64,000 nucleotides of DNA from Hypoxylon rubiginosum. Its lineage: Eukaryota; Ascomycota; Sordariomycetes; Xylariales; Hypoxylaceae. How positions within the stretch are numbered: the stretch's first letter is position 1; every line of letters begins with the position of its first letter. Shown here in pieces: positions 1 through 64,000 of this stretch. Under the pieces are notes generated by a model that was not told where the DNA came from, did not search any database, and saw only the letters and a program-made list of their open reading frames with translations. The position numbers were made by a program, and so were the translations under genes. Location of the stretch: contig CADCXA010000067.1 of the NCBI GenBank assembly GCA_902806565.1, positions 372,001 through 436,000 of the forward strand. The letters run 5' to 3'.

Positions 1-956
1 TTCATGACCTTTCTGCCTGGCTGTCTCCATCATCGCATCGCGCATTTCAAGGCTCTGGCCCTCTTGGCACCAACAGCTATCACGGAGTTGAAATTCGAAA
101 CCAATAGCGATGGCCCTCCAATACAAGGGTCGGGCAGTAAACGAAGAACTAATTGTTCAATTTCAATTGCCAAGGGACTTGCTCGACTGCGCTAGCTTGA
201 ACTTCTGTCTAGCAATACGGACGCTGGGACGTTAACGATTTATCTCATTTCGCTAGGGTCCGGGCCACCCTAGGGCTGCCGGGACTAGACCCTTCAATTA
301 AGAATCTGGCATGATCCTTGTGCTGTGAGGTGAGGCTGTGAGCCTTACGGTGGTAGACGGGACGTAAGCGACCTTTTGCCATGATAATCTGATGATGAGG
401 GCTAGTAGCTGGCAGCAGGTTATAACAGCAGCTTTACTTGTCACTCACGCAAAAAGGACTCGTTGAGAGGAAAGTCGAGAAGAAAAAGGGCTCGCGGACG
501 AATTTCATGCTGGATCGGACGAGGTCGCTCATAATTCTCTAGCGGGTAACCAGGATGTTTCAGCTCGCTTTCGAAAGGGGCAAGGCTTCGTGTTAAGCGA
601 GACTTGGGAGGCAAAGCCAAGAAGTTTGTCATCTTCCTACTTTAACATACCCCAGGATTCAATTGGACTTTAATATTCGAAATGCTTGTTAGCACTGGAC
701 ACTCCGAAAATACTCTTGTATGGAGTGCTATTTGCTCTAAGGATCTGAGAAAACGCCAGACTTCCTAACCGAAGATATGGTCTTGTGGGTTATGTAATAC
801 TTACCTAGGTGGACTTGACACGATTCTTGCAAGTGGTTGCAAATCCGAATCATCGTCGCGGTTGGGAAATGCGATTTTGCTAACGACATTTCGTCTATGA
901 TAAATCTACCTGCAGCTCATACCTTTTCCATTGCCATAGACACGAATATTCGCCCC
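1..956. other. Intergenic, no gene seen
   Basis: Only short open frames of about 60 codons occur here on either strand, with no recognisable protein and no good splice chain linking them. A 124-codon + strand frame from 837 runs into the opposite-strand gene at 957-1541 and looks like its shadow. I see no RNA gene or repeat beyond one TACCTAGG-type palindrome near 803. Confidence 0.5.
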
Positions 957-1541
957 CTATTTGGGCTTCCCAGATTGTGTATAGTCGTATGCGCGCTCCG
1001 GCACATTACGCTCAGCTGCCACCTCTTCCGCGCTGACTGGAACGCGTTCACTTGCGGAAGGATAGTCGACGCTGCCTTTTCCTTTCGAGCCCTTCTCTAC
1101 ACCCTCAGGCAAATCTGCTCCCTTCTGACGCACACTATCACCGACGCTGGCCCCAACGCCCTCGAGACCAGCACGTTCCTTCTTTCGTCGTCCGATGTGC
1201 TCGCCGTGTAGCTCAGCGCTCGTCTGTCCCTGCGTAGGCTTGCCTAGACCGGTGTGAACTGATTGGGATGTAGCGCCGCCTAGGGTGTCCGAGGGATCGG
1301 TTGATCGCTGAGTCTCGACGTTAGAGTACTCGGCCGGAGTCTCGCCCTCCTCGGGGCGGGGCTGGAATGTGTGCTCGCGTGGTGCGGTTCCAGGTTCGAA
1401 CTTCTCCATATGATATTCGGGAACGGCGTCGTTACCGACCTTGACACCGGGCTTGTGACCAGTGGTGGTAAGAGGTTCCGCTCTAGGCTTGCGGCTGTGG
1501 AACTCGCCTTGGCCGATCAACGACTCTGTGTTTGCTGACAT
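957..1541 (-). CDS. Small hydrophilic conserved fungal protein
   Basis: A single-exon gene of 194 aa, starting at the ATG whose complement is 1539-1541 (protein begins MSANTESLIG). The open frame extends further upstream, but that part (MNYLFSIIQNN...) is unlike the rest and probably 5' UTR. The protein is strongly hydrophilic and Gly, Glu, Pro and Lys-rich, with no signal peptide or membrane segment. An internal basic patch (GRRKKERAG) is followed by a Gly-rich stretch. The N-terminal half (GQGEFHSRKPRAEPLTTTGH, then FEPGTAPREHTF) resembles small uncharacterised proteins widespread in Sordariomycetes, possibly stress-related and intrinsically disordered. I recognise no enzyme motif and give no function. 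Reading-frame quality and composition make it a real gene; the role is unknown. Confidence 0.7.
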   Translation of the reverse strand: MSANTESLIGQGEFHSRKPRAEPLTTTGHKPGVKVGNDAVPEYHMEKFEPGTAPREHTFQPRPEEGETPAEYSNVETQRSTDPSDTLGGATSQSVHTGLGKPTQGQTSAELHGEHIGRRKKERAGLEGVGASVGDSVRQKGADLPEGVEKGSKGKGSVDYPSASERVPVSAEEVAAERNVPERAYDYTQSGKPK

Positions 1542-3893
1542 TGTGATGGTTGTATCTGGTGGAAGCTCTAATGAAGAATCAATATAGAGATAGTGATTGT
1601 TGTTTTGAATGATGGAGAAGAGATAATTCAATCGTAGCTAGAAGCCGTGGTAGTAGGGCTTGATATATCGAGCCTAGCGAAAATATGTCAGCTTGTTCCA
1701 TATGTAATTTCTATGATGTCAATTGAGGTGAGGTATCAGAATGAAATCGAAAGTGTAGAGAAAATATGACATCACAAGGCTGCAATCAGATGCTGTAGAA
1801 AGGGTCCGGCATACGTTGATTGGCGGCGATAGGCGAGAAGGAGGGTGAGAAGAGGCAACGAATCTGCTTTAATTGTGGATGGAGTGAAAGGTATGTAGAC
1901 ATGTCGTTGGCGGTTTGCCGTTGTGCTTGACATTTGCTTGACATTATGACAACATTATCGGAGCTTTTGCTACGGCGTACAGATGCTCTGCTGCCATAAT
2001 ATGCCTGGGCAAGTCTAGAACAAAATGATTGGAAACCGAGAGCCGACGATACATGAAGATTTGTTAAGCATCTCCAAGTTAATAATAACGTTTCATTAGA
2101 GGTACTTTTAGACATTGAGGTTCTGCTTGGGTTTCCCAGCGCCGAATAACCAAGGCCTTGCGTCATACATGGCCCTCTTATATGGAGAATTGAGTTGAGA
2201 GAGTTGAGATCTGTAGATTGAGTTCCGTAGATAGGGCTGATTAGGTGGCTCTAGGCAAGTCTAGGCGCCTAGCTTTCACCTTGCATAGGTACATGAAAGT
2301 ATCTGGGGTGGGCTTCAAGACACATATGTATACTTCAGTTTTTGAAGGTCCGTAATGGAGAGCCGAATTGAGCAGTCTGGAGAAGATTTAGAGATGCATT
2401 GCTTTTCCGAGACTGGTCACAACCTTCTCGGCAGTCTCTCACATTGGTGGCGGGTTGACGGGTTAATGGTTGATCGGCCAACATGAAGATCTACTGTTGA
2501 TTTCCACTTTCGACTAACAGATCAACCGTACATGCTTAGCATCAGTAAACATTGGACGATGCGTTGCTTTATGTTAGGCACTAAATTCTTGTTTTTAACG
2601 GTTCCTGGAATAGTGTATATCCACCTGAACTTTGGATTTTGAGGCTTCTTTGTCAAGTCTATTTTAGGGATCTTGTACCTGTGGTGCTGATTGTCGAATT
2701 GGCAGATTGGCTACTACAAGTGCGCTAGCTATATCCATGTTGGTTCCCCTACTGGTTCCCCTACTGACGATGCTTATGTAAGGCGGACCTGCATAACGCA
2801 TTAAAGCATTAAACGTAGGGGTCACCAAGGTAACACGAGGGGCCCCTTAGCTGCCCTAGCTGCCCTAGCTGGTTAGGCGATAGTGAAGCAGCAAATACGA
2901 GAACAACATCCAAAATTACATCCAGGAAACGTTACAATTTACTTGCTTGCCTTTTTCAGCTGCAATACGCTACACATGACAACATAACCCGTCTGTCTGT
3001 ACGGCCCTTGCAAATGCGACTCCTTTCAAAGCCAAGAGAAGAACACCAATTTGTTCAATTCGCATTTTCAGCCTCTCGAGCATCTAAGCAGGTATCGCAC
3101 TATCTACCACAAGCGCCTTGCTTCGTCGATCAGCGCCAAGCACAGCCTCAATACTAGTCAACGTTAAACACTACACCTCCGATAATTTACAGGTGATGCT
3201 CGTGAGAGGGAGGGAGAGCAGACAAGCAGTAAGGGAGTAGTTCGTGTTGCATGCTACATGCTATTTATACATGTTTGCTTGCTGAATACTGCTCCCTGAA
3301 TACATACCTGAGTCCTATTTGATCACCGTTCGTCTCGTTCGTCTCGTACTTGGCATCGGCATTCTCACGTCGTTGACTACACAACCATCAGCCACCTCGG
3401 AACCACCCCACACGACCACTTCTTAACCACCATATCGACTCGCTCAGTATCCCCGTCGCACATACCAGCGCAACATACGCTCGCTTTGCCTCGTCACTCG
3501 TTACCATCGTTCCTTTCGCCTGTGGTACTGGAGCGCTCTAACCTGGTCTAACTGCGACAACTTGAACTTGGTCGACCGTGCGAAACAGGAATAATCACGG
3601 AAAGAAACAGGGAATTGGGAACTGGCTCGCCCATTTTGCCCATCCCGTCGCTTGTCACATCAAGAATCAAGCATCTACCACGGGCTGGCTTATATATACC
3701 CAACATAACCTAGCACTGTACGTGTATACTTGTTGGCCTCCCAAGCTTGTTTGTTTCCCACTTACTTTTCCTTCCAGTCTTTATCTCCATGTCTTAGTCG
3801 TAGATTCAAGCCACTGACCCACGCGCAGGTACAGTCTGGGGTCAACCCTTCTTCCGTCTTTGTCCTGGAGAGCGCACTTTACCATCTGAAACC
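1542..3893. other. Long intergenic region upstream of the btgC-like gene
   Basis: About 2.3 kb separating two divergently transcribed genes. A 126-codon - strand frame (1786-2166) lacks any family resemblance and is rejected. A short direct repeat of GCTGCCCTA occurs near 2851-2870. The last 500 bp (about 3350-3893) is pyrimidine-rich with many CGTC/CTCGTC runs, as is usual for promoters and 5' UTRs of strongly expressed fungal genes. This probably contains the start region of the GH17 gene. No RNA gene seen. Confidence 0.45.
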
Positions 3894-6224
3894 ATGAGCC
3901 GTCGCTACTCCTTTGACTCCGACCCTGGCGAGCGCGCCCCCCTCGACGATCCTAATGACCCATACTCGCACCACGGGCATTCCAGTCAGCGGCAATCTCC
4001 TCCTGCCGCTCGTCCTTCTTCTCCAAACTCCCAGGCACGCTTCTATCAAGATTATCTCCCATCCGAACCGTATCACGATCAAACGCACCCCTCGCCCTCT
4101 GGAACAGGTGCATCGAATCATCCCAGTGCCCATCCCGATTCAGCATTTAATAGGCTACAGAATAATAGAAGATATAGCAGTGGTCCCGAGAGAACTGGTG
4201 CTGGTACCGGTGCTGCAGCGGGTGTCACAGCTGGAGGAGTCTATGCCGCGGCTGAGCCGTCGCCGTCTTCCTCTTTATTTAGACCAATCCAATCATCCGG
4301 CCGGGAAGATAATCCATCTACCCGGGGACCCGAAGTATCCCAACCCAACGTCACTCCCGGTGCCGACAATTTCAGCGAGGCTGCTGCTGGTGGCATGTCC
4401 GGACTTGCTATGAGTGTTGCCGAAAGAAACGCAAGGGAGAGTGGACTAGAAGCCATGAGGCAAGCTCACCAATTCCAGCAGCCACAACAGCCACAATCCC
4501 TCTATCCTGACGGTTATCAAGCCGCCCCTCCGCAGCACAACTCTTACGAGGAACCTCGGGGCTACGCATATGACCAAGGCTATGACCAGGGCTATGACAT
4601 GTCGGGCTACGGTGCCGGAAACTATGGCCATCCCAACCAGCCGTATCATTCATCGCCCGGTCTAGCTCCTATGGGGGCTGCTGTTGCACCCCCGTCGGGC
4701 CGCGACACGCCTACGCGTAGCGTGCACAGCTACTCTAGTGACCCGTTTCGAGATCCTCATATGGCATATGGCCAAAGAATGGACCCGAATTTGGGCCAGT
4801 TCAACCCGAACGATATCGACGACGATGGCGACGACGGTCTCGATTACCGTCGCTCCGCCCGAAATAGCATACTCAGTCTTGGCGGTTCTAGCGGTCGGGG
4901 CGGTAACGGCGCTACTTCTGGGACTGTCGGTGCCGCAGCCGCGGGCGGCGTCGTGGGTGGACTAATAGGAAGAAATCGAACCAGCGGCGTCCACTATGAC
5001 CCGGTACAGAATGCGAGCTCGGCTGGTAATGTAGGCGGCACAGCCGAATACGAGATGGGTGCCAAGAACGAAAAACCGTCTGAGTGGTTATCCGGCCAGA
5101 CTAGCAGCCGCAAGAAGTGGAAATGGTTCATTTTCATCGTCGTCGGCCTCGTCATCGCCGGTGGGATAGCGGGAGGCGTCGTCGGCGGAATCATGGCCAA
5201 CAAGAAGAGCGGGAGTGCCGGTGGACTGCAATCAGCCGATTCGGACACTGCTCTGAACGGGGATCTCGACATCAATTCGAATGAGATAAAGGCATTGATG
5301 AATAATCCCAACTTGCACAAAGTATTCCCAGGCGTCGATTATACGCCTATCAACGTCCAATTTCCTGATTGCCTTAAGAATCCGCCTTCCCAGAACAATG
5401 TCACCCGAGACGTTGCCGTCCTCTCGCAGCTCACCAACACGATTCGACTCTACGGTACCGATTGCAACCAGACCGAAATGACAATCCACGCTCTGAGGCA
5501 GCTGAAGCTCGACAGCGACATCAAGATCTGGCTGGGCGTATGGCAGGACGGCAACGACACGACAAATGAGCGTCAACTTAGCAAGATGTGGAACTTACTA
5601 GATAAGTATGGGGCGGATCCGTTCAAGGGACTCATTGTCGGCAATGAAATCCTCTTCCGAGAGCAGATGACTGCCACGGAGCTTGGCGACCTGCTGGACT
5701 CGGTCAGATCGAATTTGAGCCGTCACGATTGGGACCTTCCCGTCGCCACGAGCGACCTAGGCGACAACTGGGACGCGCAACTCGCCAGCATCAGCGACTA
5801 CATCATGGGCAACATCCACCCTTTCTTTGCCGGTGTTAATGCCAAGGAGGCCGCCTCTTGGACGTGGGACTTCTGGCACAACAAGGCTGAAGGATTTTTC
5901 AAGACGGAAGCCGAGAAGAACGTCATTTCCGAGATTGGCTGGCCGACGAAGGGTGGCACCGACTGCGGCAGCGACACTATTACGGTCTGTCCTGACGGCT
6001 CGGTGGCTGGGATCGACGAGCTCAACACGCTGATGGAGAATTGGGTATGCCAGGCGCTCCAGAACGGTACCAATTATTTCTGGTTCGAGATGTTCGACGA
6101 GCCGTGGAAAATTAGCTTCGATACACCTGGCAAGGAATGGGAAGACCAGTGGGGCCTCATGGATGTCAATAGGAACCTGAAGGACGGCGTCAAGATTCCC
6201 GACTGCGGAGGCAAGACGGTTTGA
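3894..6224 (+). CDS. btgC: Glucan endo-1,3-beta-glucosidase, GH17, type II membrane protein
   Basis: A single-exon gene of 776 aa. Residues 1-400 are a low-complexity cytosolic tail (Ser, Pro, Gly, Tyr, Gln-rich, with a repeated DQGYDQGYD). A hydrophobic segment at about 410-433 (WFIFIVVGLVIAGGIAGGVV) serves as signal anchor, and a GH17 catalytic domain follows at about 470-770. The acid/base glutamate is E585 in VGNEILFRE and the nucleophile is E680 in SEIGWPTKGG, the two GH17 hallmarks. In this family (Aspergillus BtgC-like enzymes) the domain faces the cell wall or periplasm and cleaves or remodels beta-1,3-glucan during wall growth. Length and layout fit BtgC closely, although the N-terminal tail is long. 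The ATG at 3894 is preceded by ACC and starts the conserved MSRRYSFDSD-like opening. A GH17 enzyme is near certain; the exact orthology to btgC is inferred. Confidence 0.93.
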   Translation: MSRRYSFDSDPGERAPLDDPNDPYSHHGHSSQRQSPPAARPSSPNSQARFYQDYLPSEPYHDQTHPSPSGTGASNHPSAHPDSAFNRLQNNRRYSSGPERTGAGTGAAAGVTAGGVYAAAEPSPSSSLFRPIQSSGREDNPSTRGPEVSQPNVTPGADNFSEAAAGGMSGLAMSVAERNARESGLEAMRQAHQFQQPQQPQSLYPDGYQAAPPQHNSYEEPRGYAYDQGYDQGYDMSGYGAGNYGHPNQPYHSSPGLAPMGAAVAPPSGRDTPTRSVHSYSSDPFRDPHMAYGQRMDPNLGQFNPNDIDDDGDDGLDYRRSARNSILSLGGSSGRGGNGATSGTVGAAAAGGVVGGLIGRNRTSGVHYDPVQNASSAGNVGGTAEYEMGAKNEKPSEWLSGQTSSRKKWKWFIFIVVGLVIAGGIAGGVVGGIMANKKSGSAGGLQSADSDTALNGDLDINSNEIKALMNNPNLHKVFPGVDYTPINVQFPDCLKNPPSQNNVTRDVAVLSQLTNTIRLYGTDCNQTEMTIHALRQLKLDSDIKIWLGVWQDGNDTTNERQLSKMWNLLDKYGADPFKGLIVGNEILFREQMTATELGDLLDSVRSNLSRHDWDLPVATSDLGDNWDAQLASISDYIMGNIHPFFAGVNAKEAASWTWDFWHNKAEGFFKTEAEKNVISEIGWPTKGGTDCGSDTITVCPDGSVAGIDELNTLMENWVCQALQNGTNYFWFEMFDEPWKISFDTPGKEWEDQWGLMDVNRNLKDGVKIPDCGGKTV

Positions 6225-7495
6225 GCAATCAAATGTTGGTCTGGCGTTCGAACTGGGGCGTTACAATATGCCACGACTATTTGCGATAACGATGGCACTC
6301 TTCTGGGTGGTTTAGCCGGAGTTGGGCCTCCGTAGACCTTTCTATCATAAGGCTTAAGGAGGCGAAGGTTTGTATAATATGATATTGCGTAAAGGACGTC
6401 GGCACATGCGAAATTCCATGCGGCCAGGGTAGGGATCGGAAAGATAGGAAAGGACACGGTACGAACTGGTCTCGGCGTAGGAAGTTACTTGCTGTTACCA
6501 TGTTATATTCGTTCCCCATCACCGTTCCCGGCGTCATAGACGAAGCATATCAAATGTTAGGGTATCAACGAAATTCATGGCTAAGGGGGTAAGGATAAGG
6601 GGTAGGGGTCCGGCGTGACGCTTGCGTGCATTTGCATTGTCGCGAGCTACGGTTCTGTCATTTTAGTGTTATGGGGCCCTACATAGGGTCTGTATATATT
6701 ACGTTGGGGGCGTACGAGAGCTTTCGAACAGTTCACTCTTTGCGACTCGTCCTAGAGGGCCTGTCAGAAACTCTGTCCAGTACCCTTCAGTTGAGATAGG
6801 TAGATGGTCTAAAAAGAGTTAAATAGTATCGATTGCGGTTGATGTTGAGGTTGTGAAGCTTGCATGTATGGTTTTATGATGCCGTACTTGGTTTCTTCAG
6901 TACATCACCTCCAATATGAGTACGGTTTAACTACATACATATGTACATGTAAGTCCTCATCCCCGGGTACCTAGGTAGTTTGGGTACGGCAATCCTAAGT
7001 CTACTAAGGCCCTCATCAGATTAGGCAGATGGAAAGATAATTCAAATATTGTTGACGTTTGGTAATCATGATACCAGAAAGCCATCGAAGAGAGAGTTTT
7101 CTAAGGCGGGTGAAATCTAGTTCGGACTACGAGGTACCCAAGTTGAAGTCATTCGAAACCATCGGCACTTGACGGGGACAAACGAAATTCGAGCGGCTTT
7201 GTGTCAGATGAATCCTGCAAACATCTCGTAAACATTTCCTATCCTTTCCTACGTACCTAGGTAATGAGTAGAAATCACTTTTATGAAAACACGCTTGTAT
7301 TGTACTCCTATCAAATGCGCGAATGCCCAACTCCTTAACCATGCCATCGTATACTGCGGTTGTTCTGCCTTCGGTACCTGTACTTACCTCTCCAGCCCAT
7401 TCGAGTCCGGAGCACCATCTCTTTTCTAGCCTCACCTAGATTTGATGCTTCCAGCTTCTGGCACCATCGCTACAGAGGGCCATATCGTCGTCCAA
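6225..7495. other. Intergenic, 3' UTR region and spacer
   Basis: No convincing gene. Open frames on the - strand (6074-6537, 7127-7435) overlap the GH17 3' end or are short and featureless. TACCTAGG-type palindromes occur at about 6967-6978 and 7254-7264. The first few hundred bases probably hold the 3' UTR of the GH17 gene. Confidence 0.45.
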
Positions 7496-8005
7496 CTAAG
7501 AGTTTTTGAAGGAACTGTAACGACGGTACACACCGGATACGCGGTTTGATAGTTTTGTGAACGTCTCGCTCATGTTCTCCCTGTGAGATTTCACGGACGT
7601 CCGGCGCGATACCGAGGATACGCGGGAAGTGTACCCCGGTTCCACTTTCTGGACTGGCTCCGGATTGCCGAGACCGTCTTGTACAGAGTCGGCCCATAAG
7701 TATGGGTTTACGCTGAATTCGGCGTAGGACTCTGGGCTGCACAATCCACGGGCGTCAAATCCGGGTTGGTCTGCTGCCGAGGTTTCATCGTCCCTGTCGC
7801 CGTCGTAGTTGGAGGTGACGTCATCATCAACGGCGCATTTCTCGTTGAAGGCCGTAACATATACCATGTTCTCCATGTCACCCTTACGATCAGCTTGCAG
7901 TGCGTGCGTGCCTTTTCCACCTTCTCCCGTCGACGCAGAATATCCAAAAGGAGAATCGGTAGAGCGTGGGAGGGAGGAGAGGTTGATTTGAGGTTGACCC
8001 GCCAT
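7496..8005 (-). CDS. Small hypothetical protein
   Basis: A single-exon frame of 169 aa starting MAGQPQINLSS. The sequence is acidic in the middle (DDDVTSNYDGDRDDETS) and Ser/Arg-rich and basic at the end (SRVSSVSRRTSVKSHRENMS ... RRYSSFK). It has no membrane segment or signal peptide. Codon usage is like that of neighbouring genes and there is a clear ATG, so it is probably genuine. I do not recognise the family. The SRVSSVSRRTS stretch looks like a phosphorylation-prone disordered tail. An opposite-strand frame (7766-8089) overlaps it but has no ATG in context and is taken as the shadow. Confidence 0.5.
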   Translation of the reverse strand: MAGQPQINLSSLPRSTDSPFGYSASTGEGGKGTHALQADRKGDMENMVYVTAFNEKCAVDDDVTSNYDGDRDDETSAADQPGFDARGLCSPESYAEFSVNPYLWADSVQDGLGNPEPVQKVEPGYTSRVSSVSRRTSVKSHRENMSETFTKLSNRVSGVYRRYSSFKNS

Positions 8006-8728
8006 CCTTTCTTCAAACCGAACTGCAATAGCGAGGTGAGGATAACAAGAATAGGGGAAGGGGATTTACACTGTCGACTCCAATTTTAGGGCTTCCCTCG
8101 AACTAGGCCGCTGGGCGTATCGCATAGGAAGAACAGATCAAACAGGTCCTGCTGTATTAGCTTCCTTACCTATCGGGATACCTTACCTAAACAACCAAGT
8201 ACGAAGCTGGCATGGCTAATCTCTCCCTGTTGGCGAACGTGATGCGAGGTATTTGTATCTGAGGGTTTTCAGCATGGGTAGGGATCGTCCTTTCAGTTAT
8301 GAACGCCTTGTTCGTGAACAATGGGAAAGGCGGGTCGCGACAATGCTCTTTACAGATTAGGCTAACTTTGGCATTGTTAAAACAGATGCCGATGGAACTC
8401 GTAGAACCTAGGAGGCTTGGAATTACCTAGAATCGATATTGTTCTAAATTTGTGAGGCTGGCCAAGAATAAAGCGTCGATACATTTTCTGTTTATCTTTC
8501 TATCAGTACGAAGTAGGTACATGGTTCTAATTCCGATAATGACGTAGTACCTTCGTAGTAGTAGCACCTATCACATGATGTGGCGTCAATTTGGCGATGA
8601 TAAGTGAACAAACGGGCTTTGAATAGGCGGGGTTACTCGTACATCCTCATACCTACATCATGGCATATCTAGGCATCACCTTGTAGACTTCACAATACAA
8701 TCCAATACTACCCAATCTCTTGTTCAAT
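8006..8728. other. Intergenic spacer between divergent genes
   Basis: About 720 bp shared as upstream region by the small hypothetical gene (-) and the SWIM/RING gene (+). It contains CCTAGG-type words near 8405 and 8425 and the repeated word TACGAAGTA/TTCGTAGTA near 8508-8560. No open frame of note. Confidence 0.4.
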
Positions 8729-9783
8729 ATGGGCCCGCAACCCGGATCCTACCGGTCTGTCTTGGGGAATGCCTCACCTATGGCCCACCTCACGCCGCGC
8801 AAACGCAAGGCCCCCGCGCCTCCACAGTACGGCGACGACGAGGACGAAGACGATCTACTTATCCTAGAAGAAGAGCAAAAGCCCAAAAGAGCCAAGAAGA
8901 AGGCCGAAAACGAGGAAAAGCGGCTGAGAAGATTTCGTGCCAAGCCTCCTCAGAGCTTCGATGTGACATATGAGCGGGCAACGTCGCAGAGGTTCTACGT
9001 CCTCGGGAGGACCCGCGGCGGCAGCGCGTATTGTCCCTGGGAATCCGTCGAGCTGACCGGCTCTACTGGAAACATCTACGTCGTACACATTGCGCAGCAG
9101 CCAACCTGCGACTGTCCTCACGCCCTGGCTGGCAACCAATGTAAACATGTCATATATGTTCGTCTTACCCTACCAGCTATACCCCCCGCCCCCACGGCCT
9201 CTAGCAGCCTCTAGCAGCCTCTAACGGTGGTTGGAAAGGTCATGTCAAGGGTTCTCCGCGCCCGCTTCGACCTTGTTTATCAGCTTGCTCTGCTCACCAC
9301 CGAGCTCCAAGAAATCTTTGAGAACGCCCCTCCCATTGATACCGGCGACCAGTCTGGCGCCGAGCCGCACGATCGGAATCGTAAGCCCTTAGATGGCGAC
9401 TGCTCCATCTGCTTCATGCCATTCGAGGGTGCAGAAGATACCGTCTATTGCCGCGCTACCTGTGGTCAGAACATTCATAAGGAGTGTTTCGAGATGTGGG
9501 CAGCCACCAAGCGCAAGAGTAGTAGGGATCAAGTCACCTGTCCCATGTGTCGCACGCCCTGGCAGGGTGACGACGACGTGACCAAGAAGATCAAAAACAC
9601 TGGCATGATTGGCTCCGATGGATATGTCAATATTGCTGATCAGGTTGGTGTTAGCCGCCAAAGAGGTAGGTCGGGTCGCCACCGCCATGTCGGACTTGAG
9701 CTAATACATGGGCCGTAGATTACAGCACTTATTATGATGGTCCCCGACGAGGCGCTCGATATGGATATGGGGAGTGGTGGTGA
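8729..9783 (+). CDS. SWIM-type plus RING-type zinc-finger protein
   Basis: Exons 8729-9157, 9239-9665 and 9719-9783 join in frame to 306 aa. The first intron is 81 nt (GTTCGT...AAAG, branch CTAAC near 9221) and the second is 53 nt (GTAGGT...GTAG, branch CTAAT). The N-terminus has an acidic run (DDEDEDDLL) and a lysine-rich nuclear-localisation-like stretch. A SWIM finger follows (CDCPHALAGNQCKH, CxCxnCxH). Next comes a RING-type finger starting CSICFMPF, with TCGQNIHKECF in the middle and CPMCRTPW at the end. The tail is Tyr/Gly/Arg-rich, ending YGYGEWW. SWIM+RING proteins (ZSWIM2-like) act as E3 ubiquitin ligases, so ubiquitin transfer, perhaps nuclear, is the likely role. Because both introns preserve frame or fix the C-terminus, this is one gene, although the first intron hides an in-frame stop. 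Confidence 0.85.
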
Positions 9784-10299
9784 GGTGCTCAGCCAACAAG
9801 CCCACGGATCCCTTATCCTGAAGCAGCTTTGGCCTCGTTGGTTTTCTTGTGAGTTATGATCATCTTTTTGGCTGACACGTTCGGCAAAGTTCAACAACAA
9901 CTTTTGCCCCGGTTAAATACTAGATTCTTTATTAGCAATCTAAATATTCGGTGTGTTCACTTCGGTTTGGGATAAACTGCTATGAATTTATAGCAAAGAA
10001 GCGTTTTTCGTATGCTATTGTTGAGATTATGGTGCACCTATTATCCGTACGTGATTCGAGTTATCTGGAACCGGAGCTGTTTGGCACATTCGATATGGCT
10101 GTCTAGGCTCGTAAGAGTGTTGTGCCCCTATCCTGCACTATTTTGAAACATCATCACATTTACGTTCAGGGTAAGGTCTCATCTTGAATTCGTCGAGCCT
10201 ATGTGATCTGCTTGCTAATCGAAATGTACAGATAGCTAGAGGTGACTGTGACGGAAGGCTTCAGTGGTGGAGTCTATCGTTGATGATGTATTTGACACC
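9784..10299. other. Intergenic between convergent genes
   Basis: About 0.5 kb between the 3' ends of the SWIM/RING gene and the NTF2-like gene. AT-richer than the flanks, with no open frame of interest, consistent with two 3' UTRs. Confidence 0.45.
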
Positions 10300-11185
10300 T
10301 TATGATCCCGTGGACTTCTCACGGTCGGCCTTCAGTCTCATATCTTCCTCTTCATTTCCGGGCACGGTAATTAGTCTGGGAACCGTCACAGCGTTCAACT
10401 TCCGAAATGCCTATTGACGAGTCAGCAACCGATCTAAAGCCACAAACAGAAGACTAAGAGTTGTCGTCTCACCCAGGCCGGCCTCCACCAACTAACGTTA
10501 CAATACGTCCACCAGCTCCAGCCGATCGATACCCGCACCAGCTTCCGTAGGGCATGAAAGGGTACGACAGACATCGGAAAGCCTGCCTCGCTACACAGTT
10601 CGTTGGGTAACTCGCCATTCCATCGATCCTCGACCCTCTCAATCCTTTGGTCCTGCCCTATATAGATGCGGACAGTGGAATTGATGGTCTGCTCTTTGTT
10701 AAGCCCCTTCAAACCGTACGTGTTGGTCAACTGCAGTTCTATCGGATTCCCCGCCGACGTGACGCTGTGGTCCTGGATTCGGATCGGGTTGAATACGGCA
10801 GGCAGCCCGTACCACTGTGCCGCAAATTGATGGTATCCCGTGGCGATCGTAAGCGGGTCGGCGAAGGTCGCGTCGCGAGACCATAGCGACAGGTGCTTGA
10901 GTGTAGGATGGCCTTCGAATAGCTGTTCTCGATTTCCGAGTGTCTATCGTTAGCTGCGGCTTCCTTCGTCACAGAAGTACGTATTTGAAACGGGGCTATC
11001 TTTTAACGCACGTCTAGCACGCTGCCGACGATCAGCTTCTGTCGTAGCGACAGCTCGACGCCAGGGGCTTCATTAATATTTGTGTTCTTAATCAGGTAGG
11101 ATTCGAACGAAGGTGATGCTGCTTCAGTGCGCCCCCGCCTATTGACCTTTGCCGTCGCCGTCGCCGCTCTTGTGTCCGTCGGCAT
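10300..11185 (-). CDS. NTF2/SnoaL-like domain protein
   Basis: Read on the - strand: exon 1 11185-11012 (MPTDTRAATA...IVGSVLD), intron 11011-10923 (GTGCGT...ACAG with branch CTAAC), exon 2 10922-10473, intron 10472-10411 (GTGAGA...ATAG), and exon 3 10410-10300 (AFRKLNAVTVPRLITVPGNE... to TAA). The core (LRQKLIVGSVLD, LFEGHPTLKHLSLWSRDATF, YHQFAAQWYGLPAVF, IYIGQDQRIERVEDRWNGELP) is a typical fungal NTF2-like cone fold of the SnoaL type, normally an uncharacterised cytosolic protein. The end of exon 2 is doubtful. The translated stretch after WNGELP contains an odd Trp-rich segment and a near-duplicate of the exon 3 opening (ALRKL versus AFRKL), so a further intron between about 10473 and 10610 is likely. 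The total is about 244 aa as drawn and probably a little less in reality. Confidence 0.7.
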
Positions 11186-12016
11186 GACTCTAACTCGTGG
11201 GAGGGCCACGAATTCGATCGATCCTAAGCTCCCTACACGGCTTATTATGGTTTTCGTCGCTAGTCCTTGCGAACACGTCGCAGGTATTGATCGAGTTGCG
11301 CAGACCCGAAGCATGGAAGAGGGTAAAAACATGCACATCCGCCCTCTTCAATATTAGTCTTTTAGGCGGAATCGTGGAATCGTAGAAAGATGTACATTAT
11401 AACTACTGTAGGTACTAACATTTTCCATATTATTCATGTCTCAAGTTTCCCTATTCCCATAACATCTGCTCGAGAATCTAGTTGACGTCATGACTACCTA
11501 CCTCCTAACATCTACGATCGGGTTTTTGGCTTAAACACCGTGCCTAAACCCCCTTTATCGTAATTATGCGCCAATCTCTGCCCATGGAGACACTCGAAGA
11601 TCTTATCCAAGAGGCCCATCCATCATTGTTCACTCTCGTCAAGGCTCACCTAGGCCAATTTCGGTTCTACGCGGTTCATAAATCACTGCACAATGAGTCC
11701 CAGATCTTATTTAGAAGCACGTTGTATATTATTCGCAACCTATTGCCATTACTGTAACTTCTTTTTATCACTAGCTATTGCATGAAGCTCCAAGCAAAAA
11801 TGAGCCGAATTGTTCGACCATCTATCTAGCAAGGATTAATCTCCATACCCCTGAAAAACTTCATCGGTGACCAAGCCACATGAGAGGCCCTTATAGGACA
11901 GCCAATGTCAACTCCGATCGATATGCAGCAAAGGAAAGGCCCAAGCCTGGGTCTCCCAAGTCGCCAGAACATTGCAGAAGCGGCGATTAACTTCTCAGGT
12001 TGTCGCCATCGAGAAC
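11186..12016. other. Intergenic, no gene seen
   Basis: About 0.8 kb. One 63-codon + frame (11566-11757, MRQSLPMETLEDL...) has an ATG but no family resemblance and no splice partner. Contains no repeat or RNA gene that I can see. Confidence 0.4.
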
Positions 12017-15000
12017 CTAGAGACTGATCAAATCATCCCCCTCTTTGCCGTATCCATTCGCATCTCCGTCCAAGACCGAGGCTGTGTCGGCCTGGCTTCC
12101 CGATTCCCACTCCGCTCCCTCTACTTCACGCGATGTGGTGACAGGAGCGGACGTAGGAGCCCGAGCGGAAGATTGAGGCTGCTGTCGAGGTTGCGGGTAA
12201 GGCAAGAAACCGAATGCCGTCGGATTCGGCAACAAGGTGGTTGGGGAAACTGTGCGCGTCGTCAGAGCCGCCATCTCGACATCGTCCTCGAAACTGAGAA
12301 GGTCGCTGCTGCCTTTCTTAGGCGACGGCGTGGAAATCTCTCTACTCTCAACTTCTCCTCCGATGTTCCGCCTGCCGTGCTTGTCAAGGGTGACCGACCG
12401 GAATGTATCGTGAATTGCTAGAGTAGTTCCGTTGAGCATCGGGACCAAAGCGTCTACCGACTTGGATTGCTCTTGGGCTTCCCGTAACTTCTGCTTATCG
12501 TCTTGGTGGGCGTCGAATACGGTCCATCTATGAATCTGCCCGTCGCCGGGGCGTACAAAGTCGGACTCCTCAACGTTCCGACTCGCACCGTCACGGCCGG
12601 GCCCGTCGTACCCGATTCCTCGTCTGTAGCCGCGGCCTCGGCCGTATTGTTCGAGATCTTCATGGCCACCTCTGCTGCCTACAGCCGCACCTGCGCGGCG
12701 CTCGTCTGCCGTTATGAACGGTGCAACCCTGGTTGGGTCATAATCGATACCATTCCTAGCATCACCACTCGGAAATTCATCGTGCGCATAAGCGCCGGTG
12801 AAGTTAGCACAGCTGCATACGCAGTTCTCGCCGCATACTCGTTGGCATCGATGGTTGCACGAAAGAATGCGCTCGCATGGTTCTCGGCAGATCAACTTGT
12901 CGTGATTTACCCTAAGTACAGAGTTAGCACAACAGGCATTTTGGCCATTCCGAGAATAAATACTCACCAGTGGCATTGGCGTCCGCAAGCGTGGCCGCAG
13001 CTTAGCATCTCGTGGCACTTGATGTCGCAACCGCCATGACAGTTGACCCAATCTTCCGGATGGGACATCCAGATTGTCTTGCCATGTTTCTGACAAGTGA
13101 TCGGTAGCCGAGTATCTTCTCCAAGGCGACCCTGCCTCTGAAAGACATGTCTCACCCTCCCCCACATATTCCACGAGGCGTTGCTGGCATATGCTAGGTT
13201 AATCATATTGCCGAAGATGTAGAATCCGCGGCGAGCACGGCTGATAGAGACGACGCCGCGGTTCTGGTCCTGGAGGAAGCCGGCTTGGTGAGGTCCGTTG
13301 CGGCCATTGCTTCGAACCAGGGACAAGATCACAATGTCATTCTCCTCACCTTGGTATGAATCAACCGTGAACACGTTGGCGAATGGAGCCCATTGCCTTA
13401 GCTTGGTCTTGCATTCGTGGAGGATCCTCTTCTTCTGGCCACGATAGAAGGTCAGGACCGTGATCTGACTTGCCGGGACGCCGTTCATCAAAAGATAGTC
13501 CATGAATCGAACCACCATCTCCGCTTCGAGGACGTTGAACCTGCTCAAGTTTTCATCCAGGCCATCCACCCAGGTGTGATGGAAGAAGAAGGAAGGGACT
13601 GCCATGCCAGGAACCGGAGGGCGAGTATCGCTTCTAGTCACCACCGGATGATCTTGCAACTGCGGGTAGAAAGGGTTCAGGACTTCCCGAAGCGAAGGGA
13701 TCATCCTTCGTTGCATGTTTAAGACGGTGAAGGGCATCTGCAAGTGGACGAGTCGCTCGAACATGGAAACCCGCAAATAGTACGGCTCCTCTCCTAGGCC
13801 TGGGGTATCGCAATGCGGAGCCAGCTGTTGATGATCGCCGACGAGGATGAGCTGTTGGAGCGAACTGTACAAGGCCGAAAGTATGTTGGCCTCCCGAGTT
13901 TCGGCAGCTTCTTCGATCAGCATGGTTCGCGGGCGCAGGGCAGCAAGTAGGCCGCGATACTTGCATAGGCCAGTGGTAGTACAACCGATGATTTCAATCC
14001 GGGAAGACTTGATGCAGAGCGTGTCCTTGTACCAGCGATTGATCTTTAGATTCTTAGTCGTTTTGACATTGACGGCAAGAAGGTTGCGAAACGCTTGATT
14101 ATGCTTTGACAGCAGCTCCTGCTGCCAGTACCGATACACGGCGCCGCGATATTTAACGTCGATGTCCCACAGGTTTGATTTCTGAAGCTGTCGGCGGATC
14201 ACGATGTCGTCCTTAGTGTAGGACTTGGGATTGGCACCACTCCATAGGTGTCTAATGGGTATAAACTTGCCGTCTATGCGACCGGCGTTCTCATCCTCGT
14301 CGACGATGCAGTCGTCTAGCTCGATATCGTAGTCTTCTTCATCGAGATCCAATTCGTCGGGATCCTCGACGGTCTCGAAGTCGGGATCCTTATCGTCTTG
14401 CAACTCCACTTTGACCAGTTGGTTCCCCAGCCAATCTGCTAGCAGTCCAGTGGGCATGTCCGGCGACGATGGCGCGGTGGCCCACGTCTGATCTGCTTGA
14501 AGAGACTCGAGCTGACTTTCCGATATGATGCCAGCCAATCGAAGTTTTACGGGGTCAATCAGGTTGTCCGGGAAAACGTCCTCGACGATACCCTCTAAGG
14601 TCTTGATGTTGGCCCTGCGCGCATTTTCGGAATTCTTGAAGTCCGTGTCCGCTCGAAGGGTCGACGAGGGCATCTTCGCCGCCCGACGGAGGTTGTACAT
14701 GCTGTAACGTTTAATCTCTTCGTTCTGCGTGCGACCACCGAGTCGCACAACATTTATATTCGCCTTGATGAGCTGACTCAGAATTTGGTCAACGGCATGA
14801 TTCGTCTGAGCCGCGACGATGATGACGTTTCTACCTTTTTCCTGGCTATTCAGGAGGATCTGCAGGGCTTGCACTGAGGTGAATGTCTTTCCCGTTCCAG
14901 GTGGTCCCTGGACGATAGCCAACTCTTTGGTGAGTATTCGATGCACGGCGCTGAGCTGGGAATTGTCCAGATTGGTATAGGTAGATAACTTGCTATCGAA

Positions 15001-16088
15001 CCCGTGGAGCATAGGATAGTTCCGAAGAGGTTCCCTAACGCGGTCCAACTCTGCCTCGGTCTCCATTTCGGTCATGGATGACGAATTCGGGATATGGTGT
15101 ACCAACGAACGGATATCCATCTGGGGATTCTTCTCGACGTACTCGGCAGAAACATCGGACTTGTCGGCATGTACGAGGTATTTGTCAAGGCGTGTCTGAG
15201 TATCGGCGACATGTTGAAGACCAACCATGCTGTGGCGGACAGCCTCGAAGTAACCGAAACGGGTCTCGATCATGATGAGCTCCTGATTGGGATCCATGAC
15301 AGCGTCTTCGACATTTGCCCATTGGAAGTGAATTGTAGGGGGGTTCTGGTCAAGGCCATCTCGAATGCTATGGTCAGAAATGACCGCGGGCATACAAATA
15401 GTCTTGAAGCAGTCGGCAGCTGTCGAAATCGCGACGAGGGTTCCTACAGTTAGGCGGCGGGTCTGCTTCCAGCGGATCTTCTTGCCAGACCTCTTGGTCG
15501 AGAATTGGACCTGACACATAGGTCCAAGACGGGTCATTAGATAGCCCCTGACGAAAACCTGAAGTGCAACGGTAAGTAACGAGTATTATGAATGGTAATG
15601 CTAACAAGATTGCGACGAAGATGAAAAGATATGAATTAAAATGGAGAAAAGAGAGAGAGAAAGGAGGGAAGACTCACTCTGGTGTAAATACACGTCTCGT
15701 CGTCGTCCATCATAGCGGGATCATCTTTGAATCTTTTGATGGAATATCGAAGCATGGTGATTGCTTCCTCTCTTTGCAGGCGGTAGTGAGTCTCGAGATA
15801 GGTATCCTTACTCTTCCAGGGTTCCTGCCAAGTATTCGGAAGGAGATGGCGGATCTTGGCTAGCTGCTCGGGGTCGTCCCAGTCGGGATTGAGGTCGTCG
15901 CCAGTAGGCAACTCGGGATAGCTTCGCCATTCTTGGTCCGGGTGACGCGACGAAGGGTCGAAGTTGACATGGTGCTTGATGATATCAAGCTCGTGCTGGT
16001 AATAAAATGTCAGAGGATGAAAGCATGGCGACGATTGGGTGGAACAAACCAGAATATTAACTGCCCTAGGGTTGTCAGGGTCTGCCAT
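12017..16088 (-). CDS. ZNFX1/Hrr1-like SF1 RNA helicase with NFX1-type zinc fingers
   Basis: Exons 16088-15678, 15558-12968 and 12911-12017 join in frame (introns 119 and 56 nt, both GTGAGT...AG) to 1298 aa. The UPF1-like SF1 helicase core shows Walker A GPPGTGKT (about 355-362), motif II IEEAAE (about 685-690), motif III VGDHQQLAP, motif IV QRRMIPSL, motif V VDSYQGEENDIV and motif VI SISRARRG (about 906-913). An acidic insert (DDKDPDFETVEDPDELDLDE) lies between motifs Ia and II. NFX1-type Cys fingers follow (CHEMLSCGHACGRQCHW, then CEPC-like and CNHRCQRVCGENCVC). The tail, about 250 aa, is Gly/Arg-rich then disordered. The S. pombe homologue Hrr1 works with Argonaute and RNA-dependent RNA polymerase in RNA silencing; animal ZNFX1 acts in small-RNA inheritance and antiviral sensing. 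A role in RNA interference or quelling is thus inferred. The start at 16088 opens directly in conserved-looking sequence, but an upstream exon cannot be excluded. Confidence 0.88.
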
Positions 16089-16945
16089 GACTTGTGGGTA
16101 TCTCGTGCCCAGGCACGGCGTATAGGGTGTCGAATTATTTTCGACCTACACCGATTAGTATTGTAGAAGGTGGCTGCCGATGCGCGTGTCGATATTCCTG
16201 AAGTCTTAATAGGGAGTGGGAATAGCGAAAGACACGATGCTATAGTTGTGGTTGTGGGCGTGGGCGTAGACGTAGATATGTGGACGTGGATGTGGATTGA
16301 AGAGGTTAAGAAGAAAAAAAAAGCCAGGGGGAGGTGCACGAGTGCACGGGTATATTATACTTCACTTATCTACCTGCTTTCCTCAAGCTGTGCAGCGTTT
16401 TTGGTACCGGTAGGTTGGTAGGCGACCGGGAAGCTACAGTTGACATGTGTGAAAGTGAGGGAATCTACGGGTATATGCATACAGACCCAGATCCAGGAGA
16501 GAAGCGTCCAATAGAAATAGTGGACAAGGTTTGATTTCGAGATTTCTGAAGATGAAATATTTTTTGGCTTCTTCTATGCGAACCACTGCTTTAGATAATA
16601 TCTGGTTGCTGGGTAGGTATGCAGATATGCATGCATCATGTAGTTGGCAAGTTGGCAACTGTTGCTTGCCAACTACCATCGCCTTGCAAACATTTACTTG
16701 CGGTTCTCTACAGGCATATGCCTAGGTTAGTACCTACATCGTTAAAAGAAAAGTAATTCACCTCTGGGAAGCGAGAGTTTCCCCTTCTCACTACCTCGCA
16801 GGTGATGTTCTAGGTCGGTAACGAAAGGTTTGTTGCTAACCGAAGTAGACAGCCCATCCCCTTCGGCTCTCGTTATTTTCCAAGATGCCAAAGACGAGAA
16901 TTAATTCCCAGCATACCTAAGTGGTTATTCAACAACCGCTATCAG
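16089..16945. other. Intergenic between tandem - strand genes
   Basis: About 0.86 kb of promoter region for the helicase. It holds a GTGGGCGTGGGCGTAGACGTAG-like GC/GT-rich run near 16250-16300 and an A-run near 16312. Short frames on both strands are featureless. Confidence 0.4.
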
Positions 16946-19906
16946 TTACACCATCGCTTCCCCCCAGCTAGGAGGACGATCCTCTAGCTTAGTCCCCCAT
17001 TCCGACTCCTGATTCCCAAGACTTAATTCAATAGACCAGCCCTCGGTGAAGAATGCATGGCCGATCCAAGACTTAGACCATGGTTGCCCGTTTACCGTGA
17101 CACTTTGGATATAGATGTTTTCATAGCTAGCATCGAATCCAGTTGTTTGGATCCGTGCCGTATTCCCCGTCAAAGGACTCGTTATGTTAATTTCCTCGAA
17201 GAACGGCGCCGAGATGAGGTATACATCCTGGCCCGCTACGGGGAATAGGCCCATCATTCCGAATGCTACAAACCCGCCCATCGATCCCGAGTCATCATTG
17301 CCCGGTAAGCCTCCGTGGGACGCATTGAACGCCGACGGAATGTATGTATGCAGCCGCTTAGTGGACAGCCCAGGTCGGCCAGCGTAGTGGTACAGATATA
17401 CGGTCGAGAAGACGGGCTCGTTCGAAATGTCTGCGAGCCCCGACTCGTGAAAGAAATCCAGGCGCTCGACGAACGGGTCCTCGCTGCCCATCAATCCGAT
17501 CAAGGTCGACATCGACTGAGGCACGAGACTATACAACTATCTTTTAGTGATACGAGGCAGTAACTAGGACGGGTTTACTACTTACAACTGGTATTGCCAA
17601 ACGCTATCATAGGTGAACAGTTAGTACGTATCATACGAATACCAGACGCTGTCAGGTGCAGAAAGCGATGAGGCAAATACCTGCAGGATCGTACCCGAAG
17701 AAAGGCCCGGTCCTACATAAATCTGGGAGAGTAGACTAGGAAATAAGATGCACGAACCTAGCCTCAAATGTCTCACTAGGGTTACTAGTCAATGAACAGA
17801 AACTTGCAAGTACCGAACACGCGATCGGATCTTGGAATCCCCAAGTGCCATTCTGATATTTCGGCTGGAAGAATCCCAAAAACCCGGTATCGTTTCCATT
17901 GATGGCCGAGTCTTGCTCAGGCTTCCATAAGTTTTGCCAGTTGGTACTCCTTAGGACGTATTTGTCGTACAGATCGTCTCGCCCGAGACCCTGCGCCAAT
18001 GTAGCAAGGCAGAAGTCGTTATACGCGTACTCCAGGGTTCTCGAGATACTGCGTGAGTTCGTACCGAATCCAGCTGGGTCGAAGTCCAGGTACGGAATGT
18101 ATGAAAGATCCTTCCAACTCTTCAACCCTCCCCGCCCGTGGTATGCCCACTCTAACGGTTCGACTTCAGCGTCCTGGATTACTGCATCAAGCGCGAGTCC
18201 CCAGTCAATGCCAGTGAGGTTTTTGACGTAGGCATCGGCGATTACAACATCTGCATTTGAGCCGTCCTGTACGAAAGCGTGAGTGATCCGTAAGCAGGAA
18301 CGTGTAGAGGCGCAGAAGCCACGGTAAAAAGGGGCGGGGGGCAAAAGAATACGATTCACACAGCGCTTACCTGCGTCCAGCCGTTACTTAATGACCTAAA
18401 TGTAGGAAACTTGGTTAAGCCAGTATCAGTCCCAAGTGAAACGCGATGACTTACATGTGGCAATCGGGGAGCCAGCCCTCGTGCTGGTATATATCTAGGA
18501 GGGAGTTGACCATCTGCACCTGAGCGCTTGGGTCGAGAATAGTAAGCAGCGGATGTTGGACGCGGAACGAATCCCAGATGCAATAGAAGGAGTCGAAGTA
18601 CGGGATACCGCTATCCCAGTAGGGATTCTCGTCGGTGTAGTTCTGCGGAGATATCACTGTGACGGCGTGAGTTGGTACTTAAATACTCCTTCAGGCGAGA
18701 TATTTTGGTGAAACAAGGCCAAGGGGTAATGCCTCCCAAATCATCCCCAGTCGAATCATCCCCAGTGAATCCAGCCAGCTAGGAAATATTGACTCCCGAA
18801 ATCGGTTAAGGAGAGGAAGAGATTGGAATGTTACCTACTTGTACGGTAGAGCCCGCTCCAGAAGCTAGTCTGAAGTTCTTGACTAGCACCGCCGGCATTG
18901 ACAGAGATGGGACTCAATTTCTCCCGCCATGCTTCTTCCGTCTCGGTTACTAACCTATCGAAATCGTCGAGCGGGTTGGGGATCTCCTCCGTCGCCCTCC
19001 GGCAGGCTTGATCGGCGCTGATGAAGCTAATCCCTACCCGGGCGGTCAAGGTATTGTTCGCCAATTCACTGAATCTCACCCATCCGCCGGCTTCCAGATA
19101 GAAGAGGTTGAAGCCCCGAGTGACGAACAGGTCCTTGGGTTCCGTCCCTCCTCGATTATTGACCCATACCCCGCTATCGAAAACCTCGCCACCGAAAAAG
19201 TCGGCACAGAAGTGCATTACGTATGACCCGGCCCCAAAGCTCGGGAGGAATGTGCCATTCCCCTTAAGTCTCCCGCTGTCGGCATCTACGCTAATCGTGG
19301 CATTCTGACGGCTCTTCCACAGGTCCGTCAAATCAAGTAGTACCAAGGGATGCAAGTCGTCGCCGGAGGGATATTCGAACCGATACAAGGCCGCGTGCTC
19401 GCTCGAGGTCATGGTCGCCTTCACCCCGGAGACCAGCTCGACACCAAAATAGCCGGGCCGTGCCGTCACAGATTCCTCTACATAGTGGGTAGCTCTCTCG
19501 CCAATGAGGAAATTGCAATTGTTTACTTCGTCTCCGGGACATATCTGAGGGAATATGGGGAAGTTCCCCAGACTAGGATTCCCCCCGGTGCCGCTATCGT
19601 GGGTTGCCGAAAAGCCCGTGATGCTCGAGCCGTCGGTCGCAAATCCCCCGGTATTTTGACCATCTACGTCTGCGACGGGCTTTGCCAGAGCGTACGGTTC
19701 TACGGCGTTTGAGTTTAGTACACGCGCTAGTAGAGGTAGAAACAGAGGGACCTACTTGTGGCACCCGCGAATACGTTTCCGCCATTAGTGCTGCCGATAA
19801 GAGGGTCGATGAATTGGAGGACGTCGGCGCAGAGGACCGTTAAGGGGAAAAGGAGGGGGGCGAGGATATGCGGGGTCCAAAGGAAAAGGAGCCGCTGACG
19901 TGCCAT
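16946..19906 (-). CDS. Secreted GH92 alpha-1,2-mannosidase family protein
   Basis: Seven exons on the - strand: 19906-19756, 19699-18839, 18656-18455, 18395-18371 (25 nt), 18266-17758, 17603-17586 (18 nt) and 17528-16946. They keep frame at every join and give 782 aa. The N-terminus has a signal peptide (FLWTPHILAPLLFPLTVLCA). Mature protein motifs are the GH92 opening VLQFIDPLIGSTNGGNVFAG, DGQNTGGFATDGSSITGFS, NPYWDSGIPYFDSFYCIWD and, near 665, GNDDSGSMGGFVAFG, the Ca-dependent catalytic-site signature of the family. GH92 enzymes are exo-alpha-mannosidases acting on N-glycans or mannoproteins; a secreted fungal form probably trims mannose from extracellular glycoproteins. The 18-nt exon encodes VWQYQ plus split codons. 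Skipping it would break family similarity but hardly the frame. The intron before it (154 nt) contains an out-of-frame open piece that I judge intronic. Confidence 0.88.
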
Positions 19907-22119
19907 ATTGACCAACTGGAACCGTGAATTCCTTTGCCTACCTCCTACGTACATGTACCTAAGGTATTGCTATGAAGAATGTTCTTCAACGAGAAGACAT
20001 TGAGAAAGTGTAAGTATGAGTGCAAGCCCAGGCCCAAATTACATTGCATCGAATCTTATCTTTCCTTGCGACCTTCCCAAAGAGGTTGACCTGCATGCGT
20101 CCATCTCGAATGTTCAAATGACCGCTTTATTGTTGATCTTCATATTTTGCGGAGAACCAACCGAAACCTGAGCATTCCTTAACCAACTCGGAAGAGTAAG
20201 TAAATTTATAGCTACCTAACCTAGGTAACTTCTAATAGTTCTTCCTTTCATGTTGGCGCGATTCGACACTCTGTCCGTGAGGGCCCAAATCTTTTTAGAT
20301 GTTTGCCCTTAATTCATAGGAGTCCATATGCATCTGTGATGGCATGACTAGATACCTATGTACGGTAGTCAGCGATAACAGGCAATTGTTGGGTATGTCC
20401 GTCTACCAACTTGAGGTGACACCAGTATGGTTTTTAAGAACGCTCGTAGAGTAAAAGACGACGTAAAACAAATCTATAGCCGCATCAAAGCTGGAAAAAT
20501 ATAAATATCAGACCATAGACGACAAGGTACAAGTAACTCATTGCTTAAAATCCAAGTCGTTGAACCTCCGGTAGTAGAGCTAGACTCCAGGCGTTTTCTG
20601 CAGATGCTTTTTATGTTGACTTAAACGTTCGATGCTGTAATAGATACAGCACGCTGGATTTCTCACTTGGTCCCTTTCACGTCTGATATGTCATATATTA
20701 TTACGCTTCCTAGGGGACACATGGATGAACGAGAGAGGTGCCATGTTTCCAAAATCTAGAATGATGACCGCTTAATCAAATGGTATGCCTAGATAGACAG
20801 TACATACACAAAAGGAGCCGGGAAGAAAAGGAAAGAAATAAAAGGGAAAGTCAATTAGCATCTAGACTGTAGTTGATAGCACAGATGTAAGAAGTGTAGA
20901 GTCATGGAACAGAATCACATGTTGTGACACGTTCATACTTCATAGTATCTAAGGTTCCGATTCGTTGTCAAGCTACGAAGGCTACAATGTCTACAAAATG
21001 AGACACTAACCAGTGTGAAAGGATAACAGAGGCGGGTCTATCAAGTGAGGTTGTATCGGACCGCATTGCTAGAAACAGCGTTGATGCCGGGTCCCTTGTA
21101 GTGGTCATTGACTCGGGTATCATTGACTCGAGAAGACTCCGCTCTTACAAACGTCACCATTATGTACCCATTGTACGCATTATACCGGGTGATGCGGCCA
21201 GATCTAATATCAAACTTTTATGATGAAAATAAACAATCACCAACTAATGGCTTTCTGTAGGGTCCAAGAAGCGAGTACCAGGTGTACATCTAGGTGTCGC
21301 GAAGTCTGCAAATCCACCGAAACCTAATATAGAGTATCATAATCCACGGCGTTCCACTAGTACGAGTCCCGAGAAGACGTCAGCGTAGATGGTACCGTAA
21401 TTCCAGGAGTGCTACATATATCTATCAGATTGATTCCACTTTCCACTACTCAAGCACCTGTCAGCGAACCTTATGCACCTCACGACAAAGGGTCCTGATG
21501 ACAATATACATAGGTACCTAGCTGGATGGGTAGGTATACTGCATTGGAGCTTGGCGAACATCTCATATGAGCTTCGAGTTGCTTCCTACTGAAACCTATC
21601 AACGTATGCGTAGCCGGAAGGCAGACTGTCCACCTTTACTTACATGACGCTTCGGGATGCGCCCTTTGCGTCCCCGTGGTTAGCTGTCTATTATCTCTCG
21701 ATTACGCCAACATGGTATGTGGAACACCTTACCACGACATGTATGCATGCACGACGTATGTACCAACGCGGCCCGGGACCCTGGACTCTGTTAACGTAAC
21801 GATCGCGACATACATGGTCTATCCTTCCCGGCAATGATCCCTGGACTCACCGAGGTTCCCTGCGAGAAATATTCTCAAACTCTATACCGCGATCGCCAGA
21901 TCCAGCTATGACGCTAAGGACGTTGAGGTTGTCAGGTAGATACATATGTAGGCACGCTTGAGATTGCGCTAGAAATATCTTCGGCTCGTCGCCGGGATTA
22001 CAGTATATGCGGTCCTGCTAGAGGTGATCTTATGGTGTATAAATGCCCGACCCCTTTCTGTTACGGGGTACACAGCCTTTTGATTCCGTCGGATACCTCT
22101 TACCTATCCAGCAGTAATC
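19907..22119. other. Long intergenic region between divergent genes
   Basis: About 2.2 kb without a usable open frame. Several CCTAGG-type palindromes (about 20219-20228, 21513-21523) and short AT-rich stretches occur. It must contain the promoters of the GH92 gene (-) and the Rds1-like gene (+), and could hold an unrecognised non-coding RNA. Confidence 0.4.
22038..22044 (+). promoter_or_regulatory. Putative TATA box of the Rds1-like gene
   Basis: TATAAAT lies 76 nt upstream of the start codon at 22120 in otherwise GC-balanced DNA. Its position is reasonable for a fungal core promoter with a short leader. Prediction by eye only. Confidence 0.4.
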
Positions 22120-23523
22120 ATGATCTCCTCAGCGGCTATAGTGAGTGCCAGTATTTTGGCCCTCGTCGTGCCACACACTCTTGCCGTCCCCTTCGTGTCC
22201 GAAGCAACGACTACATTCACATCCGCCGCATCTACGACGGTATCCGTCGTTCCCGTCACCAATGTGACCTCCCACGGCCGTTTTACTGGGCCGCCGGCAA
22301 CCACCACCGGCGCTCTCTCTACAAGGGTAACGGCGTCATCCATCGCGGCCAGACCGGCGGAGAAGTACAAATCGCAATATCCGGCAGACGGGAAGCTCCA
22401 CCAGCCGCAGCCTGCACCCTATACGCCGGGAGGAGGCCTGGGAACCAACGGATCGGAGCCTGTCTATCGTGTAATAAGCGACTTCGACTACGAATCCGTC
22501 GCGTTGGCCCTCTATCAGGAATGGATCGAACTTGACCTTTTCCGCTGGGGATTGGCCACGTTCTCCGTTGACGAATTCGAGGATGCCGGACTGCATGCCG
22601 AAGATCGATACCTGCTCGAGTTCATGGCCAACCAGGAAGTCGGCCACGCTACAGCCCTGACGAACATGCTCGGCGCCCAAGCGCCGGTCCAGTGCACATA
22701 CAACTATCCGATCGCGAACGTCCGGGAGTACATCGACTTCAGCCAGAAACTCACGCGATGGGGAGAATCCGGCGTCTACGGGTTCTTGAACCATCTCGAC
22801 TCCCGGGAGACGGCTCAGATACTTCTCCAATCTATCTCGACCGAGGCGCGACAGCAGATGATCTTTCGCCAGTTCGGCGGCCTCTTCCCCATGCCCGTGT
22901 GGTTCGAGGTGGGCATCCCGCAGTCGTGGGCTTGGACGCTCTTGGCCCCCTACATATCATCGTGCCCATCCAATCAGACTCGTCTGATATGGCAAAACTT
23001 TCCTCCTTTGCGTATTCTTAACCAGCCGAATCCGAATCGCATCAACGGCTCCGACGTCTGGAACGAGACAACAAGCGGGTATGCAAACGCGCTCAACAAC
23101 ACCGGCGTCAGGGTATCCGAAGACTGCCTGTATACGGTCGACGGTTCGCAAGACTGCGCGCCGGCCGTAACTCAGAACAGGAGCAACCCACTTTCGTATC
23201 CCGGCCGCCAAGTTTTCCTCAAATGGGACTCTCCCGGGTTTCGTACCGGGCCCAACAATAGCTACGTCACAAGCACAAGCGCCGGAACTCCCAGGTTCGC
23301 TGCTTTTGTCTCCCAGCTCAATGTCACATATTCCCCCCTACGGAACGTCAGCGGAAATACCGGCTATGCCATCCAGCCGAATTCCTCTACGTACGAAGGC
23401 GATCCTGCCATCAACGGCACCATCTTCATAGCCATCACGGACGACGATTTATACATAACGCCGTTCAATCTCACACTGATCAATCCTCACGTCAACGCGT
23501 TAGCCATTTACCAAGCCGGCTAG
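22120..23523 (+). CDS. rds1: Rds1-like ferritin-fold stress protein, secreted
   Basis: A single exon of 467 aa. Residues 1-22 are a signal peptide (IVSASILALVVPHTLA). A Thr/Ser-rich linker follows to about residue 80, then the Rds1-type ferritin-like domain: DFDYESVALALYQEWIELDL, EDRYLLEFMANQEVGHATAL, and later SISTEARQQMIFRQFGGLF. The paired E/H residues in the helices (E in LYQEW, E..GH in NQEVGHA, E in STEAR) match a di-metal ferritin-like site. The C-terminal part carries many N-glycosylation sequons. S. pombe rds1 is induced by adenine limitation and other stress; its biochemical function is not established. Extracellular or wall location is inferred from the signal peptide. Usual length for the family is about 400-480 aa. 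Confidence 0.88.
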   Translation: MISSAAIVSASILALVVPHTLAVPFVSEATTTFTSAASTTVSVVPVTNVTSHGRFTGPPATTTGALSTRVTASSIAARPAEKYKSQYPADGKLHQPQPAPYTPGGGLGTNGSEPVYRVISDFDYESVALALYQEWIELDLFRWGLATFSVDEFEDAGLHAEDRYLLEFMANQEVGHATALTNMLGAQAPVQCTYNYPIANVREYIDFSQKLTRWGESGVYGFLNHLDSRETAQILLQSISTEARQQMIFRQFGGLFPMPVWFEVGIPQSWAWTLLAPYISSCPSNQTRLIWQNFPPLRILNQPNPNRINGSDVWNETTSGYANALNNTGVRVSEDCLYTVDGSQDCAPAVTQNRSNPLSYPGRQVFLKWDSPGFRTGPNNSYVTSTSAGTPRFAAFVSQLNVTYSPLRNVSGNTGYAIQPNSSTYEGDPAINGTIFIAITDDDLYITPFNLTLINPHVNALAIYQAG

Positions 23524-24256
23524 AAACTCTAGCCCTGACAATTTACAGCCTCCGTCGTTTCTTATAATGGATTCAGCGCTGACGAAAAGGACCTGTTAAC
23601 GACATCAGTGGGACTTGGTACGGCAGTACGCGGTGCGAAACAAGACCGAGGAATTTCAAGCCGACGCCGTATGAGAAATTAAGCGCCCATCCTTGCCGTG
23701 GCGTATTCATATCAATAGGATGAAAATCGTTGGTCGTCTCAAAAGGTCCAGCATGCTCGCTACGTGGCCTTCATGTCTCGGAGATATATTTAAGAACATT
23801 CGTTTCGGGATTGAGAAAGTGCCTAGGTAGATACTCGTAACCAATTCATAGTGTAGAAAGCCGATGGCTACCTAGGTAGTTATGGTACCCCTTCCGAGAA
23901 GATATCGCGCGAGTCTGCAATGTTGTCAATGCATCGTCGCACGAATCATCGAAGAATATCCCATAATGTTATACCTAGACATGCTCGACAGCTCCTGCGC
24001 GAGTCAGCACCGTTGCGCCGTTTCCAAGCTGCTGCTGTGCATTTATCCTTTCCCAATAAACCACTAAACAGATAATTAGTAGAGATTGCCTATACCATGG
24101 ACCGTTAATAGTCACCTTGCCATTAGCAGCGTTGCTCTTTCGACGGCTCTATTACGGGAATCTATCATCAAGTAGGTATGGTGCGAGCTTTCCTAATTCC
24201 CTAGATAAGGGGGGAGTAGGCAGGTAGGTCGGGACCGGCCCAATTCACAGCAATTA
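23524..24256. other. Intergenic between convergent genes
   Basis: About 0.7 kb with TACCTAGGTA palindromes near 23821 and 23870 and one 61-codon + frame (23882-24067) that I do not trust. Probably two 3' UTRs and spacer. Confidence 0.4.
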
Positions 24257-26455
24257 TCAGGGGGGCACATTGATTTCATACCCAATCAGCACTTCGGTGT
24301 TTGACCCTTCCCAGCCTCGGTTTCCCGCAGCCGATAACATGAAACGGCTGGAAGGATCGATATAGAGACTGGATATAACACCGGCACGTGGAGGGCCGGG
24401 AATGATCAAAAAGGGAGGCGGCGAGTGCTTGGACGACTGCTCCGCGCGTAGGTCATAAAGCCGAAGAATATCGTAAGACGCACAGATTAGATGTCGCCCG
24501 TTTATCATGGGCCGAACACAACTAACGGGGCCACTACCCCCGGGGAATTTGAAGACCCTTTCTGGTTGCCAGCCTATGCGGCCTCCCCTTGCCTTTTGCA
24601 CGCTGAATTCCTCCACCGTGCCGTTTCTTCGGCCGGCGTAGATCCAATTACCGTCCGGGCTCCAGCACGCACCCATGCACCAAGGAGGTACACCGGGCCT
24701 GTTGCCAATGCGCGCGATGGGATTCGGCATCCGCCGATCCCAAACATGCAAGGTCCCGTGGATAGAGGCGGACATGAACGTACTGTCCGAAGTCTGCGCC
24801 ATGTCATGATGTGCCGGTGGCGCCGCGGCGAATATTGCAGAGGGAGATGGAGGTGCCATGCCTTGGGTTCCTTGGGTCCCTTGGGCGATTGGCTGAGACA
24901 CGCCTGCTGGCTGCGACGGGAATGAGCCGTCGCCCGCGCTCGGTAGCGAGAAGTCTGGTAAGGTAGGCATGGACGAAGGGTCGTGATTGGCATCACTAGC
25001 GAAGGAATCGAGCGCGTCGTCGCCGAAGTGGGGGGCGGAATCAGGTCGGCTCGGTTCCGAAAGGGGCTGCACTCCTAGCGCCGGGCCCGGCTCGGGCACG
25101 AAGGCTGGGCCGGACATATCGTAGTCCCCTATCGTAACATCGGCATCTCGAGCTGAATCTTGCATCATGGCACGGGAAAATTCGTTGTCGTCGTCTCCCC
25201 CGAAGGCACCCATGCCGTCGTTATCGCCAAAGAGATCAGAGCCGCCGGTAGGACTGCCACCAAACAGACTATCGTGCGCGGGACTTCCCTGAGCGTCGAC
25301 TAGACCGTCTCTCCCGACGGTAGCCTGACCCGATGCTCCGTCCGCTCCCGTACCGCCTACGCCGTTGTTTAGGCCCGTGCCGAATCCGCCATCGGTCTCG
25401 AACTTCAAGTCGCCATCTAGGCCCGGCTGAGTATTGCTAAAAAAGGTGTCGCTCGGGATATCCTCCTCGGCAGCTTCCGGCGGCATCGGCGCCCCTCCCA
25501 TCGGACGGATCTCAATAGCAGAGATCTGACCACCGCTCCCATCGAACTGGCGCGCCACCTGCCCCGTATTGAGGTCCCAGTCGAAGATGTTCTTATCCCA
25601 GCTTCCGCTAAGGACACTCTTCTCGCTGGGAGAGAGGGTCAGCACGCTGACAGCATTCGTATGCTTCTTGAGACACGTAATCCTCTTCCCCTCGTCGTGG
25701 CGCACGCTTTGGAGGTTGATGCCGCCGCTCTCAAGGCCGGACAGGAGCCACAAGGCCTGAGAATGAACGGCTAGGCTGTAGACGGGGCTAAGGACCAAGT
25801 CCTCCTGTCGCACGGGGGCGGGTTGAGGCTCGGCGTTCTCCCAGTACGACATGAGAACTCCGGCCTTGGTGACGGAATCGACAAAAGGATGCCTCTGCGC
25901 CACGGTCAAGAGGGTCTTGCCGTTGATGGTAGCGGGCCCGTCGTATTTCCTGATGTATCCGTCGCTTCCCCCGGTCATCCAGTAGCGAAGGTCGGGAGTG
26001 ATGGCTATGGCATTGATGCTGGTGGCCATGGGGGCTGCCATGGTCGGAACGATGTCGTACGTTGCCGCATCGAGGACTTCCGGGCGGACGCTGGGCTTCC
26101 ACTTCGGGGTCGCCAAAGGGCCCGGGGTAGCCGACGTTCGAGTAACGGTCGGCTTGGCAATCCCGTTCGGCTGGTCGTCTTCGTCGTCGTGTTGATCGGG
26201 GTCGTCGTCTTCTTCTTCGTCATTTTCATTGTCGTTCTCTTCTTCGTTGTCGTGCTCGTTCTCGTTCTCGTTGTCGTCTTCGCCATCCATATCGCCGTCG
26301 CCATCTCCGTCTCCGTCGCCATCTCCGTCGCCATCCCCATCGCCATCGCCATCTCCATCTCCATCTCCATCTCCATCTCCATCTGCATCTGGCATAAGGT
26401 CATCCTCATGCTCATTATCGGAGCTCGCATTCGAGTCTCGGTCAAAATCATCCAT
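24257..26455 (-). CDS. spt8: SAGA complex subunit Spt8, WD40 protein
   Basis: A single-exon gene of 732 aa. The N-terminus is a strongly acidic low-complexity tract: about 15 GD units, then runs of NE and DE, encoded by CCATCG/CCATCT hexanucleotides at about 26280-26390. From about residue 130 the Spt8 WD40 propeller begins (YDIVPTMAAPMATSINAIAI, DLRYWMTGGSDGYIRKYDG, KHTNAVSVLTLSPSEKSVLSGSWDKNIFDWDLNTGQV). A long disordered Gly/Asp/Ser/Pro insert separates these blades from the last ones (HGTLHVWDRRMPNPIARIGNRPGVPPWCMGACWSPDGNWIYAGRRNG, of which I quote only parts). Spt8 is the TBP-binding module of SAGA and works in the nucleus in promoter selection. The length, the acidic head and the internal insert are normal for filamentous fungi. 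Confidence 0.93.
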   Translation of the reverse strand: MDDFDRDSNASSDNEHEDDLMPDADGDGDGDGDGDGDGDGDGDGDGDGDGDGDGDMDGEDDNENENEHDNEEENDNENDEEEDDDPDQHDDEDDQPNGIAKPTVTRTSATPGPLATPKWKPSVRPEVLDAATYDIVPTMAAPMATSINAIAITPDLRYWMTGGSDGYIRKYDGPATINGKTLLTVAQRHPFVDSVTKAGVLMSYWENAEPQPAPVRQEDLVLSPVYSLAVHSQALWLLSGLESGGINLQSVRHDEGKRITCLKKHTNAVSVLTLSPSEKSVLSGSWDKNIFDWDLNTGQVARQFDGSGGQISAIEIRPMGGAPMPPEAAEEDIPSDTFFSNTQPGLDGDLKFETDGGFGTGLNNGVGGTGADGASGQATVGRDGLVDAQGSPAHDSLFGGSPTGGSDLFGDNDGMGAFGGDDDNEFSRAMMQDSARDADVTIGDYDMSGPAFVPEPGPALGVQPLSEPSRPDSAPHFGDDALDSFASDANHDPSSMPTLPDFSLPSAGDGSFPSQPAGVSQPIAQGTQGTQGMAPPSPSAIFAAAPPAHHDMAQTSDSTFMSASIHGTLHVWDRRMPNPIARIGNRPGVPPWCMGACWSPDGNWIYAGRRNGTVEEFSVQKARGGRIGWQPERVFKFPGGSGPVSCVRPMINGRHLICASYDILRLYDLRAEQSSKHSPPPFLIIPGPPRAGVISSLYIDPSSRFMLSAAGNRGWEGSNTEVLIGYEINVPP
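26280..26392. repeat. Hexanucleotide coding repeat in spt8
   Basis: About 18 units of CCATCN, read on the - strand as Gly-Asp or Met-Glu-like pairs, coding for the (GD)n tract of Spt8. Units alternate CCATCG, CCATCT and CCATCC, so the array is interrupted at the third codon position, which lowers slippage but still allows length change in steps of two amino acids. Confidence 0.85.
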
Positions 26456-27129
26456 ATCGAGTACCGTTGCTGGTCCCTCGGCTAGCAGCGCATCAAGGAC
26501 GACGTTTTACGGTCAACCAACAAAATTCGGCGTAATAGCGGGTTTGAAACAAAGCACATCGAGAAACCATCAATGCGATGATAAAGAGAATAATTTCGGA
26601 ATACGGGTAGGCAGCTGGTTAAGAGGTGGAGTTGAAGCTTCAATAAAAATGCACAACTTCAATGTTGATACGTATCTAGGTACATTAGAGCTAGGAACAT
26701 TGAAGGCTGGAAGGGTAAAGTACCCGGATGTAGGTATGAGAGGCTGAACGTGACCTAAGGCTGAGGCTTGGTTAGCGGTTAACGAGTAGCGATTAGCGAT
26801 GCGATTAGCGATTAGCGATTACCCTAGCAGTTGGCTGTTAGCGGTTAACGGTTCGTGGCTAGCGCGTTCAATCCGGAAGCCCTGATATTTTAATCTCAAC
26901 ACATATCGCGATACCTCTTACGAGGAGGTACATAGGTAGACAGCCAAATCGTGTAGATCATTTGTGCTCATTTTTCAGAGAGAATCAATATCTTAGATGG
27001 GTATATAAACTATAAACAGGTACCTATGTAGGTAGGTATATAAACGAATTAATAAACTAGACAGGTACATAAACATTTACTACGGTTTAACTTGTTCCGT
27101 ATACGTTATCGTTATCCCCAGGTAGGTAG
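26456..27129. other. Intergenic with GATTAGC tandem repeat
   Basis: About 0.67 kb between two - strand genes. At about 26780-26822 the word GCGATTA/GATTAGC is repeated at least five times with small changes, flanked by GCGGTTAACG on both sides (about 26774 and 26839). GGTAGGTA-type words occur at 27016-27045. No gene. Confidence 0.5.
26775..26850. repeat. Short GATTAGC-type tandem repeat flanked by GCGGTTAACG
   Basis: A short imperfect tandem array upstream of spt8. The flanking words GCGGTTAACG appear in direct orientation on both sides, so this looks like a locally expanded GATTAGC/GGTTAACG unit family rather than a mobile element. Confidence 0.6.
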
Positions 27130-29460
27130 TTACTTCGTATTAAAAAGGGAACCCCGTCCTGCCCCTGTCCCCTTCGGAGTTTTTGGCTTCGATTTCGTAG
27201 GCCCAGAGGCTTGAGACGGCAGGGCAAACAGAGAGAGAGAGGGCGGCGCATGAGCTGGAGATTGTGGCTGTGGAGATTGACCAATAACATTGTTAAGGAT
27301 AGTGGACGATTGTTGCTGTGCCTGTGAAGCTGAGATTGGACGGGCAATTGGGAAAGTGAGAGGCTGACTGTTAGAGAGAATATTGGGTTGACTGCTGGAG
27401 GGAATCTTGGGTTGACTGCTAGAGGGAATCTTGGGTTGACTGCTAGAGGGAATCTTAGACTGACTGCTAGAGAAAACGCTAGGTTGACCGCTAGAGAGAA
27501 GGCTAGGTTGACCGCCAGAGAAAACGCTAGGTGGACTGCTAGAGAAAAGGCTGGGTTGATCGCCAGAAGTAATTTGGGAAATTATCTTGTCAATTGCTTC
27601 GGATTGAGGGGTAAATTTCTTGGTGGTAGTAGTGGCCTTAGGAGTGGAAGCTTTAGTAGAAGGTTTAGCTACCTCTGATTTAGGGCCGGCAGCAGTGGGT
27701 GGAGCAGTGGGTGTTGGTTTTTGAGCATTGGATTTTTTAGGGGCATTGGATTTCTTAGGGGCATTGGATTTCTTAGGGGCATTGGATTTCTTAGGGGCAT
27801 TGGATTTCTTAGGGGCATTGGATTTCTTAGGGGCAAAGGGTTTGAGGGCAGAGGGTTTGGGGGCAGAGGGTTTGGGGGCAGAGGGTTTGGGGGCAGAGGG
27901 TTTAGGGGCAAAGGGTATTTGGGACTCGGATTCCGAGTCAGATGAACCGGTGCGCACTTCTGAAGTCCCATAAGGTTGAAGTTTGGCATAAGGTTGAAGT
28001 TTGGTATTGGATTTGGTTCCAGTATTGGATTTAGGTCCAGGAGTATTGGATTTAGGTCCAGGAGTATTGGATTTAGTTCCAGGAGTATTGGATTTAGTTC
28101 CAGGAGTATTGGGTTTAGTTCCAGTACTTCCAGGAGAAGAGTCGTCAAGTGTCAGCGGTTTACTTGCAGATCCCTCAGGCTCAGGAGAGGAAGAGCCAAT
28201 CTCCAAAGGTGTATGTATAGATGAACCAGTAAAATGAGAGTTCGTTACCGGCCCGCCCTGCACATTGGTGCCACCAGAAGTCGTAAGGGGTGTTTTGTTC
28301 ACATTCTTGTTGCTCTTTGGGGTCTTGCTGCTCTTTGGGGTCTTGCTGCTCTTCGGAGTCTTGCTGCTCTTCGGAGTCTTGCTGCTCTTCGGGGTCTTCG
28401 GGATATTCGGGGTCTTCGGGATATTCGGGGTCTTCGGGATATTCGGGGTATTCGGGGTATTCGGGGTCTTGGGCCTTTTAGTAGCCGGAGGTGGTTTCAG
28501 TCCTGCCTCGGTGGCCCCTCGCTTACGATTCGTCGGGTTAGGTGATTCTCCTTTCGGTCGCAGTACCTCTCCGGCGTCCTTCGTCGTTGCTAGCCGACCA
28601 TTCTCATCCCTTATTTCGATGGCACTGACAAGTTCGATTGCCGCTCGCGCTCGGTAGCCCAAGCCACGAATGGCTCGAGAGGCAGAGAGGCCGACCATCT
28701 CCCACCGTACACTTCTGGCGTTGAAGTATCCATCTATGTCGTCCCATAATGTCTCATTATATGTGCCCGTAAGCGCAACACGGTCCATCATCTCTTTCGC
28801 TGCCCAGAATATGCGCAGACCACAGGACCAGCTGTCATTTTGAGCGGGTATCGATACGCTTCGAATGCAATTACGGTCAAACTCATAGCCATAGCTACTA
28901 AATATACTAACCACCCTCTCCAATATTCGATTCCCTCTTTCTTTCCGAGAGTCGGCTGTCACCCAGGAGTCAAGAATGGCCATCTGCACGATTCGCCTGT
29001 ACGGTCCGAGCGCTTCTGTGCCGGCCTTCTGTTGCTTACGGATGAATAAGAGCTCCCAGTGGACGTTCCCAACATTAACCGGCCATATGGTATATTCTGT
29101 ATTACTGAATCGTTTGAATTGCCTGGCCCATCGGTTTTTCTGCGCGGCTTCGAAGGGTCTCGAGTCTAAATTGAATAAATTTGCGAGGTCGGTATTCTGT
29201 ATGTGGATCGTGTCTCGTACGGAGGGTGGGAGGTTGTTGTGGTACTCATATAGGGCATCCTCAAGGGCGGTGCCGTTTAGCCACTCCTCCGGGCCCCTCT
29301 GGAGCACTTGGAAGCCTCGTAACTCCGGCCAATTGCCCGTGGGAGGCTGAGGAATATTGGCGTTGTTCTCGTCAACTTCGGCTATGTGCACGAGGTCGCA
29401 ACCGCCCCATCCCTTCTCATTGTTCCCACAGAGGACTTGTCCAGTCGTAAACTCTGGCAT
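27130..29460 (-). CDS. Ulp1/C48-like cysteine protease with long repetitive tail
   Basis: One exon. The frame opens at 29526, but the ATG at 29460 (MPEFTTGQVL) is the more natural start because a duplicated non-coding-looking segment lies just upstream; this gives 776 aa. Residues about 30-260 hold a Ulp1-like peptidase core. Numbered from 29460, these are H134 in NVGNVHWELLF, D164 in AILDSW, Q207 and C213 in QNDSWSCGLRIFW, the His-Asp-Gln-Cys set of C48 SUMO proteases. The remaining 500 residues are repeats: NTPNIPKTP, KTPKSS, NTPGTKS/NTPGPKS, APKPS, NAPKKS and SSSQPKIP blocks, Pro/Lys/Ser-rich and very basic, ending in a TKSKPKTPKG-like tail. The closest known theme is single-domain Ulp1-like proteins of transposon origin or lineage-specific deSUMOylases. 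Whether it cleaves SUMO is unknown. Confidence 0.75.
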   Translation of the reverse strand: MPEFTTGQVLCGNNEKGWGGCDLVHIAEVDENNANIPQPPTGNWPELRGFQVLQRGPEEWLNGTALEDALYEYHNNLPPSVRDTIHIQNTDLANLFNLDSRPFEAAQKNRWARQFKRFSNTEYTIWPVNVGNVHWELLFIRKQQKAGTEALGPYRRIVQMAILDSWVTADSRKERGNRILERVVSIFSSYGYEFDRNCIRSVSIPAQNDSWSCGLRIFWAAKEMMDRVALTGTYNETLWDDIDGYFNARSVRWEMVGLSASRAIRGLGYRARAAIELVSAIEIRDENGRLATTKDAGEVLRPKGESPNPTNRKRGATEAGLKPPPATKRPKTPNTPNTPNIPKTPNIPKTPNIPKTPKSSKTPKSSKTPKSSKTPKSSKTPKSNKNVNKTPLTTSGGTNVQGGPVTNSHFTGSSIHTPLEIGSSSPEPEGSASKPLTLDDSSPGSTGTKPNTPGTKSNTPGTKSNTPGPKSNTPGPKSNTGTKSNTKLQPYAKLQPYGTSEVRTGSSDSESESQIPFAPKPSAPKPSAPKPSAPKPSALKPFAPKKSNAPKKSNAPKKSNAPKKSNAPKKSNAPKKSNAQKPTPTAPPTAAGPKSEVAKPSTKASTPKATTTTKKFTPQSEAIDKIISQITSGDQPSLFSSSPPSVFSGGQPSLLSSGQPSVFSSSQSKIPSSSQPKIPSSSQPKIPSSSQPNILSNSQPLTFPIARPISASQAQQQSSTILNNVIGQSPQPQSPAHAPPSLSLFALPSQASGPTKSKPKTPKGTGAGRGSLFNTK
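27370..28480. repeat. Cluster of coding minisatellites in the Ulp1-like gene
   Basis: At least five different in-frame arrays follow one another: CTGCTAGAG-type 24-mers (about 27380-27550), GGGGCATTGGATTTCTTA 18-mers (about 27734-27830), GGGGGCAGAGGGTTT 15-mers (about 27845-27915), AGTATTGGATTTAGGTCCAG-type 21-mers (about 28020-28125), and CTTTGGGGTCTTGCTG / GGATATTCGGGGTCTTC 18-mers (about 28310-28470). Unit lengths are multiples of three, so copy-number change keeps the frame. Confidence 0.9.
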
Positions 29461-29482
29461 CTTTTCCGTCACGTCTAACGCT

Positions 29483-29569
29483 GATTTCTGAGCAGTTCGA
29501 ATACAGTGGCAATATCTAATGTCCAATGTCGATTTTTGAGCACTTTGAATACAGTGGCAGTGTCTAATG
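29483..29569. repeat. 39-bp imperfect direct duplication
   Basis: 29483-29521 and 29531-29569 are two copies of a 39-bp sequence (GATTT[CT]TGAGCA...TCTAATG) differing at five places, 48 bp apart start to start. They straddle the upstream edge of the Ulp1-like frame, so the first 22 codons of the longest frame are part of this repeat. Confidence 0.85.
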
Positions 29570-30989
29570 ATCGTGACCTGAGTTTAGATGGGCGCCGTCA
29601 CGTCACCAAATATAAATACTGCGAGGCCAGGAACCTTAGACAGCAAAGGCCCTTTGAATATGGTATATCAATTGCTTTTCAGCAAGCTATTAAACAAGAC
29701 AGTGAAAGATATAACAGGTAGGTATGTTGACTACCATGTCCAGTTGATGCTGCTATAATATTTGTATCTGCTAACAAAGGTGAATACGAACAATCTCTTA
29801 GCTAGAACAGATTATGAGCCTTTGTCCTTCGCCGAATCTGCATACTATCCTCGGTTCCGGTTTGGGATCCATATGTCTTTGTTAGCAAACTAGACGTAGA
29901 AAGAGACGACGGCCAGCAGACAGCTAGACAGCTTACCTTACCTCAGGTACTGGAGGTAGGAGGTAGGTAGGTAGGTAGGTAAGAGGTAAGTGAGGAGATT
30001 TTAGGGAAGACAATTAGCAATTTATAAAGGCAACATCGGCAACGCCACTACCAAGGATAAACGAATTGTGCCTTTTTAACGAACTGCTAGCTAGCTAGGC
30101 ATATGTAGACTACTCCCCCCTATCCCCTGAACCATCAAAAGAGAAACAGGAGTGGGTAAGAGCCCATTAGTAACATTATTGATGTACGATTAGGTCTCAA
30201 AATAGACTGAACATAATAGAATTATAAGTGTTGTCTACCTTGCCGGCGTTGCTGAAACAGCCTTTTTCTACCTATGATGCAAACAGATCCAGATGTTCCC
30301 CTTTCCTTGAAGTAGGTATCCAGGTGTCATTTTCACAATAGAGATTAATATAACGGTTACCGGAATACCTCAAGATGAACTTTTAATAACATTATACGAG
30401 GTAGATACCTATCTTGCTTTTTCTCACCATAAGTTATTAGACTACGCAGGAAGTCTTCGTCAAGGTTTCCGTTGGTTGTAAAAGGGGTATAAAAGGGGTA
30501 TGTAACCGACACTATCAGCCACAGGAGATAAGGTATCCCGTGTTCAGCCACAGAAGCATACCTACTGGCCTATGCATTGCTCGGTATTACAGCCCGTTAG
30601 GCCAATTACAGATTAGACCAACTTCCAAGACATGGCTATTCCTTTCTTGCTGGCTAGGTGGTCTAGGCAATGTTTCCATTCAGCTTACCTCCTCCTACCT
30701 CGTCTCATCATCTCATCACGCGCGTCCCTTTGTCATGTTCTTACGACCCGACGAACTCCCTTTTCGCATTTTGCCATCTCGATTAATACGCCACAAGTGA
30801 GGATGACGGGACTTAGACTGACCTACCTTGAAACGACGGCATCGGTTGTTTTTGGTCTGCTAGGTTAGCTACCTAGACAATTGCGATAGCGAAAGACAGC
30901 GGCGGGCGGCGGCACTCGTGGGCGGCACTCTCGTGAAAAGGTAGAGGCCGTCGCGCCGACCTCCGAGTCGCGGATTCGACACCTTCTAG
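29570..30989. other. Intergenic between divergent genes
   Basis: About 1.4 kb. Contains a simple GGTAGGTA run at about 29951-29985 and the duplicated word AAAGGGGTATAAAAGGGGTAT near 30480 (TATAAAAGG, possibly a TATA element but 500 bp from the next start). Small open frames are featureless. Confidence 0.4.
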
Positions 30990-32379
30990 ATGCTCGCCAA
31001 CAACCAGAGCCGCGGCACGGTGTCGTTCTTCTTGGGCTTCCTGCTGTGCTATGCTCTGGTCGCGGCCTACTTGCGATCCAAGTGCTATCGCGACCCGTCT
31101 TCCGTCTTCTTCAGGCCCGAAGCTGCTCGCGTCTTGACCTATTCCGCATTCCGCAAGGCTCAGGCGCGGAAGTTCGGAGATCTCGCAGCGTCGCACCCGT
31201 CGCCCAAGTTCTCCAACTCGACAAACCCCGAGCTATGTATCGGCATCGCATCGGTGAGCCGCCGTGGTTTTTCTTACCTGAAGGAAACGCTCGGCTCCAT
31301 ACTAGAAGGGTTGGATAGTCTAGAGCGCCAACGCATATATCTTGTCGTCTTCCTCGCCCACGCCGACCAGTCTCAGCACGAAGATTTTCTCCAGCCCTGG
31401 CTTCTTAACATGGCCGACGGCCTCCCGACGTACCCGGACGATCCCGAGATCATGAACCTCGTCCGGCAGCTCGAGGCTGACGGGGACTACGAGGCGCACG
31501 CGCGGAAGCAGAAGATCGACTACGCTGTTCTCCTAGACGAATGCGCCAAGGTCAATCCCGAGTACACCATGACCTTGGAAGATGATGTGATCGCCTTGGA
31601 TGGCTGGTACCACCGGGCTCTCGGCGCGTTGCGAACCGCCGTGAGGAAGACGGAGGAGCTAGGACGAGATGGCTGTATGTTGGTCCCCTGCGCTCTACGG
31701 GTGAAATCACCTACGCCGCGTTAGCTCTATCACAGTGCCCTGGACGCTTAAGCTTATCTCTTCTCACATAGTTCTCTACCTGCGCATATTCTATGACGGA
31801 CGACTCCTTGGTTGGAACAGCGAAGAGTGGCCGCTTTATGTCGAGTCGAGCACGGCAATCTTCCTCGCCCAGGTTGTCATCTTGGCTGCCCTTCGTTGGC
31901 GTTTCGCCTTTGTGCGCAAAGCCCTGACGCTCCCAATTTTCTTCGTCCTCTGCGGGGTGTGCACTCCCATGCTGATCGGGCTGTTTTTTGCTGCCGGCCG
32001 CAACTGCATGCAGCCGAAGGCTCCCGGTGTTCATCTCATGCGTAAGTATGGCTGCTGCGCCCAGGGACTTGTGTTTCCCCAACGTCAAGTTGTCGATCAC
32101 CTGCTCCCACTGTACCGCGATACCCAAGATAACCATGCCGCGGTCGACACGTTCCTCGAAGACTGGGCCAACAATCATGATGGCTTGCGCTGGGCCGTCA
32201 CCCCGGTCCTTATCCAGCATGTTGGCGGCAAGAGCTCCCACGGCGCAGGCGACCAGGCGTTAGGGTCGCTGACGGACGATATGCCGTTTGATTATTCCTT
32301 TGAGACGAACGATCCTGTCCGGCTAGCAGAGGAGCATCGCGCATGGATTGCAGAGATGCAGGAATCAAAATCCGCATGA
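30990..32379 (+). CDS. PGAP4/TMEM246-like GPI-glycan glycosyltransferase
   Basis: Exons 30990-31674 and 31772-32379 (intron 97 nt, GTATGT...CATAG) join to 430 aa (GRDG then FLYLRIFYDG). An N-terminal signal anchor (VSFFLGFLLCYALVAAYL) precedes a glycosyltransferase domain with ELCIGIASVSRRG, YLVVFLAHAD and the acidic metal-binding motif TLEDDVIA. A hydrophobic hairpin (AIFLAQVVILAALRW and LPIFFVLCGVCTPMLIGLFFAAG) is inserted in the domain, and then the fold resumes (CAQGLVFPQRQV ... LIQHVGGKSSHG). This split layout, with two membrane helices inside the catalytic domain, is the mark of PGAP4, the Golgi enzyme adding GalNAc to the GPI core in animals. Fungal members are uncharacterised. A Golgi role on GPI anchors or related glycans is inferred. 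Confidence 0.85.
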
Positions 32380-33228
32380 CGATGAAACAGCTGTATTAGC
32401 AGCGATGTCTATGTCATCTTTCATGTCCGCTATCGGATTGGTAGGCCAATATATATGTATCTAACTAATGACCTTCTAGAAACATTAATTTCCAGTTTCT
32501 ATCGTAGTCGCATGGTCTCAAGTCTGCTTTCGACAACCTAGATATTTTAAAGTTGATGAACTCTTGAGTTATTGTTAGGAGATACTCCTAAGCATACCTA
32601 AGGATCGGTATGGAAGGAACGCAACGTCGAGCGCCTAAGCACACTGAAGATATCTCATGTTACTATTAACCTATCTCCGGCCTATGAGTGTCTTCACCAA
32701 AGCTCTGATACGTAACGGTCTTCCGCGAATCAATTTCTAGCATTCAGGTAAACGTGCCACCTTAATCTGACCCCTTCCCAGAACTGCGGTCCGCCTACAT
32801 TTCTAGCAGACGGCGCAATACTAGTCTGCTATATTTGATATTGATAATTCGACTTCCCATCTGTTTTCTATGTCACCGACCCCCAAGTCGCTCGATTCCA
32901 GCGTCCCCTAGATTAATCTCGTTTCGTAGACCTACTCGTGATGGCACCAAGCGCGGTTGACGCTTCTCAGTGCGGAATGATCGGATGACTAGGAGATAAG
33001 GCTTGTCTGCTGTACTATATACCTACCGAGCTCCCCAAGGCAACTCACATATCGAGTGACAGTCCGATAGCGTCGTTGGTATGCCCAATGCGGAAATTGT
33101 ACTATACCCTCCAATACCTAGGTATGTGCCTTTTGGTAGGACTGCTAGGTAAGCGGTAGCAGGTAGAAACATGCCAGCGAGTGAACATCTCCCACCGCGG
33201 ACTATGTTTCGGGATTTCTTGAGTCATG
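32380..33228. other. Intergenic between convergent genes
   Basis: About 0.85 kb with no gene. A TACCTAGGTA palindrome lies at about 33116-33125. Probably 3' UTRs and spacer. Confidence 0.4.
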
Positions 33229-34089
33229 TCACGTCTCGTCTTGCCGTTTCCAGTGTATTGTGGTACTCGAGAACGTAGCGTAGCCTGGATCCTCAGGAAA
33301 TTCTACTTTGGCACATTGCTCGTCTAGCTCCTTCATCTTCGCGAATTCTGACTGCGAAAAGCCTCGGAACCTACGCGACGTCAATCGGAATACGTGTTCT
33401 AGGAGGCGGGATGGTACGAGAGGATATAACACTCGAAGTTGGAAGCTTAAGCCTAGTACTTACTCTTCCCATACGTCGTACGAAGTGCCAACGAACATGG
33501 CAGGCAGATGCTTGGCAACGGTCTGATTGTATATGTCTCTGTATAGGTGGATGCCAAAGACCAAAGTCGACGGGGTCACGCGGTCGAAGCCTTCGGGAGA
33601 ATCGACGATTTCGTGACCCAAGCTTTGGATAAACGCCTTGTCTACCGAGTTGAACAGTGGCTCCTGAAAGAGACAGGCGATTGCCTGCGAGCTATTACGT
33701 TGCAGTTGCTCGACGATGCACAAGAAGGCGGCTAGCTGCACGTGTGCGGTTCGCCTGCCCTCCCACGAACCGTTTTCGGGATCGAAGGAGCCCAAGCCGA
33801 AACAGATAGCTTGGGACACGCCGGAATGACTACTACGCGACGTGACGATTTCCCGTAGCCGGAGACAGCACGTTGAGGATTCCCACTGGTCCGTGATGCG
33901 TCGGTGTTCAGACTGGATGTCGAAGATGGATAGGAACGGCTGTCGCGGCGTCGGTCCGGAAAAATGACTATTAGGATCCGTGCCCTGGTGTTTTTCGAGG
34001 TGGCGTCGCCCTTTGCGGCGAACTCTCGTCCATTCCTGATCAGACCCGGCTCGTTGTCCATGGCCATTGACTGGTATCGAAGAGGCCAT
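33229..34089 (-). CDS. SRR1-like domain protein
   Basis: Exons 34089-33464 and 33370-33229 (intron 93 nt, GTAAGT...GTAG) give 255 aa. The SRR1-like fold is seen in VSQAICFGLGSFDPENG, RTAHVQLAAFLCIVEQL, QEPLFNSVDKAFIQSLGHEI and DSPEGFDRVTPSTLVFGIHL, ending VWEE-FRGFSQSEF. In plants SRR1 affects light and clock signalling; S. cerevisiae BER1 belongs to the same family and touches microtubule or protein-folding phenotypes. No biochemical role is settled. The N-terminus (WTRVRRKGRRH) is basic, as in many fungal homologues. The intron joins GA plus G to keep the acidic Glu-Glu-Phe, so the model is firm. Confidence 0.85.
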
Positions 34090-36331
34090 GATCTGTATGG
34101 AAAGACTTGTGCCTCTCCTAGGTTGGGAAGCGAAATGTTTTGTTTACCTATCTCCCCTGATAGAGATACAACTGGCCCTGTCTCATCTACAATCGAATCC
34201 CACCTAGGACGGATATGAAATTAGGAGGCTAGACCAGAGAGACGGTGGTGAATGGCGGCTGGGAAGATGGTATATTTGGTGGTGCACAGTGTATATACGG
34301 TGCAAAACTCTTGGAGAACGGAGACGAAGACTCTGAGAGTGGTGTCTTTTACGTACGGTAGCCGGACTTACAAGATAGATGTAGATGGATCTCAACTCCT
34401 ATCTTGTAAGAGCAAAGATATGTCAAACGCCGTGCTGACTATAGAAAGCTGTTCGGGAATGTGCTACTTAGCATTATCAAACATACCTGTGACCTATGTA
34501 GGTACCTAGGAGGTATGGATATGACTTGACACTGTAAGTGAGAATTTCACCAAGCACACAAGTCCTAAAAGTCACGTGGTAAGCATACACATTTCCCGTC
34601 TCCATTGTATGAATAACCTTGTTAATGTACCTCTTTCAAAGTACATAACTTGCAACTATCCAATGTATCTCTCATCGTCATCCGTGGTGTGTGGAACTTG
34701 TGTGCGATGAAACCTACGCTCCTCTTCCTTTTTTTGCTTTGCTATGTTTCTGGCCGTGGCATCTCTCTAGTCTATATGCTGCGTACGATATCAAGTCGCG
34801 ATAAGGCTTAGTTACGAAATGCCCTCGGCGCTTGTTCAAGGTGTTTCTGTAAGCAAATTTGTGATAGCCCTATTTTTATCCCGGATGCAAAATTTACGGC
34901 TGCAACCTTCTATACCAGCTTCGTAGCTTTCTTTCTGTGTTGAAATTTGGAATTCAATTTCGGACGTGAAAAAGCTCCTAGGTACCTAGGTATTTATAAA
35001 GAAATCCCCGAAGCGTCAAGTCAATGTCTTCTCTTGTCGATCAGTTCAATTAGTCTACATATACCTTAGTAAGAAGCGCGAAGGCAATGGGTGCCATACG
35101 TTTAGCCCCCGTTCATTACGTGTGGTTGGTTAGGAGGTATGTTTGGTACGCAGTATCACACTACATACACTATTCTATCCCTTATTTCTTAATTTATTGA
35201 GTTGGGGGCCCAGGTCAAGATCCCGTCGTGGTTCGTTGCCTTCTTCTGCATGTCTAATGTACAGTGTCCAATGTCCAAAAATAGCAATCCACATAACCTG
35301 CCACCACCATCAGCATCACCATCACCATCAGTCCACCTTAACCATAGCATCTAGCGGCCGCTGGAGACTGGTTGTAGTGGTTGGTTGGGGTCGAAAAGGG
35401 TCTGAATGCCCAAATCGTACCCCTAGATACATACACTCTTGGCTCCCCCCACGAGATTGGCCTTCCCGAGTGGGCTTTTCCCGTCGGCGCTTATGCTGGC
35501 CATCATTACTGGTTGTTTGCTGTTGATAGCCTGCCCTGATCCCTGTCTCACGCAGCGCCGGCGCAATTTTATCACCAACCACACAATTCCGGACGCCACC
35601 CTGCACAATACCTCTCCCTTGCTTCTATGATCCCGGGGCACCCCCAGCTGTCGATCGGTTCTATTGGCTGCTTGCCGACAAATCATTTTCGTTCCTACGT
35701 TGAACGAGCGACTCGCTCTGTCCCTTGGTCGCCTTCCCATTGGTCACGTCCGATCGGTAGACAGGGGATACTTTCTTCGGCTGCACGTCTTGCACTCATC
35801 TAGCCCTTCTCACTGGCCCGCCTGGGTCAAAATGCCGCCCATCTCTCATGACCCTTGCTCGCTGGAGCGGGGAGTCATTGGTGCAATGCAGGTGCGTCAA
35901 GTAGAACATGGACGGCCTTGTGGTTATTGCTCTTACTTGTCAGTAATAACGGTCTCCTTCTGCCCTACGGCTTCTCTCTGATCTTTTCTCATGTTCTCAT
36001 ATTTTCCTATTCTCCAGTCCGTGCCACAGCTCCTCGGAACGAACAGGCGCGTGCGACTTCACACGATAGCATCGCAATTATAATCATCACTAGACTAGAG
36101 CTACAAGTCTAACCCGTCTCCGCAAGGGTCGGTTGTATCGGTTATAAAAGAAGAGACCGGCATATATCGCCCAACCCTGGACAACCTCCCAGGACATATT
36201 CATTCATATATACTTGAAGCCGGTGCTGCTGGAAAGTCCGGTTATCTTATTTCACCTACGTTACTGGTCGCTGTGCGACGAGAGACACTCCCGCCCGACA
36301 ATTACTCGCGACGAATTTAGACAATCACACT
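34090..36331. other. Long intergenic region between divergent genes
   Basis: About 2.2 kb. It has TACCTAGG-type words at about 34499-34509 and 34978-34992, a CAT/CAC trinucleotide run at about 35300-35332, and many short frames without resemblance. A TATAAAA at 36143-36149 precedes the next gene. A non-coding RNA or small gene cannot be excluded. Confidence 0.4.
36143..36149 (+). promoter_or_regulatory. Putative TATA box of the BIM1-like gene
   Basis: TATAAAA about 189 nt upstream of the start codon at 36332; the only good TATA element in that promoter. By eye only. Confidence 0.4.
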
Positions 36332-37186
36332 ATGCTGTCCTCAATATTGTTAGCTGTGGCCGCGTCGGCCTTAGCAGCAGCCCACACGATTATCACCTAT
36401 CCCGGATGGCGAGGAGACAATCTTATCACGAACTCATCGTGGCCCTATGGCATGCAGTGGTCCTACCCATGTGAGTTACCCCGATCGAATCTCTGAACGA
36501 CACGCTACCATCATTCTCGAGAGGGATCGACTTGACTGACATGGTCATCCTAGGCGGTGGCATATCGTTAACAACCAATCGAACGTATTGGCCTACCACG
36601 GGTGGCGCTGTTGCATTTCAGCCGGGCTGGTTTCAAGGGCATCAGACCGCCTTTCTCTACATCAATCTCGGCTTCGGAACGACGGGGCCCGACGGCGGAC
36701 CGGAAAACATGTCGTTTCCTATGATTGCCCCGTTTCAACTTCTTGGTCCGTCGAAGGGCCCGTATCCCGGAACGGTCTGCTTGCCGCAGGTTCCGCTGCC
36801 CGCGAATATGTCATTCAACGCCGGGGACAACGCGACGATACAAGTCGTCGAGATAGCGCAACATGGTGCCGCCTTATTTTCGGTATGGTCTTAGAGATCC
36901 ATTGCGGTTTGCGAGAGCGGAATAACTAACGAATACCGCGTAGTGTGCCGATATTACCTTTGCTGACCCCGGCGACGAGAAGATCGCCAAGGTTAACGAG
37001 TCCAACTGCTTTAACAGCACCGACCTCGGCTTTGCCGAGATATACACCATCACGACGCAAGAGATTGGCGCCGCGGCTAATATGACAACTAGCAACGCGG
37101 CCGCTTCCTGGTACCGAAGTTCCTCCACGTGGACCTGGATGGGCTATCTGCCGCTGGTTATATGTTCTCTATGGTTCTTGTCGTGA
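36332..37186 (+). CDS. BIM1-like copper-binding GPI protein (LPMO-related X325 family)
   Basis: Exons 36332-36470, 36554-36882 and 36944-37186 (introns 83 and 61 nt) join in frame to 236 aa. A signal peptide (MLSSILLAVAASALAAA) is followed directly by histidine (HTIITYPGWRGDNL). An N-terminal His after signal cleavage is the copper brace residue of LPMO-like folds. The body (MQWSYPCGGGISLTTNRTYWP, GGAVAFQPGWFQGHQTAFLYIN, VCLPQVPLP, SCADITFADP) matches the BIM1/X325 copper-acquisition family, which binds copper but does not cleave polysaccharide; Cryptococcus Bim1 helps Ctr1-dependent copper uptake. The C-terminus has a Ser/Thr region and a hydrophobic tail (MGYLPLVICSLWFLS) for GPI attachment. 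At least six N-glycosylation sequons are present. A cell-surface copper role is likely but inferred. Confidence 0.9.
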
Positions 37187-38356
37187 ACTGCTACGGAAGT
37201 ATGAATAGCTTTACGACGAGGACGACGAGGACGACGAGGACGACGAAGCGAGACGAAGAAACGGAGCAAACGGGGCCTTTTGAGTCTTAACCTTTTGTAT
37301 TTGTACATATACCTTTTATCATGTGGCATCTCGAACGGGCGTACAAGGCGCACGGGTTAGTGTTATTTTATTCTGGGCACTGGTGGCTTATCCGCTGCGC
37401 CAGCCAGATCTTATAATTGTGGAAAGAAGTAGGTGAAAGGTTCTTTGTCGAACTACCTACGTTATACCATTTGCCATTCCGGGGATGTTGATCTCGGAGG
37501 TTACTCAAGGATCAGCTTAAGGATTGGGAATATAGGTTCTTGAGTTGAAAGAAGAAATTACGCAAAGAAAACATGCCCTTGTACATGAACAATGTTCCGG
37601 TAAATTGCCCGCCGTTCAGATTCGATGTAGACCGCAAGTGCAAAATGGCGAACCTGCATGCGTCGATTCGGATGCCCCTTTCGTAGCTACCCTTTGGTTG
37701 CCGTGTTTTTTATCGCAATAGGGGACGATGTGTGATGTTCGAATACGCGCCGGCGATGTGACATGTTAGAGAAGGCGCCTAGGCTACGACTAGAAACTCG
37801 TCGAAACCGGAATTTCCGAGGGTGAACCCCTTAGGGCCAGGCTTCACTAGGTGTTGCGCTCGATATTGTTGAAGGCGAGATGAAGCTCAGGTTAAACATG
37901 TACATTCTACATGCCATTATAACACTAGATATATATCGAAAGGCCTGAATATTATCATGATCTCATCGGTTATTGTCACATGTGCTCGCGATTTGTAAAT
38001 CGTAGCTATTGCAGGGCACACATAGAACTGACGCACAGGAAATAGCATCGCATCAGGGGAAAAGGCGTGACGATGCCCAGGGCAAAGAGTAGGTAAGTAC
38101 TGTATCAATTTCTACCAAGTGCAGCGTCTTGTCGGAGTCGATGACGACTCGTATTCTAGTAAAAACCAGCCACATCCAAGCCGACGAGATTTCACGCTCG
38201 TGTGGGCTTTTATCAGACCATGTCTAGCCTACCCCTAAATCTTATAAGGACTGCGGGAGGCTAACTTGTATGAGTAGTGGGAACTCGTCTTGGAGGGTAA
38301 ACGGCCATTGGAATACTTGATAGCATCGGTTCGGGGATTAATACTGCTATATGTCA
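37187..38356. other. Intergenic between convergent genes, with 12-bp GACGAGGAC repeat
   Basis: About 1.2 kb. At 37214-37252 the unit ACGAGGACG is repeated about four times just downstream of the BIM1-like stop. No gene. The rest is ordinary 3' flanking DNA. Confidence 0.45.
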
Positions 38357-40871
38357 TCATCTCAGGAGTGATAGGCATTCATCGGCTACCTCCTTTACTC
38401 GCGGCTCAGAGACTCGGTCTTTGCTGGATGTTATAGGCGAGGAAAGGCTTCTCGCCTCAGGGGCAGTCTTGCCGATCACGGTGATCAGGGTCCCGGCAGC
38501 CACTAGCGCGCGGAACACGACCTCTCCGTCCGTCTGCGTCTGGAGGATACGAGCAAGTGCCGTTAGGAAGCGGACCTGCACGTCGGCGGAGATGCTGCCG
38601 GGTTCCCTAGATCCCAAGACTGCAAAGTTCACCATGGCGGTCGTCAAAGCAACTAGCAAGTTACGGTTGAAGGGACCGATCGCGGGTTGACCACCAATGC
38701 CCAATACTCGGTCGACAAACGACGCGACCCGGAGTGCTTCTGAAGGCTGCGCAAGTAGCTTGCGGCCTTCTGTAGACCTGAAGAGGTTCGCGATCGTGCG
38801 GGCTGTCATCATAGCACAATTCTCATTAGGTTGACCACCAGGCGGGATGCCGTCCAGTGCGGCAGATACGGCGATCTGCACCAGACTGCCAAATTCCGAC
38901 GACTTGAATCTGGCAGCAGCAGGCGACGTCGCAAGGCAGCGAAGCAGGTCGAGAGGCGCTAGCCGGTCCGAATAGTCCCACTGCGTGCACATCATAACTA
39001 TCAAGCTGATGGAGCCCTCGTCAACAACTGGTTCACCCGCTTCTAATATTCGCCGTGCTGCACCTAGGGCCACCTGGGCTGGCGGGTTGAGGGAGTGCTC
39101 CTTGCGCCCTGCCGCTACGAGGGCGGAGCTGACGCTGAGAATCTTCTTGAAAATGGCTAGCAGAGGAGTTAAAACCCAATCATCGAGACCGCAGGCTAAA
39201 ATTCAGAATAAGACTTACGTTCAAACTTGGCAGCCGTGATATAAATATACTCGCGCTGCGGTAAAGCTTTGACCCTGGATGTGCCGAGGTCATCAGTGGC
39301 GGTACCCGACGGATCTGGACCGCCCGAGTCCTCCGAATTCTGTCCTATCGTGGCGCCCTGGGTGTTGGTTATGATGAACTGTGCGACCTGATCTAAGAAA
39401 TTCTGCGAGAGCTCGTTGTCGTCGATGAACTTCTGAGCTCGAGTGTATGGATTTTCGGAGAGATTGAATGGTAATTTCAAGGAGGGTTGGCCCTCTTCGA
39501 TAGCGACGTCGAAGACGTAGTCGTAGGATTGGCCTTCGTATTCCACCTTGCGCCCACTGCTGCCGACCGCGTCGACGACGGTGCCAACATTGATCCACTG
39601 CTGTTGACCCATCGACCATTGGTGAGCTGTAACGGAACCGTTATCCTCCTTTATCATCTGCACCTGGCCTTCCTTGGTGCCCGACTTGGTCTTTAGAAAC
39701 TCGGGTCCCGGAAGCTTCTCCTTATTAATTCCACCGACTTGTTGCTGCGGGATCGAAGAAGACTTGACGGATTCGTCAAAATTCGCCAGAACGTCCGGGC
39801 CTGCCAAGCGTTCAGGACTACGGGAGAAGACGCGAATGACGCCGTCGCTGGCACCGGACGCAATATCTCCCGTGCTGGGGCACACCGACACAGACCAGAC
39901 CGAGATGGCAGGGTGAGTGATGGTCTGGACGCAGTCGAAACCTCTCCATACGCGGACCGTGCGGTCTTCTCCCGAACTAACCAGCTCGCCCGTAGGTAGC
40001 GCGGCGAGGGCGTATATGAAGCTGTCATGGCCGCGAAGCTCGCCTACGTGCTGGCCGGTGAGTTTCCATAGACGGATAACTCCGTCGTTGCTGGCGCTGG
40101 CAAAGTCGGCACCGCTCGGGTGGCCGTGGGGGACCTGGCACAACGCTCGAACGACGTCGGAAGTGTAGATGGTGGATCGGGGCTCGACTTGACCGGCCAC
40201 CGAGGTTTGGAGGTCGTAGATACGGATGTTCTTGTCGGCGGAGGCGGTCACGATGGTTGTCTCGTTCAGAGGTAGGACGTCCCATACCGCCTCCTCGTGG
40301 CCGGCCAAGATAGCCTCCGTCTCCCACTTCTGGAGGCTCCATACCCGCGCGGTCTTGTCCCAGCTGCCGGACACGATATGCTGACCGCCGGGAACAACGG
40401 CCAAGGCGCAAACGTTCCGCGCGTGACCGATGAGAAGGCGTTCGGCATTATCCGAAGGCGTCGAGGTAGCTTTTCTGACGTCGATGATGGTGTCGGTGCC
40501 GCCAGAGATGATTAGGCCGTCGGGATAGTCGGGGGATGGGGCAATGTACGCGAGACTATTGCAAAACTCGGATCCCTGTGTCGTGACGGAGGGCTCGAAT
40601 GTGGGAGGAGAAGCGGCGGTTCGCTTCCAGGCGCGAACAGTGCAGTCCCTGGCAGCCGAGAAGATGATATCTGGAGTGGGGAAGCAGACATTGCGGACCT
40701 AGAGGAAAAACGATTAGAGCGTCAGGCGAATTTCGTGTTTATGTTCAAATCGATATCTTCATATGATAATGAGGAGGAATAGGGCAGGTAGGCGTAGGAT
40801 GTAAAGCAAAAGGGAGCGCATACATCGGCATCATGACCAGCAAGCTGCGCAGACAGCTTGAAGTCGGCCAT
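38357..40871 (-). CDS. lub1: Doa1/Ufd3/Lub1 (PLAA) ubiquitin-binding Cdc48 adaptor
   Basis: Exons 40871-40824, 40698-39219 and 39156-38357 (introns 125 and 62 nt) join to 775 aa. Seven WD40 blades fill residues about 1-290 (ADFKLSAQLAGHDADVRNVC, HIVSGSWDKTARVW, TIVTASADKNIRIYDL, FASASNDGVIRLWKLTG, ELVSSGEDRTVRVW, DIASGASDGVIRVFS). The PFU ubiquitin-binding domain follows at about 350-460 (HQWSMGQQQWINVGTVVDAV, YDYVFDVAIEEGQPSLKLPF), then a PUL armadillo domain to the end (from IFKKILSVSSALVAAG). Doa1/Lub1 binds ubiquitin and Cdc48/p97 and controls free-ubiquitin recycling and mitochondrial and ribosome quality control. The first intron splits the opening blade after GHDAD, a usual place. The gene's upstream region is interrupted at 41338 by a transposon. 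Confidence 0.93.
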
Positions 40872-41329
40872 GGCGTATTATGTTTCTCGTAGAAGGTGAG
40901 TTAGGTGCCTCTTTGCGGGTTCGTATGATGGCTGAGGCCTGGGGTTGAAATCGACGAGTCTTTGGCGTCAGAATATGGGTGAAGGTTGGAAACAAGGCGC
41001 AGAGTGTGTACCTTTTATTACTGCGGACAAAAGAGGCGGGTGGTTGTCTTGAGGACACCGTCTAATCAGGGATGTAAATCAGATATGTAGTAACGAAGAC
41101 AGCCTGTGTAAAGTTGAGGTTGCCACAGCATGGAAAGTAGCTGGAAGTATGACTTGTTCGCTTTACTGCTTTGTCGTTGTCGTTGTCGTTGTCGCAGTTG
41201 CTGTCGCTTCCTGGTCCTGTCGCAGCATTACTAAAGCTCACATGTTACATAGTAGGACCTGGCACAAGCTGCCCAAGTAGGTAGGTGGGGTAATTACATA
41301 ATCTGTCGCGGGGTCTTGGTTTATCTTCG
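40872..41329. other. Residual upstream region of the Doa1/Lub1 gene
   Basis: About 460 bp left between the start codon and the transposon. It contains a short (TCGTTG)n-like run at about 41171-41195. The remainder of the original upstream region lies beyond the element at 48291 onward. Confidence 0.5.
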
Positions 41330-41337
41330 CTTCGGTT
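41330..41337. repeat. Left target-site duplication (8 bp)
   Basis: CTTCGGTT immediately before the left end GGGGATACAGC of the element; identical to 48283-48290 immediately after the right end. Extending the match by one base on either side fails, so the duplication is exactly 8 bp. Confidence 0.87.
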
Positions 41338-41369
41338 GGGGATACAGCTCAGCCGACCATTGACCCGCT

Positions 41370-41460
41370 TTGGACCTGACCATAGCCCCATTTATTTGTA
41401 TGTGGCGGGGTGCCGACCACTGACCATTGGGATCTGACCTGACCATGGCCCCATGGTCAA
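41370..41460. repeat. TGACCAT-type subterminal motif cluster in the left TIR
   Basis: Five or more copies of (T/C)GACCA(T/C) occur within about 100 bp of the end, and the mirrored cluster is at about 48160-48250. Two copies form the palindrome TGACCATGGCCCCATGGTCA at about 41438-41457. Repeated outer motifs like this are typical for transposase recognition. Confidence 0.7.
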
Positions 41461-41535
41461 TCTTGGCATTTATTAATAGAGTACTCAATAACCCCTCCAT
41501 ATCCAATTAACCACTTTCACTCTAGTGGCTCCATT

Positions 41536-41542
41536 TATATAA
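41536..41542 (+). promoter_or_regulatory. TATA element carried by the inverted repeat
   Basis: TATATAA within the inner end of the left inverted repeat, facing the transposase start at 41916. The same element lies in the right repeat (about 48078-48084), about 200 bp upstream of the companion gene start. Each gene thus appears to be driven inward from its own terminal repeat. Prediction by eye. Confidence 0.45.
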
Positions 41543-41915
41543 GCCAATTACGTAGCTAGGTGAGCATTTATTAGAATATCACCACCACAAATCTATTAGA
41601 ATACCACCACCACATATCACGAAATTTACCTCCTTTTACCTACCTACTTAACAAAACGTTTTGCTTATATCGATCTGCTTGATGAGCACTCATCGACTAC
41701 TTATTAGGCTTTGCGGTGAGTTCACCGATGGCAGGACCAAGTAAGATGTAGTGATGGGTACGATTGACCGCCGACTTGACCGCCGATTTGACCGCCAAAG
41801 CGCAGGAGTTTACTATGGAATAGTTAATGAGTACTCAATAAGCAATCAATTATTAAACCAGCGTGAGTCCTCACATTTACCTATACATCGCGCTCATCAA
41901 TACGAGAATCTAACA

Positions 41916-44900
41916 ATGGCTCAACCCCACCAGATTATTCGACCTAACTATGCTGAAGACATACCAGATGGTAAGCTTCAACTTAGATACTGGCGACGAG
42001 TTGAGGTATACTCATTAATTGTTTATAGATTATCGAGTTGAGGCACCTGCTCTCCCAAAACCATGGACAGATGCCTTACTCGATCTCACGACTCGGGCTG
42101 ATATTGGTCGGCGTGAGTACTCGATGACTAACTCAACAACTATTCGGAATCAAGCAATGCCGACGAATAGTGAGGATATGAACAACCCGATAGGGCACCC
42201 CGATTCCATCGAGCTCTCCTTAAGCACTCCGCGATTAGTGTCAAGTGGTAGACGATTAATTGACGGTACATTGGTGCATCAAAATACTGCCACCTACGTT
42301 CGTCACGTTTATGCAGTTTCAACGCTTCCGGCCTATCCAAGGACTGACCCAGATGGAGTGCTTTATATATGCCCTATTGGAGTACTCAATGAAGCCGTTC
42401 AAAATGCGCCCTGGGAGGACGTAAGTGATCCTGTATAGTGGTTAAGAAGTACTCATTGAGTACTCAGCTAATTTCCGTCTTCTAGATGCAATATTCGACA
42501 TACCAGAAACACCCAGCGAAGGCTGGGACAACCGACCTATTAAACGATGCCGCCGTGATACGTTATACACGTCAATGTAGTGGTATTAAGATCTGTCCAC
42601 ATCTACACCCAAACATTCGCGATCTCCATCACACACGTATCCCCGAAGATGACTCCTTTTGGAGTATGCCTGCGAGGATTAATCGAGCACGCGAGAAGCA
42701 CTCGGCTTTGTTCGAGGCAGTTGCCTTTGCACGGGGAGCACTCAAAGCTTTCGATGTGCCTAAGCCATGTCACAGGACCTTGAAGCCTGAATTCTTTCCT
42801 GGTGACAGGTGGAATGAAATGACAATGCAAGGGTATGTCGAGTGTGTGTTGGGTCACGGGCAAATGGCGGGCGACAATGTAAGTACTCGCAAACTACCTA
42901 TTGAGTACTTATTAACCTCTTCACTAGTATCCTGACGGATCGCCGAGGAAATTCTTGCAATGCGCGAATCATGGGATGGAAGAGTATGCGCACTTTTCTC
43001 GACATGTCCCTGCCCGTTTAATGGAACACTGGACTGTGATTAAGCGCATAGTTGAGCAATGGGACTGGGAGGATATCATCCAAGATAATCCCGAACTTCG
43101 AGAGTTTGCTCGGGATATGGGTGAGTATTGTGGGACAATTGCTGGGACGTCTGGGAGGGGTAAACTGTGCAGTAAGTTTAGGGAGTACTTCATGAGTACT
43201 CTTTAAGGACTCACTAACATCTCGTCAGACACATTTCACACCGTTGATACTCCTCCGCAACTAATACCTCTCAAATGTGATGTGATATTCAAATGGCATA
43301 TCCCATGCGACCGCAAGAAATACCCATGGTTTTTTCTTTCGATCCATGGTGAGCATAAACACCCCCCGCCCACTCCAAATCGTGAACCTAAGAGCTTGGT
43401 ACGGCGGTTTATTCAGTATATTCGCAAGTCGGGCGATCGTGATGGATCCCTCGGTAGGTCACGAAGCTCTAAACAACTACTTTTTGAGTACATATTAATT
43501 GTATTAGGGACTTTTCTCAGGAGCGAGGCGTGTCAGGAGTTCCTGAGAGAGTTTAATAGTCAAACGTTCGCCGAGATTCACCCCTATTTTACTAACGATG
43601 ATGCCTTACGTCGTATCATTCGCCAGGAACGGGCTATACATTATCCTCTAGGTTCTTCGCGCCTCGCCTTGCGGTATGAATGGGAATTGAATCACAAGGA
43701 CAGCGAAAACAAGGTAAGTACTCGATGAACTCTCGGTTAGTACTCTATTGCTAAGTTGATTATTTGCTCCGCAGTATATTCAATTCTTCCACGATGATAA
43801 CACGAATTTCATGGTTATTTTGTTCTATGTCGAGCAACTTTTACTCTTGTTTCAGACTCCAGATATCTCACTCCAAGTAGATATGAATTTCAAGCACCTC
43901 ATAGGTGGCCAGTTCGAGATAATTTGGGCTTTTTACGATGAAGTATCGCGAAGATGTGAGTTCCCCATTTGCCCCTCCACGAGTAGTCTCTGAGTACTCA
44001 ATGAGTACTTATCAAAGATTAACCGTTCTATAGCCGAGGTAACACTCCGAGTAATCACAAACTCGCAGAGCCCTGATATGTACTTCTTCATGTTTCAGAA
44101 TGTCTTTTCAACTGTTCACTCTGCCACTGGTAGAGAGATTCAATTAAAGCATCTCCACGGAACTGGTATTCTCGGGTTTACGTTCGATATGGAATGGGGC
44201 ATTTTTCAAGGTCAGTTGCGACTAGCTACTCTATAAGTACTCATTGAGTACTTAATAAGTACTAATTGTATATAGCATGGGGACACTTCGTATCGCAGCA
44301 TCTGGACCCAGAACGCCGTGGATGGCTCTATCATCACAAACGCTCCGTTCGTTTCTGCAGAGTTCATTACGAGAGAAATGTGAGAAAGCTGCTAGGGGAG
44401 TATACGCCGAGATTCCAGAATTCCATATACGATATCCTCATCCACTTACCTGAAGCCAAGACGGAGTCTGATTATCACGGTACTTGCGAAAAGATAATTT
44501 GTGAGTACTCATAGAGTTCTTAATAAGTACTAAGCATACACTAATACTACTTCAGCTGAGGACACATTAACCAGTAACTACCCTGGGATAATCCCCTGGG
44601 TTAAACATAAGAGAATTCCTGAAATCGCATCAGGGCTCGCGAGGTGTTGTTCCGATATCGACGAAGCCGACTGGCATGCGATGTCTAGAAGTACGAACGC
44701 GGTAGAATCGCTCCATCATGCTAGTTATCATGCTAGTGGCAGGTATAAGCCGGTATTTGTAGTTGTTCAGGTTAACGCCGAATATGATGCTCGTCGTATC
44801 CAACAAGCCGATATATATCAGCGGTACGGCATTCGGTACGGTCAAAGGAATCATTCATTGGATACACGATGGAGCAATGCCATTAAAGCGCAAAGTAAGT

Positions 44901-45382
44901 GCCCCTAATTTTGATGGAATACTCCATAAGTATTGAATAAGTACTTGCAGAGTACTAATTTGCAGTACAGTGAAAAGAACTACCCGTCAGCGACAATCAA
45001 GTGACGAACGAAAAGCCAGGAAGCAAATAATTAGATCCTCGCCGCTTTCCGATGCCTCTGGGAGTACTCAACGATCCCTTAGTGTCCCGAGGACGCCCAC
45101 TCCACGTCGAACATTGAGTCCTGTCCATAGCACGCCTGGGTCCGGGCGTAGAGGAGGTCGAAGTCGCAGGTAAGTTATTATGAGTACTTAATGAGTACTC
45201 GAAGAGTATATATCGAGCACTTACTGATACCTCTCAGTTCCATGGCAAGAGACGCGACAAGCAATGCCTATGATGAAGTCCTTGCTCGTCAAGAGCGGGA
45301 GCTTGAGCTTGAGGAGAGGAGACTGCGGCTGGATCAGGCTAGGTATGATCTTGAACAGAGACGGAGGGCGGAGGGTATTTGA
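41916..45382 (+). CDS. MULE-superfamily transposase, 13 exons
   Basis: Exons: 41916-41970, 42029-42112, 42155-42420, 42486-42878, 42928-43171, 43229-43453, 43508-43713, 43775-43955, 44034-44210, 44276-44500, 44556-44894, 44971-45169, 45238-45382; all joins keep frame, 912 aa. Catalytic pattern: D527 in QVDMNFKHLIGG, D603 in GFTFDMEWGIF, the Mutator CxxH in FCRVHYERNV (C638, H641), and E736 in STNAVESLHHASYHASGRYK. Upstream lies a DNA-binding-like region with CSGIKICPHLHPNIRDLHH and a conserved-looking HGEHKHPPPTPNREPK. The C-terminus is basic Ser/Pro-rich followed by a short coiled coil (ARQERELELEERRLRLDQ). It cuts and joins DNA at the element ends. Intron 2 has two possible acceptors; the 42-nt choice keeps frame. 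All introns but the first hold AGTACT or a close variant. No lesions were seen. Confidence 0.87.
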
Positions 45383-45866
45383 CTATTTTTTGTTATAGAA
45401 TACTCATTAACTACTCATAGAGTACTCTATGAGTACTTAACGAGTATTTAGTTATAATGTATTGGATGCTTTATTCCGTGAACTTCCATTTTGCAAATAG
45501 GCATAGAAGTAATTAACTATATATGTTGAATTTGGAATTTTATTGCAATCCCTTTTATTGCTTAATTATTATGGTAATTCAATTGTAAATGCGTCAGCAA
45601 AGATAAATGAGAGTGCTTCATATGGAAACTGGTTTTATATTCCATGAGTACTCATCAAGTACTCATCAAGTACTCGAAAGGTATTGGTCAAATTAGACTA
45701 TCATAGCAATGGGTATCGTTGAACGCGTTAAAACTGCCCTACTACCTGGATATCGTCCGTTTACTCGTAATGAAAAGAACGCCACATAAACACTTTTAAG
45801 TACTTATTGAATACTCCATGATTAGCACATGGAGCACTCAAAACCCACTCTCCCTATTCTAGCCAC
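45383..45866. other. Intergenic spacer between the two convergent transposon genes
   Basis: 484 bp of AT-rich DNA holding both 3' ends. Five successive 11-bp-phased AGTACT-like words start at 45399, 45410, 45421, 45432 and 45443, and a perfect triple starts at 45647, 45658 and 45669. No gene. Confidence 0.8.
45399..45448. repeat. Five 11-bp-phased AGTACT-type units
   Basis: AATACT, ACTACT, AGTACT, AGTACT and AGTATT start at 45399, 45410, 45421, 45432 and 45443, each exactly 11 bp from the last. The intervening bases are AT-rich (CATTA, CATAG, CTATG, TAACG). Confidence 0.85.
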
Positions 45867-47878
45867 TTATACGTTATCCTGAAGCTGTCGCGCGGCTGCA
45901 TCGTCATCGTTAGCTCCCTCCGGCGTCGTGAAACACTCGGTGGTTTCCCGTGAAGCATTTGATAAGGACTCTTCAAGTTCTCTCTTAGTAGCAGAACGAG
46001 TTTTCCTCGGCTCAGTGGACAACGTTTTTTTCTCTACACGTCTTATTTTCATTGGGCGCGTATCGGGCTCCTGTTGTTTTTCTCCATTTAACTCGTTATT
46101 CTCGTGAGTCTCGCGATTCTCCTGCTCGTTTAGGCGCTCCTGCTCTTGTTGTAAGCGCTCTTGTTCTTGCTGTTGCCGCAGGCGCTCCTGCTCTTCTTGT
46201 TGTAAGCGCTCCTGCTCTTCTTGTTGTAAGCGCTCCTGCTCTTCTCGTTGCAGGCGTTCGTTCTCTTCTCGTTGCAGGCGTTCGTTCTCTTCTCGTTGCA
46301 GGCGTTCGTGCTCTTCTCGCTGCAGACGTTCTTGATCTTCTTGTTGCAGGCGAGTTTGTTCCTCTCGCTGCAGGCGTTCCTGCTCTTGCTGCTGCTGCTG
46401 CAGGCGCTCTTGTTCCTGCTGCTCCTGCTGCAGCAGATACTCTCGTTCTTGCTGCAGCAGGCGTTCCTGCTCCTGCTGCTGCTGCAGGCGCTCTTGTTCC
46501 TGCTGCTGGAACTCTCGTTCCTGCTGCAGCAGGGGATCATCCTCAAATAGGAACTCTTGATTTACCTCATCTTGAAGCTCAGGATGGGATATCATCTCTT
46601 GGAAGGATTGCAGCTGCATCATTCCATGACGTTCAGTCTCTGCTTCCGTAGCTTGCTGACGTTCCGCGGCCTCGATATCCGCAATAGAGTCAAAAATCCG
46701 GGCAGAACCATCAGACAGCAGGACAGTCTTGCTGCCAGCCCGTTGGTGACCCTGTTGAGTACTCATTGAGACACTCATTGAGGGCTCTCTTGGAAGAGTT
46801 GGCTGGTGCTCGGGTATAGATTTACTCTCCGCATCCTTGCTATCGATGGTATGGGCATGATTTGAATCGTCGTCGCTTACGTCGGTTTCATCGGGGCGGG
46901 CACGTCTCTCTCGCCTCGTCTCTAAGAACTGCATCCAAAGATGGCAGTCCGGTTTGCGTACCTCTGGACAAGCTAAACACCAGTTAGTTATTCATTGAGT
47001 ACTTATCGAGTGATCACTTACAACTCCTTCCGGCCTCGATACAGCCCTCGCAGGCCTTTTTCTTTTGTCCCGCCAGAAGCTTCATAGATTTCAGGTTAGG
47101 CTATAATAGATTAGCTCAATTTGTACTCGAAAAGTCCTTGATATATCTTACATGAGCTGCGCAGTTTTTGCGAGCCTTCGTGAAAGGAACTGACTTGAGA
47201 TCCTTCTGCTTTGGGGCTTGGAGAGGCCGCGTATCAGGCCGGAATGGTGTCTTTCCCACCGAACTAGCCGCGGTGTTCGGGTTGAACTCGTCGATGTCCT
47301 TCTTCACCGAGTCCCAGTATGCTATATTGGTTCATTAGCTGATACGAGTTCTATACTGCTCGATGAGTACTTACTAATTAATACAGCATGATCATGCAGT
47401 GTCAATCCGCCATTGCGATTCTTCGCCAGTCGAATCTCCACATCATTCCCGTCGACGATGACACGATGTGACTCAACATGGCGCTTAAGGTTACTCCAAT
47501 GTAATATCTTGTCCTGTTCAAAGTTAATGAGCACTTATTGAGTACCCCATAAGTGTTCATATATGACTCACCGTGCGATAGCATAACTGAATATCAGCGT
47601 CGGTGTTGTGATTCATGTTGAATCGACAGAAGCATTCACCATTAGGAATAACGACTTGATCCGCACCCTGATATATAATGAGTACTCATCGAGTTATCAA
47701 AAAGAAATATAGAACTTACGATCATATCGAATGGCGATACATTATCTGGTCGTGTTTCGTGAGCCTGATACCACTTGTATCCTTCCTATAAAACATAATG
47801 AGTACTCATATAGTACTTATGAAATGAATAAAAACTTACAGATTTGTGTTTGTAGGATGTAGAAGGTAATGGTGCCAT
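45867..47878 (-). CDS. Transposon companion protein with Cys knuckle and Q/E/R coiled coil
   Basis: Exons on the - strand: 47878-47840, 47785-47720, 47667-47572, 47513-47375, 47321-47152, 47100-47022 and 46972-45867, joining in frame to 564 aa. The N-terminal 200 residues are mixed and include HWSNLKRHVESHRVIVDG and AYWDSVKKDIDEFNPN. A Cys cluster follows (ACEGCIEAGRSSCPEVRKPDC, quoted in part: CxxC...C...C), of the kind seen in zinc-knuckle or zinc-cluster DNA-binding proteins. From about 350 to 490 is a long coiled coil built of (Q/E)ERLQ(Q/R)EE repeats. The C-terminus is basic (KIRRVEKKTLS) with a Thr-rich end. I do not recognise a family. As the only other gene of an autonomous-looking element, it may be an accessory DNA-binding or regulatory partner of the transposase. 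Confidence 0.75.
46120..46530. repeat. Coding CAG/CTG-rich repeat array in the companion gene
   Basis: Tandem 24-30-bp units built from CTCTTGTTG and CGCTCCTGC (GAGCGCTTGCAACAGGAA-type on the coding strand), encoding QERLQ(Q/R)E(E/Q) heptad-like repeats, with runs of CTG/CAG near 46390-46500. A likely site of length change between copies. Confidence 0.85.
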
Positions 47879-48069
47879 ATTAGTGAATAGGGCTGTGTAA
47901 CTTTAGTAATTACCCAATAGAATAAATTTTATATTAAATGCTCAATGAGTACTTATTGAGTAGTTAGTCAAATTATGGTAAAAGTATGTGTAAAGGAAAG
48001 TTTGGTATCATTTTAATTTGGGCATAGCAATTACTTTTATTGACTATTGGTCTATGCTTTTCTTGTGTA

Positions 48070-48282
48070 TAATTGGCTTATATAAATGGAGCCACTAGAG
48101 TGAAAGTGGTTAATAGGATATGGAGGGGTTATTGAGTACTCTATTAATAAATGCCAAGACTGACCATGGGGCCATGGTCAGGTCAGATCCCAATGGTCAG
48201 TGGTCGGCACCCCGCCACATACAAATAAGCGGGTCAATGGTCAGGTCCAAAGCGGGTCAATGGTCGGCTGAGCTGTATCCCC
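48070..48282 (-). repeat. Right terminal inverted repeat (213 bp)
   Basis: Reverse complement of 41338-41550 with about six mismatches, ending ...GCTGTATCCCC at 48282. Contains the mirrored TGACCAT cluster and TATATAA. Confidence 0.92.
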
Positions 48283-48290
48283 CTTCGGTT
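48283..48290. repeat. Right target-site duplication (8 bp)
   Basis: CTTCGGTT, identical to 41330-41337. It abuts the last base of the right inverted repeat. Confidence 0.87.
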
Positions 48291-49137
48291 CGGCGCGGTT
48301 CGTTGCACTACCTTAGCAGCTTAGGTACCTAGTAGCCCCCAGCCAGCCAGCTGCCAGCCCGCATATTCTTAGATCGTCTAATTAGATGTACCGCCCGGGC
48401 GTCGACCTTAGGTACTTCGGTACGTACTAGGTATGGTGGTATGCATTTTATGAGGCTCATACTACATCGTAGTATCGACTTTTGTTTCCATATTCCTCAA
48501 ACCAAAAACCTTGAAGGAACCTCAACATCGACATTTTCTTTTCGCTTCTCGCTTCTCACTTCTCATCTTCGCCCACCTCAACCTCTCTTACTCTCCCGTC
48601 CTTCATTCTCACTTGGGATCTGCGCCTTGATCGCTTCTGGTTCTTTGGGGGTCTAATTTCCCTTCTGATACGGTTCGCTTTGGAGATTATTGAAGTCATC
48701 GCAGATCCAAATACCACACCCGGTACAAGTACACATTTTTCATCTTTCACGATTTCACACGTTTGCGATTCCGATTTCACGACGCCTCACGACACAAACG
48801 ACACAAACAACCCAAACGTAGCACTTATTGCCGTCTCTTTCCTTTTTTCGAATTTACACTTATAACAAATTCGGCACGGCTTTGCTACTTTGTTTTCCTA
48901 TTTCCACCTCGCAACGTATTCCGACTTGCCGACACCAGCTCTTTCTTACGTCCTTGCCGCGTTACCTACCGACGTCCATCGATCAAATCGTCTACGAGTC
49001 GGTGCATTAGAGTCCTTCATCACAGAGCGCATATACCGTTTGACTCTTCAAGGTTGGATCACTGGCTCCTGGTGTGCCTGGACTCGTATCTCTGGGAGAA
49101 TCGTCTTCGGTATACACATTAGTCTTGACTTTTCGCA
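48291..49137. other. Upstream region and probable 5' UTR of the STRAP gene
   Basis: About 0.85 kb. The first 130 bp continues the region that before insertion joined directly to 41337. Palindrome GGTACCTAG is at about 48324-48332. From 48500 the sequence is C/T-rich with TTC/CTC runs, typical of a long leader before a highly expressed housekeeping gene. Confidence 0.5.
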
Positions 49138-50436
49138 ATGGCTACTACCGAGACCCCACGACAATACGTCCCCCTGACCTGCCACGGCCATTTGCGACCT
49201 GTTCCCCACATCAGCTTCTCGCCTTTGGAAAAGGACGATGGGTATTATTTGATCTCGGCTTGCAAAGGTGCGCACTGCTCGCTCGCGCTTAATATTAATG
49301 TGTCCTCTTGCCACCCTCCGCATGCTGACTTGAAGGTGCTATAGATAATAACCCTATGCTTCGCGATGGCCAGACTGGCGACTGGATCGGTACCTTCATC
49401 GGCCACAAGGGTGCTGTCTGGCAGGCTAGGCTCAGCCCCGATGCTGCTACCGCCGCTACGGCTTCTGCAGATTTCACCGCGTGAGTTACACTCTCAAATA
49501 TGAATGAGACATCCCACCGTATCCACGGCCGATAGCTAACCTCGAGCTACAGGAGAGTCTGGGATACCCATACCGGCGAGCTCCTCGTTACGCTCCAGCA
49601 CGACCATATCGTTCGCGCAGTCGCTTACCCGCCCGATAATTCCGACCTTGTTGCTACCGGTGGATACGAGAAGAAGCTTCGCATTTTCGACCTCACCGAG
49701 ATGAAGCCCAAGTCCGCGTCGGAATCTGCAGCAAACGGCGACGCCGCTGTCGAGCCGTGCACCATACTGGCTTCATCGGCTTTCGAGATCGGCGCTGGCA
49801 TCCACACCACTTTCATCAAGTTTATAGTCTGGACCAAGGATCCAAACATCTTGATTACCGCCTCTGGCAACACCTTGCGTTGGTTTGACCTGCCCTCCCG
49901 AAGCGTTGTGAAGCAAGAAACACTAGACGGCGAGATCGGCTCCTGCGAGTTTTGCGCCCTAGCTCCCGAGTACACCTCCAAGACGGATATCGGCGACGGA
50001 TTGCCGGTTCTAGCCGTGGCTGCAGGGAAGTTCATCTACTTTTGGGGTGGAATACGCGCCATGGACGAGCTGAAGCGCACCAAGCTGGGTTACAAGGTAG
50101 CCAGCGTCGCTCTGGATCCCAAGGGCAGGAAGGTTATCGTCGGTGAGGACAATCCGGCGACGTGGGCGAGAGTCTATCGGTGGGACGACGACGCCGAGAT
50201 AGGTTTGTACCATCCTTACTCCGACACTTTCTGTTTTGGGTTTCGAATATTGACCACTAGCAGACATTCACAAAGGCCATCACGGGCCTGTCTGGTCCGT
50301 TGCTTTCTCGCCGGATGGAAAGCTATACGCTACCGGCTCCGAGGACGGAACTATTAAGCTGTGGAAGAACTGCGAGGGGTTCTACGGCCTCTGGCGCGGA
50401 GGCGCGGGTGGAGGGACGGAGCGAAACGCCGAATAG
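49138..50436 (+). CDS. STRAP-type WD40 protein (Unr-interacting protein homologue)
   Basis: Exons 49138-49267, 49345-49480, 49553-50202 and 50264-50436 (introns 77, 72 and 61 nt) give 362 aa. Opening [18 protein letters not shown] is the STRAP signature, followed by [94 protein letters not shown] and the last blade [20 protein letters not shown]. In animals STRAP/UNRIP binds the SMN complex and other partners; fungal copies are seven-bladed propellers thought to scaffold RNP assembly. Cytosolic or nuclear. The last exon ends in a Gly-rich tail ([13 protein letters not shown]). The model fits the family length of about 340-360 aa. Confidence 0.9.
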
Positions 50437-51938
50437 AGTGGGGCGTTTCAACGACATCCCTCGTCCGACTCGAGCCGCATCAGCGCCGACATTTCTACGG
50501 ATTCCGCCATGGGTTCCTCTTGGACAACGAAGCTTTCCCTACCCGCCGAGGGAGCTGGACGCTCGGGCGACCAGGACGGAATGTCTCCGGACTCGAATTC
50601 CTCCTAGAGCATGGTTCTTAAGCGAAGCATATTACCCCGTCTTGGGGTCATGGGTCATGGGTCATGGGTAGATGATTAACTTTACATGATTTTTGTTGAT
50701 CATTTTGTAGTCACTAGGCATGTAAGAATAACACCAGAGCAAAGGATTACTGGGCCATATTCCTTGAGGGGGGTACGGCATGAATGAGAGGATAGATGCA
50801 AAAGAGCCTACGCGAATATACCCGTATAATATTATACTTGTGTCCCTTGTTACTCTCTCGTCCGACTTGCAACCCGCGGGGTGCTTTGCTAAATGTGGTG
50901 GTTTGGGAGAGAGAGAATGAGAAAGAAAGAAAGCTGTGGTTCAGATACAGCTGGGGGCAAAGCAAAAGGATGTGAAAAGGATGTGAAGGGGAGGATGCTT
51001 TTCCCTTCTCTTTCTATTTCGGGGTCTTGCTAATGGTGTAGGTTATTATCATGTATGTACTAGAGGCGTGCGATGCTTTAATACGATGCTTGGCCCATCG
51101 ATTTGAATCTCATGCTGATGCTGATGCTCATGAGACTTATTCTGGGAACCTACTCTAGGAACCTACTCTCCCATACCCCAAGATGTAACTCTTTAGTACT
51201 CTTTAGTGACAACATTGACATATTGCTCACGATGGCGTTAAATACATATATCGCCGTTTAAATCTATACCTACCTAAGAGCATATACATATGTACCTCCG
51301 CTTGGCTTGAACTGCGCTGTGAAGCTGTGAATGCTACTTAGATACCTCACGTAGGAGGTAGGTACTTATATACATGTGCATACAAGAGCCTAGGAAATCA
51401 GTTGCGGTTATGGAAGTCGTACTTGTTTCTCAGACAGCGTTTTTTACTCTAGCAGATTGGTGTGTACCTCTCGTCTCTCGGATAACGTTCCTTCCTCTAC
51501 GTTTATGTGTACATCTCCGGGTATCAGGCAATAAAAAAAACCAAGACGCGTTCTCGCACCTGCCCTGCCTTGCCTTGCCTGCCATAGCAACGAAAGTACC
51601 AACCATACCTGCATGTGCTGAAGAATTAGCAATTTAGGTACCTAGATCGCCATTTAATCCTGGGCCTTCTTCTTCACTAAGGTTTTGAGCAAATCGATGT
51701 CCATCCTGAAGCAACGAGAGACAAGAGACGAGAGACGAGAGACGGACCAAAGTTAGACTCCGAAAGAAACAGTGATATTGTCGAACGCTGCTGTTTTATT
51801 CCAACACCCTTAGACTCGGCTTAATCATTAACTATCTGACACTGTTCGCACGGTTACGACTTTAACTACCACCCCTGAAACTTCCACGTCGATACCCTAG
51901 CGAGTACCTACGTAGTGGCGCGCTAGACAAGCATAAAC
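50437..51938. other. Intergenic, no gene seen
   Basis: About 1.5 kb. TGGGTCATGGGTCATGGG-type direct repeat at 50645-50670, TGATGCTGATGCTCATGAG near 51114, and GAGACGAGAGACGAGAGAC at 51719-51743. TAGGTACCTAG is at about 51637-51647. Short frames are featureless. Confidence 0.4.
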
Positions 51939-53264
51939 ATGTCATCCGTTCAGAAGAGAAAGGGAGCGGGAGAGTATTCGACTAACAAGAACACGATTCG
52001 AGCTCGCAATCGCAGAGGCCGTATCTCAGCTCAACAGCGCGAAGACGAGCAAGGCAAGGCTAACGACTGCAAGGCCATCTCCCGAGTCAAGAAGATCCTA
52101 GCCGAAAAGATCGCCTACAAGATGGCTGGTCCCGAGGAGCAAAAGAGGATGATGGAGAAGGCCGAAAAGGACATCATGGATAGTCGCCGAAAGAAAAACA
52201 TAGACCATGGTGGCAAAATGAAGGCTTTAGAGAAAGCTCAAGCCATGGATTCTCCTTCCGTCGCCCTCTCATCTCCTTCCGCCGCCCTCGTATCGCCTAC
52301 TGCTACCTATCCCTTAGCCCCCCTCGCATCTCCCTCCACTACCTATCCCTTAACCAATCCCTCTCCCCATCTGTCAGCCGATCCCTCCACCGAGGTCCAG
52401 ATGGACACTACACACGACCACGACGTATCTTTAGGTTCTCTCCTAAACCCTGAGGTAGGCTGGGATTCTGACTATGCTTACTAGTTAGGAGATGGGACGA
52501 ATGCTAACCAACTGTAGGGCCTGTTCCCGTTTCCTTACCAGCACGAAGGCGAGGGCCAGCAACTTGGCAGCGGCCTGTTCCAGTCTCAGTCATTCCTCGC
52601 CAACCAGACCCCCGTCGGCCAGACATACGGCGGCCAGACATACGGCGGTCAGACATACGGCGGCCAGATCCCCGTCGGCCAGAACCCTGGCGGCCAGACA
52701 TACGGCGGTCAGACATACGGCAGCCAGACATACGGCAGCCAGACATACGGCAGCCAGACATACGGCAGCCAGATCCCCGTCGACCAGACCCCCGTCAGCC
52801 AGAACCCCGGCGGCCAGATCTACATCAACCAGACAGATGGAGACAATTATACCGTCCCTCTATCTCAGATGCAGACGTTTTCAGGCTATGAAAATTTGGA
52901 CGCCAGACTCGCCCCTTCTAATGCGCAGGACCTCGCTGTTCCCAATGCGCAGGACCTCGTTGTCGCCAATGCCAATATAGCCAACAGTACTACCCAAGCC
53001 GACCCGAACACCAGCCGCGATAAGATCGCGCAATTGAAAGGTCAAGTGGATACATTGACCCACGATCTAGTCACTGCTCATGCGGAAATCGCTGCCCTCA
53101 AAGACCGCTTCGAGAAGATGAAGAGCAGCATGATTGCGCATGACAATGCCAACGGTCCCCGACGTCTCGCCCTGTGTGTGAGATCCATCGCTGACGTATT
53201 TATCAAGTTCGCACAAGATCTTGACCGGGGCGAGTCGGCAGAAACAGAACAAAGATCGGATTAA
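51939..53264 (+). CDS. Orphan protein with TYGGQ repeats and C-terminal coiled coil
   Basis: Exons 51939-52454 and 52518-53264 (intron 63 nt, GTAGGC...TGTAG with CTAAC) give 420 aa. The N-terminal 75 residues are basic and helical (TIRARNRRGRISAQQRED, SRVKKILAEKIAYKM), reminiscent of a bZIP basic region but without the N-x7-R spacing. Next is a Ser/Pro/Thr-rich stretch, followed by about twelve units of (G/S)QTYG or (G/S)QIPV, a Gln-rich low-complexity array like those of some transcription activators and prion-like proteins. Two direct SNAQDL/PNAQDL motifs follow, then a coiled coil (KIAQLKGQVDTLTHDLVTAH, EIAALKDRFEKMK). I do not recognise a family; a nuclear factor is a guess based on composition. 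Confidence 0.65.
52611..52820. repeat. 15-bp coding tandem array (TYGGQ)
   Basis: About thirteen 15-bp units of GGCCAGACATACGGC and variants (GGCCAGATCCCCGTC, AGCCAGACATACGGC). Identical neighbours (four consecutive AGCCAGACATACGGC units at about 52730-52775) suggest recent expansion. Confidence 0.88.
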
Positions 53265-54732
53265 TCAGCTTCAATGATATTACGATAAGCTTGCTGCTTA
53301 CATGTTCCTGTTCATCACCACCAACATCGGCACCTTCGACGGCGTTACTGTAATAGTGTCGGTAGTTGTTTGTAATGTAGGACTAGGAGGGCCGTTTGCT
53401 TGAGACCTGTTGAGTAAAGATCAACATGCTCGAATACTAGCTGTGGCTACGCGTGGAAGCAGAGCTCCTCTGGAGATCTCAAAGACTTAATATACGCTGA
53501 TTTCAGATCCTGTGGGCCGTAATTGCAATGTGCTTTCGAAATACGTGGGAAGCCGTTCTAATTCTTATATCTCCCTTTCCTAGAACACATTTACAGTTGC
53601 TAGGGAGTGTTAATCTGCCTACCTGTAGACTCTAGAGAAATACTCGGAGCTTCGGAACGGGCTTGTCCTGCTTAAATGCTATATGAATGGCGACCGCCAA
53701 TTGACCCGGATTATTCATCAAGCCTTACTTCGCTCTGCGTAGTCGATAGTTCGGTCCGCATATTTCTAGTTTAATCAGGCATGGAGAAAAGATGGTGTAG
53801 TCGTGCTGGCCCCTAGACGGAGCGATGTCGACAAAGTAAGATTAGACGCTTGGGAATTTTGGCTGAATTTTGGCCTGGGCGAGGACTGAGGTGACGGGGG
53901 GTGACACTCAAGGCAGAGACGTCTCATGCTTCCTTAAATGACCCCTTGCCGCCGTGGACGCACGAGGTATGCATCGAATTAAAGAGCTGACATATATAAA
54001 GCCCCGCATTCAGCTGCCAAGTGAGGCGAACCAGGCAGTATTGTGCTCCCGTCTCGGTACGTCGGTCTGTGATATAGATTTGTGCTTACTATGAAGTCGG
54101 AAGAGCCTCCAACGCCGCAAAGGTGAGATGAGGTTAGGAGGGATTAGGCAGGTAGCTTCTCGAAAGCGAGATCGCTAATCGTGAATGAACGACAGTGAAA
54201 CCCCGAACGGGCATGCAGGGGGGGTTCCGGGTGTCGCAAGCGGGGCAACAGAACGTTTTGGTCGTTTTGATGGTGTTTGAAAGCAACCCTTCGTCACCCT
54301 CGTCACCCTCGTCACCCTCGTCACTCTCGCGTAGTAGAACGTCCAAACTCTTGGCAACCAACAACTCTCACGATGCGCCAATCAAGTGTACGATCAACTC
54401 ACCCTGCAACATACACGTCATTAAATCAGTGACCCGGATAGCGGCCAACATATATGTCACGCTGTATGTCACCCGAGAAAGGGGAAGGAGGGGGAGTCAG
54501 CCGCATTGGTTATTAAGGCAAGCCACGGACCCGGCAGTCCATGATAATGAACAAAAGGTCTACGACGTACAGCATGCGTCCACCCGTGTGTGAAATTTTC
54601 TGTCCATCAATGGCTCGCATCTTGCCGTAGTGTTGATGACGGGCACGGCGCACGGCGAGCCAGTCATTGTCATCTCGCATCCTCGGCCCACGAACCCTCT
54701 CTCGTTCCACTCTCTCACGAATAACTTCGCCA
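53265..54732. other. Intergenic, possible upstream exon region
   Basis: About 1.5 kb. TATATAAA at 53993-54000 is followed by ATG at 54091 with a short frame ending in a good donor (CAAAG then GTGAGA, near 54120), so an upstream exon of the next gene is possible but unproven. A 9-bp array CGTCACCCT, four copies, lies at about 54290-54328. Confidence 0.35.
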
Positions 54733-56035
54733 ATGGCGTCGGCGAGACCGACGGCCAGACAGCGCGACGTGTTTGGCGAGCGTCTCTCCGAACTTACTAC
54801 CGTCTTTGTTCCGTCTTGCCCAATTACGTGGCTACTGACTACCACTAAGGTGCCGTCGCAGTATCCGCCATTTCCGACCACCGGGCCCGTATCTTGCGAT
54901 CCCCCTCAATGGGCCCAAAATCTCGCCCAGAAAGGATTCGCGTACTATTCGCCTGCTATCTGCCCCAGCGGGTTCGTTGCCGGCTGCACTGTTAGCGATG
55001 AGCGGACCGGTGAAGGGTTTCCACCCATAACGGCCGGAGAGACGGCGATGTATTGTGTCCCGAGGTAAGATTAAACGTTCAAGTCTTCACTTTTGATCGT
55101 TAGACTTATTTAAGCGTCAACCTCACAGTGGCTTCACCTGCACGTCAGATACCACCGATTTTCGCGGTGGCGTCTGGGGCTTCCTCCGCACGACGTCGGC
55201 CAATGGCGCTTCTGTTACCGTTGGACCGGCAATACAGATCCGCTGGCAGGATAAGGATCTGTTCGATCTGGCTACAGACCCCCTGGTTCCTGGTTCACTG
55301 CCTATTCGGACCACAACCTCTCTGGTCCCCAGCGTGGACGCCACTACTTCTCCCGAAATATCGCCCTCTACTACATCGAGTCCACTTACATCAAGTTCAC
55401 ATACATCAAGTCCACCTGCATCGCCCTTGCGTGTGACTACTCCGCTCCTAGTCCCAGTTCTAGAAGGCTCGACGACGATAAGTACTATCTCAACGATTAC
55501 AAAAGTACCTGCTAGTACATCATTGATCTCAGTCATCCAGCCGAGTACAACGACATCTACCCAACCTGCCACACCTGCTGCAAATAATGGCGACAACTCG
55601 ACCTCTGGTAAAACCGAGCAAAGCGCACCCACGGCCGCATCCAGCACCAGCGTTGCAACCATGGCATTGTCGGGAATCTTACTATTCATGATATTGTCGT
55701 TCTTGGTAATCGGAGCTATCCGCCGATATCGACGGTATCGTGCCGGGGAGGTAAAAACCTATTTCCCTTTTCGCCTGGGGGCATTTTTCAACCAAACACT
55801 GGGAAAATTGAGAAACAGAATGCCGCCGAATTGCGTCGACGCTGGCCATTCACCTAAGAATCCAGATGCCGAATTGGATACAGACGGCCCGATTCCGGAA
55901 CTGGGGCCGGGGATTCCGCTGGGCACGAAAGAGAACCCGGCAGAGCTAGTAGGGAGCGGCGTGAGGAATAGTTGGATGTCGCAAGTATCACGAATGTTCA
56001 CGGTCAAGATGAGAAAGGAAGTATGGTCAGTTTGA
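54733..56035 (+). CDS. Cys-containing, Ser/Thr-rich single-pass membrane protein
   Basis: Exons (54733 or earlier)-55064 and 55129-56035 join (CVP then SGFTC) to about 412 aa. The ectodomain has regularly spaced cysteines (VFVPSCPITW, VSCDPPQWAQN, FAYYSPAICPSGFVAGC, MYCVPRSGFTCTS). A Ser/Thr/Pro-rich stalk follows (TTSPEISPSTTSSPLTSSSH), then one membrane helix (MALSGILLFMILSFLVIGAI) with a basic stop-transfer (RRYRRYR) and a cytosolic tail. The pattern is that of fungal cell-surface sensor-like proteins of unknown ligand. No signal peptide is seen at the ATG at 54733, so the true first exon is probably upstream. Family recognised only in general form; function unknown. Confidence 0.6.
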
Positions 56036-56409
56036 AGGCCCGACCTATTTCTGGAAGATATCGTCTCAGTGATATACTACGAAAAAGGATTATGGATATC
56101 ATTCCCATTGTATGTATGGCATTTGCGATATATATATACACCTAGGTGAGTAGCTAAGCATTTATAACCAGGGTGTGAATGACTATACGTAGTCCTGATG
56201 CGCAAGACCTGATTGTATTAAGCTGTTGCATCACCCGAGAGTTGCCCTCGCCGACCCTCTACCTTCCACACCATCTTTTACTGCAATAGACCACGACGGT
56301 CAGAAACCTTGGGGAAGGCCTGTTACTCATAGAAGTATGTGAAATGCTCAACTCGTGACTCATGCATCTAGGTACTTGGTGTTCCTTTATATTAGGCATC
56401 TGAAGCTTA
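56036..56409. other. Intergenic between convergent genes
   Basis: About 370 bp, AT-rich, with a CATCTAGGTACTTGG word at about 56364. No gene. Confidence 0.4.
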
Positions 56410-57555
56410 CTAATCGTTGCCTTGGTTCTTTGTCCACTGCCACTCTTCTAGCACATTGATAATCTCGTCATATTTGGTCTCTCTAGCATATGCCAGAGCG
56501 TCCAAGCCGGAATAGGGGTTCTTGGAAGTTGGATCGGCCCCTTTCTCGAGTAACCATCTTATCACAGGGGCCCCATTCCGGCAACGCGCCGCGTAGCATA
56601 TTGGTGTACCCCAGTGGCTACTTGTTGAATTTTGGGGGGTTCCATCAGCATCCATAGTGTTGATATCCAGCTGGCGTTCGTCCACAAGATAGCGCAGCAT
56701 CTCAACATCCATATTCTTCGTCACTCCGCCGGGGCTCTGCGCAGGGACCTCGCAGTAGGGGTCTGCGCCTCTGCCGGCGGCTGTTTCCACGGCCACATGC
56801 AAGATACGCCGGCTGGACTTCGCGCCTTTCTCTTCGAGAAACTTGAACATGGGAACCGAGCCAAAAGCTGCGCAGGTCTCGAGCAAGGGCGGTGGTTGCG
56901 CTCTCATATTATCGCCGTCGGTGTCGAATTGCTCGCTGTCAACTGCCGCCCCTTTCTCCTCGACTAGCCATCGCGCCAGATCCTCCTTTCCATACCGCTC
57001 TCGGACGAGGTAGTCGATCAGTCGCTTGCCGTTAAAAGCAGCACCGTCTTGCGCGTTGACATCCCATCCACGCGCAATGAGCGCCTCGATTAGAGGCCTC
57101 GACGCCCACTGGAAGATGGAATTGGGAGTCACTAGCGAAACGGGTACCCCTTCGTGGTCTAGCATGTAGGTAAGTAAGGTTATTGAATGGTGGACGAGCA
57201 CGTCGCGGAACACCTCGTCGCGGAATTGAACGTAGTCGGTATCAAATTTTGGGAGAAATATCCGAGCTAGAGCTAGCGACTTTTAGAGTTGGGGGATGGA
57301 GCTATTCTCAACTGCAGATACACTGAGCGTGTAGGCGTTGTGTTCTGGGGTCCAGGTGAGAGGTGATGATAGATCGGCTGAGTCCGCAGGCTGGCCGTCT
57401 TGTACATGGTCATCCATGACGTTTGGCATCTCTCCGGTGATGTAAAGCCTGGTAATATGATATAGCAAGTCGTGCGATTCTGATGTGGTGATATACAGTC
57501 TCAGAGGGACCGCAGGTGGCGTGACGTTATACACGAGCCGTTGAACGTCACACAT
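56410..57555 (-). CDS. Ankyrin-repeat protein, lineage-type
   Basis: Exons 57555-57324 and 57272-56410 join in frame to 364 aa. The 51-nt intron (GTGTAT...GCTAG) removes an in-frame TAA at 57283-57285 that would otherwise split the gene. The first part (VPLRLYITTSESHDLLYHIT) resembles the opening of many Sordariomycete ankyrin proteins. Repeats follow: RPLIEALIARGWDVNAQDG, LARWLVEEKGAAVDSEQ, SVPMFKFLEEKGAKSSRRIL, EMLRYLVDERQLDINTMDAD, TPICYAARCRNGAPVIRWLL and LDALAYARETKYDEIINVL. These form a protein-binding solenoid. No other domain is seen. Such genes are numerous and fast-changing in these fungi; the target is unknown. If the intron is wrong this would be a broken gene. Confidence 0.7.
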
Positions 57556-58878
57556 GTATTTTTGCAGATGTAGAGCTGGTTAGCTCGTATATGCACCGGG
57601 AGTTCGGACTCGTGTGTCTCAGATTGAAGGCGGCGATCTTTGAAGGATGATAATGGGTGGTGGCTGAGCCTCAGCTGAGGGGGTGACCGTTGAAGGCTTA
57701 CAAAAAAGGGGTCCAATTGGTCGGTGGCTAAGATGACAAGGTACGCCAAACGCAAACGGGCTTCGGCAGTACTCGCTTTCCTGCAATAAAGACTACCTAC
57801 CACCTTGTCTACGCAAGGCTGCTGTTCAGGGGTTGGAGCTCCCAGAAAACCAACGGCTCCCAATCGTTCTGCTATGAATTGATGGTTATTAAAAAGCATG
57901 TTTATTGTTACGAAAACGTTCATAAAATGCGGCACCTCAAAAACCCCATCGAAAAGCCGGCTCCAAATATCTAGCCGCCCGAACCTCAGGAGGAAACATC
58001 TGACAATGGGACCAGAAGCCGCTCGGGGGCCGCTTGGGAGACTGACGAGTAGCTACTTGACAATGGCTGTTTGGAATATAAAAGGAGGTGGGGGCGATTG
58101 GACGATACTCAGGATAGTCCCAGGCAAGTTTCAACTGTTCAAGCAACCACTTCAGCTGAGTTGGCTCATGATGTGTCCACTGCCAGGCTGACTCTTTTGC
58201 TTAGGATCTACACGTAATTTTACTGTGCCTTTATGCGTTCATGTACAGGAGGACTGCAAGTACCTTGGCTGCCGGGTAGTTTTTATAGTTGACTCTGTCG
58301 AGCAGCTGAGCAAGGCGTACCTGTTTTCAGCCCCCTTCCGCAAGCCACTTGGCCGATCATACCTACCTTGCAGATGGTCGTCACTAATCGTCCTTCTCCC
58401 CCTTTAATTTCCAACTGACTATCCTTTCGGCACCGTAACTAAGCATCATTCATCGAGATGGGCACTTCTGAATAATAATGAAACCCATAGCAGAGTGAAT
58501 GCAACGATCATAAAGATAAAAATAAAATAAACCCCCAAGAGGCTAGGACTACCATATGTATCATTCGCTCATTAGCATAAAGTTGGTCGAGAACCCATCT
58601 GTAGATGACTTGCAGTATTTAGCTATTCCGAATCCACGTTTTCCGTCTTTGTTCTTATTTCTTCATCAACAAGCTCAGTCATTTACTACGAAATGATGCA
58701 CTAGAAGGCTTTAGCGCTGCTCTTGGTACCTTGTATGGTCCAGGCATCAGAATATATGAACCCAGTGGCTCGTGCGAATTTGAAACTACCATTTCGTGGT
58801 TGGAACACCAGCGTCACTACCACGGTCAGTTTCTCTTCCTGATTAGCCTGAGATATCTTCCATTCTGACCGACAATAA
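57556..58878. other. Intergenic with uncertain frames
   Basis: About 1.3 kb. A 144-codon - frame (57501-57935) overlaps the ankyrin gene start and has no family look. A 74-codon - frame at 58701-58925 (ending ATGFIYSDAWTIQGTKSSAKAF) reads like the tail of a real protein and may be a gene remnant. No clear gene. Confidence 0.35.
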
Positions 58879-58925
58879 CGAGAACAGCCTTCTAGAACCT
58901 TTACCAACCCGATATCATCGTCCAC
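58701..58925 (-). pseudogene. Possible gene fragment
   Basis: The frame encodes a protein-like end (VTLVFQPRNGSFKFARATGF and on to a stop) with no sensible beginning. It overlaps the uncertain 5' end of the next + strand gene. It may be a decayed gene tail; I do not recognise the family. Confidence 0.2.
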
Positions 58926-61436
58926 AAGTCTATCATCATCTCAAAGCCTCCGACTTTCTTCGAGCTCCTCGGTGTCCTTATCAACTCCGTCATCCTTAAC
59001 ATCTTCACTATCATCAACTTCCCCATTATCTGCATCGCCGTCATCATCATCACGCCTATCATCTTCCAAAAGTCATACATCCTCGCTGACTGCTTCATCT
59101 TCCGCGAGCACTACATCTAATGGTTGGTATATGTCCTTTGCCCCCCTGAATATTGCATTCCGGCTAATTATCCATCTCTTTCTTGTTGCATAGGCGAATC
59201 AGCGGGCCAAACGATCGCAACACCGTCAATTGGAGAAATATTCTCGCTTACAGCAGCCACGAGCTTCCCAGTCTACTCGGCACCAACCACAACTATCACA
59301 GGAGCTGCCGAAACATCTAGTGTCATCGCCATCTCTCCCCTATTCACAGCTGTGTGGAAAAGTAGGGGAAATCTCTCGGATTCTAAAACCAAGGAACAGT
59401 ATATCGAAGATGTGACCAACACCAAGAACCAGGTATGTATAAAGAAGTCCAAGGCGCCCTCCTCAAACTCCTATCTATAAATATAATCCGGCATGAGAAC
59501 CGTATTAATTTGGTGTGATACATTTCGAGTATTCTGGCGAGAGCCAATGATCTAGGTCTACTCTGGTATCCGCGAGCAGCCAGGGACAAAAGGGGAGATA
59601 TCAGAGGGCGTTGATGAGTCTTACAATCTATTACTTTTCTAGCTAACAATATACGATAGGTTGAGACTCTCTACAACAACTTAGCGGACAAATCAGATCC
59701 TCCCACTGAATGTACCAACACTAGTGGTGGCGGAAGTCTAATCTCTGGCATAAAGAATGTGTTGACTACTCCTGCTAAGCATATTAGTTGTGCCACGAAG
59801 GTTATCGGCAACCTGGCTAACGCCGTCAATGCAGTCGATCCGGTCATATCTATCGTTGAGACCTTGACGGACACTCTACAAGATATAGGGAACGAGCTGG
59901 AAAAGAGCCAGGAGGATAATCCGACCACCAGCCACAAGTCAACTGGAACTGATCAGTCCACTACTGACACAACAACATCGTCGACATCGAGCGGGTGCTC
60001 TATCACCACGACTGTGGCAACTTGCTCCGAGACGGTAACGCTCTCAACATCATGGTACACTGACAGCACAACTATTACCTCAGAGGTGAAGACCATTACC
60101 ACCTTGATGTGCGCTACTATCTCAGGATGTTCGGTTAGAGCGACCACCCAACCCACTGCTTCCTCAGATCCAGGGGTAGATACCCACGGCCTTGAGAAAC
60201 GATACTTAAAGCCTACTAGTATGATTGGCGCCAATATCGACCCCTACATCATACAGACCATCTCGAGCCCCGGTGCAGAAGGCCTAGATTGGAGTAGGGG
60301 CATAGCTGTTTCTAAATACTATCAGTTCTTGAACAAGGCGATTGCCAGATTTGTCGCCGGTGTAACTGGGTAAGTCTTATCTACCCTACTCTCAACTTTC
60401 TTGCGTATCCAACTTTGAACCTCTGAAAGCTTCATTCGCTTGGCATCCTTATCCTCTATCCCGCTAACCATCTAGACTGACATGAAATTTGAAGATGCAC
60501 CTCGATCGTGATTACATCCGAGAAGGGTGCATGGGTGTCGCACTTTACGGAGACTGGCCTCATGGACGATGAGGGACGACAGACGGAGAGGAACTCACTA
60601 GAAGATGCCGTCCAGAACGGTAATGGTAACTATGTCAAGCCCTCGGATCTTGCTGGTGATGGAGACCTCAACAAAGACTCTCAGAACGTGCAGGTCTATG
60701 TCTCGGGCCCGTGTACTTACACAACAGACGAGAGTGGAAACAAAGCCTGCCATGGAGCAGACGACGCGCCAACTTGGGAGTATGACAGGATTGACACACT
60801 GCTGAATACACTGTTTGGCCCTGGGACGCCGTTTGAAGGAGTCGCCATAACCAAGAGGGGCTATATCAAGCCGGCTGATAGAGACGAGGTCGACTCGCTA
60901 GCGGATACTTCTGCGAGAGGCAAAGGTCAGTTCTAGTCTGAGCTCTTTAGGATGATGGATGGTTTGCCGTTTCTAGATTGTTAGCTGACTGTGCTTGTGG
61001 CAATACGGTAGTTGTCGTACAATACGACCCCAATCAGCTCACCGACGAGTTCCTGCCTTATGTTCCAAGGCACGGAGCATGCCGCGTGTGGCTGGAGTCC
61101 TCGCCATATCAACGGGACTGGGTTGCCAGCAGTTGTCAGGGTGGAAACGCTCCGAACCAGAAGCGGGACGGCTCATGCCCTAATACTTCAGGGGTCGATA
61201 GCGCGACCGTGACATCTCAACCAGCATCTTCTTCCCAGACTACCACCAACTCGACGATGGTATCCGAAACAATGACGGCTTCCCAGGCCTTAACTCACAC
61301 TTCGGTGGCGATTTCTCAAACGAAGACTTCTCTACTCACCACAATGTCGACTATCGTGACGTCTTCTCAGGCCGGCGATCCAGAATTCCTATCGGTCGTG
61401 ACATTTTCGTCACTTACCGTGACTATGATATCTTGA
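58879..61436 (+). CDS. Secreted fungal Thr/Cys-rich protein, start and end uncertain
   Basis: Exons that join well: (about 58879)-59123 Ser/Thr-rich, 59195-59432 (GESAGQTIATPSIGE...TNTKNQ), 59660-60369 (VETLYNNLADKS...FVAGVTG), 60495-60925 (CTSIVITSEKGAWVSHFTE...) and 61012-61436 (VVVQYDPNQLTDEFLPYV, GACRVWLESSPYQRDW). The TTTT..C..SGCS Thr-rich part and the SEKGAWVSHF/VQYDP/RVWLE blocks belong to a secreted protein family common in plant- and insect-associated Sordariomycetes, sometimes fused to chitinases. Function unknown. The N-terminal exon with the signal peptide is not found. The last exon ends at TGA 61434-61436, but a different frame stays open to about 61540 (RDYDILNMDDYPDLEACHD), so either a final intron or a frameshift is possible. 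It could be intact or beginning to decay. Confidence 0.6.
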
Positions 61437-63599
61437 ACATGGACGACTATCCGGATCTTGAAGCCTGTCATGATATCAAGCAGGCGACGATTTGCGAGGA
61501 AGACCTATTAGTCTATGCCGCCGGTGTAAGTCAGGCTTGAGTATTGCTTGAACCATCTCATTCTCTGGAACAAATGAAATGTGTCGACTGATAGGCTGTG
61601 GGACGTAAACTCTGAAGTCTCGACGAATAGCTTAACGAAGTAGATAATAACGGGCTCAACAAGATAGGTAGAGTTGCAATCCTAGAGGTATTAGTTCGGC
61701 TTCTCTAGATGTGTAGTAAGGGCTGTCACGAGATGTGCTTATACACGTAAAATGTGGGCCTGAGTACCTTCTTAGGATTGATTTGCCGTCAAGTAGCGAG
61801 AGTCATGGCGCTGACCTGAGAGCTCACAGCGCGCAATGCGAAACATTTATTTTCTTGTGGCTACTTCGAGAGCTCCTAGCTAATCTGATCATTATGTTTG
61901 GCAAACACCTAGGTCCCTAACTGAGCTACTACGTACCCGTACTTCTTACAGTTTGCTTATGTGACGGCTTCTCCTATAGTCTGTGACGTTTCAGCATCTT
62001 GCAAAATAGGGTCCCGGACATCAATATTTCAGTAATATCATGATGTATAGCATGACGTGACGAGACAACCCAAAGGGTCGACATCAAGGCATCGTTCGTC
62101 GAATCAGACCTTCGATTCGATCAGAATCACAAACTAACATTTATTAAATTAATGGTTGGGGAAGTTTTATGGAGTAGATCTGAATATAATACAATCCGTC
62201 TAGCTTGAAAGCTTCTGAATACACCTTACCACAACGTGGTTTAAATAATTTACCCAAGGCAACGGAAGTGGCAAAAGCATTACAGTTACAACTTGTGGTC
62301 ATTCATAGGACATAACCTCAACTTACGCTGATTTAGGTAACCAAGGTAGCCAACAATCCTTTCTTATTATACGATTCTCAGCTTATCTAACGACAAGAGA
62401 GCAAGAAGAAAGTTCGAGTCTAGGAACAACTATAAATTATCATGACACGGAGCCAAAAGGTATGGAAATAACGACATTGTCTAAGGTGTTATAAATCTAA
62501 CAGCAAAGAGTTATCTATATACGTGAGTACCTAGGTAGGTACTAATATGGCTTCGTATCTTCTAAACCCACCCCCTTGCCCTAGGCGAATACTGTTAAGT
62601 CCTTTCTAAGGGGCTGAAGGCCGACAGGTTCGACTTCTAACATAAGTTCTACAAGCTCGAGCTACGTGGTGCTAGATAAGATCTTAACCTGCATCTTGGA
62701 GTTCTTGCGGAACTACACCATTGCTGTGTCTAGTGTCAAGAGCATTGTCGCCCAATATCATATTTCCACGAGGAAGTGCAAACCGAATTTCAACTGTACA
62801 AGCCTTAATCGTCGAGGGTGATCTGCGCTATCAAGTACGATGCTTTCGTTATGGATGACGCCGCTCGTGACCGGTGAATGTTGTGCTTACTAATTGCTGA
62901 CAAACACAAGAGCCCTTAGCTATCAAGGCAGAGAAGGTCGTCGTCGTTATCCCGAAATCGCGAGGGGATCGCTGGGTACCTAGAATCGACACATCCTTCG
63001 CAAGACTTAGACAAAACTTGGCACTCTTTCAACCGCACTCTTATTTCTCCGAAGCACCTAGGGGCAAAATTGAAAATTATGCGACGTAGGTAGATAGCGC
63101 GCACGACGTGTCATGCCAATGAAGTGACAGTTCGCCCAATACTCTCATAAAACATCGTCATCATTAGAATATCTCATTGGCCGTGTATCTACCTCCCAAG
63201 CGTAAACGCAATAGTTGGAGGAGACTTCACATTGCAGCTGAACATGCTGTCATCGCCGACCAACGCTAGACACAGTGTAACCATGTCCTTTGAGGTGGTT
63301 TTGGTCCTTTTGGCGGGCTGTTGCACAACAGCTTCGGGCAGCATCTTCAACCACGAGACGTTATAGAGTTGAGCATTATAGAATGGAAAGAATAAATAAG
63401 ACTGCACGATTAATACCCTTGCTATATTCCATGAACATCTATGCATGTCGTTGATGTCACGTGGCAGATCAAGGATAGGATGAATAACGATGCTGTTCCG
63501 CAGGTAATTCTAACCTAGCGGATGCTGCTAACCTTTGTAAGTATAGGTCGAATAAATCAAGTAGAGAAGAATAAGGGAAATAAAGGGTAACTAACTAGT
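61437..63599. other. Long region without a supported gene
   Basis: About 2.2 kb. The first 100 bp may still belong to the preceding gene. Frames at 62916-63104 and 63189-63446 (both -) are short and unlike known proteins. A GTACCTAGGTAGGTACT palindrome is at 62528-62544. GC content falls steadily to the right. Confidence 0.4.
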
Positions 63600-64000
63600 T
63601 GCGGTTAGCTCTTTAAAACCGTTTAAGTGTAGTTATCTAACCAGGGTTATTTAACTAGGTTACTATTATATAATAACCCCGCTATAAGTATATATAAATA
63701 CCGTATATTAACATATTAATATAAATATTTAAATAATATATTTTTATAAAACTTAATATTTTATATATTTAATAATTAATAGTTTTATATTATTATAATA
63801 AATGTTTTTTTTTTTTTTTTAATATTTATAATTTAAAAAGTAATTTATTAACTTTATATTTTTTTTTTTAATTAATATTTTAAAAAAATAATTTATTAGT
63901 TTTTTATATTATTTTATTTATTTAAAAAAAATGTTTTATTAACCTTTTTTATTTTTTTTTTATATTTAAAAAAGTGGTTTATTAATTTTTTATTTATTTT
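63600..64000. other. Extremely AT-rich tract at the window end
   Basis: From about 63660 the sequence is almost only A and T with poly-T runs (19 T near 63805, others near 63860 and 63950). TpA and TpT/ApA words dominate and there are no open frames of note. It resembles the edge of an AT-rich isochore or heavily mutated repeat DNA, but no repeat family can be recognised. Confidence 0.7.

Follow-up and report, generated by a model that had tools for sequence, protein, structure and literature searches.

AGTACT ladders in 11-bp register in a fungal transposon: candidate cis-acting arrays for an element-encoded protein

A transposon with two convergent genes

The window analysed here is a 64,000-nucleotide stretch of Hypoxylon rubiginosum DNA, and it contains a 6,945-bp transposon of which the assembly has seven full copies, this one included. 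The element was delimited by comparison of its ends and copies, and two genes were modelled in it with predicted splice sites.

41338..48282, no strand assigned: whole transposon
41338..41550, + strand: left terminal inverted repeat, 213 bp, one AGTACT at 41480; 207 of 213 positions identical to the right repeat
41916..45382, + strand: transposase-like gene, predicted 926 aa, 11 introns
45867..47878, - strand: companion gene, predicted 564 aa, 6 introns, convergent with the transposase-like gene
48070..48282, - strand: right terminal inverted repeat, 213 bp, one AGTACT at 48135

The target duplication of the window copy is 8 bp (CTTCGGTT), and all seven full copies have target duplications of 8 or 9 bp. 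The full copies were identical to each other in the pieces compared, with no variation in unit number there, while two further loci, L058 (C25) and L060 (C31), matched the window element only partially. TGACC/GGTCA words, 13 of the element's 23 being located in its ends, are a candidate for a separate transposase site. As a whole, the locus is best explained as a young fungal DNA transposon that was amplified recently.

The transposase-like protein is 52% identical to P0003 from Hypoxylon sp. FL0890. Pfam matched neither a MULE domain nor a dioxygenase in it, and PF10551 (MULE domain) was found at six places in the assembly, none inside the AGTACT element. A two-row transposase alignment, whose shallowness limits the test, gave an hhalign probability of 0.2% when compared with a single MULE from this genome, and a protein search with it retrieved nothing at E 10 among 4,012 candidates. 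The structure model (mean pLDDT 43.8) was too weak for assignment of an RNase H-like fold with a DDE catalytic triad; Foldseek with this model returned 837 matches at E 10 and 0 at E 0.001, and those to Argonaute, EndoV and the Hermes transposase (E 0.006-0.3) were not counted. The 8-9-bp target duplications and long inverted repeats resemble those of the Mutator superfamily (fungal Hop, Mutyl with MutB), for which the published extracts give target duplications of 8-11 bp and allow a second ORF (PMC6446971); some MULEs lack long terminal inverted repeats. The AGTACT element differs in having no MULE domain by Pfam or profile comparison, and MULE membership by profile was not supported by Pfam, the PF10551 scan or hhalign.

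The companion protein has conserved Cys/His clusters followed by a long Glu/Gln-rich, coiled-coil-like repeat tail. Its relatives include P0001 (Daldinia sp. FL1419) and P0002 (Rostrohypoxylon terebratum), and C49, C64, H79 and H83 together with C187, C190, C198 and C206 (P0001 numbering) are kept in the companion relatives of these two other fungi. Read by eye, the clusters appear to be zinc-binding. No Pfam family matched the companion at E 1, the VANC domains DUF1985/DUF287 and dioxygenases included. Its structure model (mean pLDDT 36) was useless; a single match to solved structures (E 1.9) and two below-cut-off Pfam matches of P0002 (E 0.016 and 5.5) were taken as chance.

Number, register and placement of the AGTACT units

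A preliminary description of this DNA had estimated about 40 AGTACT sites in the element. Counting gave 38 exact sites in its 6,945 bp (41480-48135) compared to 8 in the other 57,055 bp of the window, a density outside the element of 0.14 per kb with the rest of the window taken as a whole. The repeat unit is a double palindrome, roughly TRAGTACTYAWTR, and the sequence flanking the AGTACT core is symmetrical, as for a dimer. The consensus proposed earlier, AGTACTYAWTR, occurs 25 times in the window compared to 0.12 expected from shuffles. The five 11-bp ladders and the degenerate ladder named in that description were all recovered, and the arrays are as follows (no strand assigned).

42448..42464: intron, two exact units (42448/42459)
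42882..42909: intron, two exact units 22 bp apart (42882/42904)
43184..43211: intron, two exact (43184/43195) and one one-mismatch unit
43717..43744: intron, two exact units 22 bp apart (43717/43739)
43982..44009: intron, two exact (43993/44004) and one one-mismatch unit
44236..44263: intron, three exact units (44236/44247/44258)
44504..44531: intron, two exact units 22 bp apart (44504/44526) and one one-mismatch unit
44918..44956: intron, two exact (44940/44951) and two one-mismatch units
45183..45221: intron, two exact (45183/45194) and one one-mismatch unit in register
45399..45448: spacer 3' of the transposase gene, five units, two exact (degenerate ladder 45399-45443)
45647..45674: spacer, three exact units (45647/45658/45669)
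47801..47817: companion intron 1, two exact units (47801/47812)
42116..42121, plus 42381, 45063 and 46758: four exonic exact AGTACT matches

The 11-bp pairs 43184/43195, 44940/44951 and 45183/45194 and the 22-bp pairs 42882/42904, 43717/43739 and 44504/44526 are additional to the earlier description.

An autocorrelation peak at 11 bp, set as the test beforehand, was present. Sixteen pairs of exact sites lie within 30 bp of each other, 11 at 11 bp, 5 at 22 bp and none at any other distance. In 20,000 random placements of the same numbers of sites in the same non-coding stretches, the mean was 0.87 such pairs and the maximum 6, so that 16 was never reached. With at most one mismatch allowed in the non-coding parts, 44 of the 65 distances up to 60 bp were multiples of 11 compared to 5.9 expected, and 21 were not.

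Exact sites number 24 in the 1,003 bp of introns (19 in 686 bp for the transposase gene, 5 in 317 bp for the companion gene), 10 in the 1,466 bp of spacer and ends, and 4 in the 4,476 bp of exons. Of the 17 predicted introns, 13 contain an exact unit and 16 contain one when a single mismatch is tolerated; four introns have the motif overlapping their 5' splice site (GTAAGTACTC or GTGAGTACTC). The earlier statement that almost all sites lie in introns, spacer and ends was broadly right but not absolute, since exons are also mildly enriched (4 sites compared to 0.63 expected, P = 0.004). The element carries ~24 separate clusters, one per ~290 bp.

Arrays in the assembly and in non-autonomous relatives

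In the genome-wide array search suggested at the outset, in-register triplets were found at 21 places in the 48.3-Mb assembly, each of them in the transposon's family or one fragment of it. Two units in register occur 91 times compared to 2 for the reversed pattern. The looser pattern AGTACT-N0-30-AGTACT shows only a small excess (193 genome-wide compared to 162 reversed), indicating that the excess lies in the register rather than in loose clustering. Single AGTACTYAWTR units number 156, family included, compared to 68 same-strand matches of the reversed pattern, and occur outside the transposon too. Among the matches listed, 22 AGTACT pairs with gaps of 0-30 bp were non-family, and none of these had 11-bp spacing, one being at 22 and one at 33 bp.

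Short non-autonomous elements have only the ends and the array in common with the autonomous element; their interiors differ, and no ORF of 50 aa lay inside two of the three examined. Their ladders comprise 3 and 6-7 units at 11-bp spacing, and the sister elements C21 and C37 differ by one 11-bp unit. A second repeat, of 12 bp, also varies in length in C21 and C37. A 224-bp abutting pair of ends (C66) has neither array nor target duplication and, lacking the latter, offers no evidence of movement without an array. That ladders occur in elements with different interiors and no internal ORF of 50 aa suggests that the array acts as DNA and not via introns, and argues for a DNA-level role rather than RNA marking.

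Candidate function and alternatives

We propose, with a probability of roughly 0.5, that the AGTACT ladders are cis-acting DNA arrays to which an element protein, most likely the companion, binds in VANC-like anti-silencing. Binding of the arrays by some protein is likely, and this protein is probably encoded by the element itself; the companion is a somewhat better candidate for it than the transposase. Anti-silencing as the effect is more tentative and is suggested by analogy. With its Cys/His clusters and Glu/Gln-rich tail, the companion would occupy each palindrome in dimeric form, and dimers on adjacent palindromes would line up along almost the same helical face. Clusters at intervals of ~290 bp could let the protein cover the element while hardly encroaching on coding sequence. 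Sequence-specific anti-silencing would keep both the element and those non-autonomous relatives that carry arrays accessible for expression and transposition. The cooperative binding on one helical face envisaged in the preliminary description fits the phasing, while two of the options listed with it, RNA marking and a host factor with arrays of its own, are argued against.

The nearest parallel comes from Arabidopsis, the papers cited being drawn on in extract. VANDAL21 has tandem arrays of short motifs across its non-coding DNA, in introns as well as intergenic and terminal parts, and its own VANC21 binds them (PMC5735166), so the earlier claim that intronic arrays go beyond what known features predict was too strong, and the novelty claimed for them is lowered. 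Shared with VANDAL elements are tandem arrays packed densely into introns, spacer and ends (PMC5735166), which as in-register arrays are dense in the family and not in the rest of the genome, where single units occur; an element-encoded protein besides the transposase, with a variable repeat region as in VANC proteins; occurrence of the motif in unrelated elements, as in AT9TSD1 for VANC6 (PMC5735166, PMC10398659); and gain and loss of array units, here the one unit between C21 and C37. VANC motifs in these extracts are asymmetric and in a single orientation (PMC5735166, PMC10398659). In contrast to VANDAL21/VANC21 and VANDAL6/VANC6, the units here are palindromic, hence without orientation, and in exact 11-bp register. 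The companion, lacking a Pfam match, also gave no sign of homology to VANC by DUF1985/DUF287, and the host is a fungus. Fungal TET/JBP dioxygenase transposons likewise carry an additional gene that could counter silencing (PMC12730594, in extract), but no dioxygenase match was found here and the recognisable feature is the cis array. Our literature search, which covered few subscription papers and leaves absence unproven, found no description of this element or of AGTACT arrays in a transposon.

If arrays and companion act together, anti-silencing of the sequence-specific kind has arisen outside plants too, using another protein and arrays of another geometry, and would be testable in a kingdom with easy genetics. 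It is conceivable, though doubtful, that this fungal lineage independently evolved a VANC-like system in which a companion zinc protein, assembled on 11-bp palindromic ladders throughout the non-coding DNA, opens the whole element and, in trans, its non-autonomous relatives with arrays, and so allows bursts between sexual cycles in a host where RIP alters about nine in ten G:C pairs of duplicated copies. Elements with only ends and arrays in common would be natural minimal substrates, showing what such elements need in cis.

In some other DNA transposons, subterminal repeat arrays are bound by the transposase. The AGTACT element shares with these multiple short binding-site-like units but carries them throughout introns and spacer, not just near the ends. 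Binding of the arrays by the transposase for end pairing or transposase loading, without a silencing role, is an improbable yet serious alternative: each 213-bp end has one unit and ladders are kept in non-autonomous elements, whose movement has to be supplied in trans, but the majority of units are distant from the ends, in almost all introns, and TGACC words are repeated in the ends themselves (13 of 23).

Neutral minisatellite ladders that spread within the element by slippage and gene conversion have a small chance. The 11-bp difference in unit number between sister elements and the changing length of their 12-bp repeat would be expected from such a process; the ~24 clusters, concentrated in non-coding parts, and the unit in different interiors would require many independent origins, and no in-register triplets occur in the rest of the assembly. 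Slimmer is the prospect that hairpins of adjacent palindromes act in RNA and shape splicing or expression of both genes. Units in 16 of the 17 introns, the overlap with four 5' splice sites and better folding than shuffles (z < -2) in 3 of 6 introns tested are consistent with this, but the other three introns show no notable folding, hairpins do not require an exact 11-bp register, and ladders also lie in the spacer, the ends and non-autonomous elements without these genes' introns. A host DNA-binding protein that uses the arrays, for instance in transcription or nucleosome placement, is slimmer again: single units do occur elsewhere, but in-register triplets are confined to the family, and none of the 22 non-family pairs among the matches listed had 11-bp spacing.

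A further alternative is that the 11-bp register engages RIP homology recognition, which in Neurospora reads triplets at 11-12-bp intervals (PMC4858203, in extract). RIP-like mutation is strong in this host, where two full-size copies have ~88-89% of their G:C pairs altered. C8 (63-78% identity to the window element) differs by 2,739 G>A/C>T changes, 6 transversions and 5 reverse transitions, and C18 (67-73%) by 2,755 G>A/C>T changes and 8 transversions. Because these copies differ almost only by RIP-like changes, they carry the same ancestral arrays and were rejected as a test of array conservation. RIP-sparing of arrays was not found in either copy (165/181 and 167/181 in array zones compared to 2,487/2,717 and 2,484/2,716 in the rest), so the arrays gave these two copies no protection. 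A role of the register in RIP recognition, for example as a decoy, is the remotest of the readings despite the match to the published recognition period, since 6-bp homologies at 11-15-bp periods scarcely mattered, if at all, in the construct assayed in that extract (PMC4858203), array zones are mutated like the rest of the copy, and attracting RIP brings a transposon no gain. With intact young copies and RIP-destroyed copies of the same sequence side by side in the assembly, the arms race would be datable.

Phased AGTACT sites in a two-gene transposon

The AGTACT sites belong to a transposon with the following parts.

41338-48282: whole element, one of seven full copies
213 bp: terminal inverted repeats of the element, 207/213 identical
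41916-45382, + strand: transposase-like gene, 11 introns, 926 aa (gene model)
45867-47878, - strand: companion gene, convergent with the transposase gene, 6 introns, 564 aa (gene model)

Target duplications of 8-9 bp flank 7/7 full copies, and TGACC words in the ends are a candidate for the transposase's own site. Splice sites of both genes are predicted; the intron at 43172-43228 was preferred to two longer alternatives because the preceding exon aligns with the transposase relative from Hypoxylon (P0003, 52%). This protein and the companion relatives from Daldinia (P0001, 56%) and Rostrohypoxylon (P0002, 51%) are all named hypothetical protein, and they point to a host that probably belongs to the Xylariales.

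AGTACT was found 38 times in the element (41480-48135) compared to 8 times in the remaining 57,055 bp of the window (0.14 per kb). Sixteen exact pairs lay within 30 bp of each other, 11 of them at 11 bp and 5 at 22 bp, so that 16/16 were in register; when equal numbers of sites were scattered at random over the element's non-coding stretches, none of 20,000 trials yielded more than 6 such pairs. This confirms the saturation and 11-bp phasing claimed in the preliminary description, whose ladders, including that at 45399-45443, are genuine. When one mismatch was allowed in the non-coding parts of the element, the numbers of pairs at 11, 22, 33 and 44 bp were 26, 13, 4 and 1, so that multiples of 11 made up 44/65 distances of up to 60 bp. 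The density of exact units was highest in the transposase introns (27.7 per kb), followed by the companion introns (15.8), the ends and spacer (6.8) and the exons (0.6-1.1). The sites fall into 24 clusters separated on average by 289 bp; the widest interval, 959 bp, spans most of the companion's last exon.

Exact sites have symmetrical flanks (T-R-AGTACT-Y-A), with a partner core seen 11 bp off on both sides. Both parts of the repeat, the core (AGT/ACT) and the spacer (YAWTR), are palindromes, which gives the array one dyad per 5.5 bp and no direction. By arithmetic, an 11-bp step at 10.5 bp per turn rotates each site by ~17 degrees, so a short ladder keeps nearly one face.

Arrays in non-autonomous elements and across the assembly

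The ends of the element recur in six short elements (967-1,023 bp), and three of these (C37:1120470, C37:191840 and C21:461568, named by contig) are free of RIP mutation. In these three, 116-123 bp at each end align with the autonomous element at 97-99%, and all remaining BLAST matches (E 0.001) fall within the array or the inner edge of the end repeat. No internal ORF of 50 aa was found in the two examined, the listed ORFs overlapping ends or flanks. Each of the three carries two ladders in 11-bp register, of 3 and 6 units in both C37 elements (up to one mismatch) and of 3 and 6 units, or 7 counting one further degenerate unit, in C21. Relative to C37:1120470, the C21 element shows 40 substitutions, an additional 11-bp unit, a change of 36 bp (3 x 12) in a different repeat and a deletion of 9 bp. 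In the three RIP-mutated short elements, 4, 3 and 4 successive 11-bp steps remain when G/A and C/T are equated. Because the arrays persist without the element's genes, a matching intron or any other common interior, they are, on this sequence comparison, DNA-level cis elements of the transposon family. The ancestor of the short elements may be an unseen autonomous relative that had its own arrays, which would leave this conclusion unaffected. The earlier interpretation of the arrays as sites for a cooperatively binding protein is partly supported, and is extended here.

Across the 48.3-Mb assembly, registered arrays were confined almost entirely to this family. A search for three units in register gave 21 matches; the seven full copies account for 14 of these, the three non-autonomous elements for 5 and a C19 fragment for 2. 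For two registered units there were 91 matches, compared to 2 for the reversed pattern, and 90/91 were placed: 77 in full copies, 11 in the non-autonomous elements and fragment, and a single match at each of C32 and C34, neither with a surrounding array. The 77 correspond to 11 per copy in seven copies; the listing is complete for C3, C6 and C31 and partial for C37, those of the window copy were counted, and the values for C55 and C56 are inferred. Pairs without a register requirement showed little excess (193 vs 162 reversed); among the matches listed, 22 non-family pairs included none at 11 bp, one at 22 and one at 33.

The C19 fragment (C19:150741-151240; L070 842-1341) is a 500-bp piece of a non-autonomous element, 100% identical, within other DNA; it begins beside the array and lacks end repeats. 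At C66:841225-841448 (L019 1501-1724; 224 bp), a pair of end repeats abut without an interior, and no target duplication was found there. Non-autonomous interiors (L053, L054, L020) also contain a 12-bp tandem repeat of the AAGGGTATTGCG type, whose number of units in C37 and C21 differs by three.

The companion protein and likeness to VANDAL

Companion relatives keep C49, C64, H79, H83 and C187, C190, C198, C206 (P0001 numbering). By eye, the second cluster and the end of the first also have these residues, with unchanged spacing, in the window companion. These clusters would be zinc-binding DNA-contact domains; self-association is suggested by the Glu/Gln-rich repeat that comes after them. 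This repeat (46096-46540) differs in length by 48 bp (16 codons) among full copies otherwise identical, as compared for C3 and C6 in overlapping pieces that cover nearly the whole length and for the other four over the 1.66 kb at either end. A separate 130-aa ORF without RIP mutation (C50:151890-152282; L069 2391-2783) resembles the first cluster, with 44% identity across 87 columns. No AGTACT-type array was seen at this ORF, which is possibly a host gene or part of another element.

In Arabidopsis, according to PMC5735166, the short motif bound by VANC21 is arrayed in the introns of VANDAL21 and in its intergenic and terminal parts, and VANC21 induces methylation loss throughout VANDAL21. Passages of PMC5735166 and PMC10398659 describe different motifs for VANC6, arrays that gain and lose units, and an unrelated TE that bears the VANC6 motif and is also a VANC6 target. 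The AGTACT system is like VANC and not a member, because the structural parts have counterparts but two tested differences stand: the AGTACT units are palindromic, and the companion had no match in a Pfam profile search. By analogy, the arrays and companion would work like VANC, the likeness probably having arisen by convergence. Mutator membership, which would place the element nearer to VANDAL, is supported by its ends and target duplications but not by transposase profile tests. The VANDAL precedent lowers the novelty that had been claimed for arrays inside introns; the AGTACT system is still a variant from a new kingdom with an unusual array geometry.

RIP-like mutation of full-size copies

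In two full-size copies, C8 (C8:453310-460207; L057 and L031) and C18 (L059), ~88-89% of G:C pairs are now A:T. This extreme RIP-like mutation is greatest at CpA (95-97%) and much lower in the outer 200 bp, and transversions are almost absent. These copies and the seven intact ones derive from one recent sequence. No protection of C8 and C18 from RIP by the arrays was found. Passages of PMC4858203 give a periodicity of 11-12 bp for RIP homology recognition; its agreement with the 11-bp array step is a striking coincidence, and we rate a link to RIP as low.

In both C8 and C18, the companion's Glu/Gln repeat is shorter by another 48 bp. The transposase gene leader (window 41764-41800) contains three 12-bp repeats of the TTGACCGCC type, which have the TGACC word in common with the end repeats.
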